Shown here in pieces: positions 1-64,000 of a DNA stretch of 64,000 nucleotides. The stretch covers positions 139,433-203,432 of the forward strand of contig MCAW01000003.1 of the NCBI GenBank assembly GCA_001704575.1. Reading direction: 5' to 3'. Made by a program: the position numbers and the translations under genes. Numbering within the stretch: position 1 is the first letter of the stretch; the number at the start of each line of letters is the position of its first letter. This DNA is from Methylophilales bacterium LSUCC0135. Lineage in GTDB: Bacteria; Pseudomonadota; Gammaproteobacteria; Burkholderiales; Methylophilaceae. A model generated the notes under the pieces. That model was not told where the DNA came from. It searched no databases and worked only from the letters and a program-made list of their open reading frames with translations.

Positions 1-1
1 G

Positions 2-2560
2 CCTGCGCACAAGACGCTGGAGAATTTCAACGATTATTTGTGCGAAATTATCGGCTACAGCCGCGAGGAGCTGACCGGCAAAAGCTGTCTGGACTTTACC
101 CATCCCGATGATATGAAGGCCGATATCAGAGAGTTTTCACGCATCACGGATGGCAGTTCCGACGGCTATGTCATGGAGAAGCGGTTTTTCCGCAAAGATG
201 GCAGCGAGATAGTGGCCGTGGTCGATACCAAGTGCATACGCAACCAGGACGGTTCGGTGCGTTATCTTTTTGCAACGGCCCAGGACATTACCCGGCACAA
301 GGCCGCCGAGGCAAGAATCCAGCGCTTGAGCCGGCTTTATTCGGTGCTGTCGCAATGTAACCAGTCGATTGTGAGGCTCACTTCCGAACAGGCTTTGTAC
401 GACAAAATCTGCGAAACCGCCGTGACCGAGGGCGCTATGCGTATGGCCTGGATCGGGATGATCAATGGTGAAACTTCCATGGTCGAGCCAGTAGCCAGTT
501 TCGGCGACGATATCGGCTATCTCGCTGATATCCAGATTTCCTGCGATGCGGCCAGCCCTTACGGCAACGGGCCTACCGGTGTAGCGATCCGGCAGAATCA
601 GCCCTACTGGTGTCAGGACTATTCGGCAGACATGATACTGGCGCCGTGGGCGCAGAAAAGTGCCGGCATGTGGGGCTCTTCTGCCGCCATTCCGATCACG
701 CGCGGCAGCGTGGTGGTCGGGACACTGAATATTTACGCTTCGGAAAAACAGGCTTTCGATGAAGATTCCAAGAGTCTGCTGATGGAAATGGCGGTTGATA
801 TCGGTTTCGCACTGGATAATTTTGACAAGGAGAATTTCCGCACGATTGCCGAAGCGCAGCTGATGGAAAGCGAATCCAAATTTCACCTGTTGTTCGACCA
901 AAGTCCGGATGGATTGCTGATTATCGACCGCGAAGAAATCATTGAATGCAACCCGGCCGCAATCGATCTGATCGGTTACAGCCTCGACGATATCCTGCAC
1001 GCAAAACCCTGGGCTTTTGCGCCCGATTTCCAGCTGGACGGGATCAGTAGCGAAGACAGAATGCAGGAAATGCTGGATGAGACCAGAGATAGGGGGCGCT
1101 GCCGTTTTGAATGGCTGCATCAGCGCGCGGGGCAGGAGGCAGTGCCGCTGGAAGTGACCATGGTGGCGATTACGCTCAAAGGCAGGCAGGTGTTCTACAG
1201 CACCTGGCGCAACATCTCAGAACAGAAGAATGCCGAGGCGCGTATCCGTTACCTGGCGCAGTATGACGTGCTGACCAATCTGCCCAACCGTACCCTGCTG
1301 ACCGATCGCGTCAATCAGGCCATCAACATCGCCCAGCGCAATCAGCAGAACCTGTCTCTGATGTTCTTCGATCTGGACCGTTTCAAGAATGTCAACGATT
1401 CGCTCGGCCACGGCACCGGCGATGAGTTACTGATCCAGGTATCGAAACGTCTGAGCGCGGTGGTTCGCGAGCAGGATACGGTATCGCGGCTGGGCGGCGA
1501 CGAGTTCGTCATCCTGCTGCTGGACACCAGTGAAGAGGGTGCGGCGCGGGTGGCGAAAAAACTGATGGCGGCCGTCTCCGAGCCCTATCATATCGATCAC
1601 CACGAAATCACCATCACCTCGTCCATCGGTATTGCGGTTTATCCGGATGACGGCAGAAATTTCGATGATTTGCTGAAATCCGCCGATATCGCTATGTATC
1701 GCGCCAAACGCTCAGGCCGCAACAATTATCACTTCTTTACCATGAAGATGCAGGAAGACACGCTGCGAGTGATGCAGTTGACGGCAGCCCTGCATCAGTC
1801 GATTGACCTCAATCAGCTATCGCTGAATTTCCAGCCGCAACTTTCGGTGCGTGACGGCAGCATCGTCGGCGCCGAAGTGTTGTTGCGCTGGCAGCATCCG
1901 GAGTTCGGGCCGGTTTCGCCGGCTGAATTCATTCCGGTTGCCGAGGATACCGGCGACATTCTGAGGATAGGCGAATGGGTGTTGCAACAGACCATCAGGC
2001 AGCTGAAAAAGTGGCACAAGCAGGGCATGGCGGGACTCAAGCTTGCTGTCAATCTTTCTGCGGTGCAGTTCCGTCACCCGCATTTGCCGGACATGATCTC
2101 CCAGTTGCTGGCTGACGAAGAACTGCCTGCCGAGTTTCTTGAGCTGGAACTGACCGAGAGCGTTTCAATGGACGACCCGGCGGCAGCGGTGGAAATGATG
2201 GACAAGCTGGCCAGTTTGGGCGTGCGCATGTCGATCGACGACTTCGGTACCGGCTATTCCTCGCTAAGTTATCTCAAGCGATTCAAAGCGTACAAACTGA
2301 AAATCGACCAGTCGTTTGTTCGCGATATCATGGTCGATGTCGATGACCGGGCCATCGTGCAATCCATCATCTCACTGGCAAAAAGCCTGGGCATGAAAAC
2401 GATTGCAGAGGGTGTGGAGACCCAGGAACAGATGGATTTTCTGCGGCATAGCAGTTGCGACGAATTGCAGGGCTATCACTTCAGCCATCCGCTCACTGCG
2501 GCCGGGTTCGAGAAGTTCTACAAAAGGCACCAGCCGGCCATGTATGTGAAAGCTGACTGA
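2..2560 (+). CDS. PAS-GAF-PAS-GGDEF-EAL cyclic-di-GMP signalling protein (5' end outside window)
   Basis: The open frame runs from base 2 with no start needed, so the gene begins left of the window; the TTG at 38 lies inside a PAS domain and is not the real start. About 852 residues are visible: PAS (1-100), GAF (125-265), PAS (280-400), GGDEF (410-570), EAL (585-835). The GGDEF motif is intact (RLGGDEF, near base 1493), which predicts diguanylate cyclase activity. The EAL signature reads EVL (near base 1873), a variant found in active phosphodiesterases, and the later DDFGTGYSSL motif is present. No transmembrane segment is visible, but the missing N-terminus could hold one. It may make, degrade or sense c-di-GMP; the input signal cannot be told from the sequence. 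Confidence 0.93.
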   Translation, partial: PAHKTLENFNDYLCEIIGYSREELTGKSCLDFTHPDDMKADIREFSRITDGSSDGYVMEKRFFRKDGSEIVAVVDTKCIRNQDGSVRYLFATAQDITRHKAAEARIQRLSRLYSVLSQCNQSIVRLTSEQALYDKICETAVTEGAMRMAWIGMINGETSMVEPVASFGDDIGYLADIQISCDAASPYGNGPTGVAIRQNQPYWCQDYSADMILAPWAQKSAGMWGSSAAIPITRGSVVVGTLNIYASEKQAFDEDSKSLLMEMAVDIGFALDNFDKENFRTIAEAQLMESESKFHLLFDQSPDGLLIIDREEIIECNPAAIDLIGYSLDDILHAKPWAFAPDFQLDGISSEDRMQEMLDETRDRGRCRFEWLHQRAGQEAVPLEVTMVAITLKGRQVFYSTWRNISEQKNAEARIRYLAQYDVLTNLPNRTLLTDRVNQAINIAQRNQQNLSLMFFDLDRFKNVNDSLGHGTGDELLIQVSKRLSAVVREQDTVSRLGGDEFVILLLDTSEEGAARVAKKLMAAVSEPYHIDHHEITITSSIGIAVYPDDGRNFDDLLKSADIAMYRAKRSGRNNYHFFTMKMQEDTLRVMQLTAALHQSIDLNQLSLNFQPQLSVRDGSIVGAEVLLRWQHPEFGPVSPAEFIPVAEDTGDILRIGEWVLQQTIRQLKKWHKQGMAGLKLAVNLSAVQFRHPHLPDMISQLLADEELPAEFLELELTESVSMDDPAAAVEMMDKLASLGVRMSIDDFGTGYSSLSYLKRFKAYKLKIDQSFVRDIMVDVDDRAIVQSIISLAKSLGMKTIAEGVETQEQMDFLRHSSCDELQGYHFSHPLTAAGFEKFYKRHQPAMYVKAD

Positions 2561-2627
2561 TGCACCATCGCCCGAAGCGGCAAAATTTGGTTATCATCAA
2601 AGCCATTTGAAACAAGACTGTTCCGCC

Positions 2628-3263
2628 ATGAAAACTGCACTGATTACCGACGCGATTGACGCCGTTCACGCCGCCATTCTTGCCCATGAATCCGAGATCG
2701 AGTCGCTGGATCGCGCCATCGGCGACGGCGATCATTTCGTCAACCTCAAGCGTGGGCTTTCGACCCTGTCCGCCATGCGCGAAGAGCTGCTGCCGCTGGC
2801 GCCGGATTTTGCCCTGCAGAAAATGGGCATGAAGCTGCTGTCGACCATCGGCGGCGCGTCCGGCCCGTTGTTTGCGAGCTTTTTTATGGCGATGGCGGCC
2901 AGCATGAAGACGCAGGGCGATGATGGGAATGCGGCCGTTGCTACCGCTTTCGCTGCCGGCGTTGAGTCGATCAAGCAGCGCGGCAAAGCCGGGCTCGGCG
3001 AAAAAACCATGCTCGACGTGCTGATTCCGGTGGCTGATGTATTCAGCCGCAAGACGGCCGAACATGCCGCGATGCCGGAACTGCTCGCCGCCATAGAGGC
3101 CAGTGCCGAGGCTGGCATGTTGTCCACGCGCGATCTGGTGGCGACCAAGGGGCGTGCTGCCTTTCTCGGCGAGCGTGCCATCGGCCATATCGATGCCGGT
3201 GCCAAGAGTACGCAAGTCATGATCAGCGCCGTTTGCCGGATGCTCGAACAAAGTCAGAAATAA
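2628..3263 (+). CDS. dhaL: Dihydroxyacetone kinase subunit DhaL
   Basis: A 211-residue protein of the DhaL (ATP/ADP-binding) family, which hands phosphate to dihydroxyacetone held on DhaK. The nucleotide/Mg site appears as IGDGDHF near residue 25, with SGPLF and GGAS segments further on, and the length is normal for the family. The ATG at 2628 is preferred to the TTG at 2607 because homology begins there. It ends 10 bases before dhaK, so the two form an operon in the order dhaL-dhaK. No dhaM (the PTS phosphodonor subunit) is nearby, so the phosphate source (PTS elsewhere or ATP directly) is unresolved. Confidence 0.9.
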   Translation: MKTALITDAIDAVHAAILAHESEIESLDRAIGDGDHFVNLKRGLSTLSAMREELLPLAPDFALQKMGMKLLSTIGGASGPLFASFFMAMAASMKTQGDDGNAAVATAFAAGVESIKQRGKAGLGEKTMLDVLIPVADVFSRKTAEHAAMPELLAAIEASAEAGMLSTRDLVATKGRAAFLGERAIGHIDAGAKSTQVMISAVCRMLEQSQK

Positions 3264-3273
3264 GGAAAACACC

Positions 3274-4263
3274 ATGAAAATATTCGTTAATGATGTCGAC
3301 AACCTGCTGACCGAGAGCCTTTCCGGCTTTGCTGCCGCACACCATGATCTGGTCAGTTTGCAGCTGGATCCGCATTACCTGACGCGCGCGCAGAAAGCCG
3401 TCAACAAGGTCGCGCTGATTTCCGGCGGTGGTTCCGGCCACGAGCCGCTGCATACCGGGTTTATCGGCCATGGCATGCTCGATGCGGCCTGCCCGGGCCA
3501 CGTATTCACCTCGCCGACGCCGGATCAGATGCTGGCTGCCGCAGAAGCAGTGGAATCCGGCAAGGGCGTGCTGTTCATCGTCAAGAACTATGCCGGCGAT
3601 GTGATGAATTTTGAAATGGCGGCCGAAATGCTGCCGTTCGAAAGCGCGACCATATTGACCAGCGACGACGTTGCCGTGGAAAACTCGACCTGGACGACCG
3701 GCCGACGCGGCGTTGCCGGTACCGTCATTGTCGAGAAATGTGTCGGTAGCCTGGCCGAGGCCGGTGCCGACCTCGCAGCCTGCAAGGCGCTCGGCGACAA
3801 GGTCAACCGCAGTACCGCATCCATGGGCGTGGCGTTGAGTAGCTGCACCGTCCCGGCAGCGGGGCGGCCGACTTTCGATATCGGCGACAGCGAGCTGGAA
3901 ATGGGGGTCGGCATTCATGGCGAACCGGGGCGCAGACGGGAGGCCATGCGTACTGCCGACGAGATTGTCGCCGATCTGGTCAACGCGATTCTGCAAGACC
4001 TGAAACCGGCTGCGGGCAGCGAAGTCTTGCTAATGATTAACGGGTTTGGCGCGACGCCTTCCATGCAGCTTTACCTGCTCTACCACAGTGCGGCAAAACT
4101 GCTAACGGCGCACGGCCTCAGCGTCGTCCGTTCGCTGGTCGGCAACTACACCACCGCGCTGGATATGGCGGGTGCGTCAGTGACGGTGTGCGTACTGGAT
4201 GAAGAAATCAAACAGCATTGGGATAGTCCGGTGCATACTGCCGCCCTTCGTTGGGGCTGTTGA
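3274..4263 (+). CDS. dhaK: Dihydroxyacetone kinase subunit DhaK
   Basis: A 329-residue DhaK subunit, which binds dihydroxyacetone covalently through a histidine. The signature GGGSGHEP is at residues 51-58 (His56), and the candidate covalent histidine sits in GVGIHGEPG (His215). It is somewhat shorter than enterobacterial DhaK (about 356). An AGGA-type ribosome site (aaggaaaacacc) precedes the ATG. It is co-transcribed with dhaL just upstream and followed by a repeat-rich gap. In a C1-using organism dihydroxyacetone could come from formaldehyde or glycerol metabolism; this is inference only. Confidence 0.92.
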   Translation: MKIFVNDVDNLLTESLSGFAAAHHDLVSLQLDPHYLTRAQKAVNKVALISGGGSGHEPLHTGFIGHGMLDAACPGHVFTSPTPDQMLAAAEAVESGKGVLFIVKNYAGDVMNFEMAAEMLPFESATILTSDDVAVENSTWTTGRRGVAGTVIVEKCVGSLAEAGADLAACKALGDKVNRSTASMGVALSSCTVPAAGRPTFDIGDSELEMGVGIHGEPGRRREAMRTADEIVADLVNAILQDLKPAAGSEVLLMINGFGATPSMQLYLLYHSAAKLLTAHGLSVVRSLVGNYTTALDMAGASVTVCVLDEEIKQHWDSPVHTAALRWGC

Positions 4264-4280
4264 GAAAGCACTTGTTTATT

Positions 4281-4423
4281 CGTCATACCGGCGCAGGCCG
4301 GTATCCAGTGCCTTTTTTTAACTGGGTTCCGGCCTTCGCCGGAACGACAAAACCGAATAAATCAGCGCTTCCTTAAACCCTGATGTCATTCCGGAAACTG
4401 TGAAGCGGTTATCCGGAATCCAG
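4281..4423. repeat. REP-like palindromic repeat cluster
   Basis: Three related units lie between dhaK and rbgA. A forward copy is at 4281-4310 (gtcataccggcgcaggccgg core), an inverted copy at 4320-4347 (ggttccggccttcgccgg core), and a degenerate forward copy at 4384-4423 (gtcattccgg...ccggaatccag). The first two can fold into one long hairpin, which could end or stabilise the dhaLK transcript. This is the GTCATTCCGG...CCGGAATCCAG class of intergenic repeat common in Proteobacteria. Confidence 0.8.
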
Positions 4424-4454
4424 TGGTTTTCAAGATGTCGTCGTGCCCGGCAGA

Positions 4455-5366
4455 TCAATCCAGATAATCAGTAGCCGGGGTTTCGTTTTCTGCTTCGATC
4501 TGCCTTGCCACGCGCGCCATCATGTGGCGGCGCGATTCCGGCGTTTCCAGGCTGATGCGCCCCAGCGCGCCGCTGCGGTAATCGACCAGAAAAGCCATCG
4601 CGGTTTTTTCCATGTCGAATTCGCCGCCCTTGAGCCGGTAGCCGCGGCGTTTGGCGACGGCTTCCAGCAGGTCGACATTGTCCATGCTGCCGCAATCGAT
4701 CTTGTAACGGGCGTTGAGCAGGGCAGGGTAGCGTTCGAGCAATATCTCCGCCAGAAACAGGGCAACATCCTCATCAATCACTGCGTTGCGGCCGATTGCA
4801 TGACTCGCTGCCAGCATGTAGCCATCCGATTCATAAGCGATCTTCGGCCACATCATGCCCGGCGTATCGGTAATGCTCATGGTCTCGCTCAGGTCGAAAC
4901 GCTGTTGCGATTTGGTCACCGCCGGCTCGTCGCCAACCTTGGCAATGCGACGGTTGAGCAGGGCGTTCATCAGTGTCGATTTGCCGACATTGGGGATGCC
5001 CATGATCATCATGCGCAAGGGCTTCAAATGGCTACCGCGATGCGGCGCCAGCTGCTGACAAAGCCCCGGGATTTTTTTGGCATCGCCCGGTTTCTTGCAC
5101 GACAGTGCCACCGCCCTGACGCCTTCCTGCTGGTTGAAATGGTGCAGCCAGGCTTGCGTCGCATCCGGGTCGGCGAGATCGGCCTTGTTCAGTATCTTCA
5201 GATTCGGCCGCTGACGGAACAAGCGCATTTCCTCGATCATCGGGTTATGACTCGCCTCCGGCACGCGTGCGTCCAACACCTCGATCACCACGTCGATGAA
5301 CTCCATGGTTTCGGCCGCTTTCTTGCGGGCTTGGGTCATGTGGCCCGGGAACCATTGTATGGTCAT
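4455..5366 (-). CDS. rbgA: Ribosome biogenesis GTPase RbgA/YlqF
   Basis: A 303-residue circularly permuted GTPase of the YlqF/RbgA family, which takes part in late 50S subunit assembly. The permuted order is visible: the G4 motif NKAD comes first (residue ~65), then G1 GIPNVGKST (~125), then G3 DTPG. The N-terminal MTIQWFPGHM is the family hallmark and fixes the start at the ATG at 5366; the open frame extends 35 codons upstream without homology. It is transcribed alone on the minus strand, divergent from the methyltransferase gene at 5540. Confidence 0.93.
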   Translation of the reverse strand: MTIQWFPGHMTQARKKAAETMEFIDVVIEVLDARVPEASHNPMIEEMRLFRQRPNLKILNKADLADPDATQAWLHHFNQQEGVRAVALSCKKPGDAKKIPGLCQQLAPHRGSHLKPLRMMIMGIPNVGKSTLMNALLNRRIAKVGDEPAVTKSQQRFDLSETMSITDTPGMMWPKIAYESDGYMLAASHAIGRNAVIDEDVALFLAEILLERYPALLNARYKIDCGSMDNVDLLEAVAKRRGYRLKGGEFDMEKTAMAFLVDYRSGALGRISLETPESRRHMMARVARQIEAENETPATDYLD

Positions 5367-5450
5367 ATCTATCGCATCCGTTCTGTACGAACCAGCATTA
5401 TCCCACGATGATTCATGTTGCCGGTAAAATGCAGGAACCTTAATTCTCGC

Positions 5451-5529
5451 CACAGAGATCACAGAGATCACAGAGACCGGTAAATGGAGAGCGAAGGTTT
5501 TCTCTGTGTACTCTGTGATCTCTGTGGTT
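5451..5529. repeat. Inverted CACAGAGATCACAGAG-type intergenic repeat
   Basis: Left arm 5451-5480 (cacagagatcacagagatca...) and right arm 5499-5529 (ttctctgtgtactctgtgat...) are near-perfect reverse complements around a ~20-base loop. The left arm holds a tandem 10-mer (cacagagatca). The element lies in the divergent gap between rbgA and the methyltransferase gene and ends about 10 bases before the latter's ATG, so it probably forms part of that mRNA leader. Confidence 0.8.
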
Positions 5530-5539
5530 AAAAGCTTTT

Positions 5540-6367
5540 ATGACCAATATCCCGGAAATCAAGCCCAACCAGTCGATCGAGCTGTTGAAGGCGCTGCATA
5601 TCCTGACGCGCGACGGCAAGCTCAATCAGGATAGCCGCCGCAAACTGAAGCAGGTTTACCATCTCTATCATTTCATCGAGCCTTTGCTGGAGGAGGTGAT
5701 GACAGAAAATCCGGAGGCTGTGCTGGTGGACCACGGGGCCGGAAAATCCTATCTCGGGTTTATCCTTTACGATCTTTTCATGAAGCAGCGATCCGGCGGT
5801 CGCGTCGTCGGTATCGAGACGCGCGCCGAGCTGGTGCAGAAATCACGCGAGCTGGCGCAGCAGTTGGGTTTTGACCGGATGGCGTTCATGCATCTCAGTG
5901 TGGAGGAGTCGATCCGTTCGCAGGATTTGCCGCCGCGTGTCGATATTGTCACCGCCTTGCATGCCTGCAATACCGCGACGGACGACGCCATCCGTTTCGG
6001 TTTGCAGAAGCAGGCGAAATTCATGGTATTGGTGCCTTGCTGCCAGGCCGAGGTAGCCGAAGTGTTGCGGCGCCACAAGAATGAATCGTTCGGCAAGACG
6101 CCGTTGTCGGAAATCTGGCGTCACCCCATACATACGCGCGAATTCGGCAGCCAGATCACCAATGTGCTGCGTTGCCTGCAACTTGAGTCGCACGGTTATC
6201 AGGTGACGGTCACCGAGCTGGTCGGCTGGGAGCACTCGATGAAAAACGAGTTGATCATTGCGCGCTACACCAACAACCCGCGCAGGAACGCCCGGCAAAG
6301 GCTGGAGCAGATTCTGCATGAGCTCAATCTGGAGACGTTGCGCATGAGATTTCTGGAACCCGCATAA
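5540..6367 (+). CDS. Class I SAM-dependent methyltransferase, substrate unknown
   Basis: A 275-residue protein with a Rossmann methyltransferase core. The SAM-binding glycine-rich loop is VDHGAGKSYLG (residues ~62-72), followed by an acidic end of the next strand (GIETR), and a late motif VPCCQAE (~158) like that of the Methyltransf_32/GSTCD-type group. No typical ribosome site precedes the ATG; the intergenic inverted repeat runs almost up to it. The stop codon overlaps the nnr start by one base, so the two genes are translationally coupled. The substrate (RNA, protein or small molecule) cannot be told. Confidence 0.72.
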   Translation: MTNIPEIKPNQSIELLKALHILTRDGKLNQDSRRKLKQVYHLYHFIEPLLEEVMTENPEAVLVDHGAGKSYLGFILYDLFMKQRSGGRVVGIETRAELVQKSRELAQQLGFDRMAFMHLSVEESIRSQDLPPRVDIVTALHACNTATDDAIRFGLQKQAKFMVLVPCCQAEVAEVLRRHKNESFGKTPLSEIWRHPIHTREFGSQITNVLRCLQLESHGYQVTVTELVGWEHSMKNELIIARYTNNPRRNARQRLEQILHELNLETLRMRFLEPA

Positions 6368-7854
6368 TGGCCGATCCCATGAATTTTCACACCCCGCTTT
6401 ACTTTGCTGCTGATATACGGCGGCAGGAGCAGGCATGTGCCGGTCAGCCGTTGATGGAGTTGGCGGGCCGTGCGATTGCCAATTATGTGCAGGGCCTGCT
6501 GCCCGATGTGCAGTCCTCGGTTCTGTTGCTGGCAGGTCCCGGCAACAACGGCGGCGATGCCTTGGTCGCGGCCAGATTGCTGCGCGATATATACCGCGTC
6601 GCGCTGGTGTTCTGTGGCGATACCAACAAACTGCCTGCCGATGCAGCCGCTGCGTGCCGACACTGGCAGGAATCCGGCGGCGAACTGCTGACTGACATTC
6701 CGGCCGGCGAATGGGATCTGGTGATTGACGGCCTGTTCGGCATCGGGCTCGGCAAGCCGCTGAGCGGGCGACCTGCCGAACTTGTAGTGCAGGTCAACCG
6801 TCTCGGCAGCAAAGTGCTGGCTATCGACATCCCCAGCGGCCTCTGCGCCGACAGCGGCAAGGTCATGGGCGCTGCCATTCATGCTGACTGCACCATGACC
6901 TTTCTCGGTCTCAAGCCCGGCCTTTTTACCCTGGACGGCCCCGATCATGCCGGCACGGTCGTGCTCGAAATGCTCGGTACCGAGCCTGTGCAAGCGCCTG
7001 CCGGGTATCTGCTGGAGCAGGAAGATGTCATCTGCTGGCTGCAACCGCGCCGGAGGAATTCCAACAAGGGCAGTTACGGCAATGTTGCTGTGATCGGTGG
7101 CGCTACGCAAATGAGCGGCGCAGCGATACTGGCGGCCAGAGCCGCGCTGTTGCTTGGCGCCGGACGGGTCTATGCCGGCTTGTCGGCGCCGGATGCGCCT
7201 GCTTTCGACATGATGATGCCGGAGTTGATGCTGCGGCGGGCTGCTGATATCGGCAAACTGTCTGCGCTCGATTGTCTCGTCATCGGCCCGGGCATGGGCT
7301 GCAGCGATGAGGCTGCCAGCCTGCTTGCAGATGCGATCCGCAGCACGTCAACGCTGGTGCTGGATGCCGATGCGCTCAATCTGCTGGCCGGCGCCAATCC
7401 GCTCAAGGAGCGCTGCGCTGAACTGGAAGGCGTCAGCATCGTGACGCCGCACCCGGGCGAGGCCGCCCGCATGCTGGGTGTCAGCGTGAATGAGGTGCAG
7501 CAGGATCGAATCGCCGCTGCGCTGAACATCGCGCAGGATTATCAGGCCATCACCGTGCTCAAGGGCTGTGGCAGCGTGATTGCAACGCCGGAGGGGCGCT
7601 GGTGGATCAACCACAGCGGCAACCCCGGACTTGCCAGCGCCGGCATGGGCGATGCGCTGTCCGGCATGATCGCGGCGTTGGTTGCGCAGGGACTTTCTGC
7701 CGAACAGGCGGCCCTGCTGGGCGTCCATCTGCACGGTGCTGCTGCCGATGCGCTGGTGTCGCAGAGCTTGGGACCGGTCGGATTGACTGCCAGTGAAGTG
7801 GCGATGGAGGCGCGTCATCTGCTCAATCACTGGCAGGAATGGAGCAAGTCCTGA
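6367..7854 (+). CDS. nnr: Bifunctional NAD(P)H-hydrate repair enzyme Nnr
   Basis: A 495-residue fusion of NAD(P)HX epimerase (YjeF_N, residues ~10-215) and ADP-dependent NAD(P)HX dehydratase (~230-490), which repairs hydrated NADH/NADPH. The epimerase has GPGNNGGDAL near residue 57 and a Lys/Asp-rich site at DGLFGIGL. The dehydratase has the VTPHPGE and NPGLASAGMGDALSG motifs of the ribokinase-like fold. Length and domain order match the E. coli enzyme. The ATG overlaps the upstream methyltransferase stop by one base. A repeat cluster follows. Confidence 0.95.
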   Translation: MADPMNFHTPLYFAADIRRQEQACAGQPLMELAGRAIANYVQGLLPDVQSSVLLLAGPGNNGGDALVAARLLRDIYRVALVFCGDTNKLPADAAAACRHWQESGGELLTDIPAGEWDLVIDGLFGIGLGKPLSGRPAELVVQVNRLGSKVLAIDIPSGLCADSGKVMGAAIHADCTMTFLGLKPGLFTLDGPDHAGTVVLEMLGTEPVQAPAGYLLEQEDVICWLQPRRRNSNKGSYGNVAVIGGATQMSGAAILAARAALLLGAGRVYAGLSAPDAPAFDMMMPELMLRRAADIGKLSALDCLVIGPGMGCSDEAASLLADAIRSTSTLVLDADALNLLAGANPLKERCAELEGVSIVTPHPGEAARMLGVSVNEVQQDRIAAALNIAQDYQAITVLKGCGSVIATPEGRWWINHSGNPGLASAGMGDALSGMIAALVAQGLSAEQAALLGVHLHGAAADALVSQSLGPVGLTASEVAMEARHLLNHWQEWSKS

Positions 7855-8231
7855 CCACAGGGTAACCCTGATTTACTACAAGCTTGTCTTTGCGAGCCCG
7901 TCAGGGCGCGGCAATCCATACCTCGTCACTCCAGCGCATCTGAACAACCAACTCTCAGGGCACAACGCCAGGGTTGCATCTGCCCGTCACTGCGAGCCCG
8001 TCAGGGCACGGTAATCCATACAGTTTGTCATTGCGAGGGCGTAGCCCGCGGCAATCCATGGGTTGTGGTTTTTGACCGGCTGGACTGTGGCAAGGAATCA
8101 CGCGGTTAACCGCGTTGATTGCATGGACAAGACCCATGCGGTCTCATACCCTGACGGGTTCGCAATGACGGTTTCTTGTTTTTGCGCGCGCGCAGACCGT
8201 CGCAACCCGGAAGCCGCCGCAAGGCGCATGC
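7855..8231. repeat. REP-like repeat cluster in a gene-free gap between nnr and hrpA
   Basis: The gap contains no credible gene. It holds at least four copies of a GTCATTGCGAG...GGCAATCCAT element: forward at 7885-7920, 7985-8022 and 8027-8060, and an inverted, partly degenerate copy at 8143-8170. Copies 1 and 2 share the inner palindrome gagcccgtcagggc, while copy 3 has gagggcgtagcccgcgg. The short frames called across the gap are translations of the repeat. The unit type differs from the cluster after dhaK. Confidence 0.8.
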
Positions 8232-8244
8232 TAAAATCGCGCCT
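8232..8244 (+). promoter_or_regulatory. Candidate -10 box for hrpA
   Basis: TAAAAT at 8232-8237 lies 7 bases before the GTG at 8245, so a transcript from this box would begin at or next to the start codon. No clear -35 is visible. Confidence 0.35.
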
Positions 8245-11200
8245 GTGATAAACAACCAACCATACGCATCTTCTTCCGCTTCGCCTGCCACGCAAAGTCT
8301 GATCAAACAGCTTGAATCGCAGCTGTCAGCCTGCATGCTGGCGGATCGGCACGTGCTGCGCAAACGCTTGCAGCAGGCACGTGCTCTGGTCGGGCAGGGC
8401 AAACCGGCAGAACACAGCCTGCGTGATATTGCCGTCGCAATCCGCGCATCCTGTGCAAGGCTGGCGGCGAGAAAGGCCGCTCTGCCGCAGCCCGGTTATC
8501 CGGAAGAATTGCCGGTCAGCGGCAAGCGAGCGGAGATCGCCGATGCCATCCGCAAGCATCAGGTCGTCATCGTCTGCGGCGAGACCGGCTCCGGCAAGAC
8601 CACGCAATTACCGAAAATCTGCCTTGAACTCGGCTACGGCGTCAGCGGCATGATCGGTCATACGCAGCCGCGCCGCATCGCTGCCCGCTCAGTTGCCTCG
8701 CGTATCGCGCAGGAACTCGGCTCGCCTTTGGGCGAGGCCGTCGGTTACAAGGTGCGGTTCAACGACAAGCTGTCTGAAACGAGTTACATCAAGCTGATGA
8801 CGGATGGCATTCTGCTGGCGGAGACGCAGGGCGACCGGTTTCTCAACGCCTACGACACCATCATCATCGACGAGGCGCACGAACGCAGCCTCAATATCGA
8901 CTTTCTGCTGGGCTATCTCAAACAATTGCTGCCGAAACGGCCTGATCTCAAGGTAATCGTTACCTCGGCCACCATCGATGCCGAACGTTTTTCCCGCCAC
9001 TTCAATGATGCCCTGGTGATCGAGGTCTCCGGCCGTACCTATCCGGTCGAAATCCGCTATCGCCCTCTAGGCAAGCCCGGATTCATGGCGAAAACGGCGG
9101 ATGTTGCCGACGATGAAGATGACCTCGAAATTCTTGGCCAGGACCTCATGGGGGTGAAGCGCAAGGCCCGTGTCGAGGCCCGTTGGCTGCAGGAGGATGA
9201 AGAGGAAGAAGCCATCGAGGAGGCGGTGCTCGATGCTGCCGAAGATCTCTTGCGCCTGGGCGACGGCGATATTCTGGTGTTTCTGCCGGGCGAGCGCGAG
9301 ATTCGCGATGTTGCCGATCATCTGCGCAAATATCAGGGCCGCTCCGCCAAGTTGCGCCACGTCGAGGTGTTGCCGCTGTTTGCGCGGCTCTCGATCGAGG
9401 AGCAGCAGAAAATCTTCCGCCGTGGCGACCGCACCCGCATCGTGCTGGCGACCAACGTTGCCGAGACTTCGCTTACCGTGCCGGGCATCAAATACGTCAT
9501 CGATACCGGGCTGGCGCGTGTCAATCGCTATAGTCCTCGTGCCAAGGTCGAGCAGTTGCAGATCGAGAAGATTTCACAGGCTGCAGCCCGTCAGCGCGCC
9601 GGCCGTTGCGGCCGCGTATCCAACGGCATTTGCGTGCGGCTGTATGACGAAGAGGATTTCAACAACCGGCCGCCATTCACCGATCCGGAGATTCTGCGTT
9701 CCTCGCTGGCAGCGGTCATTCTGCGCATGGCGGCCTTGCGGCTTGGCGATGTGGCGGCCTTCCCGTTCATCGAGGCACCGAGTTCGCGCCTGATCAACGA
9801 TGGTTATCAGCTGTTGCAGGAGTTGGGCGCTGTCGATGCGAATCGCCAATTGACCGAGATCGGCCGGCAGATGGCGCGGCTGCCGCTGGATCCGCGCATG
9901 GCGCGCATGATTCTGGCGGCGAGGCGCGAACACTGTCTGAAAGAGATTCTCATCATCGCCAGCGCACTGGCGATTCAGGACCCGCGCGAGCGGCCGATGG
10001 ACAAGCGCGACGCCGCCGACCACGCGCATCGCAAGTTCGCCGACGAGCATTCCGACTTCATCGGCTTTCTCAAGCTGTGGGATTTTTATGAACAGGCGCT
10101 GAAGAACAAAAAATCGAACAAGGACCTGCTCAATCAGTGTCACCAGAACTTCCTCTCTTTCCTGCGCATGAAGGAATGGCGCGAGCTTTACTGGCAGCTG
10201 GCCGAGATCGTCGAGGAAATGGATCTGCGCCTCAATACGCAGGAGGCAACGCCCGACCAGATTCATCGCGCCTTGCTGGCCGGTCTTCTGGGTAATATCG
10301 GCTTCAGGGACGGTGAGGCGGAAACCTGGCTCGGCGCACGCGGCATCCGTTTTGCCATTGCACCTGGTTCGGTACTGAAGAAATCGCGGCCGAAATGGGT
10401 GATGGCGGCTGAACTGATGGATACCAGCAAGCTTTATGCGCGTTGCGTGGCGGGTATCAATCCGGACTGGATCGAACCGATTGCCAATGAAGGCGGTGCG
10501 CGCAACCTGACCGAGAGTCATTACTCAGACCCGCGTTGGGACCGCAAAACCGGACAGGTGGTTGCCTGGGAGCGTGTCAGTCTTTACGGGCTGACCATCG
10601 TGCCCCGGCGGCGCGTGCATTATGGTCCGGTCGACCCGCAGGAATCGCGTGAAATCTTTATCCGCGAGGCGCTCGCCAACATGGAATTTGATACAAAAGC
10701 GCCATTTTTCGACGCCAACCGCCGGTTGATCAATGAGATCGAAGAGCTGGAACACAAGGCCAGAAGGCAGGACGTGCTGGTGGATGAGCATGTGTTGTTC
10801 GCTTTCTATGACAAGCGGGTAGGGCGGGAGGTCTTTAACGGCGCCAGTTTCGAAAGCTGGCGCAAACAGGCAGAGGCGGAAAATTTGCGCCTGTTGTACC
10901 TGACACGGCAAGATCTGATGCGTCACGGCGCCGATGCGGTGACTGAAACCCTGTTCCCGGAAAAGATGCAGCTGGATGGCAGCGAGCTGGAACTCAAATA
11001 CCGCTTTGAACCCGGCCACCCGCTCGACGGCGTGACGGCCACCATCCCGCTCGCACGCCTCAACCAGCTCGATGCCACGGCGGCGGAATGGCTGGTGCCC
11101 GGCATGATCCGCGACAAGGTGACCTGGCTGGTTAAGGCCCTGCCGAAGACCTTCCGCCGCGTCTGCGTGCCGGTGCCTGAATTCGTCACGGCTTTTCTCG

Positions 11201-12324
11201 AAGCGCATCCACAGCCGGAAGGCCCTTTGTTGCAGAAGCTGGCGTCTTTCATAGCGCAGCGCACCGGGCTCAAGGCGGGTGTCGATGACTGGCAGACCGC
11301 GTTGCCCGAACACTTGTGCATGAATTTTCGTGTGGTAGACGAAAAAAACCGCGAGCTCGGCATGGGGCGCGATTGGAACGCGCTCAGGCAACAGCTCGGC
11401 CAGGCAGCGCAGCTCACTTTCAGGAGCGCTTCGCCCGGCATCGAAAAAGCCGGTCTCAAGCAATGGGATTTCGGCGATTTGCCGAAGACGCTGAGTTTCA
11501 ACCGTCAGGAAGCCAATGGAGCGCCCCGTCAGCTGACCGGCTATCCGGCACTGGAAGACAACGGCGACAGTGTTGCCATCAAACTGTTCGACACCGAAGC
11601 CGCTGCGCTCCTTGCCCATCGTGTCGGCGTGCGGCGTCTGATGCGGCTGGAGCTGAAAGAACAGATGAAACAGCTCGAAAAAGGCCTGCCCGGCTTCAAT
11701 CAGTATGCCCTGCTGCTGCGCAACCTGTGTTCCCCCGATGCGTTACGCGAGGACATGCTGACGGCGATTGCCGACCGCGCCTTTATCGGCGAAGACGCGC
11801 TGCCGCGCAGCAACGCCGAATTCATGGCGCTCAAGCAGCGCGCCAGAACCCGGCTGCCGGCAGTGGTTGAAGCCAGTGCGCGGCTGGTGCAGGCCGTTGC
11901 TGCCGAATATCAGGCGCTGACGCAGAAGCTGGCAACGTTGCCATCCGCCATGTCGCGCATCAAGCGCGAGGTGGAAATGGAGCTCGGCCAGTTGCTGCCG
12001 CCAGACTTTTTCACGCTGACGCCCTGGGAGCGCCTGCAGCACCTGCCGCGCTACCTGAAGGCGCTCAAACTGCGGCTGGAGAAATACCCGGGCGCGGTGG
12101 AACGTGATACGCGCCACGCCGAAGCGGTGCAGCGGCTCTGGCAAGGCTGGCAGGAGCATGTCGATGCCAAACGCAAGGCCGGGCTCGACATCGAACCGGC
12201 GCTGGCCGATTTTCGCTGGCAATTGGAGGAGCTGCGTGTTTCGCTGTTTGCGCAGGAGCTGAAAACGCCTTATCCGGTATCGGTCAAGCGGCTGGAGAAA
12301 ATATGGGAGAGCTTGCCGCGCTGA
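8245..12324 (+). CDS. hrpA: ATP-dependent RNA helicase HrpA (DEAH box)
   Basis: About 1359 residues, near the ~1300 of E. coli HrpA. Helicase motifs run in order: Walker [10 protein letters not shown] (~112), DEAH (~210), SAT, and motif [10 protein letters not shown] (~453). The HA2/OB and long DUF3418 C-terminal regions follow. E. coli HrpA similarity begins near LIKQLESQL, so the upstream open frame from 8176 is too long. I chose the GTG at 8245, which has no ribosome site but lies directly behind a TAAAAT box, so leaderless initiation is possible. It is a DExH helicase linked to mRNA processing and ribosome rescue. Confidence 0.93.
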
Positions 12325-12403
12325 CATTGGCGCAACACTTCGAAATTTGCGTCGACGGTGTATGATAACGACGCCGCTACCGTCAAATCAGGGGGAAACC
12401 AAG

Positions 12404-12658
12404 ATGAAAAAAGCCGTACTGATGTTCACCATGCTGGCGCTCGGCAGTCACGCGCAAGCTGCAATCAAACCTTGTGAAGAGTTGAAAGACGAGATTGCGA
12501 AAAAAATCGAATCCAAGGGCGTGCAGAGCTATACCCTGAAAATCGTCCCCGCCGGGACATCCAGCGATGGCCGCGAAGTAGGCAGTTGCGAAGGCGGCAG
12601 CAAGACAATCTATTACATCCGCGCCGGTGATAACGCGGGAGATGACAGCGGAGAATAA
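12404..12658 (+). CDS. DUF1161 family small secreted protein
   Basis: An 84-residue protein with a cleavable signal peptide (MKKAVLMFTMLALGSHAQA, cleavage likely after residue 19). The mature part PCEELKDEI...GSCEGGSKTI has the paired cysteines and layout of DUF1161, a periplasmic family of unknown role. The ATG at 12404 is preferred over 12347 because it follows gggggaaaccaag and starts the signal peptide. It converges with the CobW gene 8 bases away. Confidence 0.75.
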   Translation: MKKAVLMFTMLALGSHAQAAIKPCEELKDEIAKKIESKGVQSYTLKIVPAGTSSDGREVGSCEGGSKTIYYIRAGDNAGDDSGE

Positions 12659-12666
12659 ATGCCTGC

Positions 12667-13695
12667 TTAAACCCGCATCAGGGCTTTGCGTATGGCGTCC
12701 TCATCCAGCGCTTCGCCGATCAGCACCACTCTCGAAACCGGCGGGTCTTCCTGCCAGTCCTTGAGCAGGGTAGGCGGGTAGAACGTCCGGTGCACAGCGT
12801 GAATGGCAATCGCAGCCGGCAGGTCGGAGGCATGGATGATGCCTTTCATGCGCAGCAGCTGTTCGCTGTAGTCTTCACAAATGTTTTGCAGTACAGGCTC
12901 CAGTCTGTTCCATTCCAGCGGCATCGGCAGCGTTACGGTAAAGCTGCCGATGCCGTTTTCATGCGCGTTTGGCGTTGGTAAGGTGCCGCGTTGCAGCATT
13001 CCCGGTTTTTTCACCTCGCGCAGCCAGCGTTGCGGCTGTGCCTTTCTGCTTTCTGGATCGAACAGGCCGACATTGATGATGGCCTGCGGATCGATATGAC
13101 CGTGGATGATACGGTGCTGGGTTGCACCGGGGTTGAGCGCCGCCAGGCGTTCCGATAGTTCGGCAACTGTTTCTGCCCCGGCAAGATCGATCTTGGTCAG
13201 CAGCAGCACGTCGGCAACCGCTGCCTGCTTGCGCACTTCGGCCTGTTGTTCAAGCTGTTGCAGACCGTAGACGCTGTCGACGGTGACGACGACAGCATCG
13301 AGCCGGTAGGTCGAATTGATGACCGGCTCGTTCAGCAGGTTGGCCATGATGGGGCCGGGGTCGGCCATGCCGGTGGTTTCGATCACCAGCCGGGTAAATT
13401 GCGGGATGGCGTTCAGCGCGCGCTTGAAGAACAGGTCGCGCAGCGTATCCGCCATTTCGTTGGTCAGCGTGCAGCACAGGCAGCCAGATTCGAGCAGCAC
13501 GGTGTTGTCCGCGATGTGCTGGCTTTCCACCGTGCGGGCGAGGATGTGATCGAGCCCGGCTTCGCCCAGCTCGTTGATGACAACGGCGGTGTCCTTCATG
13601 TCCGGATGGTTGAGCAGCTTGCCCAGCAGTGTGGTCTTGCCGCTGCCCAGAAAACCGGTCAGCAGGGTGACCGGGATGCGTTTGTCGTAACTCAT
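12667..13695 (-). CDS. CobW/COG0523 metallochaperone GTPase (zinc type likely)
   Basis: A 342-residue G3E GTPase. Walker A GFLGSGKTT is at residues 14-22, and the metal-binding GCLCC (CxCC) is at 71-75; a CobW C-terminal domain follows from about 225. The true start is MSYDKRIP at 13695; the longer open frame reads back through the regulator gene. The start ATG overlaps the TGA of the Fur-family gene (ATGA), so the two are translationally coupled. This linkage suggests a zinc-handling ZNG1/YjiA-like role rather than cobalamin synthesis; no cobalamin genes are nearby. Confidence 0.88.
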   Translation of the reverse strand: MSYDKRIPVTLLTGFLGSGKTTLLGKLLNHPDMKDTAVVINELGEAGLDHILARTVESQHIADNTVLLESGCLCCTLTNEMADTLRDLFFKRALNAIPQFTRLVIETTGMADPGPIMANLLNEPVINSTYRLDAVVVTVDSVYGLQQLEQQAEVRKQAAVADVLLLTKIDLAGAETVAELSERLAALNPGATQHRIIHGHIDPQAIINVGLFDPESRKAQPQRWLREVKKPGMLQRGTLPTPNAHENGIGSFTVTLPMPLEWNRLEPVLQNICEDYSEQLLRMKGIIHASDLPAAIAIHAVHRTFYPPTLLKDWQEDPPVSRVVLIGEALDEDAIRKALMRV

Positions 13696-14114
13696 GTGTT
13701 TTTGTGCCTGCTGTTGCACTGGTTGCAATATCCGCGGATGGTCATTTCCATTGAAGTCACCCTGAACCCTTCCGGCAGCGCCGGCAAGGCCGGGGAGGTG
13801 TTTTCCAGGCAATAGACCTTGCCGCAATCGCTGCATTCGAAGTGGGCGTGGTGGTGGCTTGCATTCTTGCGGTTGAGCTGAAAGCGCCAGGCGCGGTTTT
13901 CGCCCATGATCTTATGCACGATGTCATGCGTCAGCAACCAGTCGAGCACGCGGTAGAGCGTGACGCGGTCGAATTCATGGCTTTGGGCGAGGGTGTCGAG
14001 CAATTCCTGGTGCGTGAGCGGGTTGTCGGTTTGCAGCAGCGCTTCGAGCACGGCAAGGCGGTTTGCCGTCGGTCTCAGGCCTGCGTCCTGTATAATTTGG
14101 CCTGCGTTTGTCAT
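13692..14114 (-). CDS. Fur-family metalloregulator, Zur-like
   Basis: A 140-residue Fur-superfamily repressor. A winged helix (TANRLAVLEALL, RVTLYRVLDWL) is followed by a His-rich region ASHHHAHFECSDCGKVYC (~86-103) and a C-terminal CNQC, giving the two CxxC pairs of a structural zinc site. Start MTNAGQ at 14114 is where family similarity begins; the open frame reaches back to 14252. It is first in an operon with the CobW-type chaperone. That partner, plus the zinc-site cysteines, favours Zur over ferric Fur. No clear Zur box was recognised in the 51-base gap before the divergent nuclease gene. Confidence 0.85.
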   Translation of the reverse strand: MTNAGQIIQDAGLRPTANRLAVLEALLQTDNPLTHQELLDTLAQSHEFDRVTLYRVLDWLLTHDIVHKIMGENRAWRFQLNRKNASHHHAHFECSDCGKVYCLENTSPALPALPEGFRVTSMEMTIRGYCNQCNSRHKNT

Positions 14115-14165
14115 CAATGGAAAATAAAGGTTAGCAAGCGGCGCGTCAACTGCCGCGAATAGACA

Positions 14166-16046
14166 ATGAATGTATTTTACGAAGAAGATGGGAATTTCAA
14201 GGTCGCCTCGGTGATGTCGGAGAACCCCGGCTCTCTGCAGGTCGAGTCGCAAAGCGGCAAACGCTCAAAAATCAAGACCGCCAACGTGTTGTTGCGCTTT
14301 GAAGCGCCGCTGGCGGGGTTCATGGAGACAGCCCAGAACGAAGCCGATACGCTGGAAACCGACTTCCTGTGGGAGTGCTGCGGCGAGCCGGAATTCGGCT
14401 TCGAGGAGTTGGCTGCCGATTATTATGGTCACAAACCCTCAGCCACCGAAGCGGCAGCGGTGGCCCTGCGCCTGCATGCGGCGCCGGTGTATTTCTACCG
14501 CAAGGGTAAAGGCCGCTACAAGGCGGCACCAGCCGATACCTTGAAGGCCGCACTGGCTGCGCTGGAACGCAAACGCTTGCTGGCCGAGCAAATGGCCGTC
14601 TGGGTAGAACAGCTGAAATCACATCAGCTGCCGGACGCGTTTACCGATAAAGTCGATACGCTGTTGTACGCGCCGGACAAGAACTCGCCGGAGTGGAAGA
14701 CGCTGGAACAGGCGGCGGCGGAAAGCGGCGTCAATCATATCCGGCTGCTGGCGGATTGCGGCGCCATCCCTTCGCATCACGATTATCACCTCGGCGCTTT
14801 TCTGCGCGAGTATTTTCCCAAGGGCAGCGCGTTTCCGGATTTTGATTTGCCGCCCATGCCGGCTGATTTGCCGCGTGCCGATGTTGCCGCATTCAGTATC
14901 GACGACAGCACCACGACTGAGATCGACGATGCGTTTTCCATGCACGCGCTGGAAAACGGCAACACCCTGGTCGGCGTTCATATCGCCGCGCCCGCCAGCG
15001 CAATCGCTCCCGGCAGCGATCTCGACCGCATTGCCATGCACCGCCTTTCCACTGTTTACATGCCGGGCCACAAGATCACCATGCTGCCGGACACCGCCAT
15101 CGAACCTTTCAGCCTCAATGCGGGCGAATGGCGGCCGGCGCTGTCGCTGTATCTCGAAGTCGCTGCCGATTTCAACATCGTGCGCCGCGAAACCCGACTG
15201 GAACAGATCAGCATTGCCGACAACCTGCGTCACGACACGCTGGATGCGTATTTCAACGAGAACACCCTGCAGGCAGATAGCGGTCACGCCTACTGGGCAC
15301 GGCTGCGGTTCCTGTTCGATCTGGCGGAAGCGTGCGAAAAGGCGCGCGGCAAATACGACCCCAGCCGTGCACCGCAAATCGATTACAACTTCTACGTCGA
15401 GGACGGCATTGTCCGCATCGTCAACCGCCAGCGCGGTTCGCCGCTCGACAAGCTGGTGGCCGAGCTGATGATCGAAGCCAATAGTCACTGGGGCGGTCTG
15501 CTTGCTGAGCGCCAGGTACCGGGCATCTACCGTGCGCAGAATGGCGGCAAGGTATTCATGACGGTCAAACCCGAGCAGCATCAGGGCCTGGGTGTGGCGC
15601 AGTACACCTGGTGCACCTCGCCGCTGCGGCGCGCGGTCGATCTGGTCAACCAGCGCCAGCTGATAGCGCTGTTGCAGAGCGAAACCGCAGAGGGCGCGCA
15701 AAAGGCGCACGAGCTGATCGACGTCATGCGCCAGTTCGATCTGACTTATAACGCCTACAATGAATTTCAGACCCGCATGGAGCGCTACTGGTGCCTGCAG
15801 TACCTGATACAGGAAAAGCTGGAGGAGGTGAGTGCCACGGTCTGGCGCGAGAATCTGGTGCGGCTCGACACGCTGCCCTATATCACCAAGGTGCACAGCC
15901 TGCCTGAAACCCCTGCCGGTACCCGCGTGCGTTTGCAGGTCAAGCGCGTCGATACCCTGTTGATGGAGCTGGATTGCAGGTTTCTCAACGTGATTGCCGA
16001 AGAGGCTCCGGCAGTGCTGCCTGATACAACAGAGGAGGCCGTTTAA
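14166..16046 (+). CDS. RNase II-family exoribonuclease (RNB domain)
   Basis: A 626-residue protein close in length to E. coli RNase II (644). The RNB catalytic block begins with AAFSIDDSTTTEIDDAFS (~240-257), giving the Asp cluster that binds two metals; where E. coli has Asp207 this protein appears to have Glu, which looks conservative. A later SPLRRAVDLVNQRQL segment (~480) is the usual RNase II helix. The N-terminal ~230 residues look like a winged-helix/OB lead. It probably degrades RNA 3'-5'. It heads a run of four close-packed genes (3-base gap to the next). Confidence 0.87.
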   Translation: MNVFYEEDGNFKVASVMSENPGSLQVESQSGKRSKIKTANVLLRFEAPLAGFMETAQNEADTLETDFLWECCGEPEFGFEELAADYYGHKPSATEAAAVALRLHAAPVYFYRKGKGRYKAAPADTLKAALAALERKRLLAEQMAVWVEQLKSHQLPDAFTDKVDTLLYAPDKNSPEWKTLEQAAAESGVNHIRLLADCGAIPSHHDYHLGAFLREYFPKGSAFPDFDLPPMPADLPRADVAAFSIDDSTTTEIDDAFSMHALENGNTLVGVHIAAPASAIAPGSDLDRIAMHRLSTVYMPGHKITMLPDTAIEPFSLNAGEWRPALSLYLEVAADFNIVRRETRLEQISIADNLRHDTLDAYFNENTLQADSGHAYWARLRFLFDLAEACEKARGKYDPSRAPQIDYNFYVEDGIVRIVNRQRGSPLDKLVAELMIEANSHWGGLLAERQVPGIYRAQNGGKVFMTVKPEQHQGLGVAQYTWCTSPLRRAVDLVNQRQLIALLQSETAEGAQKAHELIDVMRQFDLTYNAYNEFQTRMERYWCLQYLIQEKLEEVSATVWRENLVRLDTLPYITKVHSLPETPAGTRVRLQVKRVDTLLMELDCRFLNVIAEEAPAVLPDTTEEAV

Positions 16047-16048
16047 GC

Positions 16049-16867
16049 ATGTTTCGTATCGGCCATAAACTTTCACGCAGCGTGCATCGCAAATTTTCCG
16101 GTGACAGCAGCGTCGATGTCAGTGAAAGCGACGGTATTCGCTATCTGCATCTCGGCTCCGATACCGTGCAGAGCGCCATGCGCGTGAAAGACCCGACTGC
16201 GCTGGAATTGCGATATTCGCGCGGGGTGATGCTGTTCCTGCTGTTTTATCCGCAGGCCGCCAGCATGCTGAGCCTGGGGCTGGGCGGCGGCTCCATTGCC
16301 AAATATGTGCACCGTTACCTGCCGCACATGCGTCAGCGTGTGGTCGAGATCGACCCGCAGGTGATCCGTATCGCCCGCAGCCATTTCGAACTGCCGGAGG
16401 ACGACGAACGCTTGCAGGTGATCGAGGCAGACGGCGCCGAATACATCGCGCAACATCCCGAAAGCGCCGACGTGCTGCTGCTCGATGCCTTCGGCAGCCA
16501 TGGCCTGCCCGAGGTGTTGTCGTCGCAGACCTTCTTCGATCAGTGCGCGGCAGCGCTCACCGGCGAGGGCGTGCTTATCGCCAACCTGTGGGGCAGCGAC
16601 AAACGCTTCGATGTCTATTTGCAGCGCCTCGAACAAAGCTTCGGCAATCGCGTGCTGGTGCTGGCGACCGGCCGGCCCGGCAATATCCTGGTGTTCGGTT
16701 TCAAGCAGATTCCCGATGACCTGCGCTGGGCAAGCCTGCGTGAACGTGCCAAAGCCCTCGAAGCGGAGCATCGCATCGAGTTTCTTGAGTTCGTTGAAGC
16801 GCTGCGCGATCGTAATCCCTGCAGCAATCACCGCTTGTTCATGGGTACTCCGGAGGAACAACATTGA
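16049..16867 (+). CDS. Spermidine-synthase-like SAM-fold protein
   Basis: A 272-residue protein with the polyamine aminopropyltransferase fold: LGLGGGSIAKYV (~75-86) for nucleotide binding, VEIDPQVI (~100), and the active-site-like DVLLLDAFGS (~141). Its length is near that of SpeE (~285), but no SpeD neighbour is seen, so it may be one of the many SpeE-like methyltransferase-fold proteins without proven aminopropyl transfer. It lies between the RNase and rlmL, with its stop overlapping the TTG start of rlmL. Confidence 0.72.
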   Translation: MFRIGHKLSRSVHRKFSGDSSVDVSESDGIRYLHLGSDTVQSAMRVKDPTALELRYSRGVMLFLLFYPQAASMLSLGLGGGSIAKYVHRYLPHMRQRVVEIDPQVIRIARSHFELPEDDERLQVIEADGAEYIAQHPESADVLLLDAFGSHGLPEVLSSQTFFDQCAAALTGEGVLIANLWGSDKRFDVYLQRLEQSFGNRVLVLATGRPGNILVFGFKQIPDDLRWASLRERAKALEAEHRIEFLEFVEALRDRNPCSNHRLFMGTPEEQH

Positions 16868-18012
16868 ACCATTTTTTTGCAACCTGCCCGCGCGGGCTTG
16901 AGAGCTTGCTGGCCGCTGAATTGACCGGGCTGGGAGCGGCCGACATCAGGCCGGCAGAGGGCGGTGTCGGTTTTTCCAGCGACATGCTGACCTGCTATCG
17001 CGCCAACCTCGAAAGCCGTATCGCAACGCGCATTCTCTGGCAGGTCGGGCGTGGCCGCTACGCCAATGAGGACGATCTGTATCAGGCTGTGTACAAGCTC
17101 AACTGGCCGCAGTGGTTCGACGTCAAACGCGATTTCATGGTCAAGGTCACCGGCGTCAAATGTCCGCTCAAGAGCCTGGAATTCGCTACGTTACGTATCA
17201 AGGACGCGATCTGCGACCGCTTCCGCCAAGCGGTCGGCAGCCGACCCTATATCGACACGCGCGAGCCGGATGTGCGCGTGCACGCCTATCTTGCCGCCGA
17301 AGACTACCAGCTTTACCTCGATACTTCGGGCAATCCGCTCTACCAGCGCGGTTTGCGCCGTGCCAGTGTGGAAGCGCCGCTGCGCGAAAACCTGGCGGCC
17401 GGCATCATCCTGTTGTCCGGCTGGCAGCCCGGCACCGCCTTGCTCGACCCCATGTGCGGCAGCGGCACCTTTCTGCTTGAAGCCGCCATGATCGCGCTCG
17501 ATATCGCGCCGGGCAGCGGTCGCAGTTTCGGCTTTGAACAGCTGAACAATTTCGACGCGCCCGCCTGGCAGCAATTGCGCCAGAAAGTACTCGGACGCGC
17601 CAAGCCGGTGAGCTTCCAGAAAATCTATGGCAGCGACGCGGACTTGCGTGCGGTGCGCGTCAGCCGCGAGAACCTCAAACAGGCCGACTTGCTTGACGCT
17701 GTTCAACTCAGCCATGTCGACATGACCGAAGTCGTGCCGCCGGCGGAAAGCGGCGTCATGATCGCCAATCCGCCTTACGGCATCCGCATCGGCGAAGACG
17801 AAGCGCTCGCCGCGCTCTACCCGAAAATGGCGGAAGCGCTCAAACGCAGATTTTCCGGCTGGAATACCTACTTTCTTACCAACGACATGCGCCTGCCGAA
17901 GCTGATGCGGCTGGCACCATCGAAGCGCACGCCGCTGTTCAACGGCCCGCTGGAATGCCGGCTGTTCGAGATCAAAATGGTGGCGGGCTCCAACCGGAGA
18001 GAAAAATCATGA
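16864..18012 (+). CDS. rlmL: 23S rRNA guanine-N2 methyltransferase RlmL (single-domain form)
   Basis: A 382-residue THUMP + methyltransferase protein. The N-terminal FFATCPRGLESLLAAEL is the RlmL/YcbY hallmark; THUMP spans ~45-155. The SAM site MCGSGTFLLEAA is at ~197 and the catalytic IANPPYG at ~300. It corresponds to the RlmL half (m2G2445) of the E. coli RlmKL fusion and lacks the RlmK half, as is usual in betaproteobacteria. The start is TTG at 16864, overlapping the upstream TGA, so coupling probably drives its translation. It overlaps the next start by an ATGA. Confidence 0.88.
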   Translation: MNHFFATCPRGLESLLAAELTGLGAADIRPAEGGVGFSSDMLTCYRANLESRIATRILWQVGRGRYANEDDLYQAVYKLNWPQWFDVKRDFMVKVTGVKCPLKSLEFATLRIKDAICDRFRQAVGSRPYIDTREPDVRVHAYLAAEDYQLYLDTSGNPLYQRGLRRASVEAPLRENLAAGIILLSGWQPGTALLDPMCGSGTFLLEAAMIALDIAPGSGRSFGFEQLNNFDAPAWQQLRQKVLGRAKPVSFQKIYGSDADLRAVRVSRENLKQADLLDAVQLSHVDMTEVVPPAESGVMIANPPYGIRIGEDEALAALYPKMAEALKRRFSGWNTYFLTNDMRLPKLMRLAPSKRTPLFNGPLECRLFEIKMVAGSNRREKS

Positions 18013-18365
18013 GCGACTCACTGGACCAGTTGAGAGCCAGAATCAACCAGTTTGTGCGCGAGCGCGATTGGGAACAGTTTCACTCACCCAAGAATCTGGC
18101 GATGGCCATGATCGTTGAAGCGGCGGAAGTGGTCGAGCATTTTCAGTGGGATACGCTGGAGGAGAGCGCCAGACTCGATGATGAAAAGCGCGAACAGGTG
18201 GCCCATGAACTGGCCGATACTTTTGTTTACCTGCTGAGAATCGCCGAAGTGACAGGGATAGATTTGATCGCCGCCGCCAACCGCAAGATCGACCTCAACG
18301 CACAGAAATACCCGGTGGAAAAAGCGCGCGGCAGCAACGCCAAGTACACTGCTTATGAAAACTGA
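18009..18365 (+). CDS. MazG-like nucleotide pyrophosphohydrolase (dCTPase type)
   Basis: A 118-residue all-alpha NTP pyrophosphatase. It shows the family motifs EAAEVVEHFQW (~38) and HELADTFVYLLR (~66-77), whose Glu/Asp residues bind Mg. The EHFQW form is typical of the RS21-C6/DCTPP1 group that hydrolyses dCTP and modified dCTPs, so a nucleotide-pool cleaning role is likely. The ATG at 18009 overlaps the rlmL stop and follows a GGAGAG site. It converges with the photolyase gene 16 bases away. Confidence 0.85.
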   Translation: MSDSLDQLRARINQFVRERDWEQFHSPKNLAMAMIVEAAEVVEHFQWDTLEESARLDDEKREQVAHELADTFVYLLRIAEVTGIDLIAAANRKIDLNAQKYPVEKARGSNAKYTAYEN

Positions 18366-18381
18366 TGCTGTACCTGATTAT

Positions 18382-19950
18382 TCAGAACAGCGTTTGTTGG
18401 CGGTGATCACTCTGCTCTGATTTTGCTGGGACCTTGTCGCGACTGGTATAAGCCGACTTGCGTGACGCGTGACGACGCACGATATCAGCAGTTTCTGCCG
18501 CATGATGGCCCGGTCGTATGGCTTTGCTCATCATTGCACGCGCCTCCCGCATCGCCAGACCAATATCAACACAGGGCGCTGGATAGTCACGATCGATGAC
18601 GCAGCCATGGCGTTGCTGCAAGCAGGACGGCATGCGCCAGGGCTCAAACAACCAGCTGTCCGGAACGCGACGCAGCGAAGGCAGCCAGCGTCTTACAAAA
18701 GCACCATCAGGATCCTGATCCATTGCTTGCTTGACCGGGTTGTACATGCGCAGCGTGTTGATACCGGTGGTACCTGATTGCATCTGACTTTGTGGCCAAT
18801 GGATGCCGGCTTCATAATCCAGAAACTCGCGTGCCAGATGCAGGCTAGTATGTCGCCAGTGCAACCAGAGCAGATAACTGGCGTTGCTCATCAACATGGC
18901 GCGCATGCGAAAATTGATCCAGCCGGTTTCGCGCAACATCGCCATGCAGGCATCGACCAGTGGCCAGCCTGTTTGTCCCTTGGCCCACGCTTCAAGACGT
19001 CTTTGTGATTCGACGGTGGAAAGTGCTTCGTCGCGTATTCCATCGAAGGCGGAATGCAGATTGCGAATTTCCAGTTCCGGTTCGCTTTCAAGCTTCTGCA
19101 TGAAATGACAGTGCCAATGCAGGCGTTGTTCGAATGCGCGCAGACCTGAAAGCATGGCGGGACCGAAATCATGCGGCTGTTCTTGCGTTACTTGCACGGC
19201 GCGCCGGGTGGCTTGTACCGTTTCGCGCATACCGAGTACGCCCCAGGCCAAGTAAGGCGACAGCCTTGAGCAGGCGCTGACGGCTCGCAAAGGGCTTGAA
19301 ATGCCGCCTCGATAACGTTGTGCGCGTCCACTTAGAAAACTGTCGAGCACGAATTCTGCCTGCGCGCGGCCGCCACGCTGACGCCTGGGCTTGTCATTCC
19401 CGGCGGGAACGGTTGGCATCAAATCAGGTGCAATCATGGCTGGCGAGGGTTCCACCGGTCGCAATGCTGGCGCCAATGGTTCGCGCATTCTCTGCTCCCA
19501 CAATGTGGTCCACTGATCTCTGCTTTTGAGTTTGCGTACAACCCCATTCTGCGGATATTCAACCCATGTCACACGATGGTGACGACACCAGTCGGCCACT
19601 GTCCGATCGATCTTGAAACTGGCAAGATTGCCCGTTTCTTCGTGGCTGAAAAGCCTGCAGACATGATAACGGGCGGCAATCGCGCTCAGCGCCTCAGTCA
19701 TGCTGCCCGGCCACTCCAGCAGTTCAAGTCCAAGCCTGCGCAGACCTTTTCGCATTTCTGCGAGGCATTCCTGTACAAATACGGCATGTTGTCTGGCATG
19801 GTCGCCTCCCAGCCAGAATTCAGGATCCCAGCAGAACACTACCAGCGTGGCTCGCTCGGCGCATGAAACAGCCAATGGCGCGTGGTCATGCAGGCGCAGA
19901 TCGCGCTTGAGCCAGACAATATTGATCGGACTTTTAACGGCATTGGTCAT
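18382..19950 (-). CDS. FAD-binding photolyase/cryptochrome, atypical subclass
   Basis: A 522-residue photolyase-superfamily protein. The N-terminal alpha/beta antenna domain starts IVWLKRDLRLHDH (~10), and the FAD-binding helical domain holds GWPLVDACMAMLRETGW (~335). Where CPD photolyases carry the NNGGWQWAA-type active site, this one reads EAGIHWPQSQMQSGTTGIN, so catalytic residues differ and the repair substrate is uncertain. Homologues with a QMQSGTTG-type site occur in other Proteobacteria. The C-terminus adds a ~70-residue basic tail. Start ATG 19950 (MTNAVKSP) is preferred over the upstream 20049. It is divergent from a LexA-like S24 gene, suggesting a shared DNA-damage context. Confidence 0.85.
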   Translation of the reverse strand: MTNAVKSPINIVWLKRDLRLHDHAPLAVSCAERATLVVFCWDPEFWLGGDHARQHAVFVQECLAEMRKGLRRLGLELLEWPGSMTEALSAIAARYHVCRLFSHEETGNLASFKIDRTVADWCRHHRVTWVEYPQNGVVRKLKSRDQWTTLWEQRMREPLAPALRPVEPSPAMIAPDLMPTVPAGNDKPRRQRGGRAQAEFVLDSFLSGRAQRYRGGISSPLRAVSACSRLSPYLAWGVLGMRETVQATRRAVQVTQEQPHDFGPAMLSGLRAFEQRLHWHCHFMQKLESEPELEIRNLHSAFDGIRDEALSTVESQRRLEAWAKGQTGWPLVDACMAMLRETGWINFRMRAMLMSNASYLLWLHWRHTSLHLAREFLDYEAGIHWPQSQMQSGTTGINTLRMYNPVKQAMDQDPDGAFVRRWLPSLRRVPDSWLFEPWRMPSCLQQRHGCVIDRDYPAPCVDIGLAMREARAMMSKAIRPGHHAAETADIVRRHASRKSAYTSRDKVPAKSEQSDHRQQTLF

Positions 19951-20048
19951 GTGATTGAAATGCTGAGTATCTGTGAGGCTGAAAGGTTCTGACGTATTTA
20001 ATCTTATGCACTCTACATTGGACAGCAATAATAATAGCAATTCCTGCA

Positions 20049-20065
20049 ATTATTGTTACAATATT
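20049..20065. promoter_or_regulatory. Operator-like palindrome at the S24 gene start
   Basis: ATTATTGT-T-ACAATATT is an interrupted palindrome (8-base arms, one mismatch) ending 3 bases before the ATG at 20069. A related half (CAATAAT) lies upstream near 20026, giving a second, wider inverted arrangement with ATTATTG. The site sits in an AT-rich block unlike the surrounding ~57% GC DNA and would suit a repressor that controls its own gene and perhaps the divergent photolyase. Confidence 0.45.
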
Positions 20066-20068
20066 TAC

Positions 20069-20695
20069 ATGTCCGACCAATCCAGATCACCCCCCCCGAA
20101 ATCATCGCGCAAGCGCGCCCCCGGCGCCGGACGCAAGCCCGGCAGCGGCAAGTTCGGCGAGCCGACCACAGTGGTGCGCGTGCCGGTTAGCCAGTCTGCG
20201 GTTATCAAGGATTTTCTGTCCGCCTGGCAACGCAAGCGCATTGCTCAGGATATTGATGCTGTCGGTGAATTTGCCATGCCGGTCATTGACAGCACGCCTG
20301 TACGGCTGCCCCTTTACGGTTCCAGTGTGCCGGCCGGTTTACCCGGTATCGCTGACGACCATGTGGAAAAGCGCCTCGACCCGAGCGAATTCCTGATCGA
20401 CCGCAAGGACACCACCTTCTTTGTCACCATCCAGGGGCAATCCATGATCGACGCCGGTCTTTTACCCGGTGACAAGGCCGTGGTCGACCGCGCAAAGGTG
20501 GCTGCCATCGGCGATATCGTGCTTGCCATGCTCGACGGCGAATTCACCATCAAGACCCTCGGCCGCCACAAGGATGGCCGCGTCCGTCTGCTTCCCGCCA
20601 ACCATACCGGTACCTATGCCCCGATCGAAATCAGCGGCGAAATGCAATTCGAAATCTGGGGCGTTGTCACCGGCTCCTTCCGCCGCTTCCGTTAG
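20069..20695 (+). CDS. LexA-sized S24 self-cleaving protein (UmuD-like C-terminus, novel N-terminus)
   Basis: A 208-residue protein. Residues ~80-208 match the UmuD/LexA S24 peptidase fold: cleavage site Ala89-Gly90 (VPAGLPG), catalytic Ser125 (GQSMIDAG) and Lys162 (GEFTIKTL). The Gly-Ser and Ser-Lys spacings (35 and 37) equal those of UmuD. UmuD has only ~24 residues before its cut; this protein has 89, close to LexA's 84, but they are not the LexA winged helix. Instead there is a basic run (KSSRKRAPGAGRKPGSGK) and a short region (EPTTVVRVP...AVIKDFL) that may be a DNA-binding fold. No umuC follows. An imperfect palindrome sits just before the ATG. It could be an SOS-type repressor or an orphan UmuD. 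Confidence 0.8.
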   Translation: MSDQSRSPPPKSSRKRAPGAGRKPGSGKFGEPTTVVRVPVSQSAVIKDFLSAWQRKRIAQDIDAVGEFAMPVIDSTPVRLPLYGSSVPAGLPGIADDHVEKRLDPSEFLIDRKDTTFFVTIQGQSMIDAGLLPGDKAVVDRAKVAAIGDIVLAMLDGEFTIKTLGRHKDGRVRLLPANHTGTYAPIEISGEMQFEIWGVVTGSFRRFR

Positions 20696-20822
20696 CGGGT
20701 AAGTCGCAAATTTTCCGGCGCGAGCCAGCCAGATTCATATGTCGTTCAACTGGCTGGCAAGGTGATCTACGGAGCTTACAGTGCATGCGCGCATCCGGCA
20801 TGCCCCGCCACTCTTATCATGC

Positions 20823-20828
20823 TAAAAT
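20823..20828 (+). promoter_or_regulatory. Candidate -10 box for gyrA
   Basis: TAAAAT, preceded by gc, lies 38 bases before the gyrA ATG. The -35 region (atgccc at about 17 bases upstream) is poor. The gene is preceded by a 170-base gap without coding potential. Confidence 0.35.
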
Positions 20829-20865
20829 CCCCTACTTTAAGCCTTGAAATAAGCCGATAGCCAAT

Positions 20866-23409
20866 ATGGAACAATTCGCCAAAGAAACCCTTCCTATCAG
20901 CCTTGAAGATGAAATGCGCCGGTCGTATCTCGATTATGCGATGAGCGTGATCGTCGGGCGTGCGTTGCCTGATGTGCGTGACGGTCTGAAGCCGGTGCAT
21001 CGCCGCGTCCTGTATGCCATGCACGAGCTTTCCAACGACTGGAACCGCGCCTACAAGAAATCGGCGCGTATTGTCGGTGATGTGATCGGTAAGTATCACC
21101 CGCACGGCGATACTGCGGTGTATGACACGATTGTGCGCATGGCGCAGGATTTTTCACTGCGCTACATGCTGGTGGATGGTCAGGGCAACTTCGGCTCGGT
21201 GGATGGCGATAACGCGGCGGCAATGCGTTACACGGAAATTCGCATGGCGCGTATCGCGCACGAGTTGCTGGCCGATATCGACAAGGAAACAGTGGATTTC
21301 GGCCCCAATTACGACGGCTCGGAGCAGGAACCGCTCATCATGCCGGCGCGTATTCCGAATCTGTTGATCAACGGCAGTTCGGGCATTGCCGTCGGCATGG
21401 CGACCAATATTCCCCCGCACAACCTGAATGAAGTGCTCGATGCCTGCCTGGTGTTGCTGCAGAATCCGGAAACGACAGTCGATGAGCTGATCGAGATCGT
21501 CCCGGCGCCGGATTTTCCCACTGCGGGCATCATCTACGGCACTGTCGGCGTCAAGGAAGGTTACCGCACCGGCCGCGGCCGGGTTGTCATGCGCGGACTT
21601 ACCCATTTCGAGGATATCGGCAAGGGCGACCGTCAGGCCATCATCATCGACGAGCTGCCGTATCAGGTGAACAAGAAAACCCTGATCGAAAAGATCGCCG
21701 AGCTGGTCAACGAGAAGAAGATCGAGGGAATTTCCGATCTGCGCGACGAATCGGACAAATCCGGCATGCGCGTGGTGATCGAACTGAAGCGCGGTGAAGT
21801 GCCTGAAGTCATCCTCAACAATCTCTACAAACAGACCCAGCTGCAGGATACCTTCGGCATGAATATGGTGGCGCTGCTGGACGGCCAGCCGCGTCTGCTG
21901 AACCTGAAGCAGATGCTGGAGGCTTTCCTGCGCCATCGCCGCGAAGTCATCACACGCCGCACCGTATTCGAATTGCGCAAGGCACGCGAGCGCGGTCATG
22001 TGCTGGAAGGTTTGGCAGTGGCGCTGGCCAATGTTGACGAGATGATCGCGCTGATCAAGGCGGCGCCGACACCGCCGGACGCCAAGCGCGAGCTGATGGC
22101 GCGTAGCTGGAAATCGCCGGTGGTGGAGGAAATGCTGAAACGCGCAGCGATGGAGGCCTCGCGGCCAGAAGGGTTGTCTGTCGATTTCGGTTTGACGCCG
22201 CAGGGCTACCGCCTGTCGGAAGTCCAGGCGCAGGAAATCCTGCAGATGCGTCTGCAACGCCTGACCGGCCTGGAGCAGGACAAGATAGTCAACGAGTACA
22301 AGGAGGTGATGGACGTGATTGCCGACCTGCTTGATATTCTGACCAAATCCGAGCGCGTGACCGAGATCATCGTGCAGGAGCTGTCCGTCATTCGCCAGCA
22401 GTTCGGCGACAAGCGCCGCAGCGAGATCGTGCAGAACGCTCAGGATCTTTCACTGGAAGACCTCATCACGCCGCAGGACGTCGTCGTGACGTTGTCGCAT
22501 ACCGGATATGTCAAATCGCAGCCGCTCGATGAATACCGCGCGCAGAAGCGCGGCGGGCGCGGCAAGATGGCGGCAGGCACCAAGGAAGATGATTTCATCG
22601 ACAAGATGTTCGTCGCCAACTCGCACGATTACATTCTCTGCTTCTCCAGCCGCGGCCGCGTCTACTGGCTCAAGGTCTACGAAGTGCCTCAAGGCGGGCG
22701 CATCAGCCGCGGCAAACCGATTGTGAATCTGTTCCCGCTGGAAGATGGCGAGAAAATCAATGCCATTCTTTCGGTGAAGGAGTTTGACGAAAACCGCTAT
22801 GTCTTCATGGCGACTTCGCAAGGCACAGTGAAGAAGACCTCGCTGGCCGAATTCTCCAATCCGCGCAAATCCGGCATCATCGCCATCAATCTGGATGAGG
22901 GCGATTACCTCATCGGCGCCGAAATCACCAATGGTGAAAACGATATCGTGCTGGTATCCGACGGTGGTAAGGCGGTCTGGTTCGATGAAGAACATGTGCG
23001 TCCGATGGGTCGCGCCACGCGCGGTGTGCGCGGCATGAAGCTGCCGGCAGCCCAACAGGTGATTTCGCTGCTGATCGCCGACAACGAGAATGAAACCGTG
23101 CTGGTGGCGACCGAGAACGGCTACGGCAAGCGCACTGCGCTGAAGGAGTTCCGTCTCTCGGGCCGTGGCACGCAAGGCGTCAAGGCGATTGCAACCAGCG
23201 AGCGCAACGGCACCGTGGTGGCGGCAAGGCTGGTCAATGATGAAGACGAGATCATGCTGATTACCACCGGTGGCGTGCTGATACGCACCCGCGTCAAGGA
23301 AATCCGCGAGTTGGGCCGTGCCACGCAGGGTGTGACGTTGATCAACCTCGGTGCCGGAGAAAAGCTTTCCGGCCTCGAAAAGGTGGTCGAGACTGACGAC
23401 GACAACTAA
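20866..23409 (+). CDS. gyrA: DNA gyrase subunit A
   Basis: An 847-residue type IIA topoisomerase A subunit. The winged-helix/tower domain shows the catalytic Tyr in AAAMRYTE (~122). The quinolone region reads [10 protein letters not shown]: Thr at the position of E. coli Ser83, with Asp87 kept. The C-terminal pinwheel carries a GyrA box as QKRGGRGK (~562), which separates it from ParC. It introduces negative supercoils together with GyrB. The downstream serC-pheA-hisC run matches the usual betaproteobacterial order. Thr83 is native in many species and is not by itself evidence of resistance. Confidence 0.97.
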
Positions 23410-23434
23410 CGCAAGCAGAACAACCAAGATCGAC

Positions 23435-24517
23435 ATGACGCACATTTATAATTTCTCTGCCGGTCCTGCTGTGCTGCCGAAAGAGGTTTTGCTCCAGGCA
23501 CAGGATGAAATGCTGGATTGGCACGGTTCCGGCATGTCGGTGATGGAAATGTCGCACCGCGGCAAGGAGTTCCTGCAAATCGCGCATGAGGCGGAAGCCG
23601 ATCTGCGCGAGTTGCTGGTGATCCCATCCAATTACAAGGTGCTGTTTCTGCAGGGCGGGGCGCACAGCCAGTTTGCGATGATTCCGCTCAATCTGCTGCA
23701 TGGCAAGACTTCGGCGGATTACATCAATACCGGCATCTGGTCGGAAAAGGCGATCACCGAAGCCGCACGTTTCTGCGATGTCAATGTCTCGGCTTCCTCT
23801 GCCGACCGCAATTTCACCTATGCGCCGGCGCAAAGCGAATGGCACCTGAACCCCGATGCGGCCTATGTGCACTACACCTCGAACGAGACCATAGGCGGCG
23901 TCGAGATGTTCTGGACACCGGAGACCGGTGATGTACCGCTGGTTGCGGACATGTCCTCGCACATTCTGTCACGGCCTGTTGACGTCAGCCGTTACGGCCT
24001 GATTTATGCCGGTGCGCAGAAGAATATCGGTCCGGCCGGGCTGACCATCGTCATCGTGCGTGAAGACCTGATCGGCAAGGCCCGTGCGGGAACGCCGACC
24101 ATGCTGGATTACAAGACCCATGCCGACAATGATTCCATGTACAACACGCCGCCGACCTATGGCATCTATATCGCCGGCCTGGTGTTCAAATGGCTGAAAG
24201 CGAAGGGCGGTTTGGCCGAAATGGAAAAAACCAATATCCTCAAGGCGGCCGTGCTTTACGATTATCTCGATGCTTCCGATTTCTACCATTCGCCGATTGC
24301 GGTGGAGAACCGCTCGCGCATGAATGTGCCGTTCACCTTGAAGAATGCGGCGCTGGACGCCGCCTTTTTGCAGCAGGCCGGCGAGCGCGGCTTGTTGCAG
24401 CTGAAAGGCCACAAGCTGGTAGGCGGCATGCGTGCTTCGATTTACAACGCCATGCCGGTCGAGGGCGTGCAGGCGCTGGTGGCGTTCATGCGCGAATTCG
24501 AGCGGGCAAACGCCTGA
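23435..24517 (+). CDS. serC: Phosphoserine aminotransferase
   Basis: A 360-residue class V PLP aminotransferase, full length for SerC. It begins [12 protein letters not shown], and the PLP lysine is in [10 protein letters not shown] (~200). It converts 3-phosphohydroxypyruvate to phosphoserine and also serves pyridoxal phosphate synthesis. The start at 23435 (MTHIYNF) is 25 bases after gyrA; the longer open frame begins inside gyrA. It is followed 34 bases later by pheA. Confidence 0.96.
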
Positions 24518-24551
24518 GCATAAATTTGTCGAACACTGACTGACAGAGACT

Positions 24552-25619
24552 ATGGACGATCTTCTTAAAAAGCACCGCGACCGTATAGACGCCATCGACG
24601 AACAGTTGCTGAAGCTGGTCAACGAACGCGCCAGCCACGCGCGCGAGATAGGCGCGCTCAAGGGCGAGGGGCCTATTTACCGGCCGGAACGCGAAGCCCA
24701 GGTGCTGCGGCGCCTGCTCGAAAAGAACGGCGGACCATTGTCGGACGAAGCCATTACGGCGATTTTTCGCGGCGTCATGTCAAACTGCCGCGCGCTGGAA
24801 AAAGAACTTTCGGTGGCGTTTCTCGGTCCGCTCGGCACTTTCAGCGAAGAAGCTGCCAACAAGCAGTTCGGCGGTCTCAGCGCACCGGTGCAGTGTGCCT
24901 CGATAGACGAAGTGTTCCGCAACGTCGAGGCGGGCAAGGTGGATTACGGCGTGGTGCCGGTGGAAAATTCCACCGAAGGCGCTGTCGGCAGAACGCTGGA
25001 TCTGCTCATGAGCACTTCTGCCCATATTTGCGGCGAAGTGGCATTGCCGGTGCATCACAATCTGCTGAGCAAGGAAGCCAATAAAACCTCGATCCGCAAG
25101 CTCTATTCGCATGCACAGTCCCTCTCGCAATGTCATGAATGGCTCAATCAGAATCTTGCCGGTGTTGCGCTTGAGGCGGTTGCCAGCAATGCCGAAGCAG
25201 CGCGGCTGGCTACGCTTGAACCGCGCAGTGCGGCGATTGCCAGCCGGCGCGCCGGTGAATTGTTCGGTCTGAATCTGCTTGCCGAAAATATCGAGGATGA
25301 CCCGAAAAACACGACACGCTTTCTGGTGCTGTCCAGCCACGACGTCGCGCCGTCCGGCCGGGACAAGACTTCGCTGGTGATGGCGACCCGCAACGTGCCT
25401 GGCGCAGTCGTCGATTTGCTTGAACCGCTGGCCAGACATCAGGTCAGTATGACCAAGCTGGAATCGCGGCCATCACGGTTGGGTATCTGGGAGTATGTGT
25501 TCTTCGTCGATATCGAAGGCCATCAGCGTGACGCCAATGTGGCAGCTGCGCTCGATGAATTGCAGAAACGTGCTTCGTTGCTGAAGGTACTGGGTTCGTA
25601 CCCTGTTGCAGTGATTTAG
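24552..25619 (+). CDS. pheA: Bifunctional chorismate mutase/prephenate dehydratase (P-protein)
   Basis: A 355-residue fusion: an AroQ-class chorismate mutase (1-90, RIDAIDEQLL), prephenate dehydratase (~95-270, FLGPLGTFSEEA and VPVENSTEG), and a C-terminal ACT domain (~275-350) with ESRPSRLG, the phenylalanine-binding signature for feedback inhibition. It makes phenylpyruvate from chorismate. The gene lies in the serC-pheA-hisC order. A rho-independent terminator follows at ~25.7 kb. Confidence 0.95.
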   Translation: MDDLLKKHRDRIDAIDEQLLKLVNERASHAREIGALKGEGPIYRPEREAQVLRRLLEKNGGPLSDEAITAIFRGVMSNCRALEKELSVAFLGPLGTFSEEAANKQFGGLSAPVQCASIDEVFRNVEAGKVDYGVVPVENSTEGAVGRTLDLLMSTSAHICGEVALPVHHNLLSKEANKTSIRKLYSHAQSLSQCHEWLNQNLAGVALEAVASNAEAARLATLEPRSAAIASRRAGELFGLNLLAENIEDDPKNTTRFLVLSSHDVAPSGRDKTSLVMATRNVPGAVVDLLEPLARHQVSMTKLESRPSRLGIWEYVFFVDIEGHQRDANVAAALDELQKRASLLKVLGSYPVAVI

Positions 25620-25700
25620 GTCTGGTGGTTGGAAGTCAGGTTTTCGGACCAGACTGCGTATCCGCTGCGGTATTTTTGTTTCACCTTAATCATCGACCGA

Positions 25701-25729
25701 AGCGGCATAAAGCCGCATTTTTATTTTTA
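25701..25729 (+). terminator. Rho-independent terminator after pheA
   Basis: The stem GCGGC-ataaa-GCCGC (25702-25716) is followed by atttttattttt. It lies in the 137-base gap between pheA and hisC, so the two may be separate transcription units or attenuated. Confidence 0.6.
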
Positions 25730-25756
25730 CTTGATCAGGATTGTTGAAGGATTTCC

Positions 25757-26863
25757 GTGACCAGACTGAGTGAACTTGCGCCCGAGTATATTCGTGCGAT
25801 TGCCCCGTATCAACCGGGTAAGCCGATCTCCGATCTCGCCCGTGAAATGGGCCTGGATCCAAGCCGGATCGTCAAATTGGCGTCCAACGAGAACCCGCTC
25901 GGCGCCAGTCCGAAAGCCTATGAGGCCATGCAGCAGGCGCTGGAGGAGATTGCCCGTTATCCGGACGGCAACAGCTTTGCGTTGCGCGATGCGATATGCG
26001 AAAAATTCGCGCTCAAGCCTGCGCAGCTGGTGTTCGGCAACGGTTCCAACGATATACTGGAACTGGCTGCACGTGCTTTCCTGACGCCGGGTTCCGCAGC
26101 GGTTTATTCGCAACATGCGTTTGCTGTGTATGCATTGGCGACCCAGGCTGTCGGTGCAATAGGCGTGACCGTGCCCGCACGGGATTACGGCCATGATCTC
26201 GATGCGATGCGGGCAGCCATCACGCCGCAGACACGCATGGTGTTCATCGCCAATCCGAACAACCCGACCGGCACCATGCTGGAAAAAGCAGCGTTGCTGG
26301 ACTTTTTGCGCAGCGTGCCGCCATCGACGCTGGTTGTGCTGGATGAGGCCTACGACGAATACATGCCAGCTGCCGCCAAGTCGGAAAGTTTCACCTGGTT
26401 GAATGAATTCGACAACCTTATCATTTCGCGCACTTTTTCCAAGGCTTACGGACTGGCAGGCTTGCGCATCGGTTATGGTGCTGCTTCACCCGATGTGGCC
26501 GACATGATGAACCGCGTGCGCCAGCCGTTCAATGTCAATAGCGTGGCGCAGGCCGCCGCGGTGGCTTCGCTGGCCGACGACAATTTCGTCGAGCAGAGCT
26601 ATGCGCTCAATCAGGCCGGCATGCTGCAATTGACGGAGGCTTTCGAACGACTCGGATTGGCGTATATTCCATCGTTCGGTAATTTTGTCAGCGTGCGCTT
26701 GGATAATGCCGCCGATGTTTATCGCCGATTGCTCGAAAGCGGCGTGATCGTGAGGCCGGTGGCGAATTATGAAATGCCGGATTACCTTCGCGTCAGCGTT
26801 GGTTTGTTCAGCGAAAATGCCCGCTTTCTGGAAGTTCTGGAACAAATATTGAAGAATGATTGA
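25757..26863 (+). CDS. hisC: Histidinol-phosphate/aromatic aminotransferase (HisC family)
   Basis: A 368-residue class I/II PLP aminotransferase. It has the HisC features [10 protein letters not shown] (~35), NPNNPTG (~170) and the PLP lysine in [14 protein letters not shown] (~220-233). It starts at GTG 25757. HisC copies placed beside pheA in betaproteobacteria are often thought to act in phenylalanine/tyrosine transamination as well as in histidine synthesis. No other his biosynthetic gene is adjacent (hisZ is 24 kb away). It is followed 11 bases later by aroG. Confidence 0.9.
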
Positions 26864-26874
26864 TACATCACATA

Positions 26875-27957
26875 ATGACTGATTACGAAAAACTTGCGAC
26901 CGATGATGTCCGCATCCGCGAGATCAAGGAGCTGATTACACCTCTGGAGCTGCTCGACAAGCTCAAGGAAAGTTCAGAATCCACGCACAACATTCTGGCT
27001 GCTCGTGCCGCCATTCACCGCATTCTGCAAGGCACTGACGACCGCCTGCTGGTGGTGGTCGGCCCGTGCTCGATTCACGATACCGAGGCCGGGCTCGAAT
27101 ATGCCCGCCGCCTGGTGGAAGTACGTAAGCGGCTGGCGGCTGATTTGATGATCGTCATGCGTGTCTACTTTGAGAAGCCGCGTACCACGCTGGGCTGGAA
27201 AGGCCTGATCAACGACCCTTTTCTGGATGGCACCTACCGTATCAACGAGGGCCTGGAAAAAGCGCGCAAATTTCTCTTTGATGTCAATGAGATCGGCTTG
27301 CCGGCGGCGATGGAATTTCTCGACACCATTACACCGCAATACACTGCGGACCTCGTCAGCTGGGGGGCGATCGGCGCCCGCACGACAGAGTCGCAGGTAC
27401 ACCGCGAGCTGGCTTCCGGATTATCCTGTCCGGTCGGTTTCAAGAACGGCACGGATGGCAATGTGCGCGTCGCCATCGATGCGATCAAGACCGCATCCAA
27501 CCCGCATCACTTTCTCTCGGTGACCAAGGAAGGCCGCTCCGCCATCATTTCCACATCCGGAAATGAAGATTGCCATTTGATTCTGCGCGGTGGCAAGACC
27601 CCCAATTACAACGCCGAGAGTGTTGAAGCAGCTTGCAAGGCGCTGCAGGCGGCCGGTATTGCGCCCAGGCTGATGGTCGATTGCAGCCACGCCAACAGCC
27701 AGAAGGATTTCCTCAAGCAGAAAGATGTTGCGCAGGATATCGCCCGCCAGCTCTCTGCTGGCGAGCCGTGCATTATCGGCGTGATGGTGGAGTCGCACCT
27801 GCATGAAGGCCGCCAGGAACAGGTGCCGGGCTGCAAGCTGGAGTATGGCAAGTCCATCACCGATGCCTGTCTGGGCTGGGAAGATACGGTCGAACTGCTG
27901 GAAAATCTCGCCTCTGGTGTGCGTAATCGCAGGGCCAGCCGCGCGCAGGAGTTCTGA
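26875..27957 (+). CDS. aroG: 3-deoxy-7-phosphoheptulonate (DAHP) synthase, class I
   Basis: A 360-residue type I-alpha DAHP synthase (AroG/F/H type), the first step of the shikimate pathway, condensing PEP and erythrose-4-phosphate. Visible motifs are VVGPCSIHD (~62), YFEKPRTTLGWKGLIND (~97), GFKNGTDG (~190) and DCSHANSQK (~275). The ATG at 26875 is preferred over the in-frame TTG at 26860. Its place after hisC departs from the usual beta order, where tyrA-aroA-cmk-rpsA follow. Which aromatic amino acid inhibits it cannot be read reliably. Confidence 0.93.
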   Translation: MTDYEKLATDDVRIREIKELITPLELLDKLKESSESTHNILAARAAIHRILQGTDDRLLVVVGPCSIHDTEAGLEYARRLVEVRKRLAADLMIVMRVYFEKPRTTLGWKGLINDPFLDGTYRINEGLEKARKFLFDVNEIGLPAAMEFLDTITPQYTADLVSWGAIGARTTESQVHRELASGLSCPVGFKNGTDGNVRVAIDAIKTASNPHHFLSVTKEGRSAIISTSGNEDCHLILRGGKTPNYNAESVEAACKALQAAGIAPRLMVDCSHANSQKDFLKQKDVAQDIARQLSAGEPCIIGVMVESHLHEGRQEQVPGCKLEYGKSITDACLGWEDTVELLENLASGVRNRRASRAQEF

Positions 27958-28117
27958 ACATACCCGGCTGGCAGCTTTCCCGTTCGCCACGCGTCATGAA
28001 AATACTTAGGCGCGATTCGGTATTTTTGCCCTGTGTTAATCCTCAGGCTGGTTGCAAAATGGATTCACGTCAGGAAACAATTCATGGCGATAATCAATCA
28101 ATCACAAGGAGATTATT

Positions 28118-28189
28118 ATGTGGACAAAACCAGCAGCTACTGAAATGCGTTTCGGCTTTGAAGTAACAATGTACGTTTGCAATCGCTAA
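28118..28189 (+). CDS. pqqA: PQQ precursor peptide PqqA
   Basis: A 23-codon gene, [19 protein letters not shown] then VCNR, starting behind a strong AAGGAGAT ribosome site. The conserved Glu15 and Tyr19 (E-x-x-x-Y) are the two residues cross-linked by PqqE and turned into pyrroloquinoline quinone. The RFGFEVTMY core is typical of the family. It lies first in the pqq cluster, 90 bases before pqqB, with a hairpin in between that would favour high pqqA transcript levels. Confidence 0.95.
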
Positions 28190-28201
28190 TTGATTGCCTG
28201 T

Positions 28202-28232
28202 ACGGGCTGCCTGCGGGCGGCCCGTTTTGTTT
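28202..28232 (+). terminator. Hairpin terminator/attenuator between pqqA and pqqB
   Basis: ACGGGCTGCC-tgcg-GGCGGCCCGT (28202-28225; one G-T pair) is followed by ttttgttt. It would end most transcripts after pqqA and let a fraction read into pqqBCDE, a layout known from other pqq operons. Confidence 0.75.
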
Positions 28233-28279
28233 ACGGCTGCGCAAGGCGCAGTTTGAAAAATCATTAAAAGAAGAGAATT

Positions 28280-29197
28280 ATGCATATACATGTTTTAGGG
28301 GCTGGGGCAGGTGGTGGTTTTCCACAGTGGAATTGCAATTGTCATAATTGCGATGGACTGCGTAAAGGCACTATCAAGGCGACAAAGCGCACACAATCCT
28401 CGATCTGTGTCAGCGGCGACGGTATCAACTGGGTATTGTTCAACGCATCGCCCGATGTTTTGCAGCAGATTCAGAGCTTTGCACCGCTACAGCCGGGCCG
28501 CAGCATTCGCGATACCGGTATCGCAGGTATCGTGCTGATCGATGCGCAGATCGATCACACCACCGGTTTGCTGATGTTGCGCGAAGGCACCGTCAAACGC
28601 GAAATTTACTGTACCGACATGGTCTATCAGGATCTTACTACCGGTAATCCCCTGCTCAATATTCTCGGCCATTATTGCGGCATCAACCATCACCAGGTGC
28701 CGACCGACGGCAAGACCTCATTTGAAGTGAAGGGTGCCGCCAACCTGAAATTTACCGCCGTGGCGCTGAAAAGCGCTGCGCCGCCTTATTCTCCGCATCG
28801 TAACGATCCGCATCCCGGCGATACCATAGGCGTGCTGATCGAAGATACCAGCAACGGCAAGAAATGCTTCTACGCACCCGGCCTGGCCGAGATTGAGCCG
28901 CATCTGCCGCCGTTGATGAATCAGGCCGACTGCATCATGGTTGACGGTACTTTCTGGACCAATACCGAAATGATCGACATGGGGTTGATGACCAAAACTG
29001 CCCGTAGTATCGGACACAATCCGCAATCCGGCCCCGGCGGCATGATCGAAAAACTGGATGAATTCAATGCCTCGCGCAAGGTCCTGATTCATATCAACAA
29101 CACCAATCCTATCCTGAGGGAAGATTCGGCCGAGCGTGCCGAGTTGACGCGTCACGGCATTGAAGTGGCCTACGACGGCATGGATATCATTCTTTGA
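28280..29197 (+). CDS. pqqB: PQQ biosynthesis protein PqqB
   Basis: A 305-residue metallo-beta-lactamase-fold protein. The start has the family signature [21 protein letters not shown] (~3-23), whose cysteines form a structural zinc site. An [11 protein letters not shown] segment (~93) sits where metal ligands occur in the fold. PqqB is thought to act as a tyrosine hydroxylase on the processed precursor. Normal length; 11 bases before pqqC. Confidence 0.96.
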
Positions 29198-29207
29198 GGA
29201 GAACAGC

Positions 29208-29969
29208 ATGAACGCAGTCGCCAACGATAATCTGCCCTGGACCCGTGAGGAATTCGAAGCCAAGCTTCGTGAAAAGGGGCAGGGCTACCACATTTATCAC
29301 CCCATCCACGTGATGATGTATGAGGGCAAGCTGACCAAGGAACAGCTGCAGTGCTGGGTGGCAAACCGCTACTACTACCAGATCGGTATCCCGCAGAAAG
29401 ATGCCGCGATTCTTTCCAATTGCCCGGACAAGGAAGTCCGCAAGCAATGGATCGTGCGTATCACCGACCATGATGGCGTGGATGGCCACGAAGGCGGCAT
29501 CGAGGCCTGGATCAAGCTCGGCGAGGCAGTCGGCCTCAGCCGCGAAGACATTACCTCGCTCAAGCTGGTCAGCCCCGGCGTGCGTTTCGCTGTCGATGCC
29601 TATATCAATTTTGCCCGTCAGCGCCCCTGGCAGGAATCGGTCTGTTCATCGCTGACCGAACTGTTTGCGCCGCACATCCACCAGCAGCGCATCAGTTCCT
29701 GGCCTAGCGTTTATCCGTGGATCAAGGAAGAAGGTCTGGTGTACTTCAAGAAGCGTCTGACCGAAGCCCGCCGCGATGTGGAACAGGGCCTCGACGTCAC
29801 CCTCAACTATTTCAGCCAGAGCCGCGAAATGCAGCAAAGAGCGCTCGATATCCTGCAGTTCAAGCTCGACGTATTGTGGGTGATTGCCGATGCCATCATG
29901 CTGGCTTGCACCGAAATCAAGACCGAAGGCCGCGATTACCTGCGTCAGCCTGTGGTGCATATCAGTTAA
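29208..29969 (+). CDS. pqqC: Pyrroloquinoline-quinone synthase PqqC
   Basis: A 253-residue cofactor-free oxidase catalysing the last ring closure and eight-electron oxidation to PQQ. It has the PqqC/TenA-like helical fold with [11 protein letters not shown] (~25), the active-site [12 protein letters not shown] (~50) and HEGGIEAWI (~91). The start at 29208 follows gaggagaacagc; the longer frame begins inside pqqB. The length matches the Klebsiella enzyme (251). Confidence 0.97.
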
Positions 29970-29978
29970 GCGGGCATC

Positions 29979-30260
29979 ATGGACAACAATATTCAATCAG
30001 CCGATATTTATGCGCTCGCGCCGCATCACCGCTTTCAGTGGGAAGAAGCGCAGCAAAGTTATGTGATCCTTTTCCCCGAAGGCATGGTCAAACTGCATGG
30101 CGGGGCAGGTGAAGTGCTGAAACGGGTCAACGGTATGGCAACGGTAGCCGATATCGTGGCTGAGCTGAAAGCGGCTTTTCCGGATGCGGACGATATCGAA
30201 AACGATATTCTCGGCATGTTCGACCTGGCATTAGGTAAACAGTGGTTACGCAAGGTGTAA
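29979..30260 (+). CDS. pqqD: PQQ biosynthesis peptide chaperone PqqD
   Basis: A 93-residue winged-helix RiPP recognition element that binds PqqA and presents it to PqqE. Visible features are the FQWEEAQQSYVILFPEG strand pair (~14-30), LHGGAGEVLKRV and the ATVADIVAELKAAFP helix. It lies between pqqC and pqqE with ~10-base gaps. It is a separate gene here, not fused to PqqC or PqqE. Confidence 0.95.
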   Translation: MDNNIQSADIYALAPHHRFQWEEAQQSYVILFPEGMVKLHGGAGEVLKRVNGMATVADIVAELKAAFPDADDIENDILGMFDLALGKQWLRKV

Positions 30261-30270
30261 GGAACAATAG

Positions 30271-31500
30271 ATGACACAGAACTCGCTCGGTGATTCAGTC
30301 GTGCAAAAAACAGTGCACGCCCAGCAGAACAACGGCGTTGCCGCTTCTGCCACACAGACGCAACCGCTCTGGCTGCTTGCCGAGATTACCTATCGCTGTC
30401 CGTTGCACTGTGCTTTCTGTTACAACCCGACTGATTACGACAAGCATACGCAAAATGAGCTGACGACCGAGCAATGGATCAAGACCTTGCGCGAAGCACG
30501 CAAGCTGGGTGCCATACAGCTTGGTATCTCCGGCGGTGAGCCGCTGTTGCGCGATGACATTGAAGAGATTGTTGCCGAAGCCCACAAGCTCGGTTACTAC
30601 AGCAATCTCATCACCTCCGGCGTCGGACTGACCGAGAAGCGTATTCAGGCATTCAAGGACGGCGGTCTTGATCATATTCAGCTTTCGATGCACGACATCA
30701 CCGAAGAGATCAACAACTTCATCACCAACACCAAAACCTTCGAGCTGAAGAAAAAAGTGGCGGCCATGATCAAGAGCCATGGCTACCCGATGGTGTTGAA
30801 TGTGGTGATTCACCGATACAACATCGGCCATATGCGGGAAATTCTCGAAATGGCCGAAGCGCTCGGCGCCGACTTTGTTGAACTGGCCAATACCCAGTAT
30901 TACGGCTGGTCTCTGGTCAACCGCAACCAGCTGATGCCGACCAAAGAGCAGATCGAGGAAGCCGAACGCATTACCAACGAATTCCGTGCAAAAACTGAAA
31001 GCAAGATGAAGATATTCTTCGTAGTGCCCGATTATTTTGCCGACCGGCCGAAAAAATGCATGAACGGCTGGGGCGAAGTGTTCATGATCGTCACCGCCAA
31101 CGGAGATGTCTTGCCATGCCATTCTGCACGCGTCCTTCCCAACATGCAGTTCCCCAACGTCAAGGATGATGATCTCGGCTGGAGCTGGAAGGATTCGCCG
31201 GCGTTCAACAAATATCGCGGCGACAGCTGGATGAAGGAGCCTTGCCGCACCTGTCCGGAAAAGGAAAAAGACCTCGGCGGTTGCCGCTGTCAGGCCTTCC
31301 TGCTGTCAGGCGACGCCGAAGCCGCCGACCCGGTCTGCGCGCTTTCACCGCATCATCACCTGATTGAACAGGCGATTATCGATGCGCAGAACCCGCAGCT
31401 GCAGGCGCAACCCATCATCTTCCGCAATGACAAGAACTCGAAGAAAATCATCGAGGGCGAGCTGGAAGCGCGGGTTGCGGAATTCCATGCACTGCCATAG
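30271..31500 (+). CDS. pqqE: PqqA peptide cyclase PqqE (radical SAM/SPASM)
   Basis: A 409-residue radical SAM enzyme that links Glu and Tyr of PqqA. The [4Fe-4S]/SAM motif CPLHCAFC is at ~43-50, followed by GISGGEPLLR (~86). The SPASM region has late cysteines CHSARVLP, CRTCPEKEKDLGGCRCQA (~325-345). A ~30-residue N-terminal extension (rich in Gln/Asn/Thr) precedes the usual family start. It ends the operon before a strong terminator. Confidence 0.96.
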   Translation: MTQNSLGDSVVQKTVHAQQNNGVAASATQTQPLWLLAEITYRCPLHCAFCYNPTDYDKHTQNELTTEQWIKTLREARKLGAIQLGISGGEPLLRDDIEEIVAEAHKLGYYSNLITSGVGLTEKRIQAFKDGGLDHIQLSMHDITEEINNFITNTKTFELKKKVAAMIKSHGYPMVLNVVIHRYNIGHMREILEMAEALGADFVELANTQYYGWSLVNRNQLMPTKEQIEEAERITNEFRAKTESKMKIFFVVPDYFADRPKKCMNGWGEVFMIVTANGDVLPCHSARVLPNMQFPNVKDDDLGWSWKDSPAFNKYRGDSWMKEPCRTCPEKEKDLGGCRCQAFLLSGDAEAADPVCALSPHHHLIEQAIIDAQNPQLQAQPIIFRNDKNSKKIIEGELEARVAEFHALP

Positions 31501-31529
31501 GGAATTGCGGGCTGTCAGCCTATAATAAG

Positions 31530-31556
31530 AGCGCGTCGAAAGACGCGCTTTTTCTT
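31530..31556 (+). terminator. Terminator of the pqq operon
   Basis: The stem AGCGCGTC-GAAA-GACGCGCT with a GNRA loop is followed by ttttctttg. Confidence 0.85.
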
Positions 31557-31581
31557 TGAGCACGCTACTTTGAGCACGCAA

Positions 31582-32784
31582 ATGCCATCCCAAATCAAGA
31601 CTTCCGGTTCCGTTCTCGTTCTCGTGCTGGCCAGCCTGACGGCACTGGCACCTTTCGCCATCGATACCTATCTGCCCGCTTTCGGCATGATGGAACAAGA
31701 CCTCGGCGCGACCACGCTGGAAGTACAGCAGAGCCTGACATTTTACCTGCTGCCTTACGCGCTGATGACGCTCTGGCATGGTGCCATTTCAGATGCCATC
31801 GGTCGTATCTCTGCCATCAAATGGGGTTTGGGGCTGTTCGTTTTTGCATCCATCGGCTGCGCGCTGGCGCCCAATGTCGAGACGCTCTGGTTCTTCCGCA
31901 TGCTGCAGGGGATTGCCGGCGGTGCCGGCAATGTGGTGGCGCGGGCGATGGTGCGCGATCTGTTCGAGGGCGCGCAGGCACAGCGTGTGATGGCAACGGT
32001 GCAGATGCTGTTCGGCATTGCGCCGGCGGTAGCGCCCATTATCGGCGGCTGGCTGCTTGGTATTCACTGGCAGGCGATCTTCGTTTTTCTGGCACTGTAT
32101 GCAGCCGTTTCCTTGCTGGCCGCGATGAAATATCTGCCGGAGACCATGCCGCCGATCAAACGCATTCCGCTTTCTGCCCGCAGCGTGCTGACCAGTTACA
32201 GGCAGCTGTTCAGCGATCATGAATTTGCCCGCATTGCCATTGCCATCGGAGCGAATTTTTCCGGCTTTTTCGTCTATGTACTGGCCAGTCATGTGTTTCT
32301 GATGCAACACCTCGGCCTCGGTACGCATCAATTCGGCTGGTTATTTATTCCCACCGTATGCGGCATGGTGTTGGGCTCTTATCTGGCCAAACGCGCAGCC
32401 GGGCGTTTTTCTCCGCAACATATCCTGCGTACAGCCTATAGCTGGATGCTGTTCGTCGTGTTACTGAACATCGTTGTGAGCTTGCTGCCTCAGGGCAATT
32501 TCATCTACAACATCATTCCGGTGGCGTTATTCAACATCGGCATGGCGCTGGCAATGCCGGTGCTGTCGATCGCCGCGCTTGACCGTCATCCAAAAATTCG
32601 CGGCACCGCCGCCTCCGGCCAGGCTTTCGTGCAGATGTTTCTTTCCACTGTTTCGGCCGGCCTGATCGTGCCGCTGGTCTGGCAGCATCCACTCGGACTG
32701 GCGTTGGCCATGGCCGTTTATCTGCTTATCGGCTGGCTCGTGATTCGCAAGAGTCAGGTGTGGCTACGCAGCACGTTGACATGA
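31582..32784 (+). CDS. Bcr/CflA-type MFS drug-resistance transporter
   Basis: A ~400-residue inner-membrane transporter with about 12 hydrophobic segments. TM1 has the Bcr/CflA hallmark LAPFAIDTYLPAF (~26), and loop 2-3 has GAISDAIGRI (~67), the MFS motif A region. FRMLQGIAGGAGNVVARAMVRD (~105) is the DHA1 motif C-like stretch. Exported substrates are unknown. The start is uncertain: TTG 31570 and ATG 31582 are both in frame, neither with a good ribosome site, directly behind a tandem 12-base duplication. It overlaps the next gene by ATGA. Confidence 0.85.
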   Translation: MPSQIKTSGSVLVLVLASLTALAPFAIDTYLPAFGMMEQDLGATTLEVQQSLTFYLLPYALMTLWHGAISDAIGRISAIKWGLGLFVFASIGCALAPNVETLWFFRMLQGIAGGAGNVVARAMVRDLFEGAQAQRVMATVQMLFGIAPAVAPIIGGWLLGIHWQAIFVFLALYAAVSLLAAMKYLPETMPPIKRIPLSARSVLTSYRQLFSDHEFARIAIAIGANFSGFFVYVLASHVFLMQHLGLGTHQFGWLFIPTVCGMVLGSYLAKRAAGRFSPQHILRTAYSWMLFVVLLNIVVSLLPQGNFIYNIIPVALFNIGMALAMPVLSIAALDRHPKIRGTAASGQAFVQMFLSTVSAGLIVPLVWQHPLGLALAMAVYLLIGWLVIRKSQVWLRSTLT

Positions 32785-33923
32785 GCGATGCAGCGATGAT
32801 CGCCTGGACCGAATCCGGGCAGACGCAATCGGCGTTATGGCGTTCGGAGAATGCGGCAAAAGCACCGCAACGCGTTGTTGTTGCGGACGATACGCTGACG
32901 GCGGATACCGCCTACCGGCTTGCTTGCGAGGGCACGGCCATGCTTTGGCGCGGCGATTTTCAGAATGCGCGGCAGCTCTTGCAGGCAATACGCAGGCGGC
33001 TCGAGAGGAAGGCGGCAGTGAAGCCGGACGCGGTTTTTCCGCAGGCATTTCATCTTTACCGACAATCGCAACTGCAACGCGCCCGTATCATGGGCTTGCT
33101 GCTGATCCCGCTTGACGTTTCATACCGCATTCCGCTCAGACGCGCCCCCGATGTCAGGCTGGCCTGCATAGAAGCCTACGGCCCGGCAGTGCAGGATTCA
33201 GTGGTTTCCCTGCGCGAACTGCTTGGCGTGATCGGTGCGCATGAATGGCGCAGCAACGGCGTCGCCATTCCTGCGCTGGGCGGCGCGCGTATCCACCCAT
33301 ATTACGGCGTATTTTCTCCGGTGCGCGGCGAATATCTGCAACTGCTGGCTGAAGCGCCTTTGCCGGCTAAGAAGACTGCTTTCGATATCGGCACCGGTAC
33401 CGGCGTCATTGCCGCATTGCTTGCCAGGCGCGGTATCAGCCGCGTTGTTGCCACCGATACCAACCCCGCTGCAATTGCCTGTGCACGTGAAAATATCCAG
33501 CGCCTCGGGCTGACAGCCGAGGTTGAAATTGTCGATAGCGATATGTTTCCGCCCGGCAAGGCCGGCCTTATCGTCTGCAACCCGCCCTGGCTGCCGGCGA
33601 GTGCAAACAGCGCGCTGGATCATGCCGTTTATGACCCCGACAGCCGCATGCTCAAGGGTTTCCTCGGCGGACTGCGTCAACATCTGGAAGCGGGCGGGGA
33701 GGGCTGGTTGATTCTGTCGGACCTCGCCGAACATCTCGGCCTGCGTACACGCGATGATCTGCTGGCGTGGGTTGCCGCAAGCGGTTTGCAAGTCGTGGCA
33801 AAAACCGATATCAAACCGGTTCATGCAAAAACCCGTGAACAGGCCGACCCGCTACATGCTGCGCGGCAGACGGAGATCACTTCGCTTTGGCGACTGAAAG
33901 CAGACACGAGAGCTGGCGACTGA
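32781..33923 (+). CDS. Class I SAM-dependent methyltransferase with NPPW motif
   Basis: A 380-residue protein. The C-terminal half is a SAM methyltransferase: DIGTGTGVIAALLA (~199), the acidic residue in ATDTNPAA (~222) and the catalytic CNPPWLP (~265), the [N/D]PPY/W motif used for amino or amide nitrogen methylation as in PrmB/PrmC/RsmC relatives. The N-terminal ~190 residues have no domain I recognise. The ATG overlaps the transporter stop (ATGA). The target is probably a protein or rRNA but is unproven. Confidence 0.7.
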   Translation: MSDAAMIAWTESGQTQSALWRSENAAKAPQRVVVADDTLTADTAYRLACEGTAMLWRGDFQNARQLLQAIRRRLERKAAVKPDAVFPQAFHLYRQSQLQRARIMGLLLIPLDVSYRIPLRRAPDVRLACIEAYGPAVQDSVVSLRELLGVIGAHEWRSNGVAIPALGGARIHPYYGVFSPVRGEYLQLLAEAPLPAKKTAFDIGTGTGVIAALLARRGISRVVATDTNPAAIACARENIQRLGLTAEVEIVDSDMFPPGKAGLIVCNPPWLPASANSALDHAVYDPDSRMLKGFLGGLRQHLEAGGEGWLILSDLAEHLGLRTRDDLLAWVAASGLQVVAKTDIKPVHAKTREQADPLHAARQTEITSLWRLKADTRAGD

Positions 33924-33978
33924 ATGCGCCTTTTATCGCAGCGCAGGCTGCGCATGAACTGCAGGATTTGAAAAGCGC

Positions 33979-34018
33979 AAAAAGCAAAAGGGAACCGCGG
34001 TTCCCCTTTTTGCTTTTA
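33979..34018. terminator. Bidirectional terminator between convergent genes
   Basis: AAAAGCAAAA, a GGGAACCGCGGTTCCC palindrome and CTTTTTGCTTTT form a long stem with T-tracts on both strands. It serves the methyltransferase gene (+) and fdxA (-). Confidence 0.85.
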
Positions 34019-34037
34019 TTGGCAACTGCCAGCTGAC

Positions 34038-34361
34038 TTATTCGACCAGCTCGGACAGCTTGCCCTTGCGGCCATTGTGCTCGTCGGCATCCGGCAGAGG
34101 GTCTTTTCTGCTGCTGATGACCGGCCAGACTTTCGCCAGGCGGGCATTCAGCTCGATGAATTCCTGTTGATCGGCCGGCACATCGTCCTCGGCAAAAATC
34201 GCTTCGGCCGGGCATTCGGCGACGCACAGCGTGCAGTCGATGCATTCGTCCGGATTGATTGCGAGGAAATTCGGCCCTTCAACAAAGCAGTCCACCGGGC
34301 ATACGTCCACGCAGTCGGTGTATTTGCATTGAATGCAGTTTTCGGTCACAACGTAGGTCAT
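34038..34361 (-). CDS. fdxA: 7Fe ferredoxin FdxA ([3Fe-4S][4Fe-4S])
   Basis: A 107-residue ferredoxin. [18 protein letters not shown] (~9-26) and [12 protein letters not shown] (~40-51) give the Azotobacter FdI-type cluster ligands. The C-terminal ~50-residue tail is usual for the family. The start at 34361 (MTYVVTENC) follows agaaggataaagaaa; the longer frame lacks homology. A TAAAAT box lies about 45 bases upstream. It sits just after the cysN end on the same strand and could supply electrons to the ferredoxin-type sulfite reductase nearby, which is inference. Confidence 0.93.
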
Positions 34362-34454
34362 TTTCTTTATCCTTCTGTCATCAATTGCTTTGTCAGCCAA
34401 AGCGTTATTTTAATCGAATTTTCCCGTGCCGGGCGGCATTGCCGCCGCGCAGTG

Positions 34455-35738
34455 TCAGATGATCATGCCGGCGCCAACGGTGTTGTTGGTCGATTCATCA
34501 ATCAGGATGAAAGCCCCGGTGGCACGGTTGGTCTTGTAAGGGTCAACCATCAGCGGCTGTGCCAGCTTGAATGTCACTTTTGCAATGTCGTTCATCGCCA
34601 GACCCTGGGAGGGCAGTTGCTCTAGCGAATTGACATCAATGCGGTAGTCGATCTGGTTGACCTTGGCCTTGGATTCGCGCGTGGTATGGCGAACAACATA
34701 GGTGCGTGCCGGCGACAGCGGCGTTTCCGAGAGCCAGCAGACCATGGCTTCAATCTGTTTGACCGGTTCCGGCGCCTGGCCTGTTTTCACGATCATGTCG
34801 CCGCGCGAAGTGTCGATCTCGTCTTCCAGCAGCAGGGTGACGGATTGCTCGGTAATCGCCCGCTGCAATGGCTCGTTGCCGAGCATTACAGCCTTGACGC
34901 GTGAACTGAGACCGGAAGGTAGCACGGTCACTGCATCACCGACGGCGATTTCACCCGACTCGATACGGCCCATGAAGCCTCTGAAATCATGCAGTTCAAG
35001 ATCGTCAGAAGCCTGCGGGCGGCAAACATACTGCACCGGAAAGCGGAACGGCTCGGCGTGTTCTGAGTGCGCAGGCGGGGCATTTTCCAGTATCTCCAGC
35101 ATGGTCGGCCCTTGGTACCAGGGCATCGCATCGCCGCGATCGACGATCATGTCGCCGTTGAGGGCGGACATCGGGATGAACTGGATATCGTGACCTTCGC
35201 GTTGCAGGCCGATCTGCTCGGCAAATGCGAGGTAATCGGCGCGTATCCTGTCGAACACCTTCTGGTCGTAATCAGCCAAGTCCATCTTGTTGACGGCAAC
35301 AACGATGTGCGGAATGCGAACCAGGTGAGCAAGGAAGGAGTGGCGGCGCGTCTGTGTCAGCACACCCTTGCGCGCATCGATCAGGATGATCGCCAGGTTC
35401 GCGGTGGAAGCGGCCGTGACCATGTTGCGCGTGTATTGCTCGTGGCCGGGCGCATCGGCAATGATGTACTTGCGCGTGCCGGTAGAAAAATAGCGGTAAG
35501 CGACATCGATGGTGATGCCCTGTTCGCGCTCTGCCTGCAGGCCGTCGGTCAGCAAGGAAAGGTCGACCGCTTCGAGACCGCGTTTTTTCGAGGTGCGCTC
35601 GATGTGGGTCAGGGTGTCGGCGAGAATGGTCTTGGTGTCGAACAGCAGGCGCCCGATCAGTGTGCTCTTGCCGTCATCCACACTGCCGCAGGTCATGAAG
35701 CGCAAAAGGCTGTCGTTGAGTGTTTGTGTATTAGTCAT
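34455..35738 (-). CDS. cysN: Sulfate adenylyltransferase large subunit CysN
   Basis: A 427-residue EF-Tu-like GTPase that drives APS formation by CysD. G1 GSVDDGKST (~18-26), EQGITIDVAYRYF (~72), DAPGHEQY (~89) and NKMD (~144) are all present, followed by beta-barrel domains 2 and 3. There is no C-terminal APS kinase (CysC) domain, in line with the APS-type reductase encoded by this operon. The start is at 35738 (MTNTQTLN). It is last in the cys operon, 120 bases after cysD. Confidence 0.95.
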   Translation of the reverse strand: MTNTQTLNDSLLRFMTCGSVDDGKSTLIGRLLFDTKTILADTLTHIERTSKKRGLEAVDLSLLTDGLQAEREQGITIDVAYRYFSTGTRKYIIADAPGHEQYTRNMVTAASTANLAIILIDARKGVLTQTRRHSFLAHLVRIPHIVVAVNKMDLADYDQKVFDRIRADYLAFAEQIGLQREGHDIQFIPMSALNGDMIVDRGDAMPWYQGPTMLEILENAPPAHSEHAEPFRFPVQYVCRPQASDDLELHDFRGFMGRIESGEIAVGDAVTVLPSGLSSRVKAVMLGNEPLQRAITEQSVTLLLEDEIDTSRGDMIVKTGQAPEPVKQIEAMVCWLSETPLSPARTYVVRHTTRESKAKVNQIDYRIDVNSLEQLPSQGLAMNDIAKVTFKLAQPLMVDPYKTNRATGAFILIDESTNNTVGAGMII

Positions 35739-35815
35739 ATGTTTTTTCAAAAATCAAAAACCTGAAATTAGCCGCAGCTGAACATGGAAGAAATTCTGTA
35801 AAGGCAGTTGCCTGG

Positions 35816-35852
35816 GTTTATCCGTGTGTATCTGCGTTCATCTGCGGCCAAT
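35816..35852. repeat. Intergenic ATCCGTGT..ATCTGCG..CATCTGCGG repeat
   Basis: The cysD-cysN gap carries tttatccgtgtgtatctgcg followed by ttcatctgcggccaata, a known type of dispersed bacterial intergenic sequence with an internal atctgcg direct repeat. Only one copy occurs in the window. Confidence 0.45.
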
Positions 35853-35858
35853 ACTGTT

Positions 35859-36794
35859 TTAGAAATAACCTTCCTTTTTGCGCTGTTCCATTGAAGCGTC
35901 CGAGGTTTGATCGTCAAGGCGCGTGGCGCCACGCTCGGTAATGGTGGTGGTGGCGGTTTCCAGCACGATCTTGCTGACGGTGTCGGCATCGCTCAGCACC
36001 GGCGCAGTACAGGTGATATCACCCACGGTTCTGAAGCGTACCTGCATGTTGATGATCTCCTCGCCCGATTTGGGTTGGTTGATCACTTCACCACTTGCCA
36101 GCGGCACGTTGACCGGCACGATGGCGCCGCCGCGCATGACGACATCGCGCTGATGCGCGAAGTAGATGCTGGGCAGGGCGAGGTTTTCACGCTCGATGTA
36201 TTGCCAGACATCCATTTCCGTCCAGTTGGAGATGGGGAAGGCGCGGATGTTTTCGCCCTTGTGGCTGCGTGCGTTGTACAGGTTCCACAGTTCCGGACGC
36301 TGGTTTTTCGGGTCCCATTGGCCGAATTCGTCGCGGAAACTCATGATGCGTTCTTTCGCCCGCGCTTTTTCCTCATCGCGACGTGCGCCGCCGATGCAGC
36401 AATCAAAACCGAATTCCTCGATGGCTTCGAGCAGAGTTACCGATTGATGCCTGTTGCGCGGTTCGTCCGGCGATTTCAGCACCACCGTGCCACGCTGCAT
36501 CGAATCTTCCACTGAGCGCACAATCAGGCGTTCGCCCAGCTCGGCAGCGCGCTGGTCGCGGAAATCGACTACTTCCTTGTAATTGTGGCCGGTATCGATA
36601 TGCATCAGCGGGAAAGGGAAGCGGCCCGGACGAAAGGCTTTCTCGGCCAGACGCAGGATACAGAGTGAATCCTTGCCGCCGGAAAACAGCAGGACCGGAT
36701 TGGCGCATTGTCCCGCGACTTCGCGCAGGATGTGTATCGCTTCAGCTTCGAGCCAGTCGAGGTGACTCAGGGTTTCTTTGCTTGAACTGGACAT
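35859..36794 (-). CDS. cysD: Sulfate adenylyltransferase small subunit CysD
   Basis: A 311-residue N-type ATP pyrophosphatase subunit that adenylates sulfate to APS. The PP-loop reads LFSGGKDSLCIL (~35), with MHIDTGHNYKEV (~65) and CCIGGARRDEEKARAKER (~130). The E. coli loop begins YSIGKDS; here it is FSGGKDS, the more general SGGxDS form. The start is the ATG at 36794, with an in-frame GTG three codons upstream. It is part of the cysI-DUF934-cysH-cysD-cysN operon. Confidence 0.95.
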   Translation of the reverse strand: MSSSSKETLSHLDWLEAEAIHILREVAGQCANPVLLFSGGKDSLCILRLAEKAFRPGRFPFPLMHIDTGHNYKEVVDFRDQRAAELGERLIVRSVEDSMQRGTVVLKSPDEPRNRHQSVTLLEAIEEFGFDCCIGGARRDEEKARAKERIMSFRDEFGQWDPKNQRPELWNLYNARSHKGENIRAFPISNWTEMDVWQYIERENLALPSIYFAHQRDVVMRGGAIVPVNVPLASGEVINQPKSGEEIINMQVRFRTVGDITCTAPVLSDADTVSKIVLETATTTITERGATRLDDQTSDASMEQRKKEGYF

Positions 36795-36839
36795 ATCAAT
36801 CACTAATAAAATAATTCATTGAAATCAGAAGGATGCAAT

Positions 36840-37604
36840 TCACTTTTTGACGTGAAGACCGCATTCCTTGCTCTCTGGATCCTCCCACCACCATCTGCCG
36901 GCGCGGGTGTCTTCGCCGACCGCGACCGCGCGTGTGCAGGGCGCGCAACCGATACTGGGATAGAACTGGTCATGCAGCTTGTTGTAGGGCACGTCATGCA
37001 TGCGGATATAGGCCCAGACTTCCTGTTCGCTCCAGTCGCTCAGCGGGTTGAACTTTTCCAGGCCGTTGCCTGCGTCAAACTGGCGTAGCGGCAGGTCAAT
37101 GCGGGTGGCCGATTGTTCGGCACGCATGCCAGTGACCCAGGCTTTCTTGCCCTTGAGCGCGCGTTGCAGGGGTTCCACCTTGCGCATATGGCAACAGGCC
37201 TTGCGCAACTCCACCGATTCGTAGAAGGCGTTGATACCATGCGTTTGCACGTAGTTTTCTACCGTTTCCAGACGCGGAAAAAATACCTTGAGACGGGTCT
37301 GGTAGGTTTTTTCCGTATGTGCCATCAGGTCGTAGGTTTCTGCCGGCAGACGGCCGGTATCGAGCGAGAAAATCTCGATCGGCAAGCGTTCGCGCATGAT
37401 GATGTCGGTCAGCACCATATCTTCCGCGCCGAAACTGTTGGCAAAAGTCAGCTGCTGGTCGCCGAATTCTTTTACTGCATCAGCAAGCAGCTTCAGCACA
37501 CTCTGACGTTTTTGCTTGACAGCGGCTTGCAGGGTGTCCGTCAGCTCTGGCGAGGTGGCCGGATTTTGCGTGGCAGGCCGCAACATCGAAACTTCTCCGC
37601 TCAT
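36840..37604 (-). CDS. cysH: Adenylyl-sulfate (APS) reductase, [4Fe-4S] type
   Basis: A 254-residue PAPS/APS reductase-family protein that reduces activated sulfate to sulfite. The paired cysteines KACCHMRK (~131) and GCAPCTRAV (~218) are the four ligands of the iron-sulfur cluster found in APS reductases and absent from E. coli PAPS reductase; the catalytic C-terminal cysteine is in ECGLHVKK. It therefore probably uses APS directly. The ATG at 37604 overlaps the DUF934 stop (ATGA). An internal ATG six codons later is an alternative. Confidence 0.94.
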   Translation of the reverse strand: MSGEVSMLRPATQNPATSPELTDTLQAAVKQKRQSVLKLLADAVKEFGDQQLTFANSFGAEDMVLTDIIMRERLPIEIFSLDTGRLPAETYDLMAHTEKTYQTRLKVFFPRLETVENYVQTHGINAFYESVELRKACCHMRKVEPLQRALKGKKAWVTGMRAEQSATRIDLPLRQFDAGNGLEKFNPLSDWSEQEVWAYIRMHDVPYNKLHDQFYPSIGCAPCTRAVAVGEDTRAGRWWWEDPESKECGLHVKK

Positions 37605-38209
37605 TGTGCGCCTCGGGGCAGGCGGCGCCATACCGGCATGGATTCATCGACCGCGCCCTGATAGGGCTGGCTGAAATCCTGCAGGCCTGCGAGTGCGTCT
37701 GCTGCCGAGCGGTCTGCGCGGATCTGGTAGCTGTCGTAACCGCAACGCTTGAGGAAGAACAGCTGATCGCGCAGCACGTCGCCGAATGCGCGCAATTCGT
37801 TGTTGTAGCCGTGACGCGTGCGCAGCAGATTGCCGATGGAGAAAATACGGCCGTCGGCAAAGCGCTCGACATGCACGGCGATGATCGGCAGCTGATTGAG
37901 ATCATCCACCGCATCTACCAGCGTTTGCAGCGGTTCATGCGTGGCAAGCCAGAGGCCGAGCTCGCCTTTGACCAGACGCGGCGCAAGTTCATCCTTGCGT
38001 GCCTGCCAGACCGCCAGCGGAACGATGACCTTGCCGTTTTCCGGGATGACGGTGGCGGCTATCTGTTCCGGCGTGCAGGTCTGCTCGCCGGTCAGCTTGA
38101 ACATGACCACCTTGCCTGCCTGCTTGCGTATCGTTTCCTCACCGGCGGGCAGGGTGACGGTGGTCCATTCGTTTTCAACAATGGCATTGTTGCGAATCAG
38201 GTTAGACAT
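37601..38209 (-). CDS. DUF934 protein of the sulfite reductase operon
   Basis: A 202-residue DUF934-family protein, found almost always between cysI and cysH in proteobacterial sulfate-assimilation operons and of unproven function. Recognisable parts are VERFADGRIFSIGNLLR (~114) and RDQLFFLKRCGYDSYQI (~146-162). No cofactor motif or cysteine cluster is visible. It overlaps cysI by 8 bases upstream and cysH by ATGA downstream, so all three are coupled. A helper role for sulfite reductase, for example electron delivery or assembly, is conjecture. Confidence 0.85.
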   Translation of the reverse strand: MSNLIRNNAIVENEWTTVTLPAGEETIRKQAGKVVMFKLTGEQTCTPEQIAATVIPENGKVIVPLAVWQARKDELAPRLVKGELGLWLATHEPLQTLVDAVDDLNQLPIIAVHVERFADGRIFSIGNLLRTRHGYNNELRAFGDVLRDQLFFLKRCGYDSYQIRADRSAADALAGLQDFSQPYQGAVDESMPVWRRLPRGAQ

Positions 38210-39869
38210 GGGCGGCCTCCTTCGCGTAAACGTGCGATTTGAAAGGCTCGACGCCGATACGGCGCACGGTGTCGATAAAGCGTTCTTCGTCAGTGCGCTC
38301 GCGCAGATAAACTTCGATCAGGCGCTGTACTACCCCCGGCATTTCTTCGGCGGCGAACGATGGACCGATGACGGTGCCGAGGCTGGCATCGTTGCCCTGC
38401 TTGCCGCCTATGGTGACCTGATACCACTCGGAACCGTCCTTGTCGACGCCGAGAATGCCGATGTGGCCAACGTGGTGATGGCCGCAGGCATTCATGCAGC
38501 CGGAGATGTTCAGCTCGATATCGCCGATGTCGTAGAGATAATCGAGGTTGTCGAACTGCATCTGAATGGCTTCTGCAATCGGGATGCTCTTGGCGTTGGC
38601 GAGCGAACAGAAATCGCCGCCAGGGCAGCAGATGATGTCGGTCAGCAGGCCGATATTGGGGGTTGCCAGACCGTTGGCGCGGGCAATTTCCCAGATGGCA
38701 GGCAGATCGGACAGCTTGACGTCGGTCAGGATCAGATTCTGTTCATGCGAAACGCGTAGCTCTCCGAAGCTGTAGCGTTCGGCGAGATCCGCCACTACAT
38801 GCATCTGTTCCGAAGTGGCGTCGCCGGGCGCCTTGCCGTGCGGCTTCAACGAGAGCGTGACGGCGCGGTAGCCCGGAACCTTGTGCGCATGCACGCAACG
38901 CTTGGCCCAGGCAGCGAAGGCCGGATTGCTGGCGACTGCCGTGTCGAAAGCGGCATCGTGCGCGGGCAGAGTTTCATAAGGCATGGCGGTGAAATATTGC
39001 GATACCCGCGCCAGTTCGGCTTCGGTGATCGTATTGGGGCTGCCTTTCAGGTGCTGCCACTCTTCTTCCACCTGGCGGCGGAATTCTTCTATACCGAGCG
39101 CCTTGACCAGAATCTTGATGCGCGCCTTGAAGGCGTTGTCGCGACGGCCATGCAGGTTGTAGACGCGGATGATCGCTTCGCAATAGGTCAGCACGTGCTG
39201 CCATTCCAGATGCTCGCGGATGACGCTGCCGAGAATCGGCGTGCGGCCGAGGCCGCCGCCGACCCAGACCTTGATTGCCATGTTCTGCTGCTCGTCGTAA
39301 TAGAACTCGAGGCCGATATCGTGCGCCTGCACGATGGCGCGGTCATGCCGGGTGCCGCTGACGGCAATCTTGAATTTGCGCGGCAGCAGCGCGAATTCAG
39401 GGTGGAAGGTGCTCCACTGGCGCATGATTTCGGCTACGGCGCGCGGGTCGATGATCTCATCTGGCGCGATACCGGCAAACTGGTCAGTGGTGATGTTGCG
39501 GATACAGTTGCCGGAAGTCTGGATCGCGTGCATCTGCACGGTAGCCAGCTCGGCCAGAATGTCGGGCGTGTCTTCCAGCTTGGGCCAGTTGAGCTGCAGA
39601 TTCTGGCGTGTGCTGAAATGGCCGTAGCCCCTGTCATAGCGTTTGGCGATATCGGCGAGCTTGTGCAGCTGACGCGAGGACAGCGTGCCGTATGGCACGG
39701 CGATGCGCAGCATGGGTGCGTGACGCTGGATGTAAAGACCGTTCTGCAGGCGCAGCGGGCGGAACTCCTCGTCGGTCAGTTCGCCGGCCAGAAAGCGGCG
39801 AACCTGGTCGCGGTATTGCGCGACGCGTTCGTCGACAATGGCCTGGTCTATTTCGTCATATTTATACAT
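38202..39869 (-). CDS. cysI: Assimilatory sulfite reductase hemoprotein CysI
   Basis: A 555-residue siroheme/[4Fe-4S] reductase that takes sulfite to sulfide. It shows the ferredoxin-like half-domains (FSTRQNLQLNW ~85) and the cofactor cysteines CCPGGDFCSLA (~417) and GCMNACGHHH (~459). The start is MYKYDEI at 39869. No cysJ flavoprotein is present, so the donor is probably a ferredoxin or an unlinked reductase. It is the first cys structural gene after the TSUP permease, with a 7-base gap. Confidence 0.94.
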   Translation of the reverse strand: MYKYDEIDQAIVDERVAQYRDQVRRFLAGELTDEEFRPLRLQNGLYIQRHAPMLRIAVPYGTLSSRQLHKLADIAKRYDRGYGHFSTRQNLQLNWPKLEDTPDILAELATVQMHAIQTSGNCIRNITTDQFAGIAPDEIIDPRAVAEIMRQWSTFHPEFALLPRKFKIAVSGTRHDRAIVQAHDIGLEFYYDEQQNMAIKVWVGGGLGRTPILGSVIREHLEWQHVLTYCEAIIRVYNLHGRRDNAFKARIKILVKALGIEEFRRQVEEEWQHLKGSPNTITEAELARVSQYFTAMPYETLPAHDAAFDTAVASNPAFAAWAKRCVHAHKVPGYRAVTLSLKPHGKAPGDATSEQMHVVADLAERYSFGELRVSHEQNLILTDVKLSDLPAIWEIARANGLATPNIGLLTDIICCPGGDFCSLANAKSIPIAEAIQMQFDNLDYLYDIGDIELNISGCMNACGHHHVGHIGILGVDKDGSEWYQVTIGGKQGNDASLGTVIGPSFAAEEMPGVVQRLIEVYLRERTDEERFIDTVRRIGVEPFKSHVYAKEAAHV

Positions 39870-39876
39870 GGTCAGA

Positions 39877-40665
39877 TCAATTCGTAACAAACTTAAAACC
39901 GATAAGCATCAGCAGCACCGCCAATGCGGGGCGTAATATTTTATCAGGAATCCGTGCACTCAGATGGCTACCGATCCAGATGCCCGGCAGCGAACCGATC
40001 AGCAGGGTCGCCAGCAACGTGAAATTCACATTGCCCAATGCCCAGTGTCCGGTACCGGCCAGGGCCGTCAGCGGGATGGCATGGGCGAGATCGGTGCCGA
40101 CCACCTTGATCGCCGGCAGGCGCGGATACAGAAAAAAAAGCGCGACGGTACCCAGTGCACCGGCGCCAACCGAAGATAAAGTCACCAGCGCGCCCAGCGT
40201 GATGCCGACCACCACGGTCACGGCCGGCTGCCATTTGCCGAAGCGGCCTTCGCTGCTTTCCTCCTTCAATGGCGGCGCGTGGCGCAGCAGATAAGAACGA
40301 ATCAGCACCGCCATAGCGGTCAGTATCAGCGCGATGCCCAAGCTGAAGGTAATCACGCCGGAAATATCCTTGCTCTGCTGATCCAGATGGCGCAGCACCA
40401 TGATGGTGACTACAGCAGCAGGCAGACTGCCGTAGGCCAGCTGGCGCGTAATTTTCCAGTCCACCGACCCGTGCGTGCCGTGATGCACCCAAACTCCGCC
40501 GGCCTTGGTAATGGCAGCAAACAACAGATCTGTGCCAACCGCCACGGCTGGCGAGAAATTGAACAGGAAAACCAGCAGGGGCGTCATCAGGGAGCCGCCG
40601 CCGACGCCGGTGATGCCAACAAGAATACCGACCATCAGACCGGAAAATATATAACCGATTTCCAC
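39877..40665 (-). CDS. TSUP (TauE/SafE) family sulfur-compound permease
   Basis: A ~262-residue membrane protein with about 8 predicted segments. The TSUP repeats are visible as GLMVGILVGITGVGGGSLMTPLL (~8-30) and ITLGALVTLSSVGAGALGTVALF (~155). The start is taken as GTG 40665 behind an AGGGA site; the open frame continues to 40725 without homology. It heads the cys operon and is divergent from cysB, so it probably moves sulfate, sulfite or another sulfur anion; direction of transport cannot be told. Confidence 0.82.
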   Translation of the reverse strand: MEIGYIFSGLMVGILVGITGVGGGSLMTPLLVFLFNFSPAVAVGTDLLFAAITKAGGVWVHHGTHGSVDWKITRQLAYGSLPAAVVTIMVLRHLDQQSKDISGVITFSLGIALILTAMAVLIRSYLLRHAPPLKEESSEGRFGKWQPAVTVVVGITLGALVTLSSVGAGALGTVALFFLYPRLPAIKVVGTDLAHAIPLTALAGTGHWALGNVNFTLLATLLIGSLPGIWIGSHLSARIPDKILRPALAVLLMLIGFKFVTN

Positions 40666-40841
40666 AAGACATCCCTGAAAAATATGACCGCAGCACTGTT
40701 GCGACGCGCATATGGCGGCCATCAAAGCGAGACCGGCAATGTAACAGCTACGACAGAATTTTTTTAATAATATGTTATTCTAGCTATATATCTTTTGGTT
40801 ATATTATGGCGTGGTTTTGATTATATGACGGGCACCGGGGC
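40666..40841. promoter_or_regulatory. Divergent cys operon / cysB control region
   Basis: A 176-base gap between the TSUP gene (-) and cysB (+). Its centre (40760-40808) is very AT-rich, with tttttttaataatatg, ctatatatc and ggttatatt, and offers -10-like boxes both ways. LysR regulators usually bind such gaps, so CysB sites are expected here; I could not define a clean box. Confidence 0.55.
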
Positions 40842-41762
40842 ATGAAACTTCACCAACTGCGTTATGTGCGCGAAGTTGCGCGCCAGAATCTCAATATTTC
40901 GGCAGCGGCAGAGGTGTTATTCACCTCGCAGCCGGGTGTCAGCAAGCAGATCCAGCTACTGGAGGAAGAGCTGGGCGTGCAGATTTTTCAGCGTAACGGC
41001 AAACGTCTGATCGGCGTGACGGAGCCGGGCAAGGCGATTATCGCGCTGGCCGAGCGCATGCTGTATGAAATGGAGAATATCAAGCGCGTCGGCGAGGATT
41101 TCAGCGACGAGGATAGCGGCACGCTTACCATCGCCACCACGCACACCCAGGCGCGTTACCGCTTGCCCTCGGCGGTCAAGACCTTCGTGGACCGTTATCC
41201 CAAGGTCAAGCTGACCATCCACCAGGGCAACCCGACACAGGTGGCGGAGCAGGTCGCCAGCGGCGAGGCCGACCTCGGCATTGCGACCGAGGCGATCAGC
41301 AGCTACGACAAGATTTTCTGTCTGCCGCTCTACCGCTGGAACCGCTGCATCGTCGTGCCGCATGGCCATCCGCTGCTGCAGGACACCCCGCTGACGCTGA
41401 AAAAAATCGCCAATTATCCGCTCATCACCTACGATTTCGGCTTTACCGGCAGTTCCATCGTCAGCGATGTTTTCAGCCGCGAAGGGCTGACGCCCAACAT
41501 CGTCCTTACCGCCATCGACGCCGACGTTATCAAGACTTATGTCAATCTCGGGCTCGGCATTGGCCTGCTTGCCAACATGGCCTACGACAAGGACCGCGAC
41601 ATTAATCTGGCGATGATCGACGCCAGCCACCTGTTTCCGGAAAGCACGACTTACCTGGGTATCCGCCGCGATGCTTATTTACGCGCCTTTACTTATGCCT
41701 TTATCCAGTTGCTTGCGCCAGGCTACGACCGCAAGGCAGTAGAAGCTGCACGCAATGACTAG
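40842..41762 (+). CDS. cysB: LysR-type regulator CysB
   Basis: A 306-residue LysR protein. The N-terminal helix-turn-helix (ISAAAEVLFTSQPGVSKQIQLLEEELG, ~20-46) and the effector domain with THTQARY (~100) and HQGNPTQ (~129) match the CysB/Cbl subgroup, whose pocket binds sulfate or acetylserine. It is divergent from the sulfate-assimilation operon, which it probably activates. A CGGGG ribosome site precedes the ATG. Confidence 0.92.
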   Translation: MKLHQLRYVREVARQNLNISAAAEVLFTSQPGVSKQIQLLEEELGVQIFQRNGKRLIGVTEPGKAIIALAERMLYEMENIKRVGEDFSDEDSGTLTIATTHTQARYRLPSAVKTFVDRYPKVKLTIHQGNPTQVAEQVASGEADLGIATEAISSYDKIFCLPLYRWNRCIVVPHGHPLLQDTPLTLKKIANYPLITYDFGFTGSSIVSDVFSREGLTPNIVLTAIDADVIKTYVNLGLGIGLLANMAYDKDRDINLAMIDASHLFPESTTYLGIRRDAYLRAFTYAFIQLLAPGYDRKAVEAARND

Positions 41763-41838
41763 CAGCCTGGTGAGGCGTATCATGAACCGCATTGCGGCCC
41801 CTGCATCGCCGCTAGCTGACACTTCAAGGAACGCAACC

Positions 41839-42351
41839 ATGAAAACCCGCTCACTCGCGCATGTGCTGGCGCTGCTCGCCAGCCTGATCGCCTTGCCGGC
41901 CTGTGCTGCAACACCGACTCCTATGCCGGTCGTCAACCCTGAAAATGCACTCTACATCGTCCCGGTGGAGCCGGGTGTAAGCCACGAAGATGTCGTCATC
42001 AGCCTGGATTCCGCAGCGCTGGGCAAAAACTTCGTCAGCCCGGCCACCTTCGCCATCGGTGACCATATCCGCGAACGCGGCCTGAATCTGCCGGGCGTGC
42101 TCGAAGTGCGCACCTATTGCAGCCTCGGCATCGGCGCTGAAGTTCTGGTCGATTACCCGGAATTCGCCGCTTTCGCGCCGTGCCGCATTGCAATTTATGA
42201 AAAGCAGGGCAGGCTCTACCTCGCGCTCGACCGTCCCACCTATGCCTTGCGGCATATCGGCAACGTCAGCCAGCAAGTCAGGGATGCCGCCAAACAACTC
42301 GAAGAAACATTGATCTGGATGATGAACAAAGCCCGCAAAGGCGAGATTTGA
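41839..42351 (+). CDS. DUF302-like secreted protein
   Basis: A 170-residue protein with a signal peptide (hydrophobic HVLALLASLIALPACA; the LPAC sequence could be a lipobox, making it a lipoprotein). The mature part has YCSLGIGAEVLVDYPEF...PCRIAIYE (~95-130), resembling the DUF302 pattern. The start at 41839 follows aagga; the open frame from 41755 overlaps the cysB end and has no homology. Function is unknown. Confidence 0.62.
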   Translation: MKTRSLAHVLALLASLIALPACAATPTPMPVVNPENALYIVPVEPGVSHEDVVISLDSAALGKNFVSPATFAIGDHIRERGLNLPGVLEVRTYCSLGIGAEVLVDYPEFAAFAPCRIAIYEKQGRLYLALDRPTYALRHIGNVSQQVRDAAKQLEETLIWMMNKARKGEI

Positions 42352-42677
42352 GCGGCAAACAGAGGTATCCAATTAAACCGTCCGGGATAACCGGGTTAGC
42401 GCAGTCTGTCCCCTGTTGTTTGTTTCCAAAAATCAATGCGTCTGGTTTTTAGTTAACCATCTGATAGTTTTAATTTTTTAATTGACAAGCCAGTTAATTA
42501 CGAATGTCCATGATTAGTAAAAGTTGTGCAATCTGAAATTTGGCCGCTGCTGTTTTGAGTCAATCCGCTTTACACGCTGCATATACATTGCCATGTTGCT
42601 TACACTTCAATCGGGTTACGATATCCGCACATAAATAAACTGCCAAACGATCTCTAACCCTATTCAGGAATCGCTTT
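42352..42677. other. AT-rich gene-free interval
   Basis: 326 bases without a credible gene, clearly more AT-rich than the neighbours. It may carry promoters for the HerA-like gene (for example ttacac near 42600 with tacgat 17 bases on). No RNA gene, palindrome or repeat of note was recognised. Confidence 0.5.
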
Positions 42678-44141
42678 ATGACCGAGCCGATGCGTATTGC
42701 CAAGAGCCATGATTTTCTTTATTTGCTGCCGCGCATGGCGAACCGCCACGGTTTGGTAGCAGGGGCGACCGGTACCGGCAAGACGGTGACCTTGCAGACG
42801 CTGGCCGAGGAGTTTTCGCGCATCGGCGTGCCGGTGTTCATGGCGGATATGAAAGGTGATCTCTCCGGCATGAGCCGGCCCGGCGGGGGTAATGCCAAAG
42901 TGGCGGAGCGTGTTGCCCAGCTGGGGTTGGAAAACTTTACCTACGCGCCTTGCCCGGTGACGTTCTGGGATGTGTTCGGTGAGAAGGGGCATCCGGTCAG
43001 GACGACGGTGGCCGAGTTGGGGCCTTTGCTGCTGGCGCGCATGTTGAATCTGAATGAGGTGCAGGCCGGAGTGCTGACGGCGGCGTTCAGGATTGCCGAT
43101 GATCAGGGCTGGTTGTTGCTTGATCTGAAGGATTTGCGCGCGATGATGCAGCATGTTTCGGAAAATGCGTCGCAGTATACGGCGGAGTACGGCAACATTT
43201 CTTCTGCCAGCGTGGGTGCGGTGCAGCGCGCGTTGCTGCAGCTGGAGCACGAAGGCGCCGATCAGTTGTTCGGTGAGCCGGCGCTGAATCTGGATGACAT
43301 GATGCAAACCGACGCGGCCGGGCGCGGTTTTATCAACATTCTTGCGGCGGACAGGCTTTACAATGCGCCGCGTGTTTATGCTTCGTTGTTGTTGTGGATT
43401 CTTTCGGAGCTGTTTGAGCAGTTGCCTGAGGTCGGCGATATTGAAAAACCCCGGCTGGTGTTCTTTTTCGATGAGGCGCACCTGTTGTTCAGCGATGCGC
43501 CGAAGGCTCTGATGGACAAGATCGAGCAGGTGGTGCGGCTGATACGGTCAAAAGGCGTGGGCGTCTATTTCATCAGCCAGAACCCGCTGGATATTCCCGA
43601 AGTGGTGCTGGGCCAGCTCGGTAACCGCGTTCAGCATGCATTGCGCGCTTTTACGCCGAGAGATCAGAAGGCGGTGAAGGCGGCGGCTGAAACTTTCAGA
43701 AGCAACCCCGGCCAGGATGTTGCCAGTGCGATTACCGAACTAGGTGTGGGCGAGGCGCTGGTGTCGTTTCTGGACGAGAAAGGTCGCCCGTTGCCGGTCG
43801 AGCGCTCGTTTGTCTGCCCGCCCGGCAGCCGCATCGGAACCGTCACAGAGCAGGAACGGCAGCAGGCCATGCGCAGCTCGTTGATCAGCGGGGTTTACGA
43901 AAAGCAGGTGGACCGCGAATCTGCCTACGAAATACTGAAGACACGTGCAAAGCAGGCAGTTGCCGAGAATAACGCGCAAACCGCTGCCAATGCAGAGGCG
44001 GCGGGCAGAAGACCTGCCGGCCGTCAGCCGGATACCTTGCTGGAAACAGTGGCGAAAACCGCTGCGCGTACAGTCGGCTCAGAGCTTGGTCGCAGGCTGG
44101 TGCGGGGCATTCTCGGCTCGCTGCTGGGTGGCCGCAAATAA
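42678..44141 (+). CDS. HerA-like ATPase of the DUF853/YjgR family
   Basis: A 487-residue P-loop protein of the FtsK/HerA superfamily. Walker [12 protein letters not shown] (~30) comes close to the N-terminus, Walker B is [12 protein letters not shown] (~258), and an arginine-finger-like [15 protein letters not shown] stretch is at ~287. The C-terminal region (400-487) is Ala/Arg-rich and lower in complexity. Related E. coli YjgR has no firm role. It is a single-gene unit with no NurA nuclease beside it, so it is not evidently a HerA-NurA repair pair. Confidence 0.85.
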
Positions 44142-44210
44142 CGTAGGACGCTGCATTTCTTAAGTTGGCGCTGTCTGATACGAAAGCCTGAGTGCATGGC
44201 CGAGCCGTGA

Positions 44211-44216
44211 TAAAAT
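44211..44216 (+). promoter_or_regulatory. Candidate -10 box for gltX
   Basis: TAAAAT lies about 18 bases before the first possible gltX ATG (44234) and 33 before the preferred one (44249); no convincing -35 is visible. Confidence 0.35.
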
Positions 44217-44248
44217 GCGCGATTCATTAATTGATGTCATTCAAACAG

Positions 44249-45640
44249 ATGGTTCGCACACGTTTCGCTCCCAGTCCCACAGGTTTTCTGCATATCGGCG
44301 GTGCCCGCACTGCCTTGTTCTCGTGGGCTTATGCCCGCAAACATCACGGCAAATTCATTCTGCGTATTGAAGATACCGACATCGCACGTTCAACACCGGA
44401 GGCCGTGCAGGCGATTCTGGACGGCATGGCATGGCTGGGTCTGAAGGAAGACGAAGGTCCGTTCTATCAGATGCAGCGCATCTACCGCTACAAGGAGGTG
44501 ATCCAGCAGATGCTGGATGCAGGTAGCGCCTATTACTGCTATATCTCGCCGGAAGAACTTGAGCAGATGCGCGCAGCACAGATGGAAGCAGGACTGAAGC
44601 CGCGCTATGACGGAACCTGGCGGCCGGAGCCCGGCAAAGAGCTGCCGACCCCGCCCTCCGGTGTGCAGCCGGTGGTGCGCTTCAGGAATCCGAAGGTCGG
44701 CGATGTCGCCTGGGATGATCAGGTGAAAGGTCGTATTGTCATCTCCAATACCGAGCTGGATGACTTCATCATTGCGCGCGCCGATGGCACGCCAACTTAC
44801 AACTTCTGCGTGGTGGTCGACGACTGGGACATGGGCATTACGCACGTGATTCGCGGCGACGATCATGTCAACAACACGCCGCGCCAGATCAATCTGCTGC
44901 ATGCGCTGGGTGCCACTGTGCCGCAGTATGCGCATCTTTCCATGATTCTCGGCGACGACGGTCAGAAGCTTTCCAAGCGCCACGGCGCGGTCAGCGTCAT
45001 GCAGTATCACGAAGAGGGTTACCTGCCCGAGGCTGTGCTTAATTACCTCGCTCGGCTGGGTTGGTCCCACGGCGATGACGAAGTATTCAGCATGGCGCAA
45101 TTCTGCGAGTGGTTCGACCTGGATCACATCACGCCATCGGCGGCACAGTTCAATACTGAAAAGCTGAGATGGCTCAACGCGCATTACATCAAGCAGGCGG
45201 ACCTTGGCACACTGGCAGCCGATGTCAAACAACGTCTGAATGCCATGGCTATCGCTGTCACCAGCGAGCAGCCCGCGCTGGAGGATGTCATCGCGCTTTA
45301 TCGCGAGCGTGTGCATACCCTGGTCGAGTTGGCGGAATCAGTCGCCTATTTCTACCGCAAGCCACTGATTGATGAGGCCGCAAAGGAAAAACACCTGACG
45401 CCGGACATTCTACCGGTGCTCAATGCGCTTGCCGCTGCGCTGGCAGATACCGAGTGGAGCGCAGAAGCGATTCATGCGGCCATCGACCACGCCGTGCAAA
45501 GCAACGGTCTCAAGTTCCCCAAGGTGGCCATGCCTCTGCGCGTGCTGATTACCGGCGGTGCGCAGTCGCCCAGCATCGATGCAGTGATGGCGCTGTTGGG
45601 CAAGACTGAAGTGCTGACCAGAATCGGTGAAGGGCTTTGA
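44249..45640 (+). CDS. gltX: Glutamyl-tRNA synthetase
   Basis: A 463-residue class I aminoacyl-tRNA synthetase. It starts [20 protein letters not shown], with HIGG as the HIGH motif (~15); KLSKRHG (~246) is the KMSKS motif. It charges tRNA-Glu. The anticodon-binding alpha-helical region follows normally. ATG 44249 matches where the family begins; the ATG at 44234 would add five residues and cannot be excluded. It is followed by a 166-base gap and the hfq operon. Confidence 0.95.
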
Positions 45641-45718
45641 GCGGGCGCTTGAAGAAATTGAGCGGGGCGCAGAACGAAACGCTTTAATCACTGGTCAATT
45701 TATTCTCAAGCCAATCAC

Positions 45719-45746
45719 TTGAATTTAATTTAATTACACCTAATAT
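45719..45746 (+). promoter_or_regulatory. Sigma-70 type promoter of hfq
   Basis: TTGAAT (45719-45724), a 16-base spacer and TAATAT (45741-45746) would start transcription near 45753, giving a leader of about 54 bases before the hfq ATG. Confidence 0.6.
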
Positions 45747-45806
45747 GGTGATTGCATGTTGCAGTTGCAACTTGCTGAAGAAGACTCTAATGCAAAGGGC
45801 ATAAAA

Positions 45807-46043
45807 ATGAATACAAAAGGGCAGACGCTACAAGACCCGTTCCTGAATACACTGCGTAAGGAACACGTCCCGGTTTCCATCTATCTCGTCAATGGCATCA
45901 AGCTGCAGGGGCAGGTCGATTCGTTCGACCAGTACGTCATCCTGTTGAAGAACACAGTGACGCAGATGGTCTACAAGCACGCGATTTCCACCATCGTACC
46001 CGCGCGCGCAGTTACCATTCCTCCAGTCAGCGCCGGGGAATAA
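45807..46043 (+). CDS. hfq: RNA chaperone Hfq
   Basis: A 78-residue Sm-like protein. It shows Sm1 ([23 protein letters not shown]) and the Hfq-specific Sm2 [12 protein letters not shown] (~55). Hfq hexamers pair small RNAs with mRNAs. The ATG at 45807 follows aaaggg; the frame from 45756 adds 17 residues that are not part of Hfq. The acidic disordered tail is short (VSAGE). It heads hfq-hflX-hflK-hflC. Confidence 0.97.
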
Positions 46044-46077
46044 GTTTTCTTGACCGTGTTTCTCGTATTGGAATCTC

Positions 46078-47241
46078 ATGTTTGACCGGCCGGACGGCGG
46101 TAAAACCGCAGTTCTGGTCAGTCAGGATTTCGGCGAGGCGGACTATGCGGAAAGCCTGCAGGAGCTGAGGCAACTCGTGATCAGCGCCGGTATGGAGGTC
46201 AAGGCCACGGTCGAGGGCCGCCGCCCCAAGCCCGATGCGAAATATTTCATCGGCTCGGGCAAGGCCGAAGAGCTGGCGCAGACGATCAAATCCTGTGAAG
46301 CCGGCATTGCGGTGTTCAATCACGACCTCAGCCCTTCACAGCAGCGCAACCTCGAACAGTTGCTGGCCTGCAGGGTGGTGGATCGTACCGGCCTGATTCT
46401 GGATATTTTTGCCCTGCGTGCGCAAAGTCATGAGGGCAAGCTGCAGGTCGAGCTGGCAATGCTGGAGCATCTTTCTACCCGTCTGGTAAAGGGCTGGACC
46501 CACCTTGAGCGGCAAAAGGGCGGTATCGGCATGCGTGGCGGCCCGGGTGAAACCCAGCTGGAACTCGACCGGCGCATGTTACGCGTGCGCATCAAGGCCT
46601 TGCGTGAAAAGCTCGACAAACTGAAGAAAACACGGGGTTTGCAGCGCCGTGCGCGCCAGCGTTCGCAGGTGCTGTCAGTTTCCCTGGTCGGCTACACCAA
46701 TGCAGGCAAGTCGACGCTATTCAACCGGCTTACGCAGTCCGGCGTCTATGCGGCCGATCAGTTGTTCGCCACGCTCGATACCACCTCACGCAAACTTTTC
46801 ATTCCTGAATGCGGGCCGGTAGTCCTGTCCGATACGGTCGGCTTCATCAAACATTTGCCGCATGCGCTGGTCGAAGCTTTCGGCGCGACGCTGGAAGAGG
46901 CTGTTCAGGCCGATTTACTGTTGCATGTGGTTGATGTCGCCAGCCCGAACCGGGATGAGCAGATTGCGCAGGTGAACCTTGTGCTGAACGAGATTGGCGC
47001 AGCTGATGTCAGACAGGTGCTGGTGCTGAACCAGGTCGACCGCCTCGGTATGGAGCCCGGTCTTGAGCGTGACGAATATGGTAGAATCCGGACCATTCGC
47101 GTTTCTGCCAAAACCGGCGCGGGCATGGATCTGGTCAAGCAGGTGATGATCGAACATCATCAGGCCATGCTGAAGAAAACCGCCGCAGCGCAGGCGTTGT
47201 CTCCGGATGAGACTGCACTTGCGCTTCAGATTGAACAATAA
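46078..47241 (+). CDS. hflX: GTPase HflX
   Basis: A 387-residue Obg-HflX GTPase. The N-terminal HflX domain carries RRPKPDAKYFIGSGK (~44), a coiled linker GPGETQLELDRR (~154) follows, and the G domain has GYTNAGKST (~202) and DTVGF (~249). HflX binds the 50S subunit and splits stalled ribosomes. It lies 34 bases after hfq, in the standard proteobacterial order. Confidence 0.96.
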   Translation: MFDRPDGGKTAVLVSQDFGEADYAESLQELRQLVISAGMEVKATVEGRRPKPDAKYFIGSGKAEELAQTIKSCEAGIAVFNHDLSPSQQRNLEQLLACRVVDRTGLILDIFALRAQSHEGKLQVELAMLEHLSTRLVKGWTHLERQKGGIGMRGGPGETQLELDRRMLRVRIKALREKLDKLKKTRGLQRRARQRSQVLSVSLVGYTNAGKSTLFNRLTQSGVYAADQLFATLDTTSRKLFIPECGPVVLSDTVGFIKHLPHALVEAFGATLEEAVQADLLLHVVDVASPNRDEQIAQVNLVLNEIGAADVRQVLVLNQVDRLGMEPGLERDEYGRIRTIRVSAKTGAGMDLVKQVMIEHHQAMLKKTAAAQALSPDETALALQIEQ

Positions 47242-47266
47242 CTGATTAACAGCTCTGGAGTAATGT

Positions 47267-48445
47267 ATGGCAAATGATCCCGGTTGGGGTAACCGCAACA
47301 ATAGCGGGCCGCCTGATTTGGACGAGGTTTTGCGCGATTTCAGCCGCAAGATCAACGGCATGTTCGGCCGTTCCGGCAAGGGCGGCGGACAGACGCCAGA
47401 TGCCGATCCCAGAACCATTTCAATATTGCCTATCATCGGTCTGATTCTGCTGATCTGGCTTGCAACCGGTTTCTACATCGTCGACCAGGGTTCGCGCGGC
47501 GTTGTGCTGCAGTTCGGCAAGCATGTCGAAACCACCATGCCAGGCCCGCGCTGGCATATACCTTTCCCGATCGAGAGCGTGACCGTCGTCAACATGCAGC
47601 AGGTGCGTACCATCGAAGTCGGCTACAGAACCGCTGAAGGCGGCTCAGCGCGTAGCAAGGAGCTTCGTGAATCGCTCATGCTGACCGATGACGAAAACAT
47701 CATCGACCTGCAATTCGCCGTTCAGTACAACCTGAAGGACGTCGAGGACGCACTGTTCAACAACCGCAATACCGAGAACTATGTTCGGGGCGTGGCGGAA
47801 ACCGCTATCCGTGAAATTGTCGGCAAGAGCAAGATGGACTTCGTGCTGTATGAAGGCCGCGAAGAGATTGCCATCGGCGCCAAGGACCTGATGCAGAACA
47901 TTTTGGACCGTTACAAGACCGGTATCAGTATTGTCAGTGTGACCATGCAGAATGCGCAGCCGCCGGAACAGGTTCAGGCCGCCTTTGACGATGCAGTCAA
48001 GGCCGGACAGGATCTGGAGCGGCAGAAGAATGAAGGTCAGGCTTACGCCAATGACGTGATTCCAAAGGCGCGCGGTACGGCTTCGCGTTTGCTCGAAGAA
48101 GCTGCCGGCTACAAGACCCGTGTCGAGAATGAAGCGGCCGGTAACGCCAGCCGTTTCGAACAGATACTTACGCAATATCAGCGTGCGCCGGAAGTGACCC
48201 GCCAGCGGCTCTATCTCGACGCACAGGAGCAGATACTTTCCAGCGTCAGCAAGGTGGTTGTCGACCAGAAGGGTGGCAACAGCCTGCTTTATCTGCCGCT
48301 CGACAAGCTGCTGTCAGCGACCGGCGCCACCGCGCCGCAGTCGCAGTTGAATGCGCCGGTATCGAATCAGACCGCGACGCAGAACGAACTCGAAGCCCAG
48401 CGCACGCGCGATGCATTTCGCAGTCGTGAACGAGAAACCCGATAA
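47267..48445 (+). CDS. hflK: FtsH modulator HflK
   Basis: A 392-residue band-7/SPFH membrane protein. A Gly/Asn-rich N-terminus (MANDPGWGNRNNSG), one transmembrane segment (ISILPIIGLILLIWLATGFYI, ~46-66) and the SPFH domain (~70-260) precede a Gln/Asn-rich tail. With HflC it forms the large periplasm-facing assembly around FtsH. It is followed 16 bases later by hflC. Confidence 0.95.
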   Translation: MANDPGWGNRNNSGPPDLDEVLRDFSRKINGMFGRSGKGGGQTPDADPRTISILPIIGLILLIWLATGFYIVDQGSRGVVLQFGKHVETTMPGPRWHIPFPIESVTVVNMQQVRTIEVGYRTAEGGSARSKELRESLMLTDDENIIDLQFAVQYNLKDVEDALFNNRNTENYVRGVAETAIREIVGKSKMDFVLYEGREEIAIGAKDLMQNILDRYKTGISIVSVTMQNAQPPEQVQAAFDDAVKAGQDLERQKNEGQAYANDVIPKARGTASRLLEEAAGYKTRVENEAAGNASRFEQILTQYQRAPEVTRQRLYLDAQEQILSSVSKVVVDQKGGNSLLYLPLDKLLSATGATAPQSQLNAPVSNQTATQNELEAQRTRDAFRSRERETR

Positions 48446-48461
48446 GGAATTGCGAGAATAG

Positions 48462-49352
48462 ATGATGAGTAATCCCGTATTAAGAAATCTCGGTACCGTG
48501 CTGCTCGGTCTGGTCGTTGCGATTCTGCTGGTCAGCTTTTCTGCCTTCACTGTGGACCAGCGCGAATATGCCCTGGTATTCCGTCTGGGCAAGATCGTTG
48601 CGGTCAAGAAAGAACCCGGCCTTTACTTCAAGGTGCCGATGGTCGATAACGTCCGTTATTTCGACAACCGCATTCTGACGCTGGATTCAGCTGATCCAGA
48701 CCGCTTCATTACCAGCGAGAAGAAGAACGTGCTGGTCGATTCCTTCGTCAAGTGGCGCATTGTCGATCCGGAGAAATACTATGTATCCGTCCGTGGCGAC
48801 GAGCTGCAAGCCGAGCGTCGTCTCTCGCAGACGGTGAACGACGGCCTGCGTGCCGAGTTCGGTAAGCGCACCATCAATGATGTGGTTTCCGGCGAACGTT
48901 CCAAAATCATGGATATTCTGCGTGAACGCGCAGACCGCGACTCGCGCCAGATCGGCATCCAGGTGCTGGACGTGCGTCTGCGCCGTGTCGATCTTCCGCA
49001 GGAAGTGAGCGAATCGGTCTATCAGCGTATGGAAGCCGAGCGCAAACGCGTTGCTAACGAACTGCGTTCCGAAGGTGCCGGTGCGGCTGAAAAGATTCGC
49101 GCAGATGCAGACAAGCAGCGCGAGATCATCATCGCCGAAGCCTACAAGGAAGCGCAGCGGATCAAGGGTGCGGGCGATGCCAATGCCTCCGAGATTTACG
49201 GCAAGGCCTACAGCAAGAGCCCGGAGTTCTATGCCTTCTATCGTAGTCTTGAAGCTTATCGCAACAGCTTCAAGAACAAGAGCGACGTGCTGGTGCTGGA
49301 ACCGAATTCGGAATTCTTCAAGTACATGCGCGACTCGTCCGGCCGCAAGTAA
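48462..49352 (+). CDS. hflC: FtsH modulator HflC
   Basis: A 296-residue SPFH protein with an N-terminal membrane segment (LGTVLLGLVVAILLVSFSAFTV, ~9-30) and a helical, Ala/Glu-rich C-terminus. It begins ATGATGAG, so either of two ATGs may be used. It is the partner of HflK. Length is near that of E. coli HflC (334), with a shorter central insert. Confidence 0.95.
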   Translation: MMSNPVLRNLGTVLLGLVVAILLVSFSAFTVDQREYALVFRLGKIVAVKKEPGLYFKVPMVDNVRYFDNRILTLDSADPDRFITSEKKNVLVDSFVKWRIVDPEKYYVSVRGDELQAERRLSQTVNDGLRAEFGKRTINDVVSGERSKIMDILRERADRDSRQIGIQVLDVRLRRVDLPQEVSESVYQRMEAERKRVANELRSEGAGAAEKIRADADKQREIIIAEAYKEAQRIKGAGDANASEIYGKAYSKSPEFYAFYRSLEAYRNSFKNKSDVLVLEPNSEFFKYMRDSSGRK

Positions 49353-49367
49353 CACCAAGGGCTGGCT

Positions 49368-49553
49368 TTGACGACAACCTTGCTGATGGCGTTCGGGCTC
49401 ATGCTGGTGCTTGAGGGCCTGATGCCATTGGCCGCACCGCGAGCCTGGCGCGAAAACTTCCGGCGCATGGTCGAACTCAAGGATGGGCAATTGCGTTTCG
49501 TCGGGCTGATTTCCGTGATGGCAGGCTTGCTGTTGCTGACCTTGGTCAAATAA
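49368..49553 (+). CDS. DUF2065 small membrane protein
   Basis: A 61-residue protein with two hydrophobic segments (~5-24 and ~42-60) around a basic loop (RAWRENFRRMVEL). It starts with TTG 15 bases after hflC. DUF2065 proteins sit at this spot in many beta- and gammaproteobacteria, which makes it real despite its size and start codon. It may be an accessory of the HflKC-FtsH complex; no function is established to my knowledge. Confidence 0.8.
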   Translation: MTTTLLMAFGLMLVLEGLMPLAAPRAWRENFRRMVELKDGQLRFVGLISVMAGLLLLTLVK

Positions 49554-49603
49554 GCCCGCCTTGTGTATTTTCCATCCATACAATAACTGATAATCTCTTT
49601 TTC

Positions 49604-50773
49604 ATGCGCAACTGGCTACTCCCCGAATATATTGAAGACGTTCTGCCCGCTGAGGCTGCGCGTATCGAAATGCTGCGCCGCCGCCTGCTTGATCTGTTCC
49701 GGGTGCATGGCTATGCGTATGTCATCCCGCCGATGCTGGAGTATCTCGAGTCGCTGATTACCGGTGTGGGCCGCGATCTTGACCTGGCGACTTTCAAGGT
49801 TGTCGACCAGCTCTCCGGCAGGCTGATGGGCGTGCGTGCAGATACCACGCCGCAGGCGGCACGTATCGATGCGCATATCCTGAACCGTCAAGGCGTTACC
49901 CGGCTTTGCTATGCGGGCAGCGTACTGCGCACCAACCCGGATGGATTGGCGCATACGCGCGAGCCGTTGCAGGTGGGGGCCGAACTTTTCGGCCATGCCG
50001 GAGTAGAAAGCGACGTTGAAATCCAGCGTCTGATGATTCGATCCTTGCAAGCGGTCAGCGTCAATGATCTTCACATTGATTTCAGCCATGTCGGTATTTT
50101 TGGCAGCCTGGTCAAGCAGAGCCATCTTTCCGACGCGCTCGAAAAGGCGCTTTATGCGGCGTTGCAGAGCAAGGATCAGGCGGCAGTCAAGAGCCTGAGC
50201 GCCGATCTTGATGCCACGACCAGGGATGCCTTGTGCAGCCTGACGACATTAAATGGCGGCATGGACGTGCTGACCCGCGCGGCAGCTTTGTTGCCAGCGC
50301 ATGATGAAATCCGCCAGGCGTTGAACGATCTGCGCTTTGCCGGTGAGAAATTGCTCGATCTGGGCGTTGATGTCTGCTTTGATCTTTCCGAATTGCGCGG
50401 ATACCACTATCACAGCGGCATCGTTTTTGCCGCCTATGCACAGGGTTACTCCGGACCGCTGGCGCTCGGCGGACGCTATGACGAAGTGGGTCTGGCTTTT
50501 GGCCGTGCCCGCCCGGCGACCGGTTTCAGTCTGGATTTGCGCGGTGTGGTTACTGCCTTGCCGCCGGCGGTGCAGGAACAGGCGATATTCGCGCCGGTTT
50601 CGGATGACCCTGCGTTGCAGGAAAAAATCGCCTCACTGCGGTCCGCCGGAGAGATTGTGGTGCAGGAATTGCCCGGGGGTGCCGAGCACAGGCTGGAACT
50701 CGGTTGCGACCGCCGCCTGGAAAAACAGGGCGCCGGCTGGCAAGTGGTCGCAGCTCCGGAACTGAAGAATTAA
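49604..50773 (+). CDS. hisZ: ATP phosphoribosyltransferase regulatory subunit HisZ
   Basis: A 389-residue class II synthetase-like protein without tRNA-charging function that supports the short form of HisG in histidine synthesis. It starts NWLLPEYIEDVLP, has the HisRS-like motif 2 LCYAGSVLRTNPDG (~105), and the histidine-binding-like GYHYHSGIVFAAY (~267) and ALGGRYDEV (~286). hisG is not in the window. It sits in the conserved hfl-hisZ-purA order, 23 bases before purA. Confidence 0.93.
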   Translation: MRNWLLPEYIEDVLPAEAARIEMLRRRLLDLFRVHGYAYVIPPMLEYLESLITGVGRDLDLATFKVVDQLSGRLMGVRADTTPQAARIDAHILNRQGVTRLCYAGSVLRTNPDGLAHTREPLQVGAELFGHAGVESDVEIQRLMIRSLQAVSVNDLHIDFSHVGIFGSLVKQSHLSDALEKALYAALQSKDQAAVKSLSADLDATTRDALCSLTTLNGGMDVLTRAAALLPAHDEIRQALNDLRFAGEKLLDLGVDVCFDLSELRGYHYHSGIVFAAYAQGYSGPLALGGRYDEVGLAFGRARPATGFSLDLRGVVTALPPAVQEQAIFAPVSDDPALQEKIASLRSAGEIVVQELPGGAEHRLELGCDRRLEKQGAGWQVVAAPELKN

Positions 50774-50796
50774 ATTAGATACGTATCAGGTAAATC

Positions 50797-52119
50797 ATGG
50801 TGAAGAATGTTGTAGTCATAGGAACCCAGTGGGGCGATGAAGGCAAGGGCAAAATCGTTGACTGGCTGACCGATCATGCGCAAGGTGTGGTGCGCTTTCA
50901 GGGCGGCCACAACGCCGGCCATACGCTAGTGATCGGCCAGGGTGCCGCGCAACGCGAATACAAGCTCAACCTAGTGCCATCCGGCATTGTCCGCGACGGT
51001 ATCAAGTGTTATATCGGCAACGGCGTCGTGCTGGATGTGAACCATCTGCTGGAAGAGATCACCGGTCTGGAAAGGGCCGGTATCGAAGTCCGCAGCCGCC
51101 TCAAGGTCAGCCCCGGTTGCCCCCTGATTCTTGACTGCCACGTCAAGCTGGACAAGGCGCGCGAAGCCGCCAGAGGCGTTGACAAGAAAATCGGCACGAC
51201 CGGCAAAGGCATAGGCCCGACCTATGAAGACAAGGTCGCGCGACGCGCACTGCGGGTCTATGATCTGTTCTATCCGGAACGTTTCGCCGAGAAGCTGAAA
51301 GAAGTATTCGATTACCACAACTTCGTGCTGGTCAATTACCTCAAGGCCGAACCCGCCGATTATGAAGCACAGCTGGCCTTGTGCATGGAGCAGGCCGAGT
51401 TGCTGCGCCCCATGGTTTCCGACATTTCCGCTGATCTTTACGATGCCAATGCCGCCGGCGAAAAGCTGCTGTTTGAAGGCGCACAGGGCACCCTGCTCGA
51501 CATCGACCACGGCACCTATCCTTATGTAACGTCTTCCAACTGTGTGTCCGGTCAGGCTTCTGCTGGTACCGGTGTTGGCCCAAGCATGCTGCATTATGTG
51601 CTCGGTATTACCAAGGCCTACACCACCCGAGTCGGCGGCGGACCTTTTCCCAGTGAGCTGGATATCGAAACCGAAGATCTGCCCGGTCACCAGATGTCGA
51701 ACAAGGGCCGCGAGATCGGTACAGTAACCAAGCGCAAGCGCCGTTGCGGCTGGTTCGATGCCGCCGCATTGCGACGCTCCGCCAGAATCAACGGCTTGAC
51801 CGGTCTTTGCATCACCAAGCTGGACGTGCTGGATGGCATTGATGAACTGAGCATCTGTACCGGTTACGAGCTCGATGGCAAAGAAATCGACATGCTGCCG
51901 GTCGGGGCAGACGACGTGGCTCGCTGCAAGGCAATTTACGAGACCTTGCCAGGCTGGCATGAGAGCACTTTCGGCGTCAGCGGCTGGGAGGCGCTGCCAG
52001 CCAATGCGCAAGCCTACCTCAAGCGTCTGGAAAAACTCTGCGGCGTACCTGTCGATATCGTTTCTACCGGCCCTGAGCGCGACGAAACCATCGTTCTGCG
52101 TCATCCGTTCGGAGCTTAA
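50797..52119 (+). CDS. purA: Adenylosuccinate synthetase
   Basis: A 440-residue enzyme that joins IMP and aspartate using GTP, the first committed step to AMP. The P-loop-like [14 protein letters not shown] (~8-21) and GHNAGHTLV (~42), [14 protein letters not shown] (~134) and KLDVLD (~340) are intact. The stop is directly followed by the ATG of the flavoprotein gene (TAAATG), so the cofactor block downstream probably shares its transcript. Confidence 0.97.
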
Positions 52120-52668
52120 ATGCGCGCTTCCGGAGAACAACGTCTGGCCTGGGCCTTGACGGGCTCGGGTCATTATTTGCGCGAGTGCCTGGATATCATC
52201 CACCAGTTGCAGGATGTCGATCTGTTTCTCAGCAAGGCGGCAGCCGAGCTTTTGCAGCAGTACGGCTACCGGCATCACGTTGGCCGGGTTTTTCAGGACA
52301 AGACCGCCAGTAGCGTACCGGTCGAGTTGTTCTATGAGGGCAGATACCATACGCTGGTCGTTGCTCCGGCGACTTCCAATACAGTGGCCAAGATGGTTGC
52401 CGGTATTTCCGACAATCTCGTCACCAATCTCTATGCGCAGGCCGGTAAGACGCGCGTACCCAGCATCGTTTTTGCCTGTGATACTGAACCGGAGCTGGAT
52501 TCCGAAGCGCCGCGCGAGAATATCGTCAAGGTCTACCCGCGCCGTATCGACCTGAAAAACATGGAAGTTCTCAAAACCTTTGAGGAAACCACGGTTGCTG
52601 CTGACATGGCGCAATTGCACAACGCCATCCAAGACCGTTTGGCATGTCTGAAAACCTCCTCTTCCTGA
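52120..52668 (+). CDS. Flavoprotein, candidate dihydromethanopterin reductase
   Basis: A 182-residue UbiX/AfpA-like flavoprotein-fold protein. The N-terminal GSGHYLRECLD (~16) would hold FMN phosphate, and the APATSNTVAKMVAGISDNLVTNL stretch (~82-104) is the family's hallmark. Related proteins in H4MPT gene clusters of Burkholderia and archaea (DmrB/DmrX) reduce dihydromethanopterin. The start follows the purA stop immediately, with GGAG before it. It overlaps the next gene by 25 bases. Assignment within the fold rests on its neighbours; UbiX or pantothenate-type decarboxylases are alternatives, but less likely here. Confidence 0.7.
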   Translation: MRASGEQRLAWALTGSGHYLRECLDIIHQLQDVDLFLSKAAAELLQQYGYRHHVGRVFQDKTASSVPVELFYEGRYHTLVVAPATSNTVAKMVAGISDNLVTNLYAQAGKTRVPSIVFACDTEPELDSEAPRENIVKVYPRRIDLKNMEVLKTFEETTVAADMAQLHNAIQDRLACLKTSSS

Positions 52669-54059
52669 CCGGTAAACTGGCCGAGAAAAGCCTGCACAAG
52701 GTGCTGGCGGATATGCAGGCGGCCGAACATCCGCAGGATTTCAAATATCGTATTGCGCAGATTGGCGTTTCTGTCGCTGCGTTGATGACGCCGGAACTGA
52801 TATTGCGTCGCCTGCCTGATGCAGGGGATGCGGACAAGATTGTGTTGCCGGGACTCTGCCGCGGCGATCTAACCAAACTAGAAGAAAAATACGGCATACC
52901 GGTCGAGCGCGGGCCGGAGGACCTGAAGGATTTGCCGCAATATTTCGGCCGTGGTGGCAAGGAGCCCGATCTGTCCAGGCATGATGTGCGGATATTTGCC
53001 GAGATCGTTGAAGCGCCTGATCTGACGGTTGATGCGATTATCCGCCGTGCAGAAAAATTTCGTCAGCAAGGCGCGGACGTCATCGATCTCGGATGTCTGC
53101 CGAATACGCCTTTTCCGCATCTGCCGGATGCGATTACTGCATTGAAAGCTTCCGGCTTCATGGTCAGCGTCGATTCTCTCAATCAGGAGGATTTGCTTCT
53201 GGCGGGGAGAAGCGGGGCGGATTACCTGCTCAGTCTGAATGAAAAAACCCTGTGGATCGCAGACGAAGTTGCCGCGACGCCTGTGCTGATCCCTGCTTCT
53301 CCCGGTAATTTGAGGTCACTTTATCGTGCGATAGACGTCATGCGGAAAAAGGGCAAGCCGTTCATTGCCGATGCCATTCTCGACCCGATCCCGTTCGGTT
53401 TTGCCGATTCTCTGGTACGTTATCATCGCCTGCGCAAACGTTATCCCGACATGCAGATCATGATGGGCGTCGGCAACCTGACCGAATTGACGGATGCGGA
53501 TACTACCGGCATCAACGCCATCCTGTTTGGCATCATTGCCGAGCTCGGTATTAACGCTGTGCTGGCGACTTCTGTCAGTCCGCATGCCGTTAACGCAGTT
53601 GCCGAGGCGGATGTAGCGAGGCGGGTGATGCATGCGGCACGAGAGGACAGACGCCTGCCGCGTGATTACAGTAACGGCTTGCTCGGGCTGCATGACAGAC
53701 GGCCTTTTACCTATAGCGACGAAGAGATCGCTGAAATCGCTGCGGCGATCAAGGACCCGAGCTTTCGCATTCAGGTCAACGAAACTGGCATGCACATATA
53801 CAACCGTGACGGACTTTTTACCGACACCGACCCGTTCCGGCTTTATCCGCATCTCCAGGTCGATGATGATGCATCGCATGCGTTTTATCTCGGTGTTGAA
53901 CTCGCCCGGGCGCAAATTGCGTGGCAGCTGAAAAAACGCTATCAGCAGGATGAAGAATTGGAGTGGGGCTGCAACACGGTCGAGAAATCTCCTAAAGCAC
54001 GCGTGGCGCACCGCGATGCATCGCTGAAAGAAAAACGGGCCAGGAAGGAAAAGGAATAA
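52644..54059 (+). CDS. Dihydropteroate synthase-related protein of C1 cofactor clusters
   Basis: A 471-residue protein with an N-terminal DUF6513-like region (1-110; FLTGKLAEKSLHKVL, LPGLCRGDL) followed by a TIM-barrel related to dihydropteroate synthase (~115-400; DVIDLGCLPNTPFPHLPD, MMGVGNLTELTDADT). The C-terminus is very basic (KEKRARKEKE). Proteins of this layout occur with tetrahydromethanopterin synthesis genes in methylotrophs and archaea. A pterin-ring condensing role is plausible, unproven, and different from FolP. It overlaps the flavoprotein gene by 25 bases. Confidence 0.75.
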   Translation: MSENLLFLTGKLAEKSLHKVLADMQAAEHPQDFKYRIAQIGVSVAALMTPELILRRLPDAGDADKIVLPGLCRGDLTKLEEKYGIPVERGPEDLKDLPQYFGRGGKEPDLSRHDVRIFAEIVEAPDLTVDAIIRRAEKFRQQGADVIDLGCLPNTPFPHLPDAITALKASGFMVSVDSLNQEDLLLAGRSGADYLLSLNEKTLWIADEVAATPVLIPASPGNLRSLYRAIDVMRKKGKPFIADAILDPIPFGFADSLVRYHRLRKRYPDMQIMMGVGNLTELTDADTTGINAILFGIIAELGINAVLATSVSPHAVNAVAEADVARRVMHAAREDRRLPRDYSNGLLGLHDRRPFTYSDEEIAEIAAAIKDPSFRIQVNETGMHIYNRDGLFTDTDPFRLYPHLQVDDDASHAFYLGVELARAQIAWQLKKRYQQDEELEWGCNTVEKSPKARVAHRDASLKEKRARKEKE

Positions 54060-54064
54060 TCAGC

Positions 54065-54646
54065 ATGTCCCTGATTTATGAAACCATCATCACCAGTCTG
54101 GACGTAGCCGGCCATGTGCATATTGCACCTTTCGGCATTCGCGAAGAACAGGGCTTGGTCCTGATTGCGCCGTATAGACCTTCTGCCAGTCTGGATAATC
54201 TTCTGCATCACCGTACTGCGGTGATCAACATGACCGACGACGTGCGTGTATTTGCCGGTGCGCTTACCGGCAGGCGCGATTGGCCGCTGAAACAGGCAGA
54301 CAAGGTCAAGGGAGTCGTATTGCAATCTGCGCTCACCCATCGTGAGCTGGAGTTGGTCGAGATACGTGAACATGAAATTCGCCCTGAGCTGCTGTTCCGC
54401 ATCGTCCATGAAGTGCAACATCGACCGTTCCGCGGATTCAACAGAGCCCAGGCCGCCGTTATCGAGCTGGCGGTGCTGGTCAGCCGCCTGCATATGCTGC
54501 CAATTGAAAAGATTGATGCCGAAATCGCCTATCTCCACATTGCAATCGCCAAGACCGCCGGCGAACGTGAAATGCAGGCATGGCAATGGCTTATCGAACG
54601 TATCGATAATCACAAAGCGGCCAAGGACATGGGGAATATCGCGTGA
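54065..54646 (+). CDS. DUF447-like flavin-binding-fold protein
   Basis: A 193-residue protein resembling DUF447, a split-barrel FMN-binding-like family known from methanogens and H4MPT-using methylotrophs. It starts YETIITSLDVAGHVHIAPFGI (~5-25), typical of the family, and ends with a four-helix C-terminal half (HRPFRGFNRAQAAVIELAVLVSRLH). It lies 5 bases after the DHPS-like gene and overlaps mfnB by GTGA. Function is unknown; genetic linkage suggests pterin or furan cofactor synthesis. Confidence 0.7.
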   Translation: MSLIYETIITSLDVAGHVHIAPFGIREEQGLVLIAPYRPSASLDNLLHHRTAVINMTDDVRVFAGALTGRRDWPLKQADKVKGVVLQSALTHRELELVEIREHEIRPELLFRIVHEVQHRPFRGFNRAQAAVIELAVLVSRLHMLPIEKIDAEIAYLHIAIAKTAGEREMQAWQWLIERIDNHKAAKDMGNIA

Positions 54647-55353
54647 CTGGTTTGCTGGTGAGTGTGACCAACCGGCAAGAGGCCGAAATTGCGCTGGAAA
54701 CGGGCGTGGATATACTGGATATGAAAAATCCAGCTGCAGGTGCGTTGGGGCGGCTGCCGTTTCCTGTGGTCGCAGATATCGTCGCCCTTGCCCAAGGGCG
54801 CTGCACGACCAGCGCGACCATAGGCGATCTGCCGATGCAACCGGAATTGGTAGCTGCTGCGGTCGCTGAAATCGCAGAAACGGGTGTCGATATCGTCAAA
54901 ATCGGCTTTTTTGGCAGTACAGCTCATGAAGCATGCGCTGAAGCTGCAAGCCGTGCGGTGGGCGGCCGGGCCCGTCTGGTGGCAGTGCTGATGGCCGATG
55001 AAACACCAGACCGGTCGTTGATTCCGATGCTGCGGCAACAGCGTTTTTACGGTGTGATGCTCGATACTGCAAGCAAGCGCGGCAAGCATCTGCTGGATTA
55101 TGTCAATATCGACGAACTACGCGATTTTTGCAGTGAGGCACACCACAACGGGCTGATCAGCGGTCTGGCCGGATCCTTGAGATGTCAGCATGTCGGCATG
55201 CTGGAGGATTTGAATCCGGCATATCTCGGCTTTCGGGGGGCTGTTTGCCAGGAAAACAATCGACAGGCAAGGCTGGATGCAGGTAAATTGCGCTCGATCA
55301 AAAGTTTGTTGCGTAAAAACAACAATGAGCCTCCTGAGCCGCTGACAGCCTGA
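54643..55353 (+). CDS. mfnB: (5-formylfuran-3-yl)methyl phosphate synthase MfnB
   Basis: A 236-residue TIM-barrel of the MfnB (DUF556) family, which makes the furan precursor of methanofuran/methylofuran from two glyceraldehyde-3-phosphates. The proposed catalytic Asp/Lys pair is in DILDMKNPAAGALG (D26, K28), with a second lysine in GVDIVKIGFFG (~86) and LISGLAGSLRCQHV (~172). It starts at GTG, overlapping the upstream stop (GTGA). The gene is strong evidence that the organism makes a methanofuran-type C1 carrier. Confidence 0.85.
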   Translation: MTGLLVSVTNRQEAEIALETGVDILDMKNPAAGALGRLPFPVVADIVALAQGRCTTSATIGDLPMQPELVAAAVAEIAETGVDIVKIGFFGSTAHEACAEAASRAVGGRARLVAVLMADETPDRSLIPMLRQQRFYGVMLDTASKRGKHLLDYVNIDELRDFCSEAHHNGLISGLAGSLRCQHVGMLEDLNPAYLGFRGAVCQENNRQARLDAGKLRSIKSLLRKNNNEPPEPLTA

Positions 55354-55371
55354 TTTATTGGCTTTCCTGCG

Positions 55372-55400
55372 TTGCATGTGCCGGATTCTTTGCGTATAGT
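55372..55400 (+). promoter_or_regulatory. Sigma-70 promoter of the OmpA-like gene
   Basis: TTGCAT (55372-55377), a 17-base spacer and TATAGT (55395-55400) lie about 36 bases before the ATG, matching the high expression expected for a major porin. Confidence 0.7.
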
Positions 55401-55435
55401 TGGTCCATCTGTTGGCACCTCTTGGAGCGAATCAA

Positions 55436-56518
55436 ATGAATAAAAAATTAATGGGCATGGCAATTGCTGCTGCGATGGGTTTTTCCGTCACAACTGCTTC
55501 TGCAGGGGATGCTTTTGAAGGTTCCTGGTACGTAGTACCTGGCGTCAGCTACATGAATACGGACAGTGATCTGGAGGCTGACAACGGCGGTGGCGCTTTT
55601 ATCCGCTTTGGCAAGGAACTCAGTGAACATTGGGATGTGCAGATCGGCGCTGGTCACGCGCGTGCCGATGAAGACTTCACCGGTGGTAGCGGCAGATTCA
55701 AGCAAACCCTGATTGGTGTTGATGCCTTGTACATGTTCAGTCGCGACAAGTTCCGCCCCTTCCTGATGGCCGGTTTGGGTCTTGCATACAACGATCTTGA
55801 TTACAAGGTCATCGGTAATGACATCGGCGACAGCAAGACTTCCTGGATGGCCAATGTCGGCCTCGGCGCCCAATACTTCTTTAGCGACAACATTGGTTTG
55901 CAGGCTGACTTGCGTCATGTCTGGAGTCGCGCTGATATTGATAACAATGCGCCTTTTGGTGATCCTGGTACAGTTGGTAATACCTACCTTAACGTTGGCG
56001 CGATCTTCAAGTTTGGTGCTCCCAAGCCAGTCGTAGCTGAAGCACCAGCACCCGTGCCGGTTATGGCTGCACCTGAGCCTGCTCCAGAGCCGGTTCCAGC
56101 GCCGGCACCGAAGGTATGTAAGCCGAAAATTGAGCGTTTCCTGCTGTCCTCCGAAGTGTTGTTCGGTTTTGACAAGGATAAATTGCGTCAGGAAGGTATC
56201 CAGGTTCTGGACAACGAAGTGATTCCAAAACTGAAGAGTGAGCCGTTTGAAATCGTATTTGTCACTGGCCATACTGACCTTCTGGGTTCACACGAGTATA
56301 ACGATGCACTGTCCAAACGCCGTGCAGACCGGGTGAGAGAATACCTGGTCAGTCAGGGTATCGATGCTAATCTGATCAAGGCATACGGCGCCGGTGAATC
56401 TACTCCGGTTGAAATCTGCTCCGAGTCTCTGCCACGCAAGCAGTTGATCGAATGTCTGCAGCCTAACCGCCGTGTCGAGATCGAAGCAAGCCGCGATGAC
56501 CTCAAAGCCTGCGAATAA
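55436..56518 (+). CDS. OmpA-family outer membrane protein
   Basis: A 360-residue protein. It has a signal peptide (MNKKLMGMAIAAAMGFSVTTASA), an 8-stranded beta-barrel (~25-200, alternating aromatic strands), a Pro/Ala/Val-rich hinge (~210-240) and an OmpA-like peptidoglycan-binding domain with FVTGHTDLLGS...LSKRRADRVREYL (~275-305). Three C-terminal cysteines (IC, IEC, KACE) could form disulfides. The ATG at 55436 follows TTGGAGCGA. It has its own promoter and terminator. It probably anchors outer membrane to cell wall; pore activity is possible. Confidence 0.92.
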   Translation: MNKKLMGMAIAAAMGFSVTTASAGDAFEGSWYVVPGVSYMNTDSDLEADNGGGAFIRFGKELSEHWDVQIGAGHARADEDFTGGSGRFKQTLIGVDALYMFSRDKFRPFLMAGLGLAYNDLDYKVIGNDIGDSKTSWMANVGLGAQYFFSDNIGLQADLRHVWSRADIDNNAPFGDPGTVGNTYLNVGAIFKFGAPKPVVAEAPAPVPVMAAPEPAPEPVPAPAPKVCKPKIERFLLSSEVLFGFDKDKLRQEGIQVLDNEVIPKLKSEPFEIVFVTGHTDLLGSHEYNDALSKRRADRVREYLVSQGIDANLIKAYGAGESTPVEICSESLPRKQLIECLQPNRRVEIEASRDDLKACE

Positions 56519-56535
56519 TCAAAACAGGTAACATC

Positions 56536-56560
56536 AAGCCCCGCAATGCGGGGCTTTTTT
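56536..56560 (+). terminator. Terminator of the OmpA-like gene
   Basis: AAGCCCCGC-aat-GCGGGGCTT forms a perfect stem followed by tttttt. Confidence 0.9.
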
Positions 56561-56568
56561 ATGCGTAA

Positions 56569-57921
56569 ATGGCAAACATGACGATGACAAACATGACGAA
56601 TGCAGATCTCGTAATCACGGCTAAATGGATAGTCACGGTATCCGGTGATGTGCTGGAGCGCTCGGCTGTTGTGATACATGACGGAAAAATCATCGACATC
56701 CTTGAGCAGGGCAGGCTGTCTGAGCGTTATATTGCGGATATCAGCATGAGTCTGGACGATCATGTGCTGATGCCCGGTCTGATCAATCTGCATACGCATG
56801 CAGCCATGAGCCTGATGCGTGGGCTGGCCGATGATCTGCCGTTGATGACCTGGTTGCAGGATCATATCTGGCCTGCTGAAAAGCAGGTGCTGTCCGAGCG
56901 TTTCGTGCGTGAAGGCAGTTTGCTTGGTTGTGCTGAAATGCTGGCTGGAGGCACGACCTGTTTCGCCGATATGTATTTTTATCCGCATTCGGTAGCGGAG
57001 GCAGTTATGCAGGCGGGCATGCGCGCCAACATAGGCCTGGTCGTGTTGGAGTTTCCGACCAGCTATGCGAGTGATGCCGATGATTATCTGCTCAAAGGGC
57101 TGGAGGCTCGCGACAGATGGCGCAATCATGAATTGTTGACCAGCAGTCTGGCGCCGCATGCTCCATACACGGTCGAAAACCAGAATTTCGAAAAAATCAT
57201 CACATATGCAGAACAGTTGGGTCTGGGAATTCATACGCATCTGCATGAGACCAAAGACGAGATAAGTCAGAGTCTGGAGCGTTTCGGTGTTCGGCCGTTG
57301 CAGCGCCTGGCCAGTCTTGGCCTTTTGGGCCCCGGTTTTCTGGCAGCGCATTGCGTACATCTTGAGCCTGAAGAAATGGAAATGCTTGCTGCATTTGGTT
57401 GCCATGTGGCGCATTGTCCGGCATCCAACCTGAAACTGGCGAGTGGCATTGCGCCGGTGACGGATTTGCTCGGCATTGGCGTCAATATCGGCATCGGCAC
57501 CGATGGCACAGCCAGCAACAACCGGCTCGACATGTTTGCTGAAATGCGTCTGGCAGCATTGCTGGCAAAGGGAACAAGCGGCAACGCCGCAGCCCTGCCG
57601 GCATGGCAGGCGGTGGAAATGGCTACGCTTGGCGCTGCCAGGGCCCTCGGTCTTGATGATAAAATTGGTTCGATCGAAGTTGGCAAGTGTGCCGATTTGA
57701 TTGCCGTCAGAATCGCAGATACACAAACGCTTCCTTGTTACGATCCGGTATCGCATCTGGTTTATGCAGCGGGCCGTGAGCATGTGACGCACACCTGGGT
57801 TGCGGGAGAGTTGCGCTACCAGAAACTTGACGGCCACCAAGGCGTCTATGCCAATATTGAACCCTCTGAACTGAAGGAAATCACGACGGCCTGGCAATCC
57901 AGGCTGTCAGAATTCAAATGA
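56569..57921 (+). CDS. mtaD: Amidohydrolase, probable 5'-methylthioadenosine/S-adenosylhomocysteine deaminase
   Basis: A ~450-residue TRZ/ATZ-type metal-dependent hydrolase. The metal ligands are visible: [13 protein letters not shown] (~75), [10 protein letters not shown] (~222), HCVHLEP (~261) and GTDGTASNN (~307). The family deaminates MTA and SAH to the inosine forms. Its place before ubiG, a SAM-using methyltransferase that releases SAH, fits SAH handling. The start is ambiguous: in-frame ATGs at 56569, 56578, 56584 and 56593 arise from a duplicated 12-mer. It overlaps ubiG by ATGA. Confidence 0.82.
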
Positions 57922-58640
57922 CTGCAATCAACAACGAAATGAACAGACAGGAAAACGTCGATCCGGCAGAGTTGCAGAAATTTGCCTCGCTGGCGCACCG
58001 CTGGTGGGATAAAAACAGCGAATTCAAACCCCTGCATGAGATCAATCCGCTACGCCTTGGTTTCATCGGTGCGGTTGCCGATATCAAGGGCAAGCGTGTA
58101 CTGGATGTGGGATGTGGCGGCGGCATATTATCCGAGTCCATGGCCGCGAAAGAGGCTGTGGTGACCGGCATCGATCTCGGTGAAAAGGCGCTGAAGGTGG
58201 CGCAGTTGCACAGTCTTGAAACCGTCATCAAGGTCGATTATCGTCTGATTTCCGTAGAGGCGCTGGCAGATGAAATGCCGGGGCATTTTGATGTTGTCAC
58301 CTGCATGGAAATGCTTGAACATGTGCCGGATCCGGCGGCCGTGATCGACGCCTGTGCCAGACTGGTAAAGCCCGGCGGTCATGTGTTTTTCTCAACCATT
58401 AACCGCAACCCCAAGGCCTATCTCCTTGCAGTCATCGGCGCAGAATATGTCCTTAACATGTTGCCGCGTGGCACGCACGAGTACGAGAAATTCATCAAGC
58501 CGTCCGAACTTTCTTCCTGGGCACGCCGCAGCGGCCTGACAGTATCAGGATTGAAGGGCATGAGCTATAACCCCTTGAGTAAGCGCTACTGGCTTGGAGA
58601 CGACGTTTCCGTCAATTATCTTGTCCATGCAGTCAAATAG
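57918..58640 (+). CDS. ubiG: Ubiquinone biosynthesis O-methyltransferase UbiG
   Basis: A 240-residue SAM methyltransferase that acts twice in ubiquinone synthesis. The N-terminal [24 protein letters not shown] (~23-46) is diagnostic for UbiG/Coq3. The SAM loop is [12 protein letters not shown] (~60), and [13 protein letters not shown] (~122) follows. The length equals that of E. coli UbiG. It overlaps the deaminase stop and is followed by gph, a common beta- and gammaproteobacterial trio. Confidence 0.96.
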
Positions 58641-58670
58641 AAGTTGCATGCGCAGTTTGCCGGGGTTGAT

Positions 58671-59318
58671 GTGAGTCGCATGATACTTTTTGATCTGGAT
58701 GGCACGCTGGTCGATACTGCCCCAGACCTCGGCCTGGCATTGAACATGCAGCGCGAGCGGCACGGCTTACCGCCTTTATCGCAAGCGGCCATACGCCCTT
58801 ATGCCTCACATGGTTCAAAAGGGCTGCTGTCGGTCGGCTTCGGCTTGACCCCGGAAGACCGGCAGTTTGCTGAAATGCGCGAGGAGTACCTTGTGCTCTA
58901 CGATGAAGTGTTTACCCGTTCTCCAAGGCTGTTCGAAGGTGTTGCCGAAACGCTGGCAGTCATTGAGGGCAGAAAAATTCCCTGGGGTATTGTCACCAAC
59001 AAGCCGCGGCGCTTCTCTGCGCCACTTATTCATGCCATGCAGCTGGAACCGAGAATCAGCTGCCTGGTCTGCGGCGATGATGCGGTTCGCCCCAAACCTT
59101 ATCCGGATACCTTGCTGATGGCCTGCAAGATGACCGATAGTGATGCGGCTACTTGCATGTATGTGGGTGACGCCGAACGCGACATTCAGGCAGGCAGGGC
59201 GGCTGGCATGAAAACCGTCGTGGCCTTGTTCGGTTATATTGACGCGACGGACAAACCTGCGGAATGGGGGGCTGATGTGATGATCGCGCAGCCTGAGGAA
59301 TTGCTCGCGCTGATTTAG
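58671..59318 (+). CDS. gph: Phosphoglycolate phosphatase Gph (HAD family)
   Basis: A 215-residue HAD hydrolase. Motif I FDLDGTLVDTAPDL (~6) carries the nucleophile Asp; motif II IVTNK (~110), the Lys in RPKPYPD and motif IV YVGDAERDIQAGR (~164) complete the active site. It clears 2-phosphoglycolate. The start is taken as GTG 58671 behind CGGGG; ATG 58680, three codons later, is the alternative, and TTG 58644 is less likely. It converges with recR. Confidence 0.87.
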   Translation: MSRMILFDLDGTLVDTAPDLGLALNMQRERHGLPPLSQAAIRPYASHGSKGLLSVGFGLTPEDRQFAEMREEYLVLYDEVFTRSPRLFEGVAETLAVIEGRKIPWGIVTNKPRRFSAPLIHAMQLEPRISCLVCGDDAVRPKPYPDTLLMACKMTDSDAATCMYVGDAERDIQAGRAAGMKTVVALFGYIDATDKPAEWGADVMIAQPEELLALI

Positions 59319-59355
59319 TACGGTACGCAGCGGCAGAGCTTGCTGATGCTGTCCG

Positions 59356-59955
59356 TTATTTGACGTTTCTGCGCTCCATCATGGCCTGCGCAAGGGTTCC
59401 GCTGTCGACATGTTCGATTTCACCGCCCATGGGCAAGCCTCTGGCGATACGGCTTACCTTGAGGCCGCGCGCCTTCAGCAGTTCGCTGACATAATGCGCG
59501 GTTGCTTCGCCTTCCACCGTGTAATTGGTGGCCAGAATCACTTCCTGTACTACACCATCCAGCGCGCGCTTGACCAGTTTGTCCAGATGGATTTCCCTGG
59601 GGCCGACACCATCAAGCGGTGACAAGCGCCCCATCAGTACGAAATACATGCCCTGATAAGCCTGCGTCTGTTCCAGCATCATCAGATCGGTCGGCATTTC
59701 GACCACGCAAAGCTGGCTGGCATCGCGTTTCTCTGAAGCGCACAGCGGGCAGGTGGGCTGTTCGCTGAAGTTGTTGCAAAGGTTGCAATGGCTGACAACT
59801 TCAAGCGCGCGATTGAGCGATAGCGCCAGATGGCTGGCACCCTTGCGGTCTCGTTGCAGCAGGTGGTAAGCCATGCGCAGCGCCGATTTCGGCCCTACGC
59901 CAGGCAAACAGCGCAAAGCCTCGACCAGTTGTTCAAGGGCGGGCGGGTTACGCAT
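59356..59955 (-). CDS. recR: Recombination mediator RecR
   Basis: A 199-residue protein, full length for RecR. It has a helix-hairpin-helix ([20 protein letters not shown], ~15-34), a zinc finger [16 protein letters not shown] (~57-72), and a Toprim domain with [14 protein letters not shown] (~84). It works with RecF/RecO to load RecA at gaps. It is the last gene of the dnaX-ybaB-recR operon on the minus strand. Confidence 0.96.
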
Positions 59956-59976
59956 GGAGATTCGCTGGCAGCCTGT

Positions 59977-60288
59977 TTAAAACGGCAGTTTCATGCCAGC
60001 CGGCATCAGACCGCTCATGCGCTGCTGGGAAGTCGACTCTGCCTTGCTGACGGCATCGTTCAAGGCAATCACCAGCAGATCTTCCAGCATTTCCTTGTCG
60101 TCACCCATCAGGCTGTCGTCTATGCTGATACGCTTGACTTCGTTTCTGCAGGTCATGGTGACCTTGACCATACCTGAACCGGCCTGACCCTCGACCTCCA
60201 CGCTTGCCAGTTCAGCCTGCGCGCGCTTGAGATTTTCCTGCATTTGCTGGGCCTGTTTCATCAGATTGCCCATGCCGCCTTTCATCAT
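59977..60288 (-). CDS. YbaB/EbfC nucleoid-associated protein
   Basis: A 103-residue DNA-binding protein of the YbaB family. A Met/Gln-rich coiled helix ([22 protein letters not shown]) leads into the beta core [28 protein letters not shown], with a Met/Pro-containing tail. It forms dimers that coat DNA without strong sequence choice. It lies between dnaX and recR, as in most Proteobacteria. Confidence 0.94.
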
Positions 60289-60309
60289 TTGCTTTCTCCT
60301 GACTATTTG

Positions 60310-62028
60310 TTACTGAATCGGTTTGATGCTGGAAGGAATGATCTGTGCGCCGAAGTCGCGCACCAATGCTTGCACGAACTGATCTTCGCGTATTGCCGTT
60401 TCCGCTGCCGATTGGATTTCAGCTTTTTCCTGGCTGATCTGCTCCGCCGGTGTGTTGGCTGTGCCGCCGACTTCAAAATGCAACTTGATATTCTTGCCGA
60501 AATGCTGCGTCAGCGCGGCGCGCAGTTTTTCCTGATAACTCTGATCCAGCAGGTGTTTGTGTGCTTCGGGTACCAGCAGATAAAAGTTGTGCGCATCATG
60601 GCGCAGCAGTTCGCAGTTCTGCGCCAATGCGCGGGCCAGCCCCAGCTTCAGCGCATCCACCAGCCGCCGCCAGTTGCCATCGAAAGCGGGCATTTCGAGT
60701 TCAGCCGCTGGTTCGGGATCGGGTGTGACAGGTTTTTCTTCGATGGACTTAGGGAGGGGGGCTGCGGATTCGGCTTCAGCGCTGTCCGGCGCAGGGGTAT
60801 CTGCAATCGGAGGCGGGGGCGTCTTCGGTGGATTTGCAATAGATCTTCTTATTCCGGCTTCGGCTACTCCGGCCGCTTCCGGCGCCACGCCGGGGACGGT
60901 TCGGGGTGAATTTCCGGCTGGCTTGTTGGTGGCGTCGTTCTGGTCTGACGGCATGAATGCCAGCATGCGTAGCAGCGACATACTGAACCCGGCGAAGTCG
61001 TCGGGCGCCAGGCTGATATCACGGCGCCCCAACAATGCGATCTGATAAAACAGCTGCACCTGTTCTGCGCTGAGTGTTTGCGCGAGTCGGATCAATCTTG
61101 CATATTCCGGCAGTTCTTGCGACAGGTTGCCGGGTGCAGTCTGGCAAACGGCAATTTGGTAAAGCAGGCTGGCAAGGTCGCCGAGCGCAGCTTCGAACGA
61201 GAGACTGCGCTGCTCCATTTGCCGGGCATATTCCAGCAGACTGTTGCCATCCTGGCTGGCCAGGCTATCGAGCAGGTCGAACAGATAGCTCTGATCGATT
61301 GCACCGAGCATGGCGCGCACTTCATTATCGCGCACCTCACTTCCGCCGTATGCGATTGCCTGATCCAGCAGCGACAGCGCATCGCGCATGCTGCCGTTGG
61401 CAGCCCGTGCGACCAGTTGCAGGGCAACGCTATCGTATGGAATGTTTTCCTGAGCGAGGATGGATTGCAAATGCTCGCTGATGCCACTGGCTGACATCTG
61501 GCGCAGATTGAACTGCAGGCAGCGTGACAGAACCGTGACCGGGACTTTTTGCGGGTCGGTGGTTGCCAGAATGAACTTGACGTGCGCGGGCGGTTCTTCA
61601 AGGGTCTTCAGCATGGCGTTGAACGCGTGTCCGGTCAGCTGATGCACTTCGTCCAGCATGTAGACTTTGTAACGCCCTTGTGTCGGTGCATAGACCGCTT
61701 TTTCAAGCAAAGCCGTCATGTCATCGACGCCGCGGTTGGAAGCGGCATCCATCTCGACGTAATCAATGAAGCTGCCCTGGTCGATGGCGATACAGGCCGA
61801 ACAGCGGCCGCAGGGTTTCGAGCTTATACCTGCTTCACAGTTGAGCGACTTTGCCAGAATTCTGGAGAGCGTGGTTTTGCCGACACCACGCGTGCCGGTG
61901 AAGAGATAAGCGTGATGCAGACGTTGCTGGTCAAGCGCATTGCTGAGCGCACGCACGACATGGTCCTGACCGACCAGCGTTTCAAACGATTTTGGACGCC
62001 ATTTTCGAGCCAGAACCTGATAACTCAT
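60310..62028 (-). CDS. dnaX: DNA polymerase III subunit tau/gamma
   Basis: A 572-residue clamp-loader ATPase. Walker A GTRGVGKTTLS (~45), the zinc module CEAGISSKPCGRCSAC (~64-79), DEVHQLTGHAF (~126) and the sensor-1 segment are intact. A Pro/Ala-rich linker (~370-450) leads to the tau C-terminal domain that contacts helicase and polymerase. I searched the linker region for an A-AAA-AAG slippery site and saw none, only a C6 run near base 60758, so a shorter gamma form is not supported by a classic frameshift signal. It is the first protein gene after ffs on this strand. Confidence 0.95.
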   Translation of the reverse strand: MSYQVLARKWRPKSFETLVGQDHVVRALSNALDQQRLHHAYLFTGTRGVGKTTLSRILAKSLNCEAGISSKPCGRCSACIAIDQGSFIDYVEMDAASNRGVDDMTALLEKAVYAPTQGRYKVYMLDEVHQLTGHAFNAMLKTLEEPPAHVKFILATTDPQKVPVTVLSRCLQFNLRQMSASGISEHLQSILAQENIPYDSVALQLVARAANGSMRDALSLLDQAIAYGGSEVRDNEVRAMLGAIDQSYLFDLLDSLASQDGNSLLEYARQMEQRSLSFEAALGDLASLLYQIAVCQTAPGNLSQELPEYARLIRLAQTLSAEQVQLFYQIALLGRRDISLAPDDFAGFSMSLLRMLAFMPSDQNDATNKPAGNSPRTVPGVAPEAAGVAEAGIRRSIANPPKTPPPPIADTPAPDSAEAESAAPLPKSIEEKPVTPDPEPAAELEMPAFDGNWRRLVDALKLGLARALAQNCELLRHDAHNFYLLVPEAHKHLLDQSYQEKLRAALTQHFGKNIKLHFEVGGTANTPAEQISQEKAEIQSAAETAIREDQFVQALVRDFGAQIIPSSIKPIQ

Positions 62029-62143
62029 ATTGACAGAAGCCTCTGATCAGGAGATTGAGAATTTGTATGCAACGTCTGTACTCCAGCTCAAAACATGGCC
62101 CAAGCCTAAGCCGCATCCAGCTTTAAACGCTCTGAAAAAGAAG

Positions 62144-62239
62144 GGGCGAGCCTAACCCCCGGCACTTGCTTCGATAGTTGTGGCTGCTTCCTTCCGGACC
62201 TGACCAGGTTGGCTACCTTGCAATGCGGGGAGGCCCGCC
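62144..62239 (-). ncRNA. ffs: Signal recognition particle 4.5S RNA
   Basis: Read on the minus strand, the RNA contains the universal SRP core GGTCAGGTCCGGAAGGAAGC with its apical GGAA loop and the asymmetric internal loop. The ends pair: GGCGGGCCT (5') with AGGCTCGCC (3'). The RNA is about 96 bases, a typical bacterial short form. A CTTCTTTTTC tract follows the 3' end as terminator. A TAAAAT box sits at about -10 (62247-62252). It lies 115 bases upstream of dnaX. Confidence 0.95.
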
Positions 62240-62246
62240 TTGATGT

Positions 62247-62252
62247 ATTTTA
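62247..62252 (-). promoter_or_regulatory. -10 box of ffs
   Basis: On the minus strand, GGGGTAAAATACATCAAGG places TAAAAT seven bases before the first paired base of 4.5S RNA. A clear -35 is not visible. Confidence 0.5.
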
Positions 62253-62353
62253 CCCCAAAACTGGCGCCAGCCGCATGTATGCGCAATACGAAAATTCTCT
62301 GCATTCCGGTTTGGTAACGGACAATAGTTGCGCTATAATCCCGCCTCCAAACC

Positions 62354-62443
62354 GGAGAGGTGGATGAGTGGTTTAAGTCACCACCCTGGAAAGGTGGCAC
62401 AGGGGCAACTCTGTCGAGGGTTCGAATCCCTCCCTCTCCGCCA
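62354..62443 (+). tRNA. tRNA-Ser (anticodon GGA)
   Basis: The 90-base cloverleaf has acceptor arms GGAGAGG/CCTCTCC, an anticodon stem CCACC/GGTGG with loop CTGGAAA (anticodon GGA at 62388-62390), and a long variable arm typical of serine tRNA. The T-arm is GAGGG-TTCGAAT-CCCTC, and CCA is encoded. It reads UCC/UCU codons. It is divergent from ffs. Confidence 0.97.
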
Positions 62444-62552
62444 AGATTTTCGTATACAGCATACTCAGTCTCGCCAATTTTTTCAGGCAGTTTACTTAGC
62501 ATCCTGCTCGCTGTCGTCTTGTAACTATCTTCACGTAATATGATTAACATGA

Positions 62553-63914
62553 ATGAGTTGCATGGACGATTTTGATCTAATGAGGCATGACGAATCTCAG
62601 GATGTCAGTCTTAAAGAGGCTTTCTGGTACTGGCTCAAGCTGGGCTTCATCAGTTTTGGAGGCCCGGCCGGGCAGATCGCCATCATGCATCACGATCTGG
62701 TCGAGAAAAAACACTGGATATCCGAAAAACGGTTTCTGCATGCACTGAACTACTGCATGTTGTTGCCCGGGCCGGAAGCCCAGCAACTGGCTACCTACAT
62801 CGGCTGGCTGCTGCACCGTACCTGGGGTGGCATCATTGCGGGTGGGCTCTTCGTGTTGCCGTCGCTGTTGATTCTGATTCTGCTGACGTGGATATATCTG
62901 AGTTACGGTCATCTGCCACAGATTGCCGGTGCACTTTATGGCATCAAGCCGGCGGTCGTCGGCATCGTGCTGTTTGCCGCATACAGAATCGGCTCACGCG
63001 TGCTGAAACACCCGATTCTCTGGATACTTTCTGTCGCCGCCTTCATCGCGGTGGCCGGGTTTTCCGTGCCTTTCCCTTATGTGATATTGAGTGCCGCAAT
63101 CCTGGGCTATGCCGGCAGCCGTATCCGGCCTGCCATTTTCAGCCATGCAGCCAGTGCAGGTGCACAAGTGGAGTCATCCAGCAAAGCCATCATCGGCGAT
63201 CATACGCCGACGCCTGATCATGCTGTTTTTCGCTGGCCGCATTTTTTCCGCTTGCTGGCAGCGGGCTTTGCGATCTGGGCGCTGGCGTTCGGCCTGTTGA
63301 TCTGGTTGTTCGGCTGGCAAGCCACGCTGACACAAATGGGCTGGTTCTTTACCAAGGCGGCTTTGCTTACTTTCGGCGGCGCCTATGCGGTGCTACCTTA
63401 TGTCAATGAAGCTGCCGTACAGACGTACGCATGGCTGACGCCGGGGCAAATGATGGACGGTCTCGCGCTTGGCGAGTCGACCCCTGGGCCGTTGATCATG
63501 CTGGTAGCTTTCGTTGGATTTGTCGGCGGCTGGACCCAGCAGATTTTCGGCAGCGACAGTCTGTTTCTGGCCGGTGCGCTGGCAGCCTGTGTCGCGACAT
63601 TCTTTACCTTTCTGCCTTCATTCCTGTTTATCTTCATCGGTGCGCCTTTCATTGAATCTTCGCATGGCAATCTCAAGTTCAGCGCACCGCTGACAGGCAT
63701 CACGGCGGCCATTGTCGGTGTCATTTTCAATCTGGCACTGTACTTTGCCTATCACGTCATCTGGCCTGCAGGTTGGGCTGACAAGCTGGATCTTTTTTCA
63801 CTGATGGCAACCCTGGCAGCCTTGACAGGTCTGTTTTATTACAAGATCGGCATATTGCGTCTCATCGGTGGCTTTGCTCTGGCGGGCATTGCTAATCATG
63901 CCTTGCTGGCTTGA
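62553..63914 (+). CDS. chrA: Chromate transporter ChrA, two-domain type
   Basis: A 453-residue CHR-family membrane protein with two homologous halves. The first has FWYWLKLGFISFGGPAGQIA (~24-43) and the second FFTKAALLTFGGAYAVLPYV (~267-286). About 10-12 hydrophobic segments are visible. It is the long-chain form that exports chromate in resistant bacteria; sulfate-related roles are possible in strains without resistance. The start is ATG 62553, with ATG 62562 an alternative. It stands alone behind tRNA-Ser with no chrB regulator. Confidence 0.9.
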   Translation: MSCMDDFDLMRHDESQDVSLKEAFWYWLKLGFISFGGPAGQIAIMHHDLVEKKHWISEKRFLHALNYCMLLPGPEAQQLATYIGWLLHRTWGGIIAGGLFVLPSLLILILLTWIYLSYGHLPQIAGALYGIKPAVVGIVLFAAYRIGSRVLKHPILWILSVAAFIAVAGFSVPFPYVILSAAILGYAGSRIRPAIFSHAASAGAQVESSSKAIIGDHTPTPDHAVFRWPHFFRLLAAGFAIWALAFGLLIWLFGWQATLTQMGWFFTKAALLTFGGAYAVLPYVNEAAVQTYAWLTPGQMMDGLALGESTPGPLIMLVAFVGFVGGWTQQIFGSDSLFLAGALAACVATFFTFLPSFLFIFIGAPFIESSHGNLKFSAPLTGITAAIVGVIFNLALYFAYHVIWPAGWADKLDLFSLMATLAALTGLFYYKIGILRLIGGFALAGIANHALLA

Positions 63915-63990
63915 ACACCCGCTAAAACAGACTTGATTTTATTTCCCCGGAGATTCACGATAGGCACGTAACACTGAAAAAAAAGGAAAC

Positions 63991-64000
63991 ATGACAAAAA
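63991..64000 (+). CDS. Possible start of a further gene (cut by window edge)
   Basis: AAAGGAAAC before ATGACAAAAA has the look of a ribosome site and start codon. Only three codons (MTK) are visible, so no product can be named. Confidence 0.3.

Follow-up and report, generated by a model that had tools for sequence, protein, structure and literature searches.

The gene at 20069-20695 of the window (the whole stretch of DNA analysed, 64,000 nucleotides) most probably encodes a UmuDAb-type repressor, in which a UmuD S24 domain is fused to a short basic N-terminal domain predicted from sequence comparison to bind DNA. By analogy with the Acinetobacter protein, it probably keeps its own gene and three other umuD genes silent as long as DNA is undamaged. 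The locus comprises the following features.

18382-19950, minus strand: photolyase-type gene, divergent neighbour, whose start lies some 100 bp away from the operator; regulation through that site is not supported.
20049-20065, no strand assigned: putative operator ATTATTGT-T-ACAATATT, with core GTTAC at 20055-20059 and dyad centre at 20057 (comparison with relatives).
20069-20695, plus strand: coding sequence of a UmuDAb-type self-cleaving S24 protein of 208 aa, a probable autorepressor (open reading frame, profile searches, homologs).
20111-20155, plus strand: basic glycine-rich arm, residues 15-29 (KRAPGAGRKPGSGKF), with G21 invariant in 47 homologs (alignment).
20159-20185, plus strand: residues 31-39 (EPTTVVRVP), extended in the model and a candidate strand for DNA contact or dimerisation; all 47 homologs have R37.
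20186-20257, plus strand: residues 40-63, a single predicted helix with no winged helix-turn-helix (AlphaFold).
20333-20338, plus strand: predicted self-cleavage site Ala89-Gly90 (alignments of homologs).
20441-20443, plus strand: catalytic Ser125 (alignments of homologs).
20552-20554, plus strand: catalytic Lys162 (alignments of homologs).

The reading frame runs from the ATG at 20069 to the stop codon at 20693-20695. A89-G90, S125 and K162 are invariant in the alignments of 24 family sequences and of 47 wider ones; in the latter, invariant residues are few, G21 and R37 being others. The spacings from A to S (36) and from S to K (37) are those of E. coli UmuD, where cut, Ser and Lys stand at positions 24, 60 and 97. 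The cut is preceded by 88 residues, a length that matches LexA (84) and not UmuD (24). The sole Pfam match is Peptidase_S24 (residues 81-200, E 1.9e-25). NCBIfam assigns the protein to the UmuD subfamily (113.9 bits against a cut-off of 110), and the LexA profile TIGR00498 scores 74.2 bits, below its cut-off of 110.95. LexA_DNA_bind (PF01726) has no match in the protein by Pfam profile search; with this result and the TIGR00498 score, LexA identity is rejected. Foldseek matched S24 relatives only, the best being UmuD' (43% identity). The next gene in the 3' direction is gyrA (start 20866), and no umuC is present there. The original prediction, of a complete S24 cleavage set with UmuD spacings behind a LexA-length but non-LexA N-terminus and without a following umuC, agrees with these results throughout.

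Pfam recognises nothing before residue 81, yet the N-terminal sequence KRAPGAGRKPGSGKFGEPTTVVRVPVSQSAVIKDFLSAW is strongly conserved among homologs. A. baumannii UmuDAb, as found in record L078, has a homologous N-terminal domain (GGARENAGRKAQFNEPTKVIRVPESQVNFIKNWLLNN; tblastn 35% across residues 19-208). Two AlphaFold models of the protein, from 24 and 41 sequences, agree: the basic arm is modelled with low confidence, residues 31-39 are extended, and a single helix starts at 40 and ends at about 60-63, with pLDDT of about 80-91 across residues 41-60. Neither a winged helix nor any other known DNA-binding fold appears in residues 1-80 of the models. The DNA-binding N-terminus that had been proposed is retained as a conserved, UmuDAb-homologous domain and not as a recognised DNA-binding fold. 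A ribbon-type domain is possible, because strands that pair only in the dimer would look extended in a monomer model. Assignment to ribbon-helix-helix, a conjecture from the strand plus the helix, was rejected as having no Pfam support.

The N-terminal domain was also sought in phage sequences. Searches of viral contigs gave no confirmed relatives. Two phage families of unknown function matched the domain, PHROG 8312 in 12/12 members and PHROG 21736 in 10/12, so phage proteins that lack S24 may also contain it.

The near-palindrome ATTATTGTTACAATATT occupies 20049-20065, with three bases (TAC) between its end and the ATG. Its outer arms, which read TTGA/TCAA in relatives, are degenerate. No second site in the window matches it when up to 3 mismatches are allowed (0.04 matches expected). 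Alone, the dyad is marginal (9/11 paired; p=0.05 when its 70-bp upstream region is shuffled); its significance comes from conservation in relatives. A GT(N)AC-centred dyad lies within 60 bp of the start in 26/26 relatives examined (for L016 and L017 counted from an upstream ATG), most often with the core ending exactly 9 bp before the ATG. The consensus in relatives is TTGA-N5-GTNAC-N5-TCAA, and the best-kept operators are near-perfect 23-bp dyads, e.g. TTGATTATTGTTACAATAATCAA in G033.

Pairing between the operator halves was compared with shuffled controls. Half-site positions 3-9 pair in 120/168 cells, against 98.4 ± 4.2 in shuffles and a maximum of 114 in 10,000 of them (24 sequences, anchored on the core only; right halves dealt out anew as the null). 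In wider taxa, odd-centred dyads give 224 paired positions against 167.8 ± 7.0 in shuffles and even-centred dyads 122 against 101.1 ± 4.0, counts biased upward by the choice of these dyads for palindromicity. The shuffle tests overstate significance somewhat, because related sequences are not independent and kinship is ignored. As judged from the aligned upstream regions, the operator halves co-vary and the site is not a chance one. The placement of an operator at the start codon, proposed from the window sequence, is thus corroborated by the upstream regions of relatives.

Exactly four exact matches to ATTNNTGTNACANNATT occur in the 2.1 Mb of the genome, each upstream of a umuD-type gene: the window gene, a complete 164-residue umuD (contig C8), and two umuD copies truncated by the ends of contigs C12 and C24. 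A broad SOS regulon under this operator was rejected for this genome, as no exact match lies outside umuD-type genes. One-mismatch matches also number four, similar to the count in a reversed-pattern control; one resembles what is left of a decayed umuD upstream region, and no obvious repair gene lies close to the other three. Allowing up to 3 mismatches, 11 of 61 genomes contain the 23-bp consensus, and all 11 encode the N-terminal-domain protein, an association partly built in because many of the matches are the upstream site of the window-gene homolog itself. Other matches stand before a short umuDC (G016) and before a standalone umuC (G012). Among genomes encoding the N-terminal-domain protein, a short umuD carries the operator in 4/5: this genome (three copies), G007, G016 and G023. 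In the fifth, G003, the protein is present and its short umuD is without the operator. As a control, 8 genomes lacking the N-terminal-domain protein were examined, and none of their 9 short umuD genes carries the operator. By this sequence comparison the operator tracks the presence of the N-terminal-domain protein at other umuD genes; together with its occurrence in all the relatives, this favours the LexA-like, self-cleaving autorepressor that had been predicted.

Several observations concern these sites and their surroundings. The site at L124 1501-1517 (G000:C3:225120; ATTCCTGTTGCAGAATT) has flanks that match the umuD upstream region and no umuD after it, with a terminase-small-subunit-like gene beside; it looks like a decayed remnant of a umuD upstream region. 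A short CRISPR-like array (repeat GATTACCCCGTATGCACGGGGATGAGCC; L001 about 2460-2760, G000:C8 about 70012-70312) precedes the complete short umuD by a few hundred bases. In relatives, full operator-like dyads occur about 40 bp upstream of mutL (L049 1501, G006; TTGATAGTTGTTACAACAATCAA) and immediately before a small ORF for an AlpA-like regulator (L039 1501, G019; genome of 1.4 Mb).

The genome encodes RecA and gives no LexA DNA-binding domain in a LexA_DNA_bind profile search. In 37 same-family genomes a strong LexA_DNA_bind match is found in none and a weak one in six, from a divergent LexA-like S24 protein. Such proteins, of about 195-210 residues with weak LexA_DNA_bind scores, are seen in the relatives at L032, L073, L075, L076 and L077. 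No umuC is present in the assembly, where it may be lost in gaps; the only Y-family match, DinB-like and distantly related (about 25% identical to UmuC), lacks the operator. This counts against the repressor reading, as control of umuD by itself offers no evident benefit. Two contigs, however, break off within umuD genes that are almost the same in sequence and both carry the operator (L055 1-106 on C12; L056 6221-6305 on C24), so absence of umuC from the genome cannot be asserted. A repeated umuD(C) locus probably broke the assembly at these ends and may have hidden umuC.

Homologs of the window gene often head umuDC operons, with umuC directly next in many relatives; the family accordingly belongs within UmuD, as a repressor-type form. 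The original prediction had held that an adjacent umuC in relatives would mark a plain UmuD. Such adjacency is common, but it does not make the protein a plain UmuD, since these relatives retain both the N-terminal domain and the operator. The prediction did not include the UmuDAb homology, the three further operator-bearing umuD genes or the frequent umuC neighbour of the homologs. The same adjacency, together with the NCBIfam placement, favours reading the protein as a pol V accessory UmuD with a long non-regulatory N-terminus, behind an upstream motif that is a conserved promoter -10 element (TACAAT, similar to a -10 box) plus start region. This is quite unlikely. The motif varies symmetrically, with co-varying arms TTGATT/AATCAA, TTGAAT/ATTCAA, TAATT/AATTA and others, unlike a -10 box; the core can take the form GTNAC, GTAC or GTGC, with loss of TACAAT, the distance from core to ATG differs among homologs, and in this genome the motif recurs at umuD-type genes only. 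A dual function is rather more plausible, if still doubtful, and is compatible with a UmuDAb-type repressor: the full-length protein would repress, and the cleaved S24 part would act as UmuD' with the UmuC polymerase. A repressor that becomes a polymerase subunit on cleavage would couple both jobs, in keeping with the many umuDC operons headed by homologs and with an S24 part scoring above the UmuD cut-off. Against it, umuC is neither adjacent to the window gene nor found in the assembly, short UmuDs without the N-terminal domain exist in the genome and could serve the polymerase, and UmuDAb of A. baylyi failed to substitute for E. coli UmuD (PMC4807011).

The original prediction also extended repression to the divergent photolyase, so that a damage-inactivated repressor would control both that gene and its own. 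The short distance from the operator to the photolyase start is consistent with this, as is one promoter-like minus-strand match (GTAACA-N17-TATTAT, 20059-20031) that overlaps the operator, but such matches are near chance (1 found, 0.4 expected). A photolyase stands beside the window-gene homolog in no relative examined, only in this genome, and the closest relative retains mazG, the intact operator and the gene adjacent to one another with no photolyase between. This part of the prediction is not borne out and control of both genes is unlikely; joint control could occur in this genome, though comparison with relatives lends it no support.

The UmuDAb-type repressor proposed for the window gene would act as follows, its DNA binding, repression, dimerisation, RecA dependence and cleavage all being read from homology to Acinetobacter UmuDAb. 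A dimer would bind the GTTAC-centred dyad overlapping the start of its own gene and the matching dyads before three short umuD genes elsewhere in the genome (CTTAATTCCTGTTACAGAATTAAG sites), and would block transcription of all of these. RecA filaments on damaged DNA would stimulate self-cleavage at Ala89-Gly90. The DNA-binding domain would thereby lose its link to the S24 domain that dimerises, and the genes would be released.

UmuDAb of A. baumannii and A. baylyi (PMC4807011, PMC11332147, PMC7273328) shares with the window protein a homologous N-terminal domain (GRK..EPTKV.RVPESQ) in which profile searches find no HTH, a UmuD-type S24 domain with an Ala-Gly site, a lexA-less genome, and a GTNAC-centred dyad before its own gene and other umuD genes (here the C8, C12 and C24 copies). 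The two proteins are 35% identical. The UmuDAb operator is a 21-bp TTGA-N4-GTNAC-N4-TCAA; relatives of the window gene have N5, i.e. half-sites 1 bp longer, and the window arms are degenerate, which is taken as an operator variant. The UmuDAb dyad lies about 45-50 bp upstream, whereas the window dyad abuts the ATG (9 bp from the core). UmuDAb has an adjacent divergent ddrR corepressor gene; the window locus has no ddrR and, in this genome only, a divergent photolyase instead. In Acinetobacter the N-terminal domain is required for repression (PMC4807011).

E. coli UmuD resembles the window protein in S24 fold and cleavage-site spacing; the window protein differs in about 64 more residues before the cut, its own operator and no adjacent umuC. 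LexA resembles it in length before the cut and in self-cleavage logic; the window protein differs in lacking LexA_DNA_bind, in its UmuD-subfamily sequence and in a conserved-core dyad in place of CTGT-N8-ACAG. HdiR, the Bacteroidetes non-canonical LexA and Francisella FddR (PMC8565304, PMC13148647) are likewise S24 repressors that took over damage control without LexA, but they derive from phage-type (COG2932) repressors, whereas the window protein is UmuD-derived.

UmuDAb-type regulators were found in Methylophilaceae, Xanthomonadales relatives, Chromatiaceae, Legionella plasmids and others; the nearest named relatives include Methylotenera and Methylophilus proteins, which makes Methylophilaceae the probable family of this genome. 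In a tree of the S24 domain, the short UmuD of this genome groups with UmuDs bearing the N-terminal domain, several of which head umuDC operons (support 96/87). The grouping suggests that the short UmuD lost the N-terminal domain and kept the operator. The outcome looks like a division of labour, with the domain kept by the window gene without umuC and the operator kept by the short umuD copies. A. baumannii offers a parallel, UmuDAb there repressing several umuDC alleles (PMC7273328). UmuDAb, described in Acinetobacter, has been treated as a special, convergent case (PMC8565304, PMC11332147). A broader proposal, with about even chances, is that a self-repressing UmuD with a non-winged-helix DNA-binding domain (basic arm, extended strand, single helix) is an old and widespread means of LexA-independent pol V silencing in Pseudomonadota and plasmids and not an Acinetobacter peculiarity, and that in the window lineage it split into a dedicated repressor and domain-less umuD copies with the operator. 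The openly readable accounts that were covered put UmuDAb-type regulators in Acinetobacter/Moraxellaceae; prior reports may exist in subscription papers and preprints. The spread well beyond Acinetobacter, the conserved, slightly longer operator and the absence of DdrR appear to be new, and the mechanism is already known. If the family-wide operator is functional, many bacteria that are lexA-less or have a divergent LexA would possess a ready-made switch by which damage controls mutagenic polymerases. Conservation of both operator and N-terminal domain would, in addition, supply dozens of natural protein-operator pairs from which DNA recognition by this unclassified domain could be solved by comparison.

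L078 (CAKLQH020000001.1) contains the A. baumannii operator CTTGAAAATGTAACTTTTTCAAG together with umuDAb, chromosomal-looking genes and a divergent 78-residue ORF of ddrR size. This 328-kb record bears the label 'Acinetobacter phage MD-2021a' and looks like a bacterial chromosome contig filed as phage.
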